Part shown: positions 1 through 42,956 of the stretch, one piece after another | Numbering within the stretch: the stretch's first letter is position 1 | Layout: the number at the start of each line of letters is the position of its first letter | NCBI GenBank assembly: GCA_944387425.1 | Contig: CALXEV010000012.1 | Location: 1 to 42,956 of the forward strand | DNA length: 42,956 nucleotides | Reading direction: 5' to 3' | Source: an uncultured Clostridia bacterium | GTDB lineage: Bacteria; Bacillota; Clostridia; TANB77; CAG-508 | Notes under the pieces: model-generated | The model's input: only the letters and a program-made list of their open reading frames with translations | Database searches by the model: none | What the model was told of the DNA's origin: nothing | Program-made: the position numbers and the translations under genes

Positions 1-22
1 GTCTTAATTTTATAAAAATATC

Positions 23-51
23 TTGCCATTATGTTAATTTTATGCTATAAT
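23..51 (+). promoter_or_regulatory. sigma-A promoter of the saccharide operon
   Basis: TTGCCA at 23-28 and a perfect TATAAT at 46-51 are separated by 17 bases. It lies about 100 bases upstream of the first gene of a five-gene same-strand run, so it probably drives the whole run to the terminator near 4842-4873. Confidence 0.7.
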
Positions 52-148
52 AAAAAAGTGAATTATGTAAAATTTTGTATATGAAAAGTAAGAGAAGAAT
101 AAAAGGGAAAAGTGCATGAAATAAGTAATAGAGAGGAACCATTTATAG

Positions 149-1141
149 ATGAAGACACAGGATGTTTATATAGGTAATACTTCAACAAATGGAATATACA
201 AATATAAATTTAAAAATGGAGAGCTTATAAAAGCAGATAGAGAAGAAAATAGTCAAACTAAAGTATTTGAAAGATGCACATATTTAGCTTTAAATAAAAA
301 ACATTTATATTCTGTAGTTGAAAAAGAAGATGGAATAATTGTAGAATATCAAAGAGAACAAAATGGACTAAAATACATAGAAAAAAACTTGTCATATGGT
401 AAAGGACCGTGTCATATAGAAATTGCACCAAAAAACAATTTGCTATTTGTTAGCAATTATATAGATGGATATTATACAATATTTAAGATAAACTCAAATG
501 GAGTAATAGGAAATCCAATATATCATAAAATAGAAAACAAGAAAAAATCTCATGCTCATTGCATAAAAGTAGCCTCAAATGGCAAGTTTTTTTGTGTTGT
601 AGATTTAGGAGCAGATTTACTGATTGTTTATGAAATAAAAAACAATATAATCAAAGAAGTAGATAGATTAAAATTAAAAAATAATACAGAGCCACGCCAT
701 ATTGCAATATGTAAAAATATAATTTATTTAATAACAGAAAAAAGCTGTGAATTGTATACTATAAGATTCAAAAATAACAAGCTAGAAATTTTGGATGTAA
801 AGTCATTATTACCCCAAAATATCAAAATAAAAGATAATTATACAGGATGTGCAATAAAAGTAACAAAAGACTTTAAAAACATTTATACAACAATAAGAGG
901 ACATAATAGTATTAGTGTATTTAAGATAAAAAATAATAAAATTGAAATGGTACAAAACATAAACTGCGGAGGAGACCTACCGCGAGACTTAGAATTAGAT
1001 AAAACAGAAAATTATGTTCTTGTAGCCAATAGTGATGATAATAAAATATCAATATTTAGAAGAGATAAGAAAAGTGGAAAATTAGAATTTAAAAATAGTG
1101 AAGAAACAGAATCACCAACTTGTGTTGCAATTGATAGATAG
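149..1141 (+). CDS. Lactonase-family seven-bladed beta-propeller protein
   Basis: The 330-residue protein has the repeat pattern of the YbhE/6-phosphogluconolactonase-type lactonase family. Blade motifs recur: GPCHIEI..LLFVSNY near residues 86-103, HAHCIKV near 131-137, EPRHIAI near 180, and DLPRDLELD..NYVLVANSDDN near 277-295. There is no signal peptide, so it is cytoplasmic. Family members hydrolyse sugar lactones such as 6-phosphogluconolactone, but many remain uncharacterised. The next gene starts 8 bases after its stop, and the neighbours are glycosyltransferases and an SDR, so a role in making or recycling an oxidised sugar for a surface glycan is possible. The ATG follows a GAGAGGA ribosome site. 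The fold assignment is firm; the substrate is unknown. Confidence 0.8.
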   Translation: MKTQDVYIGNTSTNGIYKYKFKNGELIKADREENSQTKVFERCTYLALNKKHLYSVVEKEDGIIVEYQREQNGLKYIEKNLSYGKGPCHIEIAPKNNLLFVSNYIDGYYTIFKINSNGVIGNPIYHKIENKKKSHAHCIKVASNGKFFCVVDLGADLLIVYEIKNNIIKEVDRLKLKNNTEPRHIAICKNIIYLITEKSCELYTIRFKNNKLEILDVKSLLPQNIKIKDNYTGCAIKVTKDFKNIYTTIRGHNSISVFKIKNNKIEMVQNINCGGDLPRDLELDKTENYVLVANSDDNKISIFRRDKKSGKLEFKNSEETESPTCVAIDR

Positions 1142-1149
1142 GAGGAAAA

Positions 1150-2325
1150 ATGAAAAAGCTATTATTTGTAGTACATACATTGCAAATAGGTGGAGCAGAA
1201 AGAGTATTATTAAATATATTAAAAAATATAAATAAAGAAAAATATGATATAACAGTATTAGCACTAGTAAATGATGGAATTTACATAGAAGAATTAAAGA
1301 AAATAGAAGGGGTAAAATATAAATATTTATTTAATTCTTATTTCAAAAAACAAAGAGAAAATAAAAATTCAAAATTTTATAATTTAAGTAAATCAATTAT
1401 GAATTTTATATGGAAGGGATATTTACTATTATTAAGATATTTCCCAAAAGAAATGTATAAAAAAGCAATCAAAGAAAACTATGATATTGAAGTAGCTTTT
1501 TTAGAGGGAAAAGTTTCAAAATTCGTTTCTAATTCAAATAATGTAAAATCTAAAAAAATTGCATGGATACATACAGATATTAATAATCTTCCAAAAATAA
1601 AAGTATTCAAAGATATAGAAGAAGAAAAAGAATGTTATAATAAATTTGATAAAATAGTATGTGTCTCAGGAGATGTTAAAAAGAGATTTATAGAAAGAAT
1701 AGGAAGAACAGATAATATATTTGTTCAAATGAATCCAATTGATTCTATAGACATAATAGAAAGGTCAAAAGAACCTATAGAGGAAAAATTAAATAATAAA
1801 GGTTTAGTAGTCTCAACTGTCGGAAGACTTGTAAAAGAAAAGGGATATGATAGATTATTAGAAATACATAAAAGACTAATTCAAGAAGGAATTTTACATA
1901 CAATATGGTTTATAGGAGATGGAATAGAACGTAAAAAACTAGAAAACTATGTATGTACTAACAATCTAAAAGATACAGTAAGTTTTGTAGGATATACTAA
2001 TAATCCATACAAATATGTAAAAAATTCAGATGTTTTTGTATGTTCTTCTAGGATAGAAGGATTAAGTTCTGCTTTAATTGAAGCAACAATTCTAGAAAAG
2101 GCTATAGTTACAACTGAATGTCCTGGAACAAAAGAGATTTTGGGAGAAAATGGACAATCTGCAGTAATTGTACCAAATGATACTGAAGAATTATATAAAG
2201 GTTTAAAACAAGTATTAACAAACTTTAAATTACGTGAAAGACTTAATGAGAAAATAAAAACAAGAAGTAAATTATTAGATATTAATAATGTTATGAAACA
2301 AATAGAAAAAATACTAGATGAATAA
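1150..2325 (+). CDS. Glycosyltransferase family 4 (GT-B fold)
   Basis: The 391-residue protein has the GT4 layout. The N-terminal acceptor-side Rossmann domain begins with VVHTLQIGGAERVLLNIL (residues about 7-24). The C-terminal donor domain has VGRLVKEKGYDRLLE near 225, FIGDGIERKKLE near 255, and the EGLSSALIE stretch near 303-311 that supplies the conserved EX7E glutamates. It transfers a sugar from a nucleotide sugar, or less often another donor, to a growing glycan at the cytoplasmic face of the membrane. An AGGAGG site lies 5 bases before the ATG and just after the lactonase stop, indicating cotranscription. The acceptor and donor cannot be read from the sequence. Confidence 0.9.
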   Translation: MKKLLFVVHTLQIGGAERVLLNILKNINKEKYDITVLALVNDGIYIEELKKIEGVKYKYLFNSYFKKQRENKNSKFYNLSKSIMNFIWKGYLLLLRYFPKEMYKKAIKENYDIEVAFLEGKVSKFVSNSNNVKSKKIAWIHTDINNLPKIKVFKDIEEEKECYNKFDKIVCVSGDVKKRFIERIGRTDNIFVQMNPIDSIDIIERSKEPIEEKLNNKGLVVSTVGRLVKEKGYDRLLEIHKRLIQEGILHTIWFIGDGIERKKLENYVCTNNLKDTVSFVGYTNNPYKYVKNSDVFVCSSRIEGLSSALIEATILEKAIVTTECPGTKEILGENGQSAVIVPNDTEELYKGLKQVLTNFKLRERLNEKIKTRSKLLDINNVMKQIEKILDE

Positions 2326-2340
2326 AGATAGGATAAAAAT

Positions 2341-3243
2341 ATGGATATAGGAATTAATTATTTAACTGAGCTGGAAGAACCAAAAAATAGATTTGATAAA
2401 TTATATAAAATTTTGTTAAAAAGCAGATATATAAATACAATCAAATTTCCGGGGAAATACTGTGATTTTGAAACATTAGATAATTTCTTAAAACTTATAA
2501 ATGAAACTGGTGCAAAACCAGATATACACGGTTTACCTGGAATGGTTGCTGCTATTCATAGCAAAAATTTTGTAAGAAATGTTGATTGGGAAAAAGTAAA
2601 AGAAAGAATAAGTGAATGTAAAAGAATAAGTACACATATTGGCTTAGAAAATAAAGACAGAATGGAAAATTATGAACAAGGTGTATTTGAAAATAATATA
2701 AAACAATTAAAACAAAATTTAAATTGTGAAGTGGGAATAGAAAATATACCAGGTGGATTTGATTTTGACCATAGAACATTAACACCAGAATTTATTACTG
2801 AAATATGGGGAAAAGCAGATTTTGGAGTATATGATATTTCACATGCTAAACTTTCAGCAAAAGATTTAGGAATTTCATATGAAGAATATGTTGAAAGACT
2901 TGGAAACAAAGAAAAAGTTAAAATATTACATGTTTCTGGTAATATAGATGATACTGGAAAATATGAATATAAGCCTGATAAGCATGTATTAATAAATGAA
3001 AAAGAAATATCTGATGTTATAAAATTATTCGAACAATTCAAAAATGTAGATTTAGTGGTATCAGAATATGCATATAATACTAAATATTCATATGAAAAAG
3101 AAATTGTAATAGAAGTAATGATTTTAAACGAAATTATTAAAACAAAGAATGAACAAGAGATAAGAAATAAGTTGAAATTTTTACAAGAAAATTTGGAAAA
3201 CAATCTTTCTAATTTAGAAGAAATAATTGTTTTAAACTATTAA
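2341..3243 (+). CDS. Xylose-isomerase-like / DUF692-like metal TIM-barrel protein
   Basis: The 300-residue protein looks like a metal-binding TIM barrel of the AP-endonuclease-2/xylose-isomerase superfamily. Candidate ligands fall at strand ends in the expected order: DIHGLPG near residue 61, GIENIPGG near 132-139, YDISHAK near 163-169, LHVSGN near 197-202 and VVSEYAY near 240-246. Such proteins isomerise or epimerise sugars, and DUF692 relatives oxidise peptides with iron clusters. No precursor peptide is visible nearby. It sits in a sugar operon, so an isomerase or epimerase role is the simplest inference. An ATG follows the GT4 stop by 15 bases behind a weak AGGAT site. Confidence 0.6.
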   Translation: MDIGINYLTELEEPKNRFDKLYKILLKSRYINTIKFPGKYCDFETLDNFLKLINETGAKPDIHGLPGMVAAIHSKNFVRNVDWEKVKERISECKRISTHIGLENKDRMENYEQGVFENNIKQLKQNLNCEVGIENIPGGFDFDHRTLTPEFITEIWGKADFGVYDISHAKLSAKDLGISYEEYVERLGNKEKVKILHVSGNIDDTGKYEYKPDKHVLINEKEISDVIKLFEQFKNVDLVVSEYAYNTKYSYEKEIVIEVMILNEIIKTKNEQEIRNKLKFLQENLENNLSNLEEIIVLNY

Positions 3244-3271
3244 TAACAATACAGAAAGGGATGATATTAAC

Positions 3272-4000
3272 ATGGCAAAAAAAATAACAGTAATAACAGG
3301 AGGAAGCGGAGGCATAGGAAGAAGTGTTATTAGAAAATTCCTAGATAATGAAGACAAAGTTATAGTCTTAGACATTCAAAAAATTAGAAATGAAAAAATA
3401 CTTGAGAACGAGAATTTTGAATTTATTAAAACAGATATTACAAATCCAGAAGAGATTGAAGAAGCAAAAAAAATAATAGAAGAGAAATATGGATATATAA
3501 ATAATTTAGTAAGTATGGCAGGGGTAAATATGAAAAGTGAAATTGGCGGAATGGAAACAATAGCAATTGAAGATATTGATAAATCCATAAAACTTAATTT
3601 AAATTCTCATATTTATTTAGTAAAAATTTTTTTAGATTTATTAAAAAATAATCCAAGTAGTAAAAAAACAATAACAATGATTTCATCAATAAATGCTATA
3701 TCAGATCATGGTTTACCAGCATATAGTGCTGCAAAATCAGGATTATACGGATTTATGAAATCAATTTCTAATTCTATGGCAGAAAATAGAATTAGAGTAA
3801 ATACAGTATCATTAGGAACAGTTCCACACAATGATGAAACAATAGAAGAAAATGAATATTTCCAAACAAAATTGCAAAAGATTGCAATTAAAGATTTTGT
3901 AAGACCAAAAGATGTTGCAGATACTATTTTTGCTATCACTTATATAACTAGAGGTATAATAGGTCAAAATATAGTTTTAGATATGGGACAAAGTATATAA
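3272..4000 (+). CDS. Short-chain dehydrogenase/reductase (SDR)
   Basis: The 242-residue protein is a classical SDR. It has the nucleotide-binding GGSGGIG at residues about 9-15, NLVSMAGVN (a variant of NNAG) near 80, a serine in the SSINAIS stretch near 139, and the catalytic YSAAKSG (Tyr/Lys) near 151-157. It ends with GIIGQNIVLDMG, typical of the FabG-like C terminus. It oxidises or reduces a carbonyl with NAD(P)(H). Its place between a TIM-barrel sugar enzyme and a GT2 suggests a sugar or polyol substrate rather than a fatty-acyl one. A GAAAGGGATG ribosome site precedes the ATG. Confidence 0.9.
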   Translation: MAKKITVITGGSGGIGRSVIRKFLDNEDKVIVLDIQKIRNEKILENENFEFIKTDITNPEEIEEAKKIIEEKYGYINNLVSMAGVNMKSEIGGMETIAIEDIDKSIKLNLNSHIYLVKIFLDLLKNNPSSKKTITMISSINAISDHGLPAYSAAKSGLYGFMKSISNSMAENRIRVNTVSLGTVPHNDETIEENEYFQTKLQKIAIKDFVRPKDVADTIFAITYITRGIIGQNIVLDMGQSI

Positions 4001-4016
4001 TTAAAGGGGAAATTAA

Positions 4017-4832
4017 ATGGAAAAATTAATAAGTGTTATTATTCCTGCATACAATGCTGAAAATACTATTGAAAAATGCATTAATTCAATAAAAGCAGAT
4101 GATGTAGAGATAATTGTTGTAATAGATGGTGCAACAGACAAGACTGAAGAAGTTTGCAAAATGATAAACAATAAAAATCTAAAAATAATTAAACAAGAAA
4201 ATAAAGGTGCTTATGAAGCAAGAAAAAATGGAATACAAAATGCTAAAGGAAAATATATAATGTTCTTAGATTCAGATGATACTTATACGGAAAATACTAT
4301 AGTAAGGATTAAAGAAATAATATTAAAAAATCCTAAGCTTGACTTAATTCGTTTTAGATATAAAAAGCATCCAGATGGATATGAACAATTCAAATACTTT
4401 GAAGAAAATGAAAAATTAGTGTTAAAAAAAGATTTCCAACAAGAAGTATATCCAATGTTTCTTAATAGCTATATGCTAAATGCTTTATGGACTAATTGTA
4501 TAAAAAAAGAAGTTTTTAATAGATTTTCAATTTCACACAGTAATATTAAATATGGAGAAGATTTAATACTAAATTTAGAAATATTTTCTAATATAGATAA
4601 TGCTCTATTTTTAGAAGATGTATTATATAATTATAATTATAGAAGTGATAGTATAACAAATACTCCAGAAAAAAATAAAATCTATGGAAAACTAGAAGAT
4701 ACAATAAATGTGTATTCAAAACTATATACTTATTTAGTGAAGTGGAATATGACAAATGAGAGCAATTTGAAAATTATTGATGAAAGATTATTAAAAGAAA
4801 CAAAAGTTATAATAGAATTATTAAAACAATAA
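4017..4832 (+). CDS. Glycosyltransferase family 2 (GT-A fold)
   Basis: The 271-residue protein starts with the GT2 signature ISVIIPAYNAENTIEKCINSI and has FLDSDD (the metal- and nucleotide-binding DxD) near residues 83-88. It resembles bacterial inverting GT2 enzymes of capsule, teichoic acid and exopolysaccharide clusters. No membrane segment is evident, so it acts peripherally on the cytoplasmic face. It is the last gene of the operon; the ATG follows an AAAGGGG site 16 bases after the SDR stop and a rho-independent terminator follows. Confidence 0.9.
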   Translation: MEKLISVIIPAYNAENTIEKCINSIKADDVEIIVVIDGATDKTEEVCKMINNKNLKIIKQENKGAYEARKNGIQNAKGKYIMFLDSDDTYTENTIVRIKEIILKNPKLDLIRFRYKKHPDGYEQFKYFEENEKLVLKKDFQQEVYPMFLNSYMLNALWTNCIKKEVFNRFSISHSNIKYGEDLILNLEIFSNIDNALFLEDVLYNYNYRSDSITNTPEKNKIYGKLEDTINVYSKLYTYLVKWNMTNESNLKIIDERLLKETKVIIELLKQ

Positions 4833-4841
4833 ATACTGTAG

Positions 4842-4873
4842 AAAAAAGTCAAAAATAATTGACTTTTTTTTTA
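4842..4873 (+). terminator. Rho-independent terminator of the saccharide operon
   Basis: The arms AAAAAGTCAA and TTGACTTTTT form a short stem with a 6-base loop, running straight into a T-rich tract. It closes the five-gene operon. Confidence 0.8.
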
Positions 4874-4886
4874 TTTAAGTATATAC

Positions 4887-4915
4887 TTAGTAAGCGTAAA
4901 AAAATAAAATATAAT
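4887..4915 (+). promoter_or_regulatory. Probable promoter of the NlpC/P60 gene
   Basis: A perfect TATAAT (4910-4915) lies 17 bases after a weak TTAGTA (-35) and only 12 bases before the ATG. This would give a very short leader. The -10 is good; the -35 is poor. Confidence 0.4.
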
Positions 4916-4927
4916 ATGAGGTAAAAA

Positions 4928-6040
4928 ATGAAAAAAATAAAACACTTAGCAATATTTTTACTAATGATAACCTTTATTACATTACTAAGTACTAAAGCAA
5001 AAGCAGCAGAAGTTGAAGAAGACAAACAATATACCTTATCACAAACAATAACAACAAAAACATTACCATTAATTAATGTCAGAGATAAAGGAACTATAGA
5101 AAGTGGTAATATAACAGTTTTAGAAACAATAAATGATTGGTGTAGAATAGGAAATGAAACACAAGATGGCTGGGTTAGAGTAAATACACTAGAAAAGTCA
5201 ATAACAGAAAATACTGAAATTCCAACTGAGCCAGAGCCTGAAAATACAGGTGATGAACAAACACCAGAAACACCAGAAGACGGAGAAACAACAGGTGAAG
5301 AAGAACCAACTGATGACAATACAAGTGATTCTGATGAAGAAATCGATTTAAGCCAACTAACAGAACTTGACAAAACAGGATATGTAAATGCAGATGGATT
5401 AAATGTAAGAGCAGAACCAGATACATCAAGTGAATTATTAGATAGCTTATCAAGAAATGATAGATTAGATATTACAGGAGAAATAGATGGTTGGTATAGA
5501 ATTGATTTAGATGGTCAAGTTGGATATGTATCAGCAAAATATGTATCAGATACAAGAGTTGAAGAAGAAACAACATCAAGAGGTGGAAATGTAGATAGAA
5601 CTCAAAATACAACTACTGAAGAACCTGTAAAAGAAGAAACAACAACTGAGACTAACCAAACATCAGGAACAGGAGCAGAAGTTGTTGAATATGCAAAGCA
5701 ATATTTAGGATATAAATATGTTGCAGGAGGATCATCACCATCAACAGGATTTGACTGTTCTGGTTTTACTACATATGTATATAAAAATTTTGGAATTAGT
5801 TTAAATAGATCATCAAGTGGCCAAAACAAAAATGGAGTTTCAGTAAGTAGAAATGAATTACAATTAGGAGATTTAGTTATTTTTAATAATGACTCAAATA
5901 GTGCAATTGGACATGTAGGAATTTATGTTGGTGGAGGAAACTTCATACATTCAGCAAATCCTTCAGAAGGAGTTAAAATAACATCTCTATCATCTAGCTA
6001 TTATTCCAGAAGATATGTGGGGGCAAGAAGAGTAATTTAA
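4928..6040 (+). CDS. Secreted SH3b - SH3b - NlpC/P60 cell-wall endopeptidase
   Basis: The 370-residue protein starts with a signal peptide (residues 1-26, probable cleavage after AKA). An SH3b-like domain spans about 35-90 (INVRDKG..GWVRV). A Glu/Pro/Thr-rich acidic linker covers 95-140, and a canonical SH3_3 domain covers about 150-206 (GLNVRAEPDTSSELL..GYVSAKYV). A second linker follows, then a C-terminal NlpC/P60 peptidase (about 248-370) with catalytic Cys277 in FDCSGF, His329 in IGHVGIYVG and His341 as third residue. The enzyme would cut peptidoglycan stem peptides outside the cell, with the SH3b modules binding the wall. A GAGGT site precedes the ATG. Confidence 0.93.
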   Translation: MKKIKHLAIFLLMITFITLLSTKAKAAEVEEDKQYTLSQTITTKTLPLINVRDKGTIESGNITVLETINDWCRIGNETQDGWVRVNTLEKSITENTEIPTEPEPENTGDEQTPETPEDGETTGEEEPTDDNTSDSDEEIDLSQLTELDKTGYVNADGLNVRAEPDTSSELLDSLSRNDRLDITGEIDGWYRIDLDGQVGYVSAKYVSDTRVEEETTSRGGNVDRTQNTTTEEPVKEETTTETNQTSGTGAEVVEYAKQYLGYKYVAGGSSPSTGFDCSGFTTYVYKNFGISLNRSSSGQNKNGVSVSRNELQLGDLVIFNNDSNSAIGHVGIYVGGGNFIHSANPSEGVKITSLSSSYYSRRYVGARRVI

Positions 6041-6053
6041 AAGGAGAACAATA

Positions 6054-8505
6054 TTGAAAAGACCAATTTTAATTATATTAATTGGTTATATAATAGGTAT
6101 AATATGGGGGCTATACTTTAAAATAAGTATAGTCCTCTTATATGTTTCACTAATTTTTATTTATTGTATAATCAAGAAAAAATTTAAAAAATCAAAATTC
6201 AAACTTTTTTCAATCAAAAGATATTTAAGATATATCAAAATATGGATAAAATTTAGTCTGATTCTAATAATAATTATTTCATCATTTATTTCAAATACAA
6301 TTATAAAATACCAAGAAAATAAATATAATAATCTTTTTAAAGGTGTAGAAAACATACAAGTAGAAGGAATTATAGTAAGTAATAAAATTGAAAAAGAATA
6401 TTATAATAGATATAAATTGAAAGTCCAAAACACATATTTATATATAAATGTTGACCCAAAAATAAATTTAGAATATGGTGATTTAGTTAAAGTTGAAGGC
6501 GAATTTCAAGAACCAACAACAAGTAGAAATTATGGAGGATTTAACTATAAGGAATATCTAAAAACTTTGAAGATATATGGAACAATAAAAGTAGAGGATA
6601 TTGATGTTTTAACCAAAAAACAAGCTAATTTTATTTTACAATTCTCAAATGAAATATTTACAAAAATAAAAACTAATATAGAAAAAACATATTCTTATAA
6701 TACTGGAGCAATTATGTTAGGACTACTTCTAGGTTACTCAGATAATATTGATGAACATACTCAAGATGACTTTTCTAAGAGTAATATAACACATGTATTA
6801 TCTGTTTCAGGTATGCATATCTTATATATAATCCAATTGTTAAATTATAGTAAAGTATTATTTGGAAAAAGAAAAAGTAAGTTTATAGCAAGTTTCATTT
6901 TAATAATATATATGTTTATAACAGGACTTAATGTATCTGTTATACGAGCAAGTATAATGGGAATATTAATGTGTATGTCTTTTGTATTTTATAGAAAAAG
7001 TGATATTATTAATAATATTGCTATTTCTGCACTAATAATATTAATTGATAATCCATATAACATTAAATCAATTAGCTTTTTACTTACATATGCAGGAACA
7101 ATTGGAATAATATATTTGAATCCAACAATAGAAAGATTATTAAAAGATATACGTTTGCGACATAGCAAATATAAATATACATTTATACAAATTCAAAGAA
7201 AAGCTAAAAAGATTATTGAAATAATATCTGTATCTATTTCAGCTCAGTTAATGATTGTTCCTATAATTGTTGTAGTATTTAATAACTTTAATATCTCTTT
7301 TATAATTACGAATTTATTACTAACACTAATCATTGGAGCAATTGTAATTGGAGGCTTTATTCAAGTAATAATTTCTTTTATATCAATAAAACTAGGAATT
7401 ATTGTTGCAAAATTGATAGAAATATTAGTTTATGGATTAATTCTTATATCAAAAATTAATTTCGGGAATTTTATTGTTGTAACACCTTCTTTGTGGCAAG
7501 TTATATTGTTTTATATCATATTAATTTTATTCAAAATATTTTATACTGTATTCCATAAAAGATTTTTAAATTCAACAGAAAATAGATTAAAAAATATTTA
7601 TGCATTAATAAAATATACAATTAAACCATATATAAGAAAAATAATTTGTGTTTTAGTTTCATGTATAATTTTTTTCAATTTAATAAGTAGTTTAAAACAA
7701 GAACTAGAAATTTATTTTATAGATGTAGGACAAGGAGATTCAACATTAGTAATTACTCCAAAAGGAAAGACTATTTTGATAGATGGAGGAGGTAGTCAAA
7801 CTTATGACATAGGAGAAAATACTTTAGTACCATATTTGCTTGATAGAAAAATCAAAAAAATAGATTATATGATAATTAGTCATTTTGATTATGACCATGT
7901 TAATGGATTATTAACAGTGTTAGAAAAACTAGAAGTAAGTAAAATAATTATTGGAAAGCAAGGAGAAGAGAACGAACAATATAAGCAATTTAAAAAATTA
8001 GTGAATCAAAAAAATGTTATAGTTTTAAATGTAAAAAAAGGAGATGTAGTTAATATAGAAAAAGATATTAAATTTAATGTTCTTTTTCCTACAAGTGAGC
8101 TAATACAAGAAAATGTGATTAATAATAATTCTCTAGTTGTCAAATTAGACTATAAAGATTTTAAAATGCTGTTTACAGGAGATATAGAAGAAATTGCAGA
8201 AGAAAGTCTTTTAAAATTGTATGAAAAAGAAGAATTAAAAGCAGATATTTTAAAAGTTCCTCATCATGGTTCAAAAACTTCAAGTAGTAAAAAATTTTTA
8301 GAAGCGGTTTCACCTAAATTAGCATTAATAGGAGTTGGAGAAAATAATAAATTTGGACATCCAAATGATGAAGTTCTAAATAGAATTCATAAATTGCGGT
8401 GCCCAAATTTATAGAACAGATGAATGTGGAGAAATTAGAATAATTGTTAATGAAAAATGTATAGAAATAACAAATTTGGTAAATAATAAGTCAAAAGAAA
8501 AGTAG
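6054..8505 (+). CDS. comEC: ComEC/Rec2 DNA-uptake channel, frameshifted near its C terminus
   Basis: An N-terminal hydrophobic and OB-fold region (DUF4131-like) is followed by the multi-helix competence domain with THVLSVSGMHILYI. The C-terminal metallo-beta-lactamase-like domain has VGQGDSTLV and SHFDYDHVNG. It passes single-stranded DNA across the membrane during transformation. The start is TTG at 6054 behind AAGGAG, 13 bases after the previous stop. The main frame stops at 8414 after HKLRCPNL. One extra base near 8397 (ttgCggt) explains this: the +1 frame continues as GAQIYRTDECGEIRII, the usual ComEC ending, to a stop at 8503-8505. The intact product would be about 816 residues. This is either a sequencing error or a recent mutation. 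Confidence 0.9.
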
Positions 8506-8513
8506 GTGGTCAT

Positions 8514-9119
8514 ATGAGTAAAAGATGGAAAATAATAACTCTAATATTGCTTTTGATTTTATTAGTAAGCATAGGTATTGGTATTGCAATTTCAAAGAAT
8601 AAAGAGGATGATAATGAAATAGATATTGGTAATTATATTGCAGAGGAAAAGGTAGAGGATGAGTGTACAGAAGAATATAAAGAGCAACAAAATTTAACAA
8701 CAGTGTCTTCAACAGAAGAAAAAGTCTCAGCTAACTCTATTATGGTTTTAAAAAAGTATTATAAGGCATGTGAACATACATTAAATGAGTATGTAGAATT
8801 ACCACAGGAATTAGTTAATATGACAAAAGAACAGGTACAAGCCCAATACCCAGATTGGGAAATAATTGGATTTTCTCCAGAACAATTAATATTATATAAA
8901 GAGTTTGAAGGAGAATGTGGAGAACATTTCAGGTTAAAAGTAGAGGATGGGAAAGTAGTAATTTATCTTGTTCAACCAGATGGTTCACAAACGCTTTATG
9001 AAAAAACTAATATTTCTAGTGAATATTTAACAGAAACAGATTTAATAAATATGCAAGGAGACGGATTAGAAATCTTTGGGAAAGAAGAACTAAATATGAT
9101 AATTGAAGATTTTGAATAA
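8514..9119 (+). CDS. Membrane-anchored protein with BofC C-terminal-like domain
   Basis: The 201-residue protein has an N-terminal membrane segment (about residues 8-27), an acidic spacer and then a domain covering about 74-165. The pattern KKYYKAC..LP.ELVNMTKEQVQAQYPDWEIIGFSPEQLILYKEFEGECGEHF resembles the C-terminal domain of BofC, the intermembrane inhibitor of the SpoIVB protease in sporulation. The N-terminal BofC domain is absent, and similar short forms occur in Clostridia. It may therefore act in forespore signalling, but this is inference. It follows the comEC reading frame by 8 bases with GTGG as ribosome site and ends at a bidirectional terminator. Confidence 0.6.
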   Translation: MSKRWKIITLILLLILLVSIGIGIAISKNKEDDNEIDIGNYIAEEKVEDECTEEYKEQQNLTTVSSTEEKVSANSIMVLKKYYKACEHTLNEYVELPQELVNMTKEQVQAQYPDWEIIGFSPEQLILYKEFEGECGEHFRLKVEDGKVVIYLVQPDGSQTLYEKTNISSEYLTETDLINMQGDGLEIFGKEELNMIIEDFE

Positions 9120-9122
9120 ATA

Positions 9123-9157
9123 AAAGAGGAGGCTTTTAAATGTCTCCTCTTTATTTT
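9123..9157. terminator. Bidirectional terminator between BofC-like gene and pgsA
   Basis: AAAGAGGAG (9123-9131) pairs with CTCCTCTTT (9144-9152), giving a 9-bp stem flanked by A-rich and T-rich tracts. It serves the plus-strand gene, and with weaker tracts the converging pgsA gene, whose stop lies inside it. Confidence 0.85.
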
Positions 9158-9712
9158 TCTTCTTTAGGTGCTTTAAACTTAAACTTAATAGAATACATTA
9201 CTAATGAAAATATAGTAGCAAGAATTGCTAAATAGTATAAGTATAAATCAATTCTAAAGCTTAATTTAATATTAAATTGATTTATAATCAAAGAACATAT
9301 TATTGCTAGATAGAATAAGCAAGTAGCAAGTTTTCCATACCATTTGCTATATACAAACAACATCTTTTCTTGAATAAAGTACAGATGCTGCAATAACCAT
9401 AACACATTCTTTAATAAAAACAATTGCTAAAATCCACCAAGGAAGTATTTCTAATATAGTAAGTGCTAATAAAAGTGAAACTTGAGTTAATTTATCTGCT
9501 AATGGATCAATTAACTTACCAATATCTGTTATATAATTGTATTTTCTTGCAATATATCCATCTAATATATCTGTAAGTGCAGAAATTGTAAATATAATTA
9601 CTGCTAATAGATAATGATGTGTAATAACAGATATGAAAATAAATGGTATTAATATAAAACGTATAATTGTTAGGATATTTGGTATATTTTCTTTTTTCAT
9701 TATTTCCTCCAT
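9151..9712 (-). CDS. pgsA: CDP-alcohol phosphatidyltransferase (PgsA-like), frameshifted
   Basis: The first frame (9712 to 9347) has the CDP-alcohol motif DGYIARKYNYITDIGKLIDPLAD, which matches DGx2AR..Gx3Dx3D, and several membrane helices. It breaks off after SRKDVVCI. A second frame (to 9151) continues VYSKWYGKLATCLFYLAII, the usual next part of PgsA. Removing one base from the AAA at 9355-9357 (TTT on the coding strand) joins them into a normal-length protein of about 186 residues. PgsA makes phosphatidylglycerol phosphate from CDP-diacylglycerol and glycerol-3-phosphate and is normally essential, so an assembly indel is more likely than a dead gene. The ATG is preceded by GGAGGAAATA. Confidence 0.85.
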
Positions 9713-9725
9713 CTAAGAAAATGCA

Positions 9726-12083
9726 TTACTTAACATTAAATACTAAATTGTCATTATCAAAATCTACCAATATAGTTTGACCATCATTAATTTCTCCTCT
9801 TAATATTTTTTCTGAGATTTCATCTTCAATATATCTTTGAATTGCTCTTCTTAAAGGTCTTGCACCAAATTTTAGATTTGTACCTTTTTCTAAAATAAAG
9901 TTTTTAGCACTATCAGAAACTTCTAATAACATGTTTTTATCATTTAAAGCATTTTTTGTATCTTTTAACATTAAATCAACAATTTGTAGCAATTCAGGTT
10001 TTGTTAAAGGATCAAATACAATAATTTCATCAATTCTATTTAAGAATTCTGGTCTAAATACTTGTTTTAAATTTTCTTCTATTTTATTTGTATCAACAGT
10101 TTGCTTTGCAAAACCAATTGAATTGTTATTTAAATTAGAACCAGCATTTGATGTCATTATTATAATTGTATTTTGGAAACTTACTGTATTTCCTTGAGAA
10201 TCTGTTAGTTTTCCATCATCAAGAACTTGTAAAAGAATATTGAATACATCAGGATGAGCTTTTTCTATTTCATCTAAAAGAATAATAGAATAAGGTTTTC
10301 TTTTTACTTTTTCAGTAAGTTGACCTGCATCATCATATCCAACATATCCTGGAGGTGCACCAATTAGTTTTGATGTAGAGTGACTTTCCATATATTCAGA
10401 CATATCTATACGAATTATAGAATCTTCTGAACCAAACATTTCATATGCTAAACTTTTGGCAAGCTCTGTTTTACCAACACCAGTAGGTCCTACAAATATA
10501 AATGATGGTGGTCTTTTTGAACTTTGTAATCCTGCACGGTTTCTTCTTATTGCACGAGAAACAGCACTTACAGCTTTATCTTGCCCAATAATTCTCTTAT
10601 GAAGATTTGTTTCAAGATTTAGTAGTTTTTGAGTTTCTGCTTCTGTAATTTTCTTAACAGGTATTTTTGTCCAGTTTTCAATTACTTGTGCAATATCTTG
10701 AACAGTAAGATTTTTTAATTTAATAGTACTATTTAAATGGTCGATTTCTTCAATTAATCTACATTCTCTAGTTTTTAAATCTGCAGCTTTTTGATAATCT
10801 TCTGTTGAATCAGCATTAGCTGCATCTTCTTTTTCAGCTTGAACTTTTGCAAGCTCTTGTTTTAATATTTCAAGTCTAAATAATTCTTTGTTTTCAAGAT
10901 TTATTCTTGAACAAGCTTCATCGAGAATATCAATAGCTTTATCAGGTAAAAATCTATCATGAATATATTTTTCTGACATTATAACAGCTTGCTTAATTAC
11001 ATCATTAGAGATTTTTACTTTGTGATATTCTTCATAATATTTTTTGATTCCTTCAAGAATAGTGATAGTATCGTCAATATTTGGTTCTTCTACAAGAACT
11101 TGTTGAAATCTTCTTTCTAATGCAGAATCTTTTTCAATATATTTTCTATATTCTTTTAAAGTAGTAGTACCAATTAATTGAATTTCTCCATTAGATAGAG
11201 ATGGTTTTAAAATGTTAGCAGCATTCATTGAATGTTCACCATCACCAGCACCAATTATATTGTGAATTTCATCAATTACAAGGATTATATTTCCATATGA
11301 TTTACATTCTTCTATAATGCCTTTCATACGAGCTTCAAATTGACCTCTAAATTGTGTTCCTGCTATAACTGCAGTCATATCCAAAAGATAAACTTCTTTG
11401 TTTAAAAGCTTTGCTGGTACATTGTTATTTGCAATTTTTATTGCAAGTCCTTGTGCTATTGCTGTTTTACCAACACCTGGTTCACCTATTAAACAAGGAT
11501 TGTTTTTGGTACGTCTATTAAGTATTTGAATAACTCTTTGAATTTCTTTATCACGTCCAATAACCATGTCTAATTGACCATTTTTAGCTTTTAATGTTAG
11601 GTTAGTTCCGTATGTGTCCAAATATTTCTTTTTCTTATTTTCTTTTTTCTTTTTTTCAACTTTTACTTTTTGTCTTCCATTACTTTCTTCATCTTTTTGA
11701 GGACGTTGATTTTGTGGAATGAAGTTAGCAAATATTGAACCTATTGGAATTCCTATTGCAGGAGTTCCGTTTTCATCTTGTTCATCAATTTCATCTGGGT
11801 CTATATCTTCTAAATCTTCTAGATTTTCAAGGTTTTCAATTTTTAGACTTGATGATAAATCTTTAAATAAAGATTCTAATTGTTTTGACATATTTGTCAT
11901 ATCTATATTATTTGTTTGTTGATTGCTTGCATTGTTATTTGTAGAATTTTGTGGTGCTTCTGGAACATCTAGTCCTCTTTTTTTAGCACAGTCTCTACAT
12001 AGCCCTTCCATTGAAGAAACGCCATTTTCGACTTTATTTATAAAAACTACAGCTGTGTTTTTCTTACATTCTGAACATAACAT
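9726..12083 (-). CDS. clpE: ClpE-type AAA+ unfoldase with N-terminal zinc finger
   Basis: The 785-residue protein begins with a zinc finger (Cys3, Cys6, Cys29, Cys32) instead of the Clp-N repeats of ClpC. A low-complexity acidic and lysine-rich linker covers about 65-155. The first AAA+ domain has Walker A GEPGVGKT at about 200-207. A UVR-like coiled segment ([19 protein letters not shown]) precedes the second AAA+ domain, with GPTGVGKT near 530. An IGF loop near 655 is the expected ClpP-docking tripeptide. It would unfold substrates for ClpP under stress. The zinc finger plus UVR segment fits ClpE better than ClpC. It is transcribed away from the tRNA-Leu locus. Confidence 0.88.
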
Positions 12084-12128
12084 AAACTTAAATTCCTCTT
12101 TTCTATAAATTAAAATATAATATTATAT

Positions 12129-12157
12129 ATCATACCTTAATTTTTCCAAATAGTCAA
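12129..12157 (-). promoter_or_regulatory. Promoter of clpE-type gene
   Basis: Read on the minus strand, TTGACT (12157-12152) and TATGAT (12134-12129) are 17 bases apart, about 45 bases upstream of the ATG. I see no clear tandem GGTCAAA CtsR box beside it. Confidence 0.65.
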
Positions 12158-12177
12158 TAGAAAATACATTTTAGGTA

Positions 12178-12206
12178 TAGACAAATTATTAAAATTGTGT
12201 TAATAT
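12178..12206 (+). promoter_or_regulatory. Promoter of the split tRNA-Leu gene
   Basis: TAGACA (12178-12183), a 17-base spacer and TAATAT (12201-12206) lie 44 bases upstream of the tRNA 5' half. Because the tRNA is interrupted, transcripts from here now run across attL into the element's own tRNA-Leu at 12427. Confidence 0.6.
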
Positions 12207-12250
12207 GTAATAGTGTTTTTTGCAAATTTACAAAGCACAAATTTTAAATT

Positions 12251-12290
12251 GCCCGAATGGCGGAACTGGCAGACGCACACGACTCAAAAT
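12251..12290 (+). pseudogene. 5' half of chromosomal tRNA-Leu(CAA), cut by the element
   Basis: It starts GCCCGAATGG and contains the acceptor strand, D arm (GGCGGAACTGGCAGACGC) and the left anticodon stem CACGA followed by loop CTCAAAA. After the core ACTCAAAAT the tRNA similarity stops. The missing 43 bases are found at 30079-30121. The two halves together make an 83-base tRNA-Leu with anticodon CAA and matching stems (CACGA/TCGTG; GCCCGAA pairs with TTTGGGC). Confidence 0.93.
12282..12290 (+). repeat. attL core (ACTCAAAAT)
   Basis: It is identical to 30070-30078. The 7-base anticodon loop CTCAAAA flanked by the inverted anticodon-stem arms is the expected geometry for a tyrosine-recombinase overlap region with two core-binding arms. 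Confidence 0.9.
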
Positions 12291-12373
12291 GTTTTGTGAG
12301 TAAAATGAAAACAATTGATTAAAATGTTGATATTACAATGTTTTAAATGTTAATGATAAATTTAATTTTAAGA

Positions 12374-12396
12374 TGTCTAACAAAATGTCAAACAAA
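12374..12396 (+). repeat. Tandem arm-type sites, left end
   Basis: TGTCTAACAAA (12374-12384) and TGTCAAACAAA (12386-12396) match the pair at 29906-29927 in sequence, orientation and spacing. They are candidate integrase arm-binding sites. Confidence 0.55.
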
Positions 12397-12405
12397 TTTT
12401 AATAG

Positions 12406-12559
12406 TTTGTATAAGGCATTAAATATGCCGATGTGGCGGAATTGGCAGACGCACTGGATTCAAAATCCAGCGGGAAACCATGTGGGTTCGAGTCCCACCA
12501 TCGGTACCAAACAATTTGGTTTTTATATATAACTAAGTTGTATAAATGCCTTATACAAA
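12406..12559. repeat. 15-bp inverted repeat flanking the element's tRNA-Leu
   Basis: TTTGTATAAGGCATT at 12406-12420 and its exact complement AATGCCTTATACAAA at 12545-12559 bracket the tRNA gene. The right arm also folds locally (TTGTATAA/TTATACAA). It could form a long RNA stem around the tRNA or mark a captured cassette. Confidence 0.7.
12427..12509 (+). tRNA. tRNA-Leu(CAA) carried by the element
   Basis: This is a complete 83-base class II tRNA. The acceptor GCCGATG pairs with CATCGGT (one G-T pair), the D arm is GGCGGAATTGGCAGACGC, and the anticodon stem CTGGA/TCCAG encloses loop TTCAAAA with anticodon CAA. It has the short variable arm of this tRNA type, T arm GTGGGTTCGAGTCCCAC, discriminator A and encoded CCA. 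Its 3' middle portion is identical to the split chromosomal tRNA-Leu. Both read UUG leucine codons, so it can replace the gene the element destroys. It lies 137 bases downstream of attL in the same orientation. Confidence 0.97.
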
Positions 12560-12605
12560 AAATGTATTAAATTCTATATCTAATTGGGGTTAGGTATAGG
12601 ATTTT

Positions 12606-13814
12606 TTATTGACTTTTTGAAAATAAACTTGCTATTGTATTAGCAGAATTTATTTTTGAACTACTATCTAAATGAGAATAAATATTAGCAGTAGTTGACC
12701 ATGTTGAATGACCAAGCCATTGTTGGATTTCTTTCATGTTTACACCATTAGCAAGTAGTAAACTTGCACAACTATGTCTTAAATCGTGAAAACGTATTTT
12801 TCGTAAATTATTTTTTTCTAAAAGTAAAGCAAAATTTCTAGTAACTCTATCAGGTTTTATAAGTTCACCCTCATCATCTACTAAAATATAACCTTTTTTA
12901 TTTTTATAACTATTACCAAAAATTTTTTTATTATATTCTTGTTTTTCTTTTTCTTTTAAAAGTAGTTCTTCAATATATGGGATTAATGGAAGAGTTCTAT
13001 TGCTACTCATATTTTTTGTTCTATCTTTTTCTACCATAAAACTATGACCTTCCACACAAGCATTTGTTACAGTATGTCTAATACTTATAGTTTTATCCAC
13101 AAAATTTATATTGTCAAAGGTCAAACCTATTACTTCTTCGCGTCTTAGAGCATAATATGTAGCTAATAAGATATGTAATTCTATAAAACTACCTTTAGCA
13201 ACTTCAAATAGATTTTCTAATTCTTGTTTATTATAATAGGAAGCAATATATTGTTCATTTTTTTGATGTTTAATATTTCGAGCAACATTAGTTTCTATTA
13301 GTCCTCGTCTGACTGCATCCTCTAGTGATTTGTGAATTACTGCATGATATTTTCTTACTGTATTATATTTAATATTTCTAGTAGTTAATAAAAAATCATA
13401 ATATGTTTGAATATCAGAAGTTTTTAATTCACTAAGCTTAATATTTTGTTCTTCAAAATATTTAGATATAAGTTTAACGGTTCTTTCATAACCACCATAA
13501 GTCGTTAATTCTAGGGTAGGTTTAACTAACTTTACCCAATTTTTTAAATAATCTTGGAACAAAATATTAGCACCTTTGTTTTCTTCAATAATTTCTTTAG
13601 TTGGTGTGTTTAACTTTTCTTCAAATTGTCTTTCAACTTCTTTTTGTTTTTTCTTAGCTTTTGTTTTATTTCCAACGGCATCTTTAATTCCTAGGCTTTT
13701 CCATTTTTGTTGTCGCTTTCCATTTATATAATAATTGAGAATAACTTGAAACCAACCTCTATTGGTTATAAGGTTGCTTGTAACAGTTATATATTCTGAT
13801 GTTGTATTTGTCAT
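12606..13814 (-). CDS. Tyrosine recombinase/integrase of the element
   Basis: The 402-residue protein has an N-terminal arm-binding AP2-like region (about 10-70), a SAM-like core-binding domain (about 82-185) and a catalytic domain (about 190-395). Catalytic residues are visible: Arg224 in LRREEVIGL, His343 and Arg346 in HDLRHS, His369 in LGHS and Tyr379 in NIYSHL. It is of the Tn916/phage integrase type common in Gram-positive elements. It should catalyse integration at the tRNA-Leu anticodon loop and, with the excisionase, excision. The ATG follows GAAAGGAG. It lies about 320 bases from attL, the usual place for an element integrase. Confidence 0.96.
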   Translation of the reverse strand: MTNTTSEYITVTSNLITNRGWFQVILNYYINGKRQQKWKSLGIKDAVGNKTKAKKKQKEVERQFEEKLNTPTKEIIEENKGANILFQDYLKNWVKLVKPTLELTTYGGYERTVKLISKYFEEQNIKLSELKTSDIQTYYDFLLTTRNIKYNTVRKYHAVIHKSLEDAVRRGLIETNVARNIKHQKNEQYIASYYNKQELENLFEVAKGSFIELHILLATYYALRREEVIGLTFDNINFVDKTISIRHTVTNACVEGHSFMVEKDRTKNMSSNRTLPLIPYIEELLLKEKEKQEYNKKIFGNSYKNKKGYILVDDEGELIKPDRVTRNFALLLEKNNLRKIRFHDLRHSCASLLLANGVNMKEIQQWLGHSTWSTTANIYSHLDSSSKINSANTIASLFSKSQ

Positions 13815-13885
13815 CTTTAATTACTCCTTTCATTTCTATTTTTATGTGTCAATCAATTCCACCACATAATCTATATTTAAAATAC

Positions 13886-13925
13886 AACCCACTTATAATG
13901 AAGTCTAGTATATACTAAGTGGGTT
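13886..13925 (-). terminator. Hairpin between excisionase and integrase genes
   Basis: AACCCACTTA (13886-13895) and TAAGTGGGTT (13916-13925) form a 10-bp stem. On the minus strand it is followed only by GTATTTTAAA, so it is a weak terminator or an attenuator that lowers integrase expression relative to the excisionase gene. Confidence 0.5.
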
Positions 13926-13941
13926 ATTTTGTAGATAGTTA

Positions 13942-14145
13942 TCATTGATTTTGAAGATAATTAATAACATTTATTTTTAATATTCGGTAATCCCTGCCAA
14001 TTTTAGTGCTAGGGATTTCTCCATTTTGTAAAAGTTTGTAAACTTTATTTTTTCCAAAGCCCAACAATTCTTTTAGTTCTCGAAAAGTAAGTACATCTTT
14101 GTATTTTTGTAATATTTCAATTTCTTTAATTTGTAATTTCTCCAT
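13942..14145 (-). CDS. Excisionase-like helix-turn-helix protein
   Basis: The chosen product has 67 residues, starting at MEKLQIKEIE. The open frame extends upstream, but only this ATG has a ribosome site (AAGGAG, 12 bases upstream). It has the MerR-like winged-helix pattern of the 'DNA-binding excisionase' family: LTFRELKELLGFGKNKVYKLLQNGEIPSTKIGRDYRI, with the recognition helix near 30-42 and the wing near 44-55. Next to the integrase it should direct excision and probably represses or activates int. Its upstream region carries the 16-bp inverted repeat at 14199-14242, a likely operator. Confidence 0.85.
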   Translation of the reverse strand: MEKLQIKEIEILQKYKDVLTFRELKELLGFGKNKVYKLLQNGEIPSTKIGRDYRILKINVINYLQNQ

Positions 14146-14198
14146 AGTATTGCACATCTCCTTAATTATATTTTTATAAATAGTATATAGTGTGATTT

Positions 14199-14242
14199 GT
14201 GTAAAAAGTGTAATTTTCATTTTTATATTACACCTTTTACAC
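14199..14242. promoter_or_regulatory. Inverted repeat upstream of excisionase gene (operator or iteron type)
   Basis: GTGTAAAAAGTGTAAT (14199-14214) faces ATTACACCTTTTACAC (14227-14242), 16 bp with one mismatch. Related TTACAC/TTTTACAC sites recur at 18599-18917, beyond the primase gene. It sits between the primase stop and the excisionase start. Confidence 0.6.
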
Positions 14243-14251
14243 ATTATAATT

Positions 14252-17071
14252 TTAAAATGTATTTGAATTATATATGTTAGGACGTTTTGGTTTATTCCAT
14301 ACAACAGGTTTTTCATCATTTGCAAAAGTGGTATCTTCTCTTGGCTTTATTGCTACAACTGTTTTTGATTGTCCATTAACTTTTCGTTGTATGGTATATC
14401 TTCTTTTATCTGTTCTATAGAGTTTATTTTCTTCTAGTAAATATTTCCATAAAGATTTTGCATTTATAGGAAATTTTACATTTCCACTAGCATATAATTT
14501 TATAATCGCATTATAGATTACATTTGGAAAGAAATAGTAAAGTTCTTCTTCATCATCATAGTAACCTACATTTGAACCACATTCAGATAGTTCTTTTACT
14601 AGTTCACCTGTTCTATAATTTAATACACTAATACTATTTGTTGCAAATAGTTGGTCTAAAGCATTATAAAACATTTCTGTTGGTTTCAAATCAGCAATTT
14701 CTTGTGTTTGATTTTTAACAAGTTTTACTAATGTTTGATAGCAACTCTTGTCTAATTCCTCTTTTTTTAATTTATCAATAACACCATTGTCTACTAAAAA
14801 TTCTGTAAAAATTGAGAAGCCAGTTATTAAAGCATTTGCAATTTCATTTGTTCTTCCATGAGCATTTTTATTTTGTTTTTCTTTTAGTTCGTTAAATTTT
14901 TCTTTGGCAGATTTTTTAATGTCCTGTTCATTTTTTATAATCCACTCTATGTACTTTTTCATAGAAAAAGCTAATTCTTCACTATTATTTTGTAGGTCTG
15001 TTAATTTGTTTAGGTCAATGCTATTTTGCTCAATGTTTAAAATTAATGACCTTGCAATTCGGCTCTGTGCAACATCAGGTACTGTTTCTCCTGTTACAAT
15101 ACACATACCTCTTGCAACATAAGGCAATTTCAATGTTTTACCGTTTTGAGACATTCTAGTTCTACCAGTTCTATCTCCATACATTGCATAAAGCCTTTCC
15201 ATTGTATCTAGCTTTCTGCTTCCAATAATTTCGGGGTTGTAATCATCAACTACGATAATGGAATCTTTTATCAAAAATGCTATCTTTTCGATACTATTTA
15301 GAGTGTCCCTAAAACTTGCAGGAAAAGTATCTCTATCAAAAATACCAAAATGACATAATGATAATGCAGCAATACTACTTTTTCTAGTTCCAGTTTTACC
15401 TTGTATAAATAAGATAAAATCTGGATGAATACCTAACTCACTAAACATTGAAGTTAGTGGCGCAGTATATATTGTTGCTAGTAATGGTATAGTTATATCA
15501 TAACTTGCCATATATACCATTGATAAACTACATTGAAGAGCTTGTTTTGTATCAAATTCTTTATTTGTAAAACAAAATCTTTCTAGCTTATCCATTGATA
15601 AATCTGCAAAAACATCTTCAACATTACCAATCACTCCTCCATGGTAGAGATAGCACAATTTACCATTAATCCTAGTAAATCCTGTATGTGCATAAATATT
15701 TTTTTCTTCCATAATGTGTCTACCTATATGCTGACTTGCTTCTCTTAATTTATCTGGTATTGTACTTCCTGCTGAAGTAATTGCGTATTTGTCCCAACTT
15801 GAGCCTAAAATATAATTGTTTTTTTGCAACTGTTCAACAGTTATTACTTGTTCAGCTAATTTAATGTTTGGTTCATCTAGTATTAAGCATTTTATTTTAT
15901 AAAATGTCTCTGTATCTCTGCCATTTATATAATTAATTTTTTCTATTGGATATGTCACAAAATTACTTAATTGTACATACTTATCTTCACTTTTTGCATG
16001 ATATAAATGTCCATTATATATAAAATAATTTGTTCCTTCTAATGCTTTCATACATTGTTGTAATTCATAGTTGTCAATTATTTCAACTGTTGGAACATCA
16101 TTAGAAGCTTCTTTTGTTGTTTCTGTAATTTTATAAAATGTGTTGCTTTCATAAGCAATACTTGTACCACCAAAAAACATTGTTGCTATACTAGTTGGTG
16201 CTGTGTCTATATTATAATCCTTAAATGTTTCTTTAAAACCATTATATATTGCTTTTACAATTTCTTGGCTTTGTATTGCCATTTCTAATATGTACACTAA
16301 TCTAAATTTGTGTTGCTGTTCTGTATGCGAAAATGTATAGTATACAAATGTTGGCAACAAGTTAATTTCTTTGCAGTAACTAATAATTTTATCAACTGTA
16401 ATGTGTTCTTCATTGTCCGCAGTTATATTTTGTTTTACACCATTTACAGTTTTTACATTATCTACATCAACCATAAATATTTGATAAAAATTGATATTAT
16501 CATTCCAGTCGGTTTGTGATTTGATTCCTGCTGGTATACAAGTATGACCTGTAATTAATTTTTCTTTTATATCTTTTAATTGGTAAGCCATAGGTTGTAA
16601 ATTTGCAATATTATTTTTTATAATTCCTATTTCTTCTCCTGTTGGCTTTTTCGCAAAAGCTGTAGTATCAAACATACAATATATTTCTTCTGGCTTATTA
16701 TCAGTTGCTTTTAATTCAAAAGTTTTATTGTATGTTATATTGTTATTTTGTGTAATATTTGTAATTTGTGTATTATAATTGGTTGGTAATTCTATATTAA
16801 ATTCTTTTGCAATATATTTTAATGCTTCAAAATTATTAATTGCTTTACCCATAGAAACAACAAATTTAAAAATATCTCCTTTAAAATCTCCACCAAAGTC
16901 TGTTATGCTAACTTCGTTAACACATAATGATGGGTCACTATCTCCATCTCTAAATGGCGAATGCCATTTCCAAGTTTCTCCATTTTTTACTGGTGGCTCT
17001 CCTAATATACTTTTTACTAACTCACGAGCATTTACCTGCTTTTTCACGAAATCAAAAATATTTTGTTCCAT
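14252..17071 (-). CDS. Primase-helicase replication protein (AEP-like plus DUF927/P-loop)
   Basis: The 939-residue protein has three parts. Residues 1-95 look like a CHC2 primase zinc-binding region (WHSPFRDGDSDPSL, then GDIFKFVVSM) but without the usual cysteine set. Residues about 195-300 have an archaeo-eukaryotic primase look: hDhD at 201-204 (VDVD) and TFSHTEQQHKFRLVYIL near 246-262. Residues about 430-760 resemble DUF927/D5-type helicases, with Walker A QGKTGTRKS at 557-565 and Walker B IIVVDDY at 605-611. Such proteins open and prime the origin of satellites and plasmids. A GAGGAGG site precedes the ATG. It probably starts replication of the excised element at a nearby origin. Confidence 0.85.
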   Translation of the reverse strand: MEQNIFDFVKKQVNARELVKSILGEPPVKNGETWKWHSPFRDGDSDPSLCVNEVSITDFGGDFKGDIFKFVVSMGKAINNFEALKYIAKEFNIELPTNYNTQITNITQNNNITYNKTFELKATDNKPEEIYCMFDTTAFAKKPTGEEIGIIKNNIANLQPMAYQLKDIKEKLITGHTCIPAGIKSQTDWNDNINFYQIFMVDVDNVKTVNGVKQNITADNEEHITVDKIISYCKEINLLPTFVYYTFSHTEQQHKFRLVYILEMAIQSQEIVKAIYNGFKETFKDYNIDTAPTSIATMFFGGTSIAYESNTFYKITETTKEASNDVPTVEIIDNYELQQCMKALEGTNYFIYNGHLYHAKSEDKYVQLSNFVTYPIEKINYINGRDTETFYKIKCLILDEPNIKLAEQVITVEQLQKNNYILGSSWDKYAITSAGSTIPDKLREASQHIGRHIMEEKNIYAHTGFTRINGKLCYLYHGGVIGNVEDVFADLSMDKLERFCFTNKEFDTKQALQCSLSMVYMASYDITIPLLATIYTAPLTSMFSELGIHPDFILFIQGKTGTRKSSIAALSLCHFGIFDRDTFPASFRDTLNSIEKIAFLIKDSIIVVDDYNPEIIGSRKLDTMERLYAMYGDRTGRTRMSQNGKTLKLPYVARGMCIVTGETVPDVAQSRIARSLILNIEQNSIDLNKLTDLQNNSEELAFSMKKYIEWIIKNEQDIKKSAKEKFNELKEKQNKNAHGRTNEIANALITGFSIFTEFLVDNGVIDKLKKEELDKSCYQTLVKLVKNQTQEIADLKPTEMFYNALDQLFATNSISVLNYRTGELVKELSECGSNVGYYDDEEELYYFFPNVIYNAIIKLYASGNVKFPINAKSLWKYLLEENKLYRTDKRRYTIQRKVNGQSKTVVAIKPREDTTFANDEKPVVWNKPKRPNIYNSNTF

Positions 17072-17214
17072 TTTAACCTCCTCAAATAATAAATATTTGA
17101 TAGAAAGCTTGATTTTTCGCTATTTCTATGTTAATATAATTTTAGAGATTTAAAACATAGATAGAGATTACAAGCATTCTATCTTATAAGAAGATTTTGA
17201 AAATTGATAGTTTT

Positions 17215-17376
17215 CTAATCTTCTTTTTTTATTCCTAGCACTTTTTTCATTGATGGTGTTAAATGTTCAGCACCAAATATTATTATTTGGTCGTAGCTAT
17301 TAGTATCATCACATAAAATATCAAGTGCTTGTCCTAAAGTTTGTTGCTCCCATTGGAGCTGTTCTTGTTTTGACAT
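17215..17376 (-). CDS. 53-residue hypothetical protein
   Basis: An ATG at 17376 behind GAGAGGTG opens a frame of 53 codons, MSKQEQLQWEQQTLGQALD...VLGIKKED. It is rich in Gln in its first third, acidic in the middle, and has no membrane segment or known motif. It ends 144 bases upstream of the primase start on the same strand, so it is probably the first gene of the replication operon. The good ribosome site and sensible codon use support it. Function unknown. Confidence 0.6.
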   Translation of the reverse strand: MSKQEQLQWEQQTLGQALDILCDDTNSYDQIIIFGAEHLTPSMKKVLGIKKED

Positions 17377-17421
17377 TTTTATTCACCTCTCTCTTATTTA
17401 ATTTTCAATGTAAATAAATCG

Positions 17422-17449
17422 TTGCAATATTAAGTTTTTATGATATAAT
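17422..17449 (+). promoter_or_regulatory. Promoter of the double-HTH regulator
   Basis: TTGCAA (17422-17427), a 16-base spacer and TATAAT (17444-17449) lead into a leader of about 115 bases before the regulator ATG. It lies in the divergent region between the replication operon and the regulator, the usual site of a lysogeny-like switch. Confidence 0.55.
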
Positions 17450-17572
17450 GTAATTGCAGACCTTTTATATAAAATAATGCTAAAGTTGTTTTGTTCTTTT
17501 CTGCATATATGATACTAGATTTTTAAATGTCTTGTAAATGTAAAGAATTTTTGAACTTTGGAGGAAAATGAA

Positions 17573-18586
17573 ATGGAAAATTCAAAACATTTGAACAAAT
17601 GGATAATAAAAGATTATAATAAGTTTAAAAATAAGTTAAAAGAATTAGGCAGTTTTGAAGATATTGCTAGTAATTTGGGTTATTCAGATGAAACAATACG
17701 TAATTGGTACTATTATAGAGCAATAATAGGTTCTGATGCTATAAGTAGAATACTTAAAGAATATAATGTAGAAAAAGAAGAACTAGGGGTAGAATTAGTA
17801 AATGAAGAAGAGTATAACACAAAAATTTTTAAAGGAAGATTAAAAGAACTATTGGATGAAAAAGAAATGAAAAATATAGATTTAGCTACTGCTATAAATG
17901 TTGACAAATCTAATATTACAAACTGGTTAAATAAAGATAATACGATATTACCACAAAATGATAGATTACAAAAATTAGCAAATTATTTTGATGTAAGTGT
18001 TTCATATTTACTAGGAAATACAGATAATAAAAAGGCTGATAATGAAATAATTGGAAAAAGATTAGGTATGAGTGATAAATCAATAGCAGCAAGAGAAGAA
18101 ATAAAGAACACCACTGTTTATGGGAAAAAATTTGAAGAAGAAGTAAAAAGTATATATGGCTTCAATCATTCAGATATCTCAAATTATCTAACATCAGATA
18201 TTGGCTTAGTAGATGTGTTTTACGGAGAAGCCTTAAAAGTTTTATCATATTATAGCGGTGGGAAATTTAAAAATTTTTTTGATAGTTTATTTAATGAAAT
18301 GGAAGTAGACTTAACAGAAAATGAATTATTGGAAAATGATAATGACAAAGAATATATACCTATGGAAATATCAACACCATACAGAGTAACCATAGAAACA
18401 ATGGCAAAAGCAATTTTACAAAAAAAGATAGGTATAATGTTTGATGAATTTATAGATGAAGTAGTGAAGAAAAAACAGATATCAAAATATAATGATTATA
18501 ATTATCAAGAAAAGAAAATAAAAGAACAAATAAGTAAATTAGAAAAAGAATTATCAGATATAGAACAAATAAAGAAAAATAATTGA
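17573..18586 (+). CDS. Regulator with two helix-turn-helix domains and C-terminal coiled coil
   Basis: I chose the ATG at 17573, 8 bases after GGAGG; the frame can open earlier at a TTG that overlaps the ribosome site. The 337-residue product has an N-terminal HTH (GSFEDIASNLGYSDETIRNWYYYRAI, about residues 22-50). A Cro/C1-type HTH follows (RLKELLDEKEMKNIDLATAINVDKSNITNWL..., about 90-145, ending VSVSYLLGN). Then come an uncharacterised helical domain and a lysine/glutamate-rich coiled coil over the last 35 residues. It is transcribed divergently from the replication and excision genes and is the best candidate for the element's master repressor. Confidence 0.75.
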   Translation: MENSKHLNKWIIKDYNKFKNKLKELGSFEDIASNLGYSDETIRNWYYYRAIIGSDAISRILKEYNVEKEELGVELVNEEEYNTKIFKGRLKELLDEKEMKNIDLATAINVDKSNITNWLNKDNTILPQNDRLQKLANYFDVSVSYLLGNTDNKKADNEIIGKRLGMSDKSIAAREEIKNTTVYGKKFEEEVKSIYGFNHSDISNYLTSDIGLVDVFYGEALKVLSYYSGGKFKNFFDSLFNEMEVDLTENELLENDNDKEYIPMEISTPYRVTIETMAKAILQKKIGIMFDEFIDEVVKKKQISKYNDYNYQEKKIKEQISKLEKELSDIEQIKKNN

Positions 18587-19047
18587 ATTACAATTTTAGT
18601 GTAAAAAAGTACAATCAAGTGTAATTGATAAAACCTAGTAATTATAAGTAAGGCAAGTATCAAATTACACTTTTTACATTTTTTTTATTATATACTTATA
18701 TATTTTTATTTTTATTATATACAGGAAACATAATAATCTTATATATTTTAATTTTGATACATTGATAACAAAAAGTGTAATTTGTGTAAAGCAGTCTTAT
18801 TAGGAACTCATCTTACTAGGTTATATGTATTCCACTATAACAAAAATGCAAGTTGAATGATGGAAAAGGTTGTGTAAAATGATATTTTAAAATTTTGATA
18901 TTACATTTTTTACACAAGTAAATAGTAAGAGATAGTAAAATATTATTAGTATAAAACATATACTGAAACATTTGTCAAGAAAATCTTGTAAAAAGCTAAA
19001 AAGTATATTATAGTATATAAAAAATACTATAATAAGGAAAAGAAAAA
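18587..19047. other. 460-base non-coding region with repeated TTACAC/GTGTAA motifs
   Basis: No plausible gene is seen. The region holds several copies of the motif found before the excisionase gene: GTGTAAAAAAGT (18599), ATTACACTTTTTACA (18664), AAAGTGTAATTTGTGTAAA (18772), GTTGTGTAAAA (18869) and ATTACATTTTTTACAC (18899). Between them is a long A/T-only stretch (about 18677-18725). Clustered repeats plus an AT-rich stretch near a primase-helicase gene suggest an origin of replication. The alternative is a multi-site operator for the upstream regulator. Confidence 0.5.
18986..19033 (+). promoter_or_regulatory. Promoter with overlapping 10-bp dyad operator
   Basis: TTGTAA (18986-18991), 17 bases, then TATAGT (19009-19014). 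The perfect inverted repeat ATTATAGTAT (19007-19016) and ATACTATAAT (19024-19033) covers the -10 and start point, the typical position of a repressor site. It precedes the run of small plus-strand genes. Confidence 0.6.
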
Positions 19048-19890
19048 ATGAAAACAGGATTCAAAGATTTAGATAAAACAATTAAAATAGATAAACCACA
19101 AATAATATTAATAACAAGTACAGATGAAATTGAAAATGTATTTGCATTAAATCTAGTAAAAAACATAGCAATAGATGAAAATATAAAAACAGCTTTATTT
19201 ACAGATTTAGATTTAGAAAATGTAGAAGAAGAATTTAAAATATACACAAAAAATATACTCACTTCAATTTGTTCAACAGTAGATATAAACAAAATTATAG
19301 ATAGTAGATACATAAAAACAATATTAACAAAAGAAGAATTAGAAACAGCAAAAACAAAAGGAAAAGCAGAAGTATTGTTTGATGAAACAGAAGGACAGAA
19401 ATTATATATAACAAAAGAAATATTAAATAATGTGGAAGAAAAAAGAGTAAAAGAAAGTTGCAAAAAAATAAATAATGCACCACTTTATATTAATACAGAA
19501 GAAGGAATTACTATTAATGAATTTAAAGAAAAATGTCGAGATTTGAAGCTAGAAAAAGACATACAACTAATTGTAATTAATACAGTGACAATAAATGATA
19601 CAAAAGTAAATATTTTAAAAACAATAAATGAACTAGCAAAAGAATTGGAAGTTACAATAATAGTTACAGTACCTACAATAGAAAATAATAATATACCATT
19701 AAAACAAGAACTAAAAGAACTTGTAGAACTAATGAATATAACTGACATAACAATATACTTAAAATTAGGAAATGAAGAAGAAAAAGGAATTGTACATTGC
19801 ATAGTAGATACCAAAGATACAAGAAATGTAATAGACTTGATTTATCTTACAAAATATAATAAATTTGTGGATTTAATAAGAAAATTGTAA
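19048..19890 (+). CDS. DnaB-helicase-like RecA-fold protein lacking catalytic motifs
   Basis: The 280-residue protein aligns by eye with the DnaB C-terminal domain: TGFKDLDK, then IILITSTDEIENVFALNLVKNIA where DnaB has its P-loop, LYINTEEGITINEFKEKCRDLK, LIVINTVTI where DnaB has LIVIDYLQL, and LAKELEVTIIV followed by the regulatory-loop region. The Walker A lysine and threonine are gone, and the Walker B aspartate is an asparagine. The N-terminal DnaB domain is missing. It cannot be an active helicase. It may bind or disturb a host DnaB ring, or be a structural partner of the element's replisome; both are inference. The ATG has a GGAAAAG site. Confidence 0.65.
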   Translation: MKTGFKDLDKTIKIDKPQIILITSTDEIENVFALNLVKNIAIDENIKTALFTDLDLENVEEEFKIYTKNILTSICSTVDINKIIDSRYIKTILTKEELETAKTKGKAEVLFDETEGQKLYITKEILNNVEEKRVKESCKKINNAPLYINTEEGITINEFKEKCRDLKLEKDIQLIVINTVTINDTKVNILKTINELAKELEVTIIVTVPTIENNNIPLKQELKELVELMNITDITIYLKLGNEEEKGIVHCIVDTKDTRNVIDLIYLTKYNKFVDLIRKL

Positions 19891-19977
19891 AAACGAACTT
19901 TCGCACAAATCCTTTACCCATTTTAAAATATCTGTTAGAATTAGAAGTAACAAATATAAGTAAAGGTGGTGAGAAAA

Positions 19978-20277
19978 GTGTGTTTGAAACAAAGAAAAAT
20001 TGAAATAACTATAAGAGATAATACACAAGGAAAAAATTTATGCAATAATTTTTTAGTAGCAGGAGGAACAAAAAAAGCAACAGAGCCAATACCAAAATTA
20101 AAAGCAGGAGCTGTAGCAGGAGGACTAACTATTGGACCAGCAGGAGCAAAATATAAAAAATATGCTCAACCATATTCACAAAATACAAAAATTAAGAATA
20201 CTCAAAAACTGAATAATAAAAAATTAAAATTAGATGTTAATAATTTGTGTAGAAGAAATACTACAAAATTCAATTAA
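19978..20277 (+). CDS. Small basic hypothetical protein
   Basis: A GTG start at 19978 lies 8 bases after AAAGGTGG. Upstream GTGs at 19966 and 19969 overlap the ribosome site and are less likely. The 99-residue product is rich in Lys, Asn and Gln, with a Gly/Ala-rich centre (KLKAGAVAGGLTIGPAGAKYKKY) and two or three isolated cysteines. There is no membrane helix and no recognised domain. The composition suggests nucleic-acid binding but proves nothing. Confidence 0.5.
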   Translation: MCLKQRKIEITIRDNTQGKNLCNNFLVAGGTKKATEPIPKLKAGAVAGGLTIGPAGAKYKKYAQPYSQNTKIKNTQKLNNKKLKLDVNNLCRRNTTKFN

Positions 20278-20310
20278 CATCTAATTTTTTAATGGAAAGG
20301 AAAACAAAAA

Positions 20311-20715
20311 ATGATAATTGTAGCACGATTAAAAGATGATTATTACATGCAGGTTTTGGAAAAATATTTTGATGATGGTGGACCTTTTGTAGCAACAAAT
20401 TATATAGGCGTAGAAGAATACAAGCAATTTTTAAAAGATGTCAAAACACACAACGAATTTAGTTTTAAAAGTCCAGGACAGCGAGAACATAGAGAATTAC
20501 TTGCAGATAAAGTAAAAGAAAATATTACAAGATATTTAAATAATATAAATAAGAACTGGAAAACAACAGCTTTTGATTATGAAAGAATACGAAAAGATAA
20601 AGAACACTTATTAAATCAACTACACATAACAATAGCAGACCTAATTTATGCAACAACAAAAAATGGAACTTGCTTATATTATATTGATTTTATAAGACAA
20701 TATATAATTTTGTAA
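20311..20715 (+). CDS. Hypothetical protein, paralogue of the next gene
   Basis: The 134-residue acidic, alpha-helical protein begins MIIVARLKDDYYMQVLEKYF. It shares its opening pattern (MII..KD..F..LE.Y), central helices and end (Gly-x-x-x-Tyr-Tyr...) with the protein at 20745-21098, so the two are diverged tandem duplicates. No known domain is recognised. An AAAGGA site precedes the ATG. It belongs to the run of small accessory genes typical of satellite early regions. Confidence 0.65.
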   Translation: MIIVARLKDDYYMQVLEKYFDDGGPFVATNYIGVEEYKQFLKDVKTHNEFSFKSPGQREHRELLADKVKENITRYLNNINKNWKTTAFDYERIRKDKEHLLNQLHITIADLIYATTKNGTCLYYIDFIRQYIIL

Positions 20716-20744
20716 CAAGTTAAGTAAGAGGAAGTGAAACATAT

Positions 20745-21098
20745 ATGATAATAAAACTAACATTTAAAGATAATGATTTCACACATATATTAGAAGATTA
20801 TACAAATAAAATATTTGATATTACTTATTTTAATAGTATAAGTGAATTCACAGAATTTAAAAATAATATTAAAAAATATGAAAATGATATTTTGACAAGA
20901 ACAGAAATACAAGAACTAAAAGAAATGTTAGAAAAACAGATAAGAAAAAATTGTAAAAAATACTTAGAAAAACAAAATAGTAGTGATTATTTAATAAGAG
21001 CATTAGAAGTAAAAATAGTAAAGGCAATAGAAGATAAATGGCATAATGGAGAAGTAGTATATTACTTTACTTCAAATATGAAATATTTAACAATGTAA
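20745..21098 (+). CDS. Hypothetical protein, paralogue of the previous gene
   Basis: The 117-residue protein begins MIIKLTFKDNDFTHILEDY and ends VVYYFTSNMKYLTM, matching the previous gene in layout. The middle is a charged helical stretch (EIQELKEMLEKQIRKNCKKYLEK). AGAGGAAG lies upstream of the ATG. The stop overlaps the ribosome site of the following small zinc-ribbon gene, so they are cotranscribed. Function unknown. Confidence 0.65.
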   Translation: MIIKLTFKDNDFTHILEDYTNKIFDITYFNSISEFTEFKNNIKKYENDILTRTEIQELKEMLEKQIRKNCKKYLEKQNSSDYLIRALEVKIVKAIEDKWHNGEVVYYFTSNMKYLTM

Positions 21099-21112
21099 GG
21101 AGCATTTAAAAT

Positions 21113-21271
21113 ATGAAATGTAAATATTGTAACAAAGAAATAACTGGTTATGTTGAAACATCAAAATTAAATCCAAAAATTAAATTATGTCAAAATTGTT
21201 ATTATGCAGAAATGATGACAATAGCAATGGCAAAGATAATAAAAGAAACAGAGAACAATAATGAAAAATAA
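21113..21271 (+). CDS. 52-residue zinc-ribbon protein
   Basis: A short frame, MKCKYCNKEITGY...KLCQNCYYAEMM, has two CxxC pairs (Cys3/Cys6 and Cys26/Cys29), as in a treble-clef or zinc-ribbon fold. AAGGAG lies 10 bases before the ATG, overlapping the stop of the previous gene. Small zinc ribbons of this kind in mobile elements often bind DNA or partner proteins; the specific role is unknown. Confidence 0.7.
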   Translation: MKCKYCNKEITGYVETSKLNPKIKLCQNCYYAEMMTIAMAKIIKETENNNEK

Positions 21272-21305
21272 AAAAATTAACATTAATAATTGGAGATGAT
21301 TAAAT

Positions 21306-21713
21306 TTGAATAAGATTAGAATATTAATAGTAGAACCAGATAAAGAACCATATAAAAAGAAAATACCACATACATTAAAAGATATGCAAAAAGTTGTAGG
21401 AGGACTAATAGAAATTGTGGAACTTGAATATAATGTAGAATTAATATGTAATGAAGAAGGAAAAATATATAATTTACCCATGAATAGAGCAATACAAAAT
21501 GATATTATAGCAGGAACTTTCTTTATAGCAGGACAACACAATGGAGAAACAATTTCATTAAGTAAAAAACAAATAAAGAAATACAAAAAAATGTTTAAAT
21601 TAAGTCAAGATAAGGCATTAATAGATTTATTACAAGAAACAGTAAAAGAAAGTAGTAATTTATTAGATTTGAGATTAGTAAATGTTGGAAATTGGAGGGA
21701 GAAAATAAAATGA
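21306..21713 (+). CDS. DUF3846-family protein
   Basis: The 135-residue protein starts at TTG behind GGAGATG; an earlier ATG in another frame stops at once. The N-terminal part IRILIVEPDKEPYKKKI..TLKDMQKVVGGLIEIVEL, then ICNEEGKIYNLPMNRA, then DIIAGTFFIAG matches the DUF3846 family. That family is common in conjugative and integrative elements of Firmicutes and sometimes linked with anti-restriction proteins. Biochemical function is not established. Its TGA overlaps the ATG of the next gene (ATGA), which implies translational coupling. Confidence 0.8.
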   Translation: MNKIRILIVEPDKEPYKKKIPHTLKDMQKVVGGLIEIVELEYNVELICNEEGKIYNLPMNRAIQNDIIAGTFFIAGQHNGETISLSKKQIKKYKKMFKLSQDKALIDLLQETVKESSNLLDLRLVNVGNWREKIK

Positions 21714-22171
21714 GTGATAAAGAAAAACGAAAAAATGAATTATTAGAAGAATTAGCACTACTTTATAAAAATGACATTTCAAATAAAGAATTAAAAATAG
21801 ATAACAAAAAAATAGAAGAAAAAAGACAAACAAATGTAAAAGATTATTTTAAAGGATTTTACAAAGAATTTGAAATATACAGAGAAGAAAAAATAAAAGA
21901 AATACCTGTAATATTAAGATTATATGAAAATTTTATAGAAGAAATATATCAACCAAGTAAAAGATATAAACTAGCATTGAAAATAAGAAATGAAATAAAT
22001 GAAGATATAGAAAAAACATTTACAGATGAACAAAAAGAAATAATGACACAATATAAAGAGTGTGAAAATATCATGATAGATGATATGGTACAAGAAGCAT
22101 TCGTGTATGGTTATTCAATGTGTTCTCAACTAAAAGAAGAATCTACAAAAAAATACCACATAGAAAAATAA
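21710..22171 (+). CDS. DUF6809-like helical protein (long form)
   Basis: The ATG at 21710 overlaps the preceding stop (ATGA) and follows GGAGGGAG. The 153-residue protein is highly charged and helical. Its C-terminal 85 residues (LYENFIEEIYQPS... FTDEQKEIMTQYKECENIMIDDMVQEAFVYGYSMCSQLKEES) clearly resemble the convergent 92-residue protein at 22428-22706. Both resemble the small DUF6809 group seen in Firmicutes elements (LY..IYP...YGF..G). The N-terminal 60 residues are an extra coiled segment. Function unknown. Confidence 0.6.
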   Translation: MSDKEKRKNELLEELALLYKNDISNKELKIDNKKIEEKRQTNVKDYFKGFYKEFEIYREEKIKEIPVILRLYENFIEEIYQPSKRYKLALKIRNEINEDIEKTFTDEQKEIMTQYKECENIMIDDMVQEAFVYGYSMCSQLKEESTKKYHIEK

Positions 22172-22436
22172 CTAAAAAAAAATCATATTATTACATTTAA
22201 GTGGAAAAAGTGGAGAATTTAAAAAAACTTTTTATATATTTACTATACTTATATAACTAATATATATATTAAAAAAAATTAAAGTTTTTAAAAAACATCC
22301 ACTTTTTCCACTAATATTTTTTAGTAATTAGATAAAGAGATTTTTTAGTAATTTTAATATGAGATTTTTTAAAATTAAAACACTAAAATTAAGATAATTT
22401 TTTAGTATTTATAATTAATGCTATTTTTTAGTTATT
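22168..22436. repeat. Non-coding region with long inverted repeat and TTTTTTAGTnATT direct repeats
   Basis: A perfect 15-bp inverted repeat, AGTGGAAAAAGTGGA (22200-22214) and TCCACTTTTTCCACT (22298-22312), has further pairing inside (AAAAACTTT/AAAGTTTTT). To its right are four copies of TTTTTTAGTnnTT at 22317, 22341, 22398 and 22424. An inverted copy (ATAACTAAAAAA) lies at 22168. It separates two convergent related genes. It may be a bidirectional terminator, an origin-type iteron array or a packaging/transfer site. Confidence 0.6.
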
Positions 22437-22706
22437 TTTTTCATTATAATTTTTTAAACTTTCTAAAATTAGATTTGTAGCTAAAGAATAAGCAAATTTA
22501 AAAGTTTCTTTTGTTATTAAATCTATTCTATCATTTTCATATTTATTAATTTGGTCTAATAATTTTTTTTGCTCTTTACTTAGTGTGGGTATTAGTTTAT
22601 TTTCTAGTTCTACAACTTTTTTAGATATTTCTAAACCTTCATGTGATATATTACTATATATGTCATCAAAATATTTTTCATATAAACTTGAAATACTATT
22701 TTCCAT
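22428..22706 (-). CDS. DUF6809-like helical protein (short form)
   Basis: The 92-residue protein, starting MENSISSLYEKYFDDIYSN, has a GTGGAG site upstream. Its pattern LYE..F.DIY ... LSKEQKKLLDQINKYEN ... ETFKFAYSLATNLILESL parallels the C-terminal half of the protein at 21710-22171, which lies opposite and convergent. The pair probably arose by an old duplication with inversion. It has no signal or membrane segment. Function unknown. Confidence 0.65.
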   Translation of the reverse strand: MENSISSLYEKYFDDIYSNISHEGLEISKKVVELENKLIPTLSKEQKKLLDQINKYENDRIDLITKETFKFAYSLATNLILESLKNYNEKNN

Positions 22707-22804
22707 ATTTACTACAACTCCACTTCATATTTAATATTTTTTAAAATTATAACACATAATAAATAATAGGTAGAGAATTTTTTTGAATTTAGGAAAAAAC
22801 AGAT

Positions 22805-22833
22805 TTGACAAAACTAAGAAATGATGTTATTAT
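22805..22833 (+). promoter_or_regulatory. Strong promoter of the small antisense-type RNA
   Basis: A perfect TTGACA (22805-22810), a 17-base spacer and TATTAT (22828-22833). No open reading frame follows; the transcript ends after about 85 bases at a terminator. It is one of the best promoters in the element. Confidence 0.85.
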
Positions 22834-22836
22834 ATA

Positions 22837-22921
22837 GTTACAGTAAGAAATGCACTTTAGGTCAGAATTGTGTCATTTCATTTGTCTGGTATGTGTATCT
22901 GTAACTGCACATACTTTTTTT
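22837..22921 (+). ncRNA. Antitoxin-type small RNA (par RNA II-like)
   Basis: The RNA starts just after the promoter and ends at a terminator, GTATGTG (22889-22895) pairing with CACATAC (22908-22914) followed by seven T. The terminator loop holds CTGTAAC (22899-22905), which can also pair with the RNA's own 5' end GTTACAG. Two parts are complementary to the convergent mRNA at 22925-23152. AGGTCAGAATT and GTCATT (22859-22877) pair with the start-codon region (17 base pairs plus one G-U, one bulged base). CTGTAAC pairs with the mRNA terminator loop. This two-site design is that of RNA II in par/Fst type I toxin-antitoxin loci. Confidence 0.7.
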
Positions 22922-22924
22922 ATA

Positions 22925-22965
22925 TTAAAAAAGTGAAAAAACCCTGTAACAAGTTTCTTCACTTT
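22925..22965 (-). terminator. Terminator of the 36-aa peptide mRNA
   Basis: On the minus strand AAAGTGAA (22965-22958) pairs with TTCACTTT (22937-22930), extended by AAAC/GTTT-type pairing and followed by TTTTTT. The loop carries GTTACAG, complementary to the loop of the opposing RNA's terminator. Confidence 0.8.
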
Positions 22966-22966
22966 C

Positions 22967-22990
22967 GGCTATGTAATGACACTTTTAGCC
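22967..22990 (-). promoter_or_regulatory. 3'-UTR hairpin complementary to the start codon of the same mRNA
   Basis: GGCTA/TAGCC closes a hairpin that begins at the stop codon of the 36-aa gene. Its loop, GTCATTACA on the mRNA, is a perfect 9-base complement of TGTAATGAC, which contains the start codon. A 5'-3' fold of this kind keeps toxin mRNAs untranslated in hok- and fst-type systems. Confidence 0.55.
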
Positions 22991-23095
22991 TTCACTTTTT
23001 TTGTTTTCTTCTAATTTGGCTTGAAGTTCATTATTATTAGTCCTTTCATTTAAAAGCATTTCAACCAATTTTAGAATAAGGTCAGAATTAGTCAT
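22985..23095 (-). CDS. 36-residue peptide, candidate type I toxin
   Basis: ATG at 23095 follows AAAGGGGG by 10 bases; the frame is open further upstream, but this is the only start with a ribosome site. The peptide MTNSDLILKLVEMLLNERTN... is amphipathic in its first 18 residues and polar and charged (Asn, Glu, Lys) after that. It has no full membrane-spanning segment, unlike Fst or TxpA. The mRNA has its own promoter, a 5' stem-loop, a start codon covered by complementary sequences in cis (22972-22980) and in trans (22859-22877), and a terminator facing that of the small RNA. The genetic layout says toxin; the peptide sequence is unfamiliar. Confidence 0.6.
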   Translation of the reverse strand: MTNSDLILKLVEMLLNERTNNNELQAKLEENKKSEG

Positions 23096-23126
23096 TACAC
23101 TTGTCCCCCTTTCCGCCTTTAAGTAA

Positions 23127-23187
23127 AAGACTACCTTTTGACAAGAAAGGTTGCTAATATAATACAATATTTTACAATTAAAAACAA
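23127..23187 (-). promoter_or_regulatory. Promoter and 5' stem-loop of the peptide mRNA
   Basis: On the minus strand TTGTTT (23187-23182), 17 bases, TATTAT (23164-23159) predict a start near 23151. The first transcribed bases form the hairpin ACCTTT-loop-AAAGGT (about 23150-23132), a 5' stem like those that stabilise par RNA I. The leader to the ATG is about 57 bases. Confidence 0.65.
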
Positions 23188-23206
23188 GCGAACAAATCTA
23201 ATTTAT

Positions 23207-23243
23207 AAAAAAATAGGAGCTGTAAGATAAAATATAACAGCTC
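23207..23243 (-). terminator. Terminator of the XRE regulator gene
   Basis: On the minus strand GAGCTGT (23243-23237) pairs with ACAGCTC (23223-23217) and is followed by CTATTTTTTTAT. It separates the regulator from the peptide locus. Confidence 0.65.
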
Positions 23244-23364
23244 TTTAATTATATATCGACATATTTAATTAATATTCATATTTTAAATTTCTTTTATAAT
23301 TAGTCAATACAATTTCATTGGAAAAATATATAAAACATGGTAAAACGAAGGTCGTGGGTTTTAA

Positions 23365-23706
23365 CTATTGATTAGATAAGTAATTTAAGTAATTATCTAA
23401 TTGTCTTTTATTTTCAGCAGATAATGAATTATATTTATCTATAATATTATTTATTTCAATTTCACTTTTATTTAAGTCTTTAACAGTACTAGGGTTGTTG
23501 GTTCTTTCAAGTAGATAATCTGTACTACAATTAAAATATTCAGCAAGTTTTAGTAATGTTTCAATGTTGGGTTTACTTTTGCCAGTTTCGTAATGAGAGA
23601 TTAACTCTTGGGATACTTCTATATCAACAGATAATTTAGTTTGAGTTATATTTTTCTTTTCTCTTATTTGTCTTAAGTTATCCATTTTAAAATCTTTAAA
23701 ATCCAT
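23365..23706 (-). CDS. XRE/Cro-C1-family transcriptional regulator
   Basis: I chose the ATG at 23706 behind GGAGG. The 113-residue protein has a textbook Cro/C1 HTH at about residues 8-66 (LRQIREKKNITQTKLSVDIEVSQELISHYETGKSKPNIETLLKLAEYFNCSTDYLLERTN). A short helical tail (IEINNIIDKYNSLSAENKRQLDNYLNYL) follows, probably for dimerisation. It is divergent from the zinc-ribbon membrane-protein genes, with a perfect 7-6-7 dyad (23749-23768) between them, so it very likely represses itself and that operon. Confidence 0.9.
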   Translation of the reverse strand: MDFKDFKMDNLRQIREKKNITQTKLSVDIEVSQELISHYETGKSKPNIETLLKLAEYFNCSTDYLLERTNNPSTVKDLNKSEIEINNIIDKYNSLSAENKRQLDNYLNYLSNQ

Positions 23707-23748
23707 ATTGTTACCTCCAAAAACTATCATCATTATAACTGGTATAAG

Positions 23749-23768
23749 TCTATGTACTAGAACATAGA
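23749..23768. promoter_or_regulatory. Dyad operator TCTATGT-N6-ACATAGA
   Basis: A perfect 7-bp inverted repeat with 6-base centre lies 43 bases upstream of the XRE gene start and upstream of the plus-strand promoter at 23801-23829. It is the obvious candidate binding site of the XRE protein. Confidence 0.65.
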
Positions 23769-23800
23769 ATAATACTTTTTAAAAACATTATTAGTAAGAC

Positions 23801-23829
23801 TTGTAAAAAATATGAATTAGTGTTATATT
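23801..23829 (+). promoter_or_regulatory. Promoter of the zinc-ribbon membrane-protein operon
   Basis: TTGTAA (23801-23806), 17 bases, TATATT (23824-23829). It leads into three consecutive plus-strand genes ending at the terminator at 27166-27203. Confidence 0.6.
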
Positions 23830-23886
23830 GATAATAGATAATTGTATTATTTTGTCGAAAGACAAAAAAGAAAGGGAAAATTTGTT

Positions 23887-24984
23887 ATGAAATGTAAAAA
23901 ATGTGGAAATGAAATACAAGAAGGAGAAAAATTTTGTGGTAGATGTGGAACAAAAATAGTTAATAATAAAACAAGAAAAATAATATTGTTAATAGTTGTA
24001 AGTGTAATGATAACATTAATAATAGTATCTATAATTATTTCTAATAATAAGTTCAAAAGTTCAAATAAAAATGTTAATAACATAAAAAGTGAAGAAATGA
24101 ACACAAATGAAAAAATAAATACAGATGAAGAAATAAATAAAGATGAAACTAAAAATATCAATAATTTAAATGAATTAATGACTATTGGAAAACAAGCAGG
24201 AAAAGAACACATAATAGAAAATATAGCATCAGAAGCTTTACTGGAAAGTTGTTCGTTTGATGAAAAATATATAATAGAGAATGCAACACTAGATACACAG
24301 TCATATACGATTAATGATAAATTAATTGGATGTTATATTTTCTATACTGAACCTCAATATGCAAATCAAGGATATGAAGCATATGGCATAAAACCAATCT
24401 TTACTGGATATGCAATTAAAGCATTAGAAGGAGTAATAAAAATAAATGATTTTAATATATGGTTAAAAGAAAATAGAAAATCAATGGAAGAAATAATAGA
24501 TGAAGGCATAGTTGAGGTTAGTAAAGGTATAAAAAGTGATTGTGGTTTTATTACAGACGGTTTGGATAAAAGTGGTACTGATTTAACTATACAAACAACT
24601 ATTAACAATGTTAAAACTATAAGTAGTATAAAAGGAGATATTAATAAATATGCTTTAGATAAACAATGGATTAGTAAAGAAACATATGAAAGTATGGAAA
24701 ATGAAAGAAAAACAAACGAAGAAGAAAGTATAACACAGAATAAAAAAGATAATGCCGAAGCACTTATAAATATGATAGTAAATGATTGTACATTTATGGA
24801 TGTAGACCCAAATGGAAATGAATATAATAGAATGTGGTACGACTCATTACAAATGCAATTAGAAGATTTAGAGGGGATTTCTGGATTACCAGAAGAAATA
24901 ACAGAAGATAGTTTTCCATTAACAATAACATATCAGGGACAAACATTTGAAATAACAAAAAACGGAGAAGTAATAAATAAATAA
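23887..24984 (+). CDS. Zinc-ribbon membrane protein 1
   Basis: The frame opens upstream, but the ATG at 23887, behind AAAGGGAAAA, starts exactly at the zinc ribbon MKCKKCGNEIQEGEKFCGRCG (Cys3/6/17/20). The 365-residue product then has a basic linker, one membrane helix (about residues 33-54), an Asn/Glu/Lys-rich spacer and an extracellular part with two regions: about 100-230 (SCSFDEKYIIENATLDTQ... with paired cysteines) and a C-terminal part ending LTITYQGQTFEITKNGEVINK. The cytoplasmic ribbon, single helix and variable outer domain form a common Firmicutes architecture of unknown function. It is the first of three such genes. Confidence 0.75.
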   Translation: MKCKKCGNEIQEGEKFCGRCGTKIVNNKTRKIILLIVVSVMITLIIVSIIISNNKFKSSNKNVNNIKSEEMNTNEKINTDEEINKDETKNINNLNELMTIGKQAGKEHIIENIASEALLESCSFDEKYIIENATLDTQSYTINDKLIGCYIFYTEPQYANQGYEAYGIKPIFTGYAIKALEGVIKINDFNIWLKENRKSMEEIIDEGIVEVSKGIKSDCGFITDGLDKSGTDLTIQTTINNVKTISSIKGDINKYALDKQWISKETYESMENERKTNEEESITQNKKDNAEALINMIVNDCTFMDVDPNGNEYNRMWYDSLQMQLEDLEGISGLPEEITEDSFPLTITYQGQTFEITKNGEVINK

Positions 24985-25009
24985 AATATAAAAAGGAAAT
25001 GATATATTT

Positions 25010-25765
25010 ATGAAATGTAAAAAATGTGGAAATGAAATACAAGAAGGAGAAAAATTTTGTGGCAAATGTGGAAATAAAATAAAGGTTAATAACAAAAAGC
25101 TAGATATATACCAAATTATAATATTATCAGTAATAGTAATACTAATATTAACAGGAATAGTATTAGCAATAAGGAAATCTTTTAATAAAGATGAAACATC
25201 AAATTTAAATAATAATAATAATGGAACAACATTAAATAATTCAAATACACTTATACAAAATAATATTTCAGATAATTTGCAGGTGCTAGATATAAAAAAT
25301 AATGAACTAAAAATAAATGCAACTGAGTTAATAAGCGAAATAATTTCAGCAAATAATGCAACAACAGAATATAAATATACTAAAAAACTTCAAGATAGTA
25401 GAGGAAATTATAATGTATATTCTATAGGAAATTCAACATTGCATGGGACTTTGGCAGCATATCCATTTCTTATTCTTGAAAATAAATCAACTGGAAATGT
25501 TGTAAGAATTTGTATCTATTATGCATATAATGGTGGAACAAGGCTTAATACTAGTTCAATTAATACTAATTATTCTATCCTCTATGATGCATTAAATGCA
25601 ATAAATCAACAAGAATTAGCAAGTGCGATAATGACAATAAAAAATAATTTTGATGGTACTACTGCTACTAAATCAGTAAAAGGTTTAAAGTACGGTATAA
25701 TGGATAATCCTAATTCAAGTGGTTTTTATCTTATGTTAGGAACAACTATGGATTCACTAGAATGA
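25010..25765 (+). CDS. Zinc-ribbon membrane protein 2
   Basis: The 251-residue protein has the same N-terminal ribbon as the previous gene; the first 53 bases of the two genes are identical (23887-23939 and 25010-25062). A membrane helix follows (about residues 35-59), then an Asn-rich spacer and an outer domain (about 95-251) quite unlike that of protein 1: ELISEIISANNATTEYKYTKKLQDSRGNYNVYSIGN...GTTMDSLE. An AAAGGAAATG site lies upstream. It is in the same operon, 25 bases after the previous stop. The identical ribbon DNA suggests recent duplication or conversion. Confidence 0.75.
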   Translation: MKCKKCGNEIQEGEKFCGKCGNKIKVNNKKLDIYQIIILSVIVILILTGIVLAIRKSFNKDETSNLNNNNNGTTLNNSNTLIQNNISDNLQVLDIKNNELKINATELISEIISANNATTEYKYTKKLQDSRGNYNVYSIGNSTLHGTLAAYPFLILENKSTGNVVRICIYYAYNGGTRLNTSSINTNYSILYDALNAINQQELASAIMTIKNNFDGTTATKSVKGLKYGIMDNPNSSGFYLMLGTTMDSLE

Positions 25766-25799
25766 GAAATTAAATAAAAAGAAAAGGAATAGATTAAAA

Positions 25800-27161
25800 A
25801 TGATTTGTAAAAAATGTGGAAGAGAAATAAAAGAGGGTAATATTTTTTGCACATATTGTGGAACACCTATAAAAGCAAGTAATGAAGAAATAGAAAATAC
25901 AATAAATGCGAAAAATACAAATATAAAAAAACATAGATTACCAAAATTAAAAATAATTATACCAATAATAGTAGTTGCTTTAATAGCTATATGTATAACT
26001 GTTGCGATAATTTTAAAAAATAAAAATAATGAAGATACTAATCCAAGTGAAGTTGTAGAGGAACAACAAGAAACTTCAAAAATAGAAATAGGAACAAACT
26101 ATAATTGTTCTACTTATGGTGTTACAGGATATATAAATTTTAATACAGAAACAAGTTTTGTGATGAATATGACATACGATATGTCAGAAAGTGTAACATA
26201 TAATGGTACATATAAAATAGAAGGAGATACAATAACTTTAACAGTAACATATTATGATATGGCAGAAGACCCGGAAACATTTGAGCCATACACAGAAACA
26301 ATAAATATATTAGAAGATGGAACATTAAAATATACAAGTTCAACTGGTGCTACATATATATTTGATAAGAATGTAACATTATCAGAAGCAAGTGCAGAAG
26401 CCACAGAAACAACAACTGGAGATTTATTAGAACAAATATATGCAAAATATCCAAGTTTACAAGGAACAGAAGGAATTGTATGTACAGATGGAACAGACTA
26501 TTGGCTATTAGATGAAACAGGAAATAAAGTATATTTTACAGATTTAACAAGTTTTGAAAGTGCATTATTAGAGTGTAACATAGATGTTAATAATATTGGA
26601 AGTTCAACAAGTACAAAAATAGATATGGAGCAATTTGTAAGAGAATTAAGTTATGGTTCAACAAGTACAGTAAATAATGTAAACTATGCAAGAGATGGAT
26701 ATAGAGCAGATTATTTTTATTATGATGAAGATTTAACATTAGATGACTTTACTAAAACAGAAGAAGGAAATAATATAACATATTCAATAACTACTACTAA
26801 AACTAGAAGCATTAATTATGACTTCCCTATGACTTTATCTATAACTATTACAAAAGATAATATATTAAAAGAAATAAAAATAACAGCACAACCAAAAGAG
26901 TGGGAAGCAAAAGAAATATTTAATTGTGCAGAAGAAGTTGAAGCAGCTCTAGGATATACATTATATAATCAATATACTTCTGTCTCTACTGAAATAATAA
27001 AAGATATAAAAGAGGATATGGTATCATATAATTATATGGAAGGTAGTTATTATAAATTAAGTGTAACAAATAAAACAGTAACAAAAGAAGATACTACACA
27101 TAATAAAACAGTTACATTTACTATTGGTACTGATACATTAACTTATGATATGGTATTTTAA
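25800..27161 (+). CDS. Zinc-ribbon membrane protein 3
   Basis: The 453-residue protein begins MICKKCGREIKEGNIFCTYCG (four-Cys ribbon), then a basic stretch, a membrane helix (about residues 51-69) and an acidic spacer. A beta-rich lipocalin-like domain (about 95-195; YNGTYKIEGDTITLTVTY, then ILEDGTLKYTS) follows, then a linker with LLEQIYAKYPSLQGTEGIVCTDG, and a further beta-rich C-terminal domain. The outer part probably faces the cell exterior. AAAGGAATAG precedes the ATG. It is the last gene before a strong terminator. Confidence 0.75.
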   Translation: MICKKCGREIKEGNIFCTYCGTPIKASNEEIENTINAKNTNIKKHRLPKLKIIIPIIVVALIAICITVAIILKNKNNEDTNPSEVVEEQQETSKIEIGTNYNCSTYGVTGYINFNTETSFVMNMTYDMSESVTYNGTYKIEGDTITLTVTYYDMAEDPETFEPYTETINILEDGTLKYTSSTGATYIFDKNVTLSEASAEATETTTGDLLEQIYAKYPSLQGTEGIVCTDGTDYWLLDETGNKVYFTDLTSFESALLECNIDVNNIGSSTSTKIDMEQFVRELSYGSTSTVNNVNYARDGYRADYFYYDEDLTLDDFTKTEEGNNITYSITTTKTRSINYDFPMTLSITITKDNILKEIKITAQPKEWEAKEIFNCAEEVEAALGYTLYNQYTSVSTEIIKDIKEDMVSYNYMEGSYYKLSVTNKTVTKEDTTHNKTVTFTIGTDTLTYDMVF

Positions 27162-27165
27162 AAAT

Positions 27166-27203
27166 AAAAGTTCACTAAACAAAAAAATTAGTGGACTTTT
27201 TAA
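27166..27203 (+). terminator. Terminator of the zinc-ribbon operon
   Basis: AAAAGTTCACTAA pairs with TTAGTGGACTTTT (13 bp with one G-T) around a 9-base loop, followed by TTA. Confidence 0.85.
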
Positions 27204-27212
27204 AATACTAGC

Positions 27213-27241
27213 TTGGAAAAATAACTATATTATCATATAAT
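27213..27241 (+). promoter_or_regulatory. Promoter P1 (copied at 28325)
   Basis: TTGGAA (27213-27218), 17 bases, TATAAT (27236-27241). The surrounding GCTTGGAAAA...TCATATAATAAA recurs at 28324-28356, so the promoter was duplicated. Confidence 0.65.
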
Positions 27242-27273
27242 AAATGCGATATATATGAAAGGATTTTAAAAAT

Positions 27274-27711
27274 ATGGAAGATTTAGATATAGAAAAAATA
27301 ATAATAGACAATTTTCATAAAATGATACAAGATGAAAACTACCCAAAAGAAACAGTACAAAGACATATAGAAGAAATACAAGAAGGATTAAATGTTATTA
27401 AACAAAATGGAGATTTAGAAATATTAAAAACATTATATATAATAGAACAAAATTTATATGAAGAATTAAACAAAACTAATCAAACTATATTAATAAAAGA
27501 AAATAAAGGAATATTTACTAATGTAACGACAGCAATAATATTTGCACTAGGATATGGAAAACATGGTTTTAGGATAGGACTACAAAGTAAAAACTTGAAA
27601 GACAAGCATATTATTTTAGAAGTACCAGGAGCAATTAAAGATAGAGTTGCAGATATACTAAATGCAAATTATAAAAACTGGGAAGCGGTTTTTAAAGTGA
27701 AAATTTCATAA
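27274..27711 (+). CDS. Hypothetical protein, partly duplicated downstream
   Basis: The 145-residue protein has an acidic helical N-terminal half (EKIIIDNFHKMIQDENYPKETVQRHIEEIQEGLNVIKQ) and a C-terminal part (IIFALGYGKHGFRIGLQ..HIILEVPGAIKDRVADILNANYKNWEAVFKVKIS). No known domain is recognised. The last 22 codons recur, decayed, at 28252-28317. It stands just before the macro-domain gene, 23 bases away, and probably shares its transcript. AAAGGA precedes the ATG. Confidence 0.65.
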   Translation: MEDLDIEKIIIDNFHKMIQDENYPKETVQRHIEEIQEGLNVIKQNGDLEILKTLYIIEQNLYEELNKTNQTILIKENKGIFTNVTTAIIFALGYGKHGFRIGLQSKNLKDKHIILEVPGAIKDRVADILNANYKNWEAVFKVKIS

Positions 27712-27734
27712 TATAAGTTTTTTAAGGAGAGTAT

Positions 27735-28245
27735 ATGGAAAAACTAATTTTAGTAAGTGGAGATATAATAAAAAATTCTACAAATATAGAAGCTATTGTA
27801 AACCCAGCCAATGAATATATGGAATATGGAGGAGGCGTTTGTGGAGCAATTTATGAAAATGCAGGTATAGAATTATTAGAAAATTATTGTCATAATAAAT
27901 GGAATACAGAAATGAAAGTAAATGAAATAAGAATTACACCACGGTTTTAGACTTGCAAAAGAAATAATACATATACACCCACCTAGATATTATGAGGAAA
28001 AAGAACCAATAAAAAAATTAAAAGAAAGTTATTTGAATTTATTTGAAATAATTAAACAAGAAAGATATAAAAGTGTGATTATTCCATCATTAGGAACAGG
28101 ACATTATGGATATATGCACCAAGAAGTGGCAGAAATGGTTATGCACTCATTATGTGATTTTTGTATAAACAATGATGTTACTATCATATTTAATTTGCTT
28201 GATGAAACTGTCAAAACAATTTATAAACAATATTTAGTAGCATGA
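27735..28245 (+). pseudogene. Macro-domain (ADP-ribose-binding) protein, frameshifted
   Basis: The N-terminal frame (27735-27950) has GDI, VNPAN and YGGGVCGAI, the ADP-ribose-binding loop of macro domains, but stops after IRITPRF. Removing one base at 27942 (ccaCggt) restores PGFRLAKEIIHIHPPRYYEE and joins it to the second half (IIPSLGTGHYGYMHQEVAEMV), giving a normal macro domain of about 169 residues. Macro domains bind or remove ADP-ribose and O-acetyl-ADP-ribose; in mobile elements they can counter ADP-ribosylating defences. Either the gene is dead or the sequence has an indel. The start follows AAGGAG. Confidence 0.85.
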
Positions 28246-28251
28246 AACTTA

Positions 28252-28317
28252 GATACATATATATTAATTGCAAATCATAAAAACTGAGAAGAGGTTTTTA
28301 AAGTGGAAATTTCATAA
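28252..28317 (+). pseudogene. Remnant of the 3' end of the 27274-27711 gene
   Basis: Twenty-two codons match the end of the upstream gene (ANHKN-stop-EEVFKVEIS against ANYKNWEAVFKVKIS). A TGG is changed to TGA. It marks an old tandem copy, now lost except for this piece and the promoter that follows. Confidence 0.7.
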
Positions 28318-28324
28318 TACCGGC

Positions 28325-28353
28325 TTGGAAAATAAAATAAATTGTCATATAAT
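28325..28353 (+). promoter_or_regulatory. Promoter P2, orphan copy of P1
   Basis: TTGGAA (28325-28330), 17 bases, TATAAT (28348-28353). No plus-strand gene follows; a TTTTTT tract at 28386-28391 could end a very short transcript pointing towards the 3' end of the recombinase gene. Confidence 0.5.
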
Positions 28354-28443
28354 AAAATTTGATACAATACTAAAAAAATATTTTGTTTTTTGTCTGTCAT
28401 TGTTACCATAGCCCCTAAAAAAAGTATGGTAATTAAAAATAGA

Positions 28444-29172
28444 TTAAAGTATTGTATCTTTTTTTAATTCTTTCTTATATTTATAAAAAGTAGTTTTAGA
28501 AACATTAGCCAATTTCATACATTCAATATCATTTAAAGTTCCATCAAAATCTTTTGAATGTTTTAAAATTATTTCCTTTGATTTAATAGATTTTTTAGTG
28601 GTTAGTTTTGCTCCACGAGGTTGTCCTATTTGTTTTCCATTTAATTTTGCAGTTAAAATACCTTCTTTTGTTCGTTGGTGTAAATCTTGAACTTCTTTTT
28701 CTGCTTGATCAAAGGCTTTTTTTATTTGCTCTTTTGCTAGTGCTATTGTATATTTGTTTAAAGCTGATATAATTGTTTTCATAAGTTCATCAGTGGCTTC
28801 ATTTCCAGTTTTTAAGACAATGTTTATTTGATTATCTAATGCTTTTCGGTACACTTCTGTATTGATATAACTTTCTTTTAGAAATACTAAGTTAATTCCC
28901 TTATTAAATAATTCCTCATACAAATTACAACCTTCTTCTGAATTTCTGCTCATACGGGATACAGAATCAAAAATTAAAGTATCTCCTTCTTTTAGTATTT
29001 TTAATAAATTTTCAAAATCTCTTCTCCCTTCAATTTTAACACCAGTAAAAGTTTCTTTTATAATTTTAGCATTTGGGTATTTTGCTAGTATATTTCTTAT
29101 TTGTCTTTCTATATTTTGCTTACCAGTACTAATTCTAGCCACACCATATTCTATTCCTAATTTTACAGACAT
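28444..29172 (-). CDS. Serine recombinase (resolvase/invertase family)
   Basis: The 242-residue protein has an N-terminal resolvase domain with GVARISTGKQNIERQ (catalytic serine in RIS, near residue 16), the FDSVSRMSRN motif (usual form LDRLSR) near 70-79, and a long E helix. A C-terminal helix-turn-helix follows (DIECMKLANVSKTTFYKYKKEL). It is of small resolvase/invertase size, not a large serine integrase. It may resolve multimers of the replicating element or invert DNA; the dyad and direct repeats in front of it (29193-29298) are possible recombination sites. AGGAGG precedes the ATG. Confidence 0.92.
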   Translation of the reverse strand: MSVKLGIEYGVARISTGKQNIERQIRNILAKYPNAKIIKETFTGVKIEGRRDFENLLKILKEGDTLIFDSVSRMSRNSEEGCNLYEELFNKGINLVFLKESYINTEVYRKALDNQINIVLKTGNEATDELMKTIISALNKYTIALAKEQIKKAFDQAEKEVQDLHQRTKEGILTAKLNGKQIGQPRGAKLTTKKSIKSKEIILKHSKDFDGTLNDIECMKLANVSKTTFYKYKKELKKDTIL

Positions 29173-29192
29173 TTCAAATTCCTCCTATTTAA

Positions 29193-29298
29193 GTAACAAA
29201 TCTAACGTTCGTTACATTTAATACTTAAATTATAACAGAGATTTTAAAAAAATACGACGAGTTTTAGTACTTTTTTTAGAAAGGTTACTTTTAGTACT
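29193..29298. promoter_or_regulatory. Recombinase promoter with dyad and direct repeats (possible res/operator)
   Basis: On the minus strand TATAAT (29234-29229) is a good -10 for the recombinase. Just downstream lie TAACGTTCGTTA (29203-29214, a 5-2-5 dyad) and the outer pair GTAAC/GTTAC (29193-29197, 29211-29215). TTTTAGTACT is repeated at 29262-29271 and 29289-29298. Confidence 0.5.
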
Positions 29299-29348
29299 AT
29301 ATAAACACATAGTATTTTAGTAAAATATTATTGAAAGGAGCAAGAAAG

Positions 29349-29900
29349 ATGAAGAATAAAAATAGTAATCTAGTAATAGTAGCAGATGAATATTCACAAT
29401 ATATAAATCTAGCAATAGAGTTTGCAGAACGTATAGTAAAAATAAAAATGAAAGTAGCAATATTTAATTTGACAGATGATGCCCAAGAAGAATTACAAGA
29501 TAGAATATCAAAAAATAAAAGAAATAAATTATATATAGATAAAAACAGAGATTTAACCATTGACTATATAGAACAAAAGAGCAGAGAATTAAAAACAGAG
29601 AAAGAAATTGATGTAATAATAATTGATTTAGAAGAAAAAGATATTAATGCTAATTATAAAGAATTGAGCAAAAGATTAAAAGACTTATCATTAGAATTAG
29701 GATTAACAATAGAAATATTTACACAAATAAAAGGAGCTACAGGAACAACTATAACAGGAATAGAAGATGTTGAAAATGAAGAAATAACAGATTATGCTGA
29801 TAAGGTATTTATTGGTAAATTTAATGATAAAAATAAAAAAGTTGCATTTGTAGCAAAAAGTAATAATGACAAGTATCCAGTAGGGTATTTAAGAAAATAA
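29349..29900 (+). CDS. Second DnaB-like RecA-fold protein lacking the P-loop
   Basis: I chose the ATG at 29349 behind GAAAGGAG. The 183-residue protein follows the DnaB C-terminal order: NLVIVADEYSQYINLAIEFAERIV in place of the P-loop strand and helix, LYIDKNRDLTIDYIEQKSRELK, DVIIIDLEEKD (Walker B-like aspartate kept), LSLELGLTIEIFTQIKG (sensor glutamine kept) and ITDYADKVFIGKF. The Walker A motif is absent. It is a shorter, independent relative of the protein at 19048-19890 and the last gene before the right end. It cannot hydrolyse ATP in the normal way; a role as binding partner or decoy is inference. Confidence 0.6.
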   Translation: MKNKNSNLVIVADEYSQYINLAIEFAERIVKIKMKVAIFNLTDDAQEELQDRISKNKRNKLYIDKNRDLTIDYIEQKSRELKTEKEIDVIIIDLEEKDINANYKELSKRLKDLSLELGLTIEIFTQIKGATGTTITGIEDVENEEITDYADKVFIGKFNDKNKKVAFVAKSNNDKYPVGYLRK

Positions 29901-29905
29901 AAGCA

Positions 29906-29927
29906 AGTCTAACAAATGTCTAACAAA
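29906..29927 (+). repeat. Tandem arm-type sites, right end
   Basis: AGTCTAACAAA (29906-29916) and TGTCTAACAAA (29917-29927) match the left-end pair at 12374-12396. A single inverted copy, TTGTTAGA, lies at 29992-29999. Confidence 0.55.
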
Positions 29928-30069
29928 GTTAATATTTTTTCAAAAACTTGCGAAACTATTGATAGTATGATAAAATCAGCACATAATCAAGTTGTTAGAA
30001 GGATTTATTAGATGTATAAAAAGGGACAACAAGGAATTAATGGTGCTAAATGAACACAGGAGTTTAAAC

Positions 30070-30078
30070 ACTCAAAAT
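30070..30078 (+). repeat. attR core (ACTCAAAAT)
   Basis: Identical to attL at 12282-12290. The sequence to its left (element) is not tRNA-like, and the sequence to its right is the tRNA-Leu 3' half. Confidence 0.9.
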
Positions 30079-30121
30079 CGTGCGGGAAACCATGTGGGTT
30101 CGAGTCCCACTTTGGGCACCA
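30079..30121 (+). pseudogene. 3' half of chromosomal tRNA-Leu(CAA)
   Basis: It begins CGTGCGGGAAACC and contains the right anticodon-stem arm, variable arm, T arm GTGGGTTCGAGTCCCAC, acceptor TTTGGGC, A and CCA. It pairs in every stem with the 5' half at 12251-12290. It has no promoter of its own. Confidence 0.93.
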
Positions 30122-30130
30122 AAACTATAT

Positions 30131-30180
30131 TCTCCCGAATACTGAGGTCTACTAGACTTCAGCCTATTCGGGAGATTTTC
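30131..30180 (+). terminator. Long hairpin terminator of the chromosomal tRNA-Leu
   Basis: TCTCCCGAATA (30131-30141) pairs with TATTCGGGAGA (30165-30175). Inside, CTGAGGTCT pairs with AGACTTCAG. TTTTC follows. The stem is very long for a terminator but sits directly after the tRNA. Confidence 0.7.
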
Positions 30181-30225
30181 AATTTTTAAAATTTTCATAC
30201 TAAATGGAAAAAATCTAATAAATAC

Positions 30226-30254
30226 TTGTTATTATAACCAAAAAAATATATAAT
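30226..30254 (+). promoter_or_regulatory. Promoter of the cupin/acetyltransferase genes
   Basis: TTGTTA (30226-30231), 17 bases, TATAAT (30249-30254), 23 bases before the cupin ATG. Confidence 0.65.
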
Positions 30255-30277
30255 AAAAAAAGGAAGGAATGATAATA

Positions 30278-30694
30278 ATGGAAAATGAAGAAATAAAAAA
30301 TGGAGCTATTTTTGAAAGAGGAGAAAAAAATCCTTTTGGACAATATTTTGTAGGACAAAGCTATTTAAAAATGTTAACAACAGAAGGTGTTGCAATAGGA
30401 AATGTAACATTTGAGCCAGGATGTAGAAACAATTGGCATATTCATAAATCTAGCAAAAATGGTGGTCAAATTTTACTTGTGACAGGTGGTAGAGGATATT
30501 ATCAAGAATGGGGAAAAGAAGCACAAGAGTTAAAGCCAGGAGATGTAGTAGTAATACCTGCAAATGTAAAACATTGGCATGGGGCAGCTAGAAATAGTTG
30601 GTTTGCACATTTGTCAGTAGAAGTACCAGGAGAAAATACATCTAATGAATGGCTAGAACCAGTAAGTGAAGAAGATTATAACAAATTAAAATAA
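30278..30694 (+). CDS. Cupin-domain protein
   Basis: I prefer the ATG at 30278, 10 bases after AGGAAGG; an ATG at 30269 is too close to it. The 138-residue protein has both cupin motifs: GCRNNWHIHKSSKNGGQILLVTGGRGYYQEWG (metal-binding His-x-His) and LKPGDVVVIPANVKHWHGA. It belongs to the small single-domain cupins often paired with carboxymuconolactone decarboxylase-like proteins, which bind a metal and a small hydrophobic or sugar ligand. It precedes a sugar acetyltransferase, 33 bases away, probably in one operon. Confidence 0.88.
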   Translation: MENEEIKNGAIFERGEKNPFGQYFVGQSYLKMLTTEGVAIGNVTFEPGCRNNWHIHKSSKNGGQILLVTGGRGYYQEWGKEAQELKPGDVVVIPANVKHWHGAARNSWFAHLSVEVPGENTSNEWLEPVSEEDYNKLK

Positions 30695-30727
30695 ATTTAA
30701 CACTTAAGTAATTGGAGGAATTATTCA

Positions 30728-31282
30728 ATGAGTGAAAAAGAAAAAATGCTGTTAGGTGAAATATATGATGCCAACTATGATGAAGAACTTATGAATGAAA
30801 GAATAAAAGCAAAAGATTTATGCTATGAATATAATCATTTAAAACCAAGCCAAATCAATGAAAGAACTGAAATTATGAAAAAGTTATTAGGAAAAACAAA
30901 AGATAACTTCCTAATAGAACAATTATTTGAATGTGACTATGGTTATAATATTGAAATTGGAGAAAACTTTTATTCAAATCATAATTTAGTTATATTAGAT
31001 GCTAATAAAGTTGTATTTGGAGATAATGTATTTATTGGACCTAACTGCGGATTTTACACAGCAGGTCATCCATTAGATGCAGAAACAAGAAATAAAGGAT
31101 TAGAATATGCAAAACCAATAAAAGTAGGAAATGATGTATGGTTTGGTGGAAATGTAGTTGTTTTACCAGGTGTTAAAATAGGAAATAATGTAGTAATCGG
31201 AGCAGGAAGTGTAGTTGCAAAAGACATTCCTGAAAATAGTGTTGCTGTCGGAAATCCATGCAAAGTAATAAAAAATATATAG
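30728..31282 (+). CDS. Maltose/galactoside O-acetyltransferase-type protein
   Basis: The 184-residue protein has the N-terminal helical maltose-acetyltransferase segment (KEKMLLGEIYDANYDEELMNERIKAKDLCYEYN) and a left-handed beta helix of hexapeptide repeats (VFGDNVFIGPNC... IKVGNDVWFGGNVVVLPGVKIGNNVVIGAGSVV). The catalytic histidine is in TAGHPLD near residue 116. It acetylates sugars with acetyl-CoA, as in detoxification of non-metabolised sugars. GGAGG precedes the ATG and a terminator follows. Confidence 0.92.
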   Translation: MSEKEKMLLGEIYDANYDEELMNERIKAKDLCYEYNHLKPSQINERTEIMKKLLGKTKDNFLIEQLFECDYGYNIEIGENFYSNHNLVILDANKVVFGDNVFIGPNCGFYTAGHPLDAETRNKGLEYAKPIKVGNDVWFGGNVVVLPGVKIGNNVVIGAGSVVAKDIPENSVAVGNPCKVIKNI

Positions 31283-31283
31283 A

Positions 31284-31315
31284 GGTACTTGTTTTTCAAG
31301 TATCTTTTCTTTTTA
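31284..31315 (+). terminator. Terminator after the acetyltransferase gene
   Basis: GGTACTTG (31284-31291) pairs with CAAGTATC (31297-31304; one G-T), followed by a T-rich run. Confidence 0.8.
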
Positions 31316-31341
31316 ATAATCATTGACTGATTATGTAAAAT

Positions 31342-32025
31342 ATGGTAAAATTTAAAAGGATGAATGAAATAACAGAAAAAATCTTGAATTTAATATATCC
31401 ACAAGTATGCAGTATATGTGGAAAAGTAGGCACAAAACCATTATGTAATATATGTAAAGTAAAATTAAATAAAGAATTTTGCTTTATGATGGATGACTAT
31501 AAAGATGATAACTCAAAAAATTTTGTTGAACATTATTATTTTTTTAAATATGAAAATATAATAAGAAGTCAATTATTATCACTAAAATTTAAAGAAAAAC
31601 CATATACATATAAAACAATTTCATATTTTTTAGAAAATAAAGCAAAAAATTTTGAAAAAATAAAAAAATATGATATAATTATTATAGTACCGATTAGTAA
31701 AAAAAGACTAAAAGAACGTGGATATAATCAAAGTGAACTTATAGCAAAAGAAATATCAAAAATAACATCTATAAAAATAGAAAAAAACATATTACAAAAA
31801 ATAAAAAACAATCCACCACAAAGCACATTAAATAAAGAAGAAAGACAAAATAATGCAAAAGGAGTTTATCAAATTAAAAATATAGACAAGCTTCAAGATA
31901 AGAAGATTTTAATAATAGATGATATTTATACAACAGGGAATACTTTAAATGAATGTGCAAAAATGTTAGTGGAGAGCAATATTGACAGAAAAAATATAGG
32001 AGTGTTAACAATTGCAAAAGATTAA
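31342..32025 (+). CDS. comF: ComF-family phosphoribosyltransferase-like protein
   Basis: The 227-residue protein has an N-terminal zinc finger (CSICGKVGTKPLCNIC, about residues 23-38) and a phosphoribosyltransferase fold with ISKKRLKERGYNQSELIA and the PRPP-binding loop ILIIDDIYTTGNTLNECA near 190-207. ComF proteins act in the cytoplasm during natural transformation and related DNA handling. A comEC gene is on the other chromosomal side of the element. The start is uncertain: ATG at 31342 has no clear ribosome site; ATG at 31360 has AAAAGG but very close. Confidence 0.88.
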   Translation: MVKFKRMNEITEKILNLIYPQVCSICGKVGTKPLCNICKVKLNKEFCFMMDDYKDDNSKNFVEHYYFFKYENIIRSQLLSLKFKEKPYTYKTISYFLENKAKNFEKIKKYDIIIIVPISKKRLKERGYNQSELIAKEISKITSIKIEKNILQKIKNNPPQSTLNKEERQNNAKGVYQIKNIDKLQDKKILIIDDIYTTGNTLNECAKMLVESNIDRKNIGVLTIAKD

Positions 32026-32049
32026 AATATACCCTAATGAGGAGGAAAA

Positions 32050-34011
32050 ATGGAAGAGCTAGTAGAGAGCATATTAGATTATATAAGAGCTGATTATACA
32101 GATTATGCAATAATGATAAACGGGGAATGGGGATCAGGTAAAACATATTTTTGGAATAATAAAATAAGAAGAAAAATAGACACGATGAGACTAAATGGAA
32201 AACAATATACAACTATTTATATGTCATTATATGGAATTTCAAATCTAGAAGATATTAGTAAAAAAATATTTATAGAAACAACACAATTAATGGATAAAAA
32301 CTTAAGAAAATACATGGATGAACATGAAGAAAAGACTATACCAGAATATGCAAAAACTGGAATAGATATGGCAAATTTATTTGGTATAGCTCAAAATGAC
32401 AATAAAATAAATTATGAAGAATTTTTTGCTACAGATGATAAGGTTTTATGTTTTGATGATTTAGAAAGAGCTAATGTTGATGTAATAGATATATTAGGAT
32501 ATATAAATAACTTTGTAGAACATGACCATATAAAAACAATAATAATATGTAATGAAAAAGAATTGTCAACTAAATTAAAAAGTAATAACTTGGAAATGAA
32601 AACATTTATAGCAACATATCTACTTGACAAACAAGGCGAATTATTAAAAAAAGATAAACCTATGGTTGAAAAAATCAAAGATAAAATTGAACATATTTTT
32701 GATAAAGCAAATGAATATGAAAGAATAAAAGAAAAATTAATTGGAGAAACATTTGAATATGCTCCAAAGTTTGATTACATTATAAATGGAATACTTATGA
32801 GGTATGAAGATGATGTAGACTTAATTAGATTCTTAAGGCAGAATACAAATATAATAATATCGACATTTAATAAAAGTGGAACAAGAAATTTAAGAATATT
32901 AAAACATGCACTAAATGATTTTCAAAAAGTATTTGAAATGGTAAATAAAAGTTATCCAAATGTAAGTAATAGAGTTATGCAAACAATGCTAATTTTTACC
33001 ATAGCAATTTCATTTGAAATAAAAGCTGGAAAAATAACTAAAGATAAATTTGTAGATATAAAAAACAATGACGAATATAAATCTATATTAGTATCTTCAA
33101 GAGTTTTAATGGATAATAAACAATTCTACATTAAAGAATTTGATAATAATTATTATTATAATTTTAAGGCAGAATACAGATATTTTAAATTTATAGAATA
33201 TTATGTTAGAACTAGAATATTTGATATGAGACTTTTTAAAGATGATATGGAAAAGGTACTAAATATTTCTGGATTAGTAAAAATACCTGCATATAAAAAA
33301 TTATTAACAGAGGAATATTGGAAAATATCAGATGATGAATTTTTGGATATGATAGAAGAAATATTGACAGAAGTAAAAAAAGGTAAAATACAGCTTGTAG
33401 ATATGGTGAAACTATATGCTTACTTTAGTTATTTTAGTAGGAAAAAATTAATTGCTTATGATATTAATACATTAAAAGATTTATTTGCAAAAGGAATGAC
33501 TTTATCTTCATCTAATTCAGAATATTGCGCTAATATAGAAAATGAATTATCTAAAATAGCTATTAGTAATATAGCGGAAGACATGGAAGATATTTTAAAC
33601 AAATTTTATGAGTTAAATAATCAACTAAAAGATAAAATGTACAAGAAAAAGGCAGATGAAATATTTAAATGTATTCCAATGAAAATGGAAAATTTTTATG
33701 ACAGATTTGATAAAGAATGTATGAATATACCAATATTTAAATATCAAGAACCTCATCAGATTTTTCAAAGACTTTTATATGCAAGTAATGAGGATATAGT
33801 AATAATAAAGGAAAAATTAATTAAGAGAGTAGAACTTTATGGAAAAGAAATAAAATCAGAAAAAGAAAATATGAGTGAACTAAAAAAATTGATAGATGAA
33901 TATACAAAAGAGAAGGATAACACTATTAAAATAGTAATGCTAAAGGAGTTTTCAAAGGATTTAGATTATATGTTAGCAAAATATGAGACTGTAAAAGAAA
34001 AAAATGAATGA
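32050..34011 (+). CDS. KAP-type P-loop NTPase
   Basis: The 653-residue protein has Walker A GEWGSGKT at residues 25-32 and Walker B VLCFDDLER at 132-140, followed by a STAND/KAP-like stretch with IIICNEKEL. The long C-terminal part is helical with a terminal coiled coil (EIKSEKENMSELKKLIDEYTKEKDN). No membrane helix is seen, unlike many KAP proteins. KAP NTPases are thought to organise membrane-linked or defence complexes and several occur in anti-phage systems. The ATG follows GAGGAGG; the end overlaps an ATGA leading to a membrane protein, a possible partner. Confidence 0.8.
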   Translation: MEELVESILDYIRADYTDYAIMINGEWGSGKTYFWNNKIRRKIDTMRLNGKQYTTIYMSLYGISNLEDISKKIFIETTQLMDKNLRKYMDEHEEKTIPEYAKTGIDMANLFGIAQNDNKINYEEFFATDDKVLCFDDLERANVDVIDILGYINNFVEHDHIKTIIICNEKELSTKLKSNNLEMKTFIATYLLDKQGELLKKDKPMVEKIKDKIEHIFDKANEYERIKEKLIGETFEYAPKFDYIINGILMRYEDDVDLIRFLRQNTNIIISTFNKSGTRNLRILKHALNDFQKVFEMVNKSYPNVSNRVMQTMLIFTIAISFEIKAGKITKDKFVDIKNNDEYKSILVSSRVLMDNKQFYIKEFDNNYYYNFKAEYRYFKFIEYYVRTRIFDMRLFKDDMEKVLNISGLVKIPAYKKLLTEEYWKISDDEFLDMIEEILTEVKKGKIQLVDMVKLYAYFSYFSRKKLIAYDINTLKDLFAKGMTLSSSNSEYCANIENELSKIAISNIAEDMEDILNKFYELNNQLKDKMYKKKADEIFKCIPMKMENFYDRFDKECMNIPIFKYQEPHQIFQRLLYASNEDIVIIKEKLIKRVELYGKEIKSEKENMSELKKLIDEYTKEKDNTIKIVMLKEFSKDLDYMLAKYETVKEKNE

Positions 34012-34028
34012 GAAAGGAAGTGGGACTT

Positions 34029-34562
34029 ATGAGAGGAGCAGCATTATCATCAACTTCTATAATTATAGCATTAGTAATTGCAGCAGCATTAATATTAATA
34101 TCTCCGTTAGTGACATTGACTGAAAGAAATGACAATGTTGTACAAGAAAATGTAAAAGTAATAGTTGATGAATTTGTGGCAGATGTTCAAAACACAGGAA
34201 AATTAACAAAGACAAAATATCAAAATTTTGTGGAAAAATTAAATGCAACAGGAAATGTATATGACATAGAGTTAGAAGTACAGCATTTAGATGAGAACCC
34301 TGGAAAGAAAACTACACAGGCAAATTATACAAAAATAGGTGAGAATGTTTATTATACACAATATACTACTCAAGTATTAGAATCACTAGAACAAGGTTCA
34401 ATGTTATTAGAGCCGGGAGATAATATTGTTGTAAGTGTTAAAAACCAAAATTCTACTGCAGCACAAACATTAAATGCATCATTCTTAGGGATTACAAATA
34501 GTGACACATATGTTATATATGCAGAGGGTGCCGGAATGATTTATGTAAAAGGAACAGAATAA
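34029..34562 (+). CDS. Small membrane-anchored protein beside the KAP NTPase
   Basis: I prefer the ATG at 34029, behind GGAAG; another ATG overlaps the previous stop at 34008. The 177-residue product has a single N-terminal hydrophobic segment (about residues 6-27, SSTSIIIALVIAAALILISPLV), then an extracellular domain with mixed structure and no cysteines, ending YVIYAEGAGMIYVKGTE. The head resembles pilin-like or Tad-type minor proteins, but I cannot place it in a family. Cotranscription with the KAP gene is likely. Confidence 0.6.
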   Translation: MRGAALSSTSIIIALVIAAALILISPLVTLTERNDNVVQENVKVIVDEFVADVQNTGKLTKTKYQNFVEKLNATGNVYDIELEVQHLDENPGKKTTQANYTKIGENVYYTQYTTQVLESLEQGSMLLEPGDNIVVSVKNQNSTAAQTLNASFLGITNSDTYVIYAEGAGMIYVKGTE

Positions 34563-34586
34563 AGAGAGTGAAAGGATGAAACAAAA

Positions 34587-35048
34587 GTGGAAAAAGTAAG
34601 AGGATTTGAAATAGCAAAAGGATTTGAAGATAAAGGAATTAATTTACCAGTAAGAAAAACAAAAAATTCAGCAGGATATGATGTTGAAGCAGCAGAAGAT
34701 GTAATTATACCAGCATTTAAACCTGGAACAAAACCAACATTAATAAAAACAGGATTAAAGGCATATTGCCCAGAAGACGAATTTTATATGTTAGTAAATA
34801 GAAGTTCAAATCCAGGAAAAAAAGGATTGGTAATGGCAAATAGTATTGGAATTATTGATAGTGACTATTATGGAAATGAAAGTAATGATGGACATTTTAT
34901 GTTTGCATATTATAACTTTTTTGACCATGATGTACAAATAAAAAAAGGAGATATAATAGGACAAGTTATTTTCTCAAAATATTTTAAAGTTGATAATGAT
35001 AATGCAGAAGGTACTAGAACAGGTGGATTTGGGTCAACTAATAAATAA
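34587..35048 (+). CDS. dut: dUTPase-family protein (deoxyuridine triphosphatase)
   Basis: The 153-residue product from GTG at 34587 has the trimeric dUTPase motifs: SAGYDVEA (motif 1), LVNRSSNPGKKGLVMANSIGIID (motifs 2 and 3, with RSS), DYYGN, and the glycine-rich end GTRTGGFGSTNK (motif 5). It hydrolyses dUTP to dUMP and pyrophosphate to keep uracil out of DNA. AAAGGA lies 12 bases upstream; an ATG between them is in another frame and stops at once. Confidence 0.9.
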   Translation: MEKVRGFEIAKGFEDKGINLPVRKTKNSAGYDVEAAEDVIIPAFKPGTKPTLIKTGLKAYCPEDEFYMLVNRSSNPGKKGLVMANSIGIIDSDYYGNESNDGHFMFAYYNFFDHDVQIKKGDIIGQVIFSKYFKVDNDNAEGTRTGGFGSTNK

Positions 35049-35082
35049 TAATATTAAATTTTATGTAAAAAATAAAAAAATA

Positions 35083-35124
35083 AATGGTAAAAGTTTTGAC
35101 TTTTGCCATTTTTTATGGTATAAT
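35083..35124 (+). promoter_or_regulatory. Terminator of dut overlapping the carD promoter
   Basis: AATGGTAAAAGT (35083-35094) pairs with ACTTTTGCCATT (35099-35110), followed by TTTT: a terminator for dut. TTGACT (35096-35101), 17 bases and TATAAT (35119-35124) form a near-consensus promoter whose -35 lies in the hairpin's loop and right arm. Confidence 0.8.
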
Positions 35125-35204
35125 AAAAGAGGTTGGAAAATCTAAACAATAATTTTTTTATGATTGGAACATACCAAAAATATTACTGAAAGGAGATGGC
35201 TTAC

Positions 35205-35783
35205 ATGTACAATGTTGGGGACAAAGTTGTATATCCAATGCATGGAGCAGGAGTTATAGATTCAATAGAAGAAAAGGAAATATTAGGTGAAAAACAATCA
35301 TATTATATATTAAAAATGCCAGGCGAAGTAAAGGTAATGGTACCAATCTCTACTGCAGAGCAACATGGAATTAGAAATATAATTGATAAGTCAGAAGCTG
35401 AAAAAGTCTTTAATGTACTTGAACAAGACGAGACAGAAATGGAAAAGAACTGGAACAAAAGATACAGAGACAATATGGAAAAAATGAAAAGTGGAAACAT
35501 ATATGAAATAGCTGATGTTGTTAGAAACTTAAGTTTTAAACAAAAAGAAAAAGGTCTATCAACAGGTGAAAAAAAGATGTTACATAATGCAAAACAAATA
35601 TTAGTAAGTGAACTAGTGTTAGCAGAACATGCATCACAAGATGAAGTTGAAGAATTAGTTGATAACAAAATAAACACATCATTTGCAATGTTTAAAACAG
35701 ACACTAATTTGGGTGTATCAACAGATAGTATTGTAAATAAATTTATACCATTTGATGATACAAACACATCAACAAATATGTAA
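35205..35783 (+). CDS. CarD/CdnL-family RNA polymerase-binding regulator
   Basis: I chose the ATG at 35205 (MYNVGDKVVYPMHGAGVI), 9 bases after AAAGGAG; an ATG at 35196 touches the ribosome site. The 192-residue protein has the N-terminal Tudor-like RNAP-interaction domain (residues 1-60, YYILKMPGEVKVMVPI) and the C-terminal helical domain (RYRDNMEKMKSGNIYEIADVVRNLSFKQKEKGLSTGEKKML). CarD-type proteins stabilise promoter open complexes, notably at rRNA promoters. An extra C-terminal tail of about 30 residues is present. It is monocistronic, between two terminators. Confidence 0.92.
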   Translation: MYNVGDKVVYPMHGAGVIDSIEEKEILGEKQSYYILKMPGEVKVMVPISTAEQHGIRNIIDKSEAEKVFNVLEQDETEMEKNWNKRYRDNMEKMKSGNIYEIADVVRNLSFKQKEKGLSTGEKKMLHNAKQILVSELVLAEHASQDEVEELVDNKINTSFAMFKTDTNLGVSTDSIVNKFIPFDDTNTSTNM

Positions 35784-35805
35784 AAAATAAAAATCGAATA
35801 AAAGG

Positions 35806-35843
35806 AGAACTATAATAAAAATGTAATATTATAGTTCTTTTTT
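35806..35843 (+). terminator. Terminator of carD
   Basis: AGAACTATAAT (35806-35816) pairs with ATTATAGTTCT (35828-35838), followed by six T. Confidence 0.9.
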
Positions 35844-35866
35844 CTATTTAAAAATAAAAAATTCTA

Positions 35867-35895
35867 TTGTAAAAGAAAAATAAATATGATAATAT
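35867..35895 (+). promoter_or_regulatory. Promoter of the fructose PTS operon
   Basis: TTGTAA (35867-35872), 17 bases, TAATAT (35890-35895), 68 bases before the fruK ATG. No clear FruR or CcpA (cre) operator is visible. Confidence 0.55.
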
Positions 35896-35963
35896 GTGTG
35901 TGATTAAGAGGTTTATAAGTTAAACCAATATAAAAACTTAAAATTAATACAAAGGAGGAAAAG

Positions 35964-36869
35964 ATGTTTTATACAGTAACATTAAACCCTGCTTTAGACT
36001 ATATATCACAAGTTGATGACTTTGGTATAGGAAAAATAAATAGAACTAAAACAGAAAAAATATTGCCAGGTGGAAAAGGATTAAATGTATCAATGGTTTT
36101 AAAAAATCTAGGAATAGATAGTGTTGCCATTGGCTTTATAGCAGGATTTACAGGTGATGAACTAAGAAAACAGATGGAACAAAAAGGTGTAAAAACCGAA
36201 TTTATCAAAGTACAAAATGGAATAACTAGAATAAATGTAAAGATTAGTTCTAACCAGGAAACAGCTTTAAATGGAATTGGACCAGACACTGATGAAAAAG
36301 ATATAGAAGAGCTATTACAAAAAATAAATGAAATTACATCAGATGATTTGGTTATATTGTCAGGAAATATTCCTAAAAGTATTCCTAAGAATATTTATCC
36401 AATAATATGTGACATTTTAGAGAAAAATAATGTAACATTTGTTGTAGATGCGACTAGAGAATTATTAATAGATGTTTTAAAATATAAACCATTTCTAATA
36501 AAACCAAATAAAGAAGAGTTAGAAGAAACATTTAAAGTAAAGATAACCACAAAAGATGAACTGGTTACATATGCAAAAAAACTACAAGACATGGGAGCTC
36601 AAAATGTACTTATATCATTAGGCGGAGATGGAGCAATACTATTAAATAAGGAAGGTAAAGTATATTATTCAAAAGCGCCAAAAGGAAAAGTCATAAATAC
36701 TGTTGGTGCAGGAGATTCGATGGTAGCTGGTTTTTTAGCAGGTTATAAAAAGACAAAAGATTATGAACAAGCTTTTAAAATGGGTATTGCTACAGGAAGT
36801 GCAAGTGCTTTTTCAATGGATTTGGCAACTGCAAAAGAAGTAGAAGACCTATTAAAAGATATAAAATAA
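35964..36869 (+). CDS. fruK: 1-phosphofructokinase
   Basis: The 301-residue PfkB-family kinase begins MFYTVTLNPALDYI, has PGGKGLNVSMVLKNLG (sugar-binding motif, about residues 35-50) and the catalytic VGAGDSMVAGFLAGY near 246-260. It phosphorylates fructose-1-phosphate to fructose-1,6-bisphosphate. It is the first gene of fruK-fruA-ptsH-ptsI, with GGAGG before the ATG. The position just upstream of fruA separates it from tagatose-6-phosphate kinases of the same family. Confidence 0.93.
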   Translation: MFYTVTLNPALDYISQVDDFGIGKINRTKTEKILPGGKGLNVSMVLKNLGIDSVAIGFIAGFTGDELRKQMEQKGVKTEFIKVQNGITRINVKISSNQETALNGIGPDTDEKDIEELLQKINEITSDDLVILSGNIPKSIPKNIYPIICDILEKNNVTFVVDATRELLIDVLKYKPFLIKPNKEELEETFKVKITTKDELVTYAKKLQDMGAQNVLISLGGDGAILLNKEGKVYYSKAPKGKVINTVGAGDSMVAGFLAGYKKTKDYEQAFKMGIATGSASAFSMDLATAKEVEDLLKDIK

Positions 36870-36893
36870 CATAAGAGAAAGGAATGTGATAAA

Positions 36894-38813
36894 ATGAAAA
36901 TTACAGATTTGCTAAGTGAAGAAGCCATCCAAATAAATGGTGTGGCAAATAGCAAAAATGAAGTCATTGATAAAATGGTAGACTTAATGACAAAAAACGG
37001 AAACATCAATGATAAAGAAAAGTATAAACAAGCAGTTTTAAAAAGAGAAGAAGAAGGAACAACAGGGATAGGAGAAGGGATAGCAATTCCACATGGAAAA
37101 TCAGACGCAGTTTCTAAACCAGGTTTGTCTGCAATGGTAGTTCCAAATGGTGTTGAATTCAATTCACTTGATGGACAACCAGCAAAATTGCTATTTTTGA
37201 TAGCAGCTCCTAATACAAAAGATAATGTGCATTTAGATGTATTAAGTAGATTATCTACATTATTAATGGATACAGAATTTAGATCAGCACTATTAAATGC
37301 AAAATCTCCAAAAGAATTTTTAGCATGTATAGATAGAGCTGAAAAAACAAAAATAAATGAAACAAAACAAGAAAATTCAGGATATGAAATATTAGCAATA
37401 ACAGCATGTCCAACTGGAATTGCACATACATATATGGCAGCAGAAAGCTTAGAAAAGATGGGAGAACAATTAGGATATAAAGTAAAAGTAGAAACACATG
37501 GACAATCAGGTGTAAAAAATAAATTTACAAAAGAAGATATTAAAAATGCAAAAGCTGTAATCATAGCAGCAGACACAAAAGTTGACTTATCAAGATTTGA
37601 CGGAAAAAAATTAGTAAAAGCTAAAGTAGCAGATGGTATAAACAAACCAAAAGAATTGATAGAACATGTTTTATCAGATGATGCAAAAGTATATCATTCT
37701 ACAAACAAATCTAACCAAGAAGATGATGATATAAAAGAAGGAGTAGGAACAAGAATTTATAAACACTTAATGAATGGTGTAACACATATGTTACCATTTG
37801 TTGTTGGTGGAGGTATATTAATTGCAATAGCATTCTTGTTAGATGATTATGAAATAAATCCTGCAAACTTTGGTAAAAACACTCCATTAGCAGCATTCTT
37901 TAAAACAATAGGAGATTCGGCATTTAATGTAATGTTATATATCTTGGCAGGATATATAGCAATGAGTATTGCAGATAGACCAGGACTAGCTGTTGGTTTC
38001 GTTGGAGGGATTTTGGCAGTTCAAGGAACGACATTTGCATCATTGTCTGACAGTACAATTACATTAGTAAGTTCAGGATTTTTAGGAGCATTAATCGCAG
38101 GATTTGTTGGAGGATACATTGTTGTATTACTAAAGAAAATATGTAGTTATTTACCTAACAGTATAGAAGGAATAAAAACAATTTTATTATATCCTGTATT
38201 TGGTATATTATTGATTGGACTATTTATGTTAGCAATAAATCCATATGTAGCATCAATTAATACAGCAATAAATAATTATTTAACATCAATGGGAACTGCA
38301 AATAAAATATTATTAGGAGCACTTCTAGGTGGAATGATGGCAGTTGACCTAGGAGGACCAGTAAACAAAGCAGCATATGCATTTGGAACAGGAATGTTAG
38401 CTTCTGGACAATATGAAATTATGGCAGCTGTAATGGCTGGAGGAATGGTACCACCACTTGCAATAGCATTTTTGGCAACAGCATTCCCAAGAAAAATACC
38501 TAAAAAAGACAAACAAGCAGCATATGTAAATTATATTATGGGATTATCTTTTATATCAGAAGGAGCAATTCCATTTGCATCAGCAGATCCATTGAGAACT
38601 ATTCCATCTTTTATAGTAGGTTCTGCAGTAACAGGAGCTTTATCTATGTTCTTTAATTGCACATTAAGAGCACCACATGGAGGAATATTTGTAATAGCAA
38701 CAATAGGACATCCTTTAAAATACATTTTAGCAATTGCTGCAGGTGCAATCGTATCAGCATTAATTATGGCAAAATTAAAGAAAAATTTACCGGAATATAA
38801 TAAAAGTAAATAG
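36894..38813 (+). CDS. fruA: PTS fructose-specific enzyme IIABC
   Basis: The 639-residue fused permease has IIA (1-150) with phosphorylated His67 in AIPHGKS. IIB (about 163-262) has Cys172 in ITACPTGIAHTYMAAE. IIC (about 285-635) has many membrane helices and GGPVNKAAYAFGTGML and ISEGAIPFASADPLR motifs. It imports fructose and phosphorylates it to fructose-1-phosphate, the FruK substrate. AGAAAGGAATG precedes the ATG, 24 bases after fruK. Confidence 0.96.
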   Translation: MKITDLLSEEAIQINGVANSKNEVIDKMVDLMTKNGNINDKEKYKQAVLKREEEGTTGIGEGIAIPHGKSDAVSKPGLSAMVVPNGVEFNSLDGQPAKLLFLIAAPNTKDNVHLDVLSRLSTLLMDTEFRSALLNAKSPKEFLACIDRAEKTKINETKQENSGYEILAITACPTGIAHTYMAAESLEKMGEQLGYKVKVETHGQSGVKNKFTKEDIKNAKAVIIAADTKVDLSRFDGKKLVKAKVADGINKPKELIEHVLSDDAKVYHSTNKSNQEDDDIKEGVGTRIYKHLMNGVTHMLPFVVGGGILIAIAFLLDDYEINPANFGKNTPLAAFFKTIGDSAFNVMLYILAGYIAMSIADRPGLAVGFVGGILAVQGTTFASLSDSTITLVSSGFLGALIAGFVGGYIVVLLKKICSYLPNSIEGIKTILLYPVFGILLIGLFMLAINPYVASINTAINNYLTSMGTANKILLGALLGGMMAVDLGGPVNKAAYAFGTGMLASGQYEIMAAVMAGGMVPPLAIAFLATAFPRKIPKKDKQAAYVNYIMGLSFISEGAIPFASADPLRTIPSFIVGSAVTGALSMFFNCTLRAPHGGIFVIATIGHPLKYILAIAAGAIVSALIMAKLKKNLPEYNKSK

Positions 38814-38867
38814 AATAAAAATTAACTAAATTGTTAAAATATAAATAAAAACGAAAGGAAGAAAAAA

Positions 38868-39131
38868 ATGAAAACAGAAAAAGTTGTTTTAGAGAATGAA
38901 ACAGGATTACATGCTAGACCAGCATCAGAATTAGCAAAATTAGCTTCAAAATTTAAATGTAATGTAAAAATAAATGCAAATGGAAAAACAATTGATGCAA
39001 AATCAATTTTGAGTATAATGTCAGCAGGAGTAAAAGCAAAAACAGAAATTGAAATTGAATGTGATGGAGAAGACGAAGAAAATGCAATAAAAGAAATTGT
39101 AGAGGCATTTAAAAATAAATTTGGGGAATAA
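38868..39131 (+). CDS. ptsH: PTS phosphocarrier HPr
   Basis: The 87-residue protein carries His15 in NETGLHARPAS, the residue phosphorylated by enzyme I, and Ser46 in AKSILSIMSAG, the HPr kinase site used for catabolite repression in Gram-positives. It links enzyme I to FruA and other PTS permeases. GAAAGGAAG precedes the ATG; 35 bases separate it from ptsI. Confidence 0.97.
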   Translation: MKTEKVVLENETGLHARPASELAKLASKFKCNVKINANGKTIDAKSILSIMSAGVKAKTEIEIECDGEDEENAIKEIVEAFKNKFGE

Positions 39132-39166
39132 TATATGCAAAATATACAGAAGAAAGGTTGATTTAA

Positions 39167-40864
39167 ATGTTCAAAGGTAAAGGAGTATCCGTAGGAATAG
39201 GATTTGGAACAGCTGTAGTCCTAAAAGAACAAGAAAGAAAAATAGAAAAAACAACAGTAGACGAACCAGAAAAAGAGATTATACGTTTTAAAGATGCGTT
39301 AAAACAAGTTGAAGAAGATACGCAACAAATTGTGGATTCAGCAACAGGAACAGAAAAAGAAATAATGAGTGCATATCTTATGATTATCCAAGACCCAACT
39401 TTAACGGTAGAAACAGAAAATGCGATATCAAATTTAAAATACAATGCTGAGTATGCTGTAGATATAGGGTTTAATAGTGTAATTCAACTTTTTGAAAGTA
39501 TGGATGATGAATATATGGCAGGCAGAGCTAGAGATATTGCAGATATAAAAAACAGAGTTCTTGCAAAATTAGCAAATGAAGAAACAATTAATATAAGTAA
39601 ATTGCCAGAAAACACAATAATAGTAGCAACTGAACTTACTACATCAGACACAGCTAAACTTGATTTTAAAAATGTGTCTGGAATTATTTCAGAAATAGGA
39701 GGAACAAATTCACATACTTCTATAATGGCAAGAACACATGCTATTCCTGCTATAACTAGAGTGGAAGATGCAACTAAAATATTTAGAAATGGAGATAAAA
39801 TAGCAATAAATGGCTCTACAGGAGAAATATTTTTAAATCCAACTCAAGAAGAAACAGAACAACTACAAAAGCTTCAAAAACAACTTAAAGAAGAAACAGA
39901 AGAATTAGAAAAATATAAAAAGCTAGATACAAGAACAAAAGATGATTATAAAGTAGAACTAGTTGCAAATATTGGTACTCCAGCTGACATAGAAAGTGTT
40001 ATAAAAAACTCTGCAGAAGGTGTTGGATTATTTAGAAGTGAGTTTTTATATATGGACAATGAAAATATGCCAACAGAAGAAGAACAATTTGAAGCATACA
40101 AAAAAGTTGCAGAAGCAATGGGAGATAAACCAGTTATTATAAGAACTTTAGACGTTGGAGGAGATAAAGAAATAAAATATCTTCATTTAGAAAAAGAAGC
40201 TAATCCATTTTTAGGATATAGAGCAATTCGTTTATGCTTAGACAATATTGCTATTTTCAAAATACAGCTGAGAGCGATATTAAGAGCAAGTGCATTCGGA
40301 AATTTATCTATTATGTTTCCAATGATATCTTCAATAGAAGAATTACGAGAGGCAAAGAAAATATTAGAAGAATGTAAAAAAGAATTAGATGGAGAAAATA
40401 TAAATTACAATAAAAATATAAAGACAGGAATAATGATTGAAATTCCATCGGCAGCATTAATTTCAGTTGGACTTGCTACAGAATGTGACTTCTTTAGTAT
40501 AGGAACAAATGACTTAATTCAATATACAGTGGCTGTAGAGCGAGGAAACGAAAAAATTTCTAAACTATATACTAAATATCATCCAGCTGTAATTAAATTA
40601 GTAAAACTAGCTATAGATGGTGCACATAGTGCAAATATATTTTGTGGAATGTGTGGAGAAGCAGCTAGTGATGAGTTATATGTACCATTATTAGTAGGGC
40701 TAGGATTAGATGAATTCTCAATGAATCCAAATAGTATATTGAAAACTAGAAAAAGAATAGGTGAACTAGATAGAAAAGAATGTGAGAAATTAGCAAATGA
40801 GATTTTAATAATGACATCAGCTGAAGAAGTTGAAAAAAGATTAAAGGAATTTGCTGATAAATAA
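39167..40864 (+). CDS. ptsI: PTS enzyme I (phosphoenolpyruvate-protein phosphotransferase)
   Basis: The 565-residue protein has the swivelling domain with active His183 in GGTNSHTSIMAR, the PEP-binding barrel with GVGLFRSEFLYM, IIRTLDVGGDKEI and FFSIGTNDLIQYT, and the catalytic cysteine in FCGMCGEAA. It transfers phosphate from PEP to HPr. It is last in the operon. Having general PTS genes behind fructose-specific genes suggests fructose may be this organism's main PTS sugar. Confidence 0.97.
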   Translation: MFKGKGVSVGIGFGTAVVLKEQERKIEKTTVDEPEKEIIRFKDALKQVEEDTQQIVDSATGTEKEIMSAYLMIIQDPTLTVETENAISNLKYNAEYAVDIGFNSVIQLFESMDDEYMAGRARDIADIKNRVLAKLANEETINISKLPENTIIVATELTTSDTAKLDFKNVSGIISEIGGTNSHTSIMARTHAIPAITRVEDATKIFRNGDKIAINGSTGEIFLNPTQEETEQLQKLQKQLKEETEELEKYKKLDTRTKDDYKVELVANIGTPADIESVIKNSAEGVGLFRSEFLYMDNENMPTEEEQFEAYKKVAEAMGDKPVIIRTLDVGGDKEIKYLHLEKEANPFLGYRAIRLCLDNIAIFKIQLRAILRASAFGNLSIMFPMISSIEELREAKKILEECKKELDGENINYNKNIKTGIMIEIPSAALISVGLATECDFFSIGTNDLIQYTVAVERGNEKISKLYTKYHPAVIKLVKLAIDGAHSANIFCGMCGEAASDELYVPLLVGLGLDEFSMNPNSILKTRKRIGELDRKECEKLANEILIMTSAEEVEKRLKEFADK

Positions 40865-40869
40865 AGAAT

Positions 40870-40927
40870 AAATAAACCTCTTTTTGGAAATAATGTGAAT
40901 AACATCATTTCAAAGGGAGGTTTTTTA
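40870..40927 (+). terminator. ptsI terminator containing the sigG ribosome site
   Basis: AAACCTCTTTTTGGAAAT pairs with ATTTCAAAGGGAGGTTT (some G-T, one bulge) and is followed by TTTTTT. The right arm includes AAAGGGAGG (40912-40920), the only ribosome site for the TTG start of sigG at 40929. Confidence 0.8.
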
Positions 40928-40928
40928 T

Positions 40929-41702
40929 TTGATTAATAAGGTAGAAATCTGTGGAGTAAATACTTCAAAACTACCAGTACTAACAAATAAAGAAAAAGAT
41001 GAGCTATTTATTAAAATAAAACAAGGAGATGAAGAAGCAAGAAATGAATTTATAAGAGGTAATTTAAGATTAGTATTAAGTGTAATACAAAGATTTTATG
41101 GTAGAGGAGAAAATCCGGATGATTTATTTCAAATAGGATGCATAGGTTTGATAAAATCAATCGATAATTTTGATTTATCTCAAGGAGTACAATTTTCAAC
41201 ATATGCAGTTCCAATGATAATAGGAGAGATTCGTAGATATTTAAGAGATAATAACAGTATAAGAGTTAGTAGATCTGTTAGAGATTTAGCTTACAAAACT
41301 ATTCAATTCAAAGAAAAACATAATAAAGAAAAAGGAAAAGAACCAACAATAGAAGAAATTGCCAAAGAACTTAGTGTTGAAAAAGAAGAAATAGCATTTG
41401 CTTTAGATGCAATTCAAACACCAGTATCTTTACAAGAACCAATATACAATGATGGTGTAGAAAGTATTTATATTATGGATCAGGTTAAAGATTCAAAAAA
41501 TAGTGATGAAAATTGGGCAGAAAATATGACAATTGAAGAAGCGCTAAAAAGACTTAATGGAAAAGAGAAAAAAATAATAATAAAAAGATATTTTGATGGA
41601 AGAACACAAATGGAAGTGGCTGATGAAATTGGAATTTCTCAAGCGCAAGTTTCTAGACTAGAAAAAAATGCATTAGAAAATATTAAAAGATATTATAAAT
41701 AA
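40929..41702 (+). CDS. sigG: RNA polymerase sporulation sigma factor SigG
   Basis: The 257-residue protein begins MINKVEICGVNTSKLPVLTN, diagnostic for sigma-G. It has regions 2 (GNLRLVLSVIQRF..DDLFQIGCIGLIKSIDNFDLSQGVQFSTYAVPMIIGEIRRYLRDNN), 3 and 4 (TQMEVADEIGISQAQVSRLEKNAL). It directs late forespore transcription. The start is TTG, 8 bases after a strong ribosome site that is part of the preceding terminator hairpin. No spoIIG-type neighbours are present. Confidence 0.95.
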   Translation: MINKVEICGVNTSKLPVLTNKEKDELFIKIKQGDEEARNEFIRGNLRLVLSVIQRFYGRGENPDDLFQIGCIGLIKSIDNFDLSQGVQFSTYAVPMIIGEIRRYLRDNNSIRVSRSVRDLAYKTIQFKEKHNKEKGKEPTIEEIAKELSVEKEEIAFALDAIQTPVSLQEPIYNDGVESIYIMDQVKDSKNSDENWAENMTIEEALKRLNGKEKKIIIKRYFDGRTQMEVADEIGISQAQVSRLEKNALENIKRYYK

Positions 41703-41731
41703 GAAAGTTAAATATACTTTCTTGTTTTTTG
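41701..41731 (+). terminator. Terminator of sigG
   Basis: AAGAAAGT and ACTTTCTT form an 8-bp stem starting at the stop codon, followed by GTTTTTT. Confidence 0.8.
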
Positions 41732-41760
41732 TTGAAAACAAAACAATAATATGATACTAT
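41732..41760 (+). promoter_or_regulatory. Promoter of the DUF5671-like genes
   Basis: TTGAAA (41732-41737), 17 bases, TACTAT (41755-41760), 26 bases before the ATG. Confidence 0.5.
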
Positions 41761-41786
41761 ATGTAAAAAAGAAAGGAGAAAAGTAG

Positions 41787-42095
41787 ATGAATAATATTAG
41801 AACGATTTATTTATATATAGTATGTTTTATAACTTTAGGCATGGTGGTAAGTGGAATTGCATCTGTAGTAAATAATATAGCATCATATTATTATCCTGAT
41901 TCATATGTTTTCTTTGAGAATAAATATGATGATTATGTATATGATTATTCAGAAGAGGAAGAAAATGAAATAGAGAAAGAAAATTTTAAAAATGAAAGAA
42001 TAAAAAATGCTATTGTATCAGGTGCTGTTATAATAATAGGTGGTATAATGTATAAATATCATTGGAAGATAATAGAAAGAGAAAGAAATAAGTAG
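41787..42095 (+). CDS. DUF5671-like small membrane protein 1
   Basis: The 102-residue protein has a membrane helix (IRTIYLYIVCFITLGMVVSGIASVVNNIASYYYPDSY), a strongly acidic middle (YSEEEENEIEKE) and a second helix near 72-90. The first part, with Tyr/Pro-rich end, resembles DUF5671-type repeats. It pairs with the next gene, whose middle repeats the same pattern (IRNVYIYLILIITLVAIITGVITAFRVGLDVVLPE). Function unknown. GAAAGGAG precedes the ATG. Confidence 0.65.
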   Translation: MNNIRTIYLYIVCFITLGMVVSGIASVVNNIASYYYPDSYVFFENKYDDYVYDYSEEEENEIEKENFKNERIKNAIVSGAVIIIGGIMYKYHWKIIERERNK

Positions 42096-42107
42096 AGGTG
42101 AAAACAT

Positions 42108-42509
42108 ATGGGAATATTATTAGTAATAGTATTTGGCTTGTTAATTTGCATAGTTCCAGTAGCAATTGTAATACTTATAATACAAGCTATTTCAAAAAGA
42201 AATAAAGATGATAAACATGGTTTTGATGAAACTATAAGAAATGTATACATATATTTAATTCTAATAATAACTTTAGTTGCTATTATAACTGGTGTAATTA
42301 CAGCATTTAGAGTTGGATTAGATGTTGTATTACCAGAAAAATCAACAACAAGTTATACAACATATAATTATTCTGAAAGAGAAAGAAACAATAATATTGT
42401 AGAATTATGTACAACATTATCAATAGTAATTACATCTATACCTATTTTTGTATATCACAACAAACTAGCAAAAAAAGATAAAGAATTAAAAAAACAAGAA
42501 AATGTATAA
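42108..42509 (+). CDS. DUF5671-like small membrane protein 2
   Basis: The 133-residue protein has three membrane helices (about residues 3-27, 45-70 and 98-118) and a charged tail KDKELKKQENV. Residues about 43-80 echo the N-terminal part of the previous protein. AGAGGTG precedes the ATG; 12 bases separate the genes. A two-gene membrane complex is plausible; function unknown. Confidence 0.65.
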   Translation: MGILLVIVFGLLICIVPVAIVILIIQAISKRNKDDKHGFDETIRNVYIYLILIITLVAIITGVITAFRVGLDVVLPEKSTTSYTTYNYSERERNNNIVELCTTLSIVITSIPIFVYHNKLAKKDKELKKQENV

Positions 42510-42524
42510 TATAATGTATATTTA

Positions 42525-42563
42525 AATTGCAATGATGCTTTTCGCAAAATTGCAATTTTTTTT
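42525..42563 (+). terminator. Terminator before the PRC-barrel gene
   Basis: AAATTGCAAT (42525-42534) pairs with ATTGCAATTT (42549-42558), followed by TTTTT. Confidence 0.88.
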
Positions 42564-42615
42564 ATTTGCTTGCAACTTATCAAAAATAATGCATAAAATA
42601 AAAGAGGAGGTTTTT

Positions 42616-42852
42616 ATGGGAGATAAAGGTTTGGATTTTAAACATAAAGAAGTTATAAATATTTGTGATGGAAAAAGACTTGGGTTTGTTCAAGATGTAT
42701 GTGCAGATTTAGAAACAGGAAAAATAACATCTATAATTGTGCCAGGAGGGACTAATAAACTAATGAGTTTGTTTTCTAATAGTAATGATATTGTTATTCC
42801 ATGGGAAAACATTCGATGCATAGGAGAAGATTTAATACTTGTGGAATTATAA
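42616..42852 (+). CDS. YlmC/YmxH-family PRC-barrel protein
   Basis: I chose the ATG at 42616, after AGAGGAGG; the frame extends upstream through the terminator. The 78-residue protein, with KEVINICDGKRLGFVQDVCADLETGKITSIIVPGG...DIVIPWENIRCIGEDLILVEL, is a single PRC barrel like YlmC and YmxH of spore-formers. The family is linked with sporulation; its molecular role is not well defined. Confidence 0.85.
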   Translation: MGDKGLDFKHKEVINICDGKRLGFVQDVCADLETGKITSIIVPGGTNKLMSLFSNSNDIVIPWENIRCIGEDLILVEL

Positions 42853-42881
42853 AAATATTTTTATTTTTTTGTAAAAAGATG

Positions 42882-42913
42882 TTGACAAAAGATTGATGGT
42901 GTGTTAATATAAT
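42882..42913 (+). promoter_or_regulatory. Promoter for a gene beyond the window
   Basis: Perfect TTGACA (42882-42887) is followed by TAATAT at 42905-42910 (17-base spacer) overlapping TATAAT (42908-42913, 20-base spacer). The downstream GTACCACGCAACAG has no start codon before the window ends. Confidence 0.65.
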
Positions 42914-42956
42914 TTAAGTACCACGCAACAGATAAAAATATTTAAAATATTACATA

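Follow-up and report, generated by a model that had tools for sequence, protein, structure and literature searches.

Why would three neighbouring genes encode proteins which share a short cysteine-rich head and a membrane helix and then diverge into unrelated outer parts? This question is raised by a stretch of DNA from an uncultured Clostridia bacterium (the window, 42,956 bases). Three co-directional genes, g1, g2 and g3, are arranged head to tail on the + strand at 23887-27161, with gaps of 25 nt (g1-g2) and 34 nt (g2-g3):

23887..24984, + strand: g1, 365 aa; zinc ribbon, helix, unrecognised middle, C-terminal ~80 aa resembling a prepilin-like soluble part
25010..25765, + strand: g2, 251 aa; zinc ribbon, helix, orphan ectodomain
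25800..27161, + strand: g3, 453 aa; zinc ribbon, helix, d1 (residues 91-202), d2 (203-266), d3 (267-453)
26070..26405, + strand: d1 module of g3, calycin/lipocalin-like barrel by model
26406..26597, + strand: d2 module of g3, with sequence matches in relatives
27166..27200, + strand: terminator candidate, a 13-bp hairpin followed by a T run (fold z -6.24; 0/200 shuffles equally good)

The hairpin was not picked up by a G-C-based terminator scan.

Zinc-ribbon heads and their outer parts

A first-pass annotation described a three-gene operon in which each protein carries a four-cysteine ribbon and one helix. Its coordinates and reading frames are right. Each N-terminus shows a CxxC-x10-CxxC motif and exceeds the PF13240 gathering score of 25 (g1 30.9, g2 30.3 and g3 31.4 bits), and each ribbon precedes one hydrophobic helix in a Kyte-Doolittle scan, which is not a topology program. 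PF13240 has four matches in the genome of the host, three of them within the operon. The outer parts had been called unrelated, and the two pairs scored bear this out, with no detectable similarity between ectodomains (local-score z 2.0 for g1/g2 and 0.0 for g2/g3). None of the three ectodomains has a convincing match in Pfam, NCBIfam or PDB sequences, and neither SHOCT nor, at the Pfam cut-off, PASTA (PF03793) was found in g1-g3.

The d1 model (pLDDT about 77; best Foldseek E 1.6e-3, to NlpE; VIA Z up to 9.4 over residues 90-192) suggests, with modest confidence, a calycin/lipocalin-like barrel. The single-sequence model of g2 has a mean pLDDT of 58.7 (best Foldseek E 0.043; best VIA Z 6.4), and that of d3 is too poor in quality to judge.

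The heads of g1 and g2 had attracted attention by their identical first 53 bases. The length is exact: counted from the ATG, 53 nt are identical, and 60-base blocks give 58/60 identities in the first block, then 31, 26 and 22 in the next three. With two upstream bases the repeat reaches 55 nt (starting at 23885 and 25008) and is the sole exact direct repeat of at least 30 nt in the window. For these 16 shared residues, and under local codon use, the probability of identical codons is ~0.005; this and the head comparison below lead us to reject chance or codon bias as the sole cause.

The identity is nevertheless not a one-off feature of this pair, but the peak of a head class which extends across elements. 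Over the 60-nt cysteine core, g1 is identical at 0.93 to g2, at 0.90 to two heads of sister elements and at 0.88 to a third. High head identity thus marks a class and not the g1/g2 pair alone. The cores of the g1/g2 class (g1, g2 and the heads E1, P, s336 and s282 of G260 and L186, two sister loci described below) range from 0.80 to 0.93, and those of the g3 class from 0.85 to 0.88 among the window, G260 and L186. Mean head identity is 0.780 within operons (17 pairs), 0.804 between operons for the same ectodomain (9 pairs) and 0.777 for other pairs (52). Operon-wide homogenisation of the heads is therefore unsupported, as identity is not raised within operons. With two core classes and no within-operon excess, heads are kept across unrelated ectodomains, yet the g3 head stays with g3 in most cases.

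Similar heads in tandem were also seen at hand-picked loci, where 4/9 adjacent single-pass pairs have heads with 0.82-1.00 nucleotide identity. Among 636 between-genome head pairs the maxima were 0.86 (nucleotides) and 0.75 (amino acids), so that the G144 pair (0.82 and 0.83, respectively) exceeds the between-genome limit for amino acids only. In the G210 tandem pair the outer parts are related as well (z 17.1). In L186, five ORFs have ribbon heads and three of these carry an extra N-terminal stretch resembling SHOCT; the one analysed with Pfam scored 24.9 bits (cut-off 27).

An integrative element with a variable slot

A ~17.6-kb element, which has a tRNA-Leu gene as its integration site, carries the operon as cargo, in agreement with the mobile-element location proposed earlier. 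The element has an integrase, a tRNA target and att repeats on both sides:

12427..12509, + strand: tRNA-Leu (caa), integration target (ARAGORN)
12470..12498, + strand: left att repeat inside the 3′ part of the tRNA gene, 29 nt exact
30082..30110, + strand: right att repeat, 29 nt exact
12606..13814, - strand: tyrosine integrase (Phage_integrase E 3.4e-21; PHROG integrase E 2.4e-62)
14252..17071, - strand: replication protein, 939 aa (DUF927/primase-like, weak; relatives in 24/238 genomes of the order, own included)
17558..18586, + strand: HTH regulator, 342 aa (HTH_3 E 4.3e-10)
19048..19890, + strand: DnaB-like protein, 280 aa (DnaB_C E 7.3e-11)
21306..21713, + strand: DUF3846 protein 5′ of the cargo slot (PF12957 E 1.7e-31; homologues in 41/238 genomes, own included)
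21692..22171, + strand: DUF6809-like protein (26.5 bits, just below the cut-off of 27)
28444..29172, - strand: serine recombinase, invertase-like (Resolvase E 1.5e-21)

The element also contains more than one DnaB-like protein and a macro-domain gene whose frame is broken. No relaxase, terminase or capsid gene appeared among the Pfam matches of its 18 longer ORFs. The serine recombinase has relatives with 97% identity in G238 and 82% in G151. Phase inversion by this enzyme was considered and rejected: only 15 weak inverted repeats were found, and no convincing pair flanks a segment.

The divergent XRE gene of the first-pass annotation is present next to the operon, and its position is kept in relatives:

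23365..23733, - strand: XRE regulator, 122 residues (HTH_3 E 1.7e-17)
23749..23768, + strand: candidate operator TCTATGT-N6-ACATAGA (exact once in the window; a one-mismatch match at 14946; mean 0.02 in shuffles)
23801..23829, + strand: candidate operon promoter TTGTAA-17-TATATT (TTGTAA kept in 11/11 aligned regions)

The operator centre, TTCTAGTA on the XRE strand, is found in 10/11 aligned control regions as read from the alignment. Taken together, promoter-like sites are no commoner than in shuffles (34 versus 35.9). The regulator, lying beside this palindrome, probably controls the operon.

Homologues of the regulator (E<=1e-15) occur at 22 places in 21/366 genomes, own included. Seventeen of the 21 non-own places have a readable divergent side (G365, G244, G368 and G129:C32 were left out). 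There, hydropathy or Pfam assigns membrane or surface proteins, SHOCT-headed ones among them, to 13 places (G260, G187, G351, G341, G274, G328, G224, G263, G291 twice, G297, G374 and G060), ABC transporters to two (G231, G270) and neither type to two (G165, G329). In G374 and G060 the ribbon genes are separated from the XRE gene by other genes. Pfam recognises sortase and papain-type proteins in G328, PASTA in G291 and, behind a ribbon head, a parvulin-type foldase in G060. As ribbon heads occupy only 3/17 readable slots (G260, G374 and G060), the regulator is not specific to zinc-ribbon cargo. The ABC transporters and the nuclease-like genes seen in some slots fit a general accessory hotspot.

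Exchange of genes and ectodomain modules

A comparison is offered by G260, a congener (uncultured Clostridia bacterium, contig CALXFF010000025.1), whose sister element adjoins a tRNA-Phe gene. Amino acid identity to the window element is 64% for the integrase, 81% for the replication protein, 78% for the DnaB-like protein and 84% for the DUF6809 protein; the XRE regulators share 112/122 residues. Blastn blocks at 23250-23882 (86.8%) and at 27159-27244 (79.3%, including the hairpin) bracket the operon, and between them only the heads and 25781-26613 match G260 DNA. The comparison of operon variants suggested in the first-pass annotation thus yields a kept XRE gene, control region and hairpin with other cargo. 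This cargo comprises one SHOCT protein, one protein that combines SHOCT, ribbon and helix, an ORF for ribbon and helix with a PASTA ORF behind it in a different frame, and a counterpart of g3.

This counterpart carries two of the modules of g3, d1 and d2, and an unrelated C-terminus. Identical residues number 18/30 in the head, 33/57 in linker and helix, 107/112 in d1, 63/64 in d2 and 28/142 in d3. In L186 (CALXAV010000016.1) the corresponding values are 20/30, 40/58, 101/112, 54/64 and 138/187. That ectodomain exchange has taken place is shown by the mismatch of d3 between g3 and the G260 protein. At identical residues, codons agree with those of G260 at 156/165 positions in d1 and d2 and at 1208/1515 in six pooled backbone genes (p 3.2e-7). 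Two of the six, with 197/217 and 115/128, nearly match d1 and d2; relatedness of the sister elements therefore varies along their length and the d1-d2 exchange is not proved recent.

Both modules recur with other partners. The d1 search found 5/287 genomes of the order (own included), the G260 copy being 96% identical. In G215, d1 (E 1.2e-17) follows ribbon and helix and is fused to a cyclophilin (Pfam E 8.3e-42); G253 shows the same arrangement, with Pfam confirmation for the G215 protein only. The d2 module follows ribbon and helix in L187 (CAMMLJ010000015.1), before a different C-terminus, and in G117 (E 7.9e-12), before leucine-rich repeats read from the sequence. Furthermore, the PASTA ectodomain ORF which follows the zinc-ribbon helix ORF in G260 is 48% identical to an ectodomain behind a SHOCT head in L187, and PF03793 exceeds its cut-off in proteins of G260, L187, G291 and G172. 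Related PASTA ectodomains thus stand behind a zinc ribbon in one case and SHOCT in the other, and the heads themselves appear, by sequence comparison, to have been exchanged. Domain shuffling behind a conserved head, as first proposed, is supported by modules which recur alone behind other zinc-ribbon/helix heads and with other partners.

Proteins with prepilin-like starts, found at five loci in four congeners, resemble g1 over its last ~80 residues (E 1e-7 to 6e-6). The middle of g1 has no recognised relatives; weak matches to long ORFs read as DNA ligase were taken as chance. The ectodomain of g2 had no match beyond its own genome (1/191 genomes).

Could these simply be housekeeping membrane proteins of the host which the element picked up and which have no element-specific role? 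PF13240 is matched in 206/238 genomes of the order, many of the proteins having other architectures such as C-terminal ribbons. In addition, G215 and G253 share a conserved operon of three zinc-ribbon genes which includes d1 and lies beside tadA- and dnaX-like genes (by reading). Chromosomal housekeeping homologues with the same outer domains in the same order had been named as the case against shuffling. That case is borne out in part: this chromosomal-looking operon of two congeners shares one g3 module, but with other partners and in another order. Against such capture, no fixed chromosomal place was found for d2, d3 or the ectodomains of g1 and g2, and slot content varies behind a kept XRE region. 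We consider ordinary capture unlikely.

What the cassette may do for its element

Zinc ribbons need reduced cysteines. This, and the kinds of partners encountered (PASTA, foldases, sortase-type proteins), lead us to place the heads in the cytoplasm and the ectodomains outside, each protein being anchored by a single predicted helix. We favour, with moderate confidence, the reading that g1-g3 form an element-borne modular cassette of envelope proteins, controlled by XRE and exchanged as cargo, which alters or guards the host envelope. A conserved switch would release several single-pass proteins. Their ribbons would hold them at the inner face of the membrane, or connect them to it, and the outer modules would work at the wall. 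Element lineages retain repressor, control region and end hairpin while swapping whole genes and single ectodomain modules; zinc ribbon and SHOCT, alone or combined, would serve as a common plug at the head. The likely task is to modify or protect the envelope in the interest of the element, for instance by binding wall material, which we propose because PASTA members occupy sister slots.

The same traits of a mobile, repressor-linked, variable and envelope-facing operon could also serve superinfection exclusion, in which the ectodomains would keep phages or competing elements from adsorbing or from bringing in their DNA, and would diversify under pressure from phages. A zinc-ribbon single-pass gene does occur on one IMG/VR contig, together with genes read as tail- and lysis-like. 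However, PADLOC (2023 library) returned no match for g1-g3, and neither g3 nor g2 was found in 50,697 phage records, g3 being absent from plasmids as well. PHROGs gave for g1-g3 only weak head matches to groups of unknown function, and IMG/VR gave no contig for g3 and one for g2 and g1, driven by the head. Such a role seems improbable to us.

Alternatively, the ectodomain might signal its state across the helix to the ribbon, which would bind a cytoplasmic partner and so report envelope stress. Envelope-stress gene sets repeatedly contain zinc-ribbon and SHOCT parts (PMC11237479), and there is a weak head match to TcaA. Yet the operon has no partner, kinase or sigma gene and its heads comprise merely ~25 residues. 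The calycin-like fold of d1 also fits NlpE, but a shared fold shows no function. We give stress sensing little credence.

TcaA of Staphylococcus (NCBIfam NF053815) is a zinc-ribbon protein of the tcaRAB operon (PMC10611510). Like g3, it combines an N-terminal zinc ribbon with a single helix (g3 residues 3-79, E 8.6e-6). The match reaches 24.8 bits against a cut-off of 550, leaves the outer domains unmatched and is listed, among g1-g3, for g3 only. Furthermore, TcaA is found with a MarR regulator and a transporter, unlike the XRE context described here. YdjG-type proteins (zinc ribbon, helix, NTF2-like domain) of PSP-linked operons are likewise membrane-anchored with ribbons and an extra domain, but they have two ribbons, a PspA context and a different extra domain (PMC11237479), none of which is seen at g1-g3. 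SHOCT (PF09851), a short exchangeable domain on many partners, resembles the ribbon heads in its behaviour and is described with a double zinc ribbon in eight cases (PMC3581485). SHOCT and SHOCT-plus-ribbon heads occur in sister operons and are absent from g1-g3.

Integrative elements and prophages have variable accessory-gene slots in which backbone and regulator stay constant and the cargo changes. Unlike in the usual slots, change here reaches inside the genes, with modules swapped behind a kept membrane head. Zinc-ribbon membrane proteins of the TcaA and YdjG kind and SHOCT proteins as such are already on record (PMC10611510, PMC11237479, PMC3581485); new are the operon as element cargo and a sister element which keeps the switch and carries other outer parts. 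We recognised no description of an XRE-controlled element slot with shuffled ribbon/SHOCT single-pass proteins in the open literature, which is weak evidence of absence.

A wider and rather speculative extension, which we hold to be doubtful, is that a family of Clostridia elements runs a combinatorial display. In an XRE-controlled slot, interchangeable cytoplasmic plugs of the zinc-ribbon, SHOCT or combined type would dock on a shared host partner. The ectodomain modules that they present would be reshuffled inside genes, from gene to gene and with the chromosome, and element lineages would in this way keep redesigning the envelope of the host.

Single-pass proteins with a zinc ribbon are widespread, and most of them lack an explanation. 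At this locus the ectodomain varies against a constant control region and head class, so the job of the head can be tested directly. Operon and sister element together suggest a mobile toolkit with which the cell surface may be altered. Should its cargo turn out to affect adsorption, conjugation or wall stress, small elements would have a new way of remodelling the surface of uncultured Clostridia.

Zinc-ribbon single-pass genes in related genomes

Three zinc-ribbon single-pass genes stand in tandem in genome G172 (L073:2316-5634). The head codons are identical over 72 nt in two of the three, and the outer parts of these two differ. One of the tandem genes carries a PDZ domain and the third a PASTA domain. 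In the sister element of G260, the PASTA part is encoded in a different frame from the ribbon-helix part (L160:16276-17035), and a TA run is located close to the junction of the two parts. Both slippage and an assembly error are possible origins of this split. A further gene of this type occurs on an IMG/VR contig (L018:2701-3642), adjoining genes that, as read from the sequence, resemble those for phage tails and lysis.

The C-terminal module of the first cargo gene

In five loci (L023, L024, L025, L026 and L029), a prepilin-like start is joined to the module formed by the last ~80 residues of the first cargo gene product, and long variable C-termini follow. Within the L023 region (L127), the gene for such a protein has a DUF3846 gene in its vicinity, as well as an integrase with 44% identity to the one in the window.

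The serine recombinase, its neighbouring genes and candidate recombinase-like ORFs

The serine recombinase (28444-29172) has relatives in G238 (L072; 97% identity over 215 aa) and G151 (L121; 82% identity), both close to element genes. The N-terminal part of the gene at 27735-28245 matches Macro (Pfam scan, E 5.5e-7), and its frame is broken past 27950. By inspection of the sequence, the end of the 145-aa gene (27655-27711) seems to have a degraded second copy downstream, at about 28262-28318.

Past the cargo, five loci carry ORFs of 156-191 aa which share the start V-[EQ]-P-I-R:

L066:6143-6712, ORF with the shared start
L118:13502-14071, ORF with the shared start
L169:8281-8841, ORF with the shared start
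L160:13790-14365, ORF with the shared start
L075:4505-4975, ORF with the shared start

From inspection of their sequences, these ORFs are read as candidate tyrosine-recombinase-like proteins, which might mark or move the cargo slot beside the divergent XRE gene.
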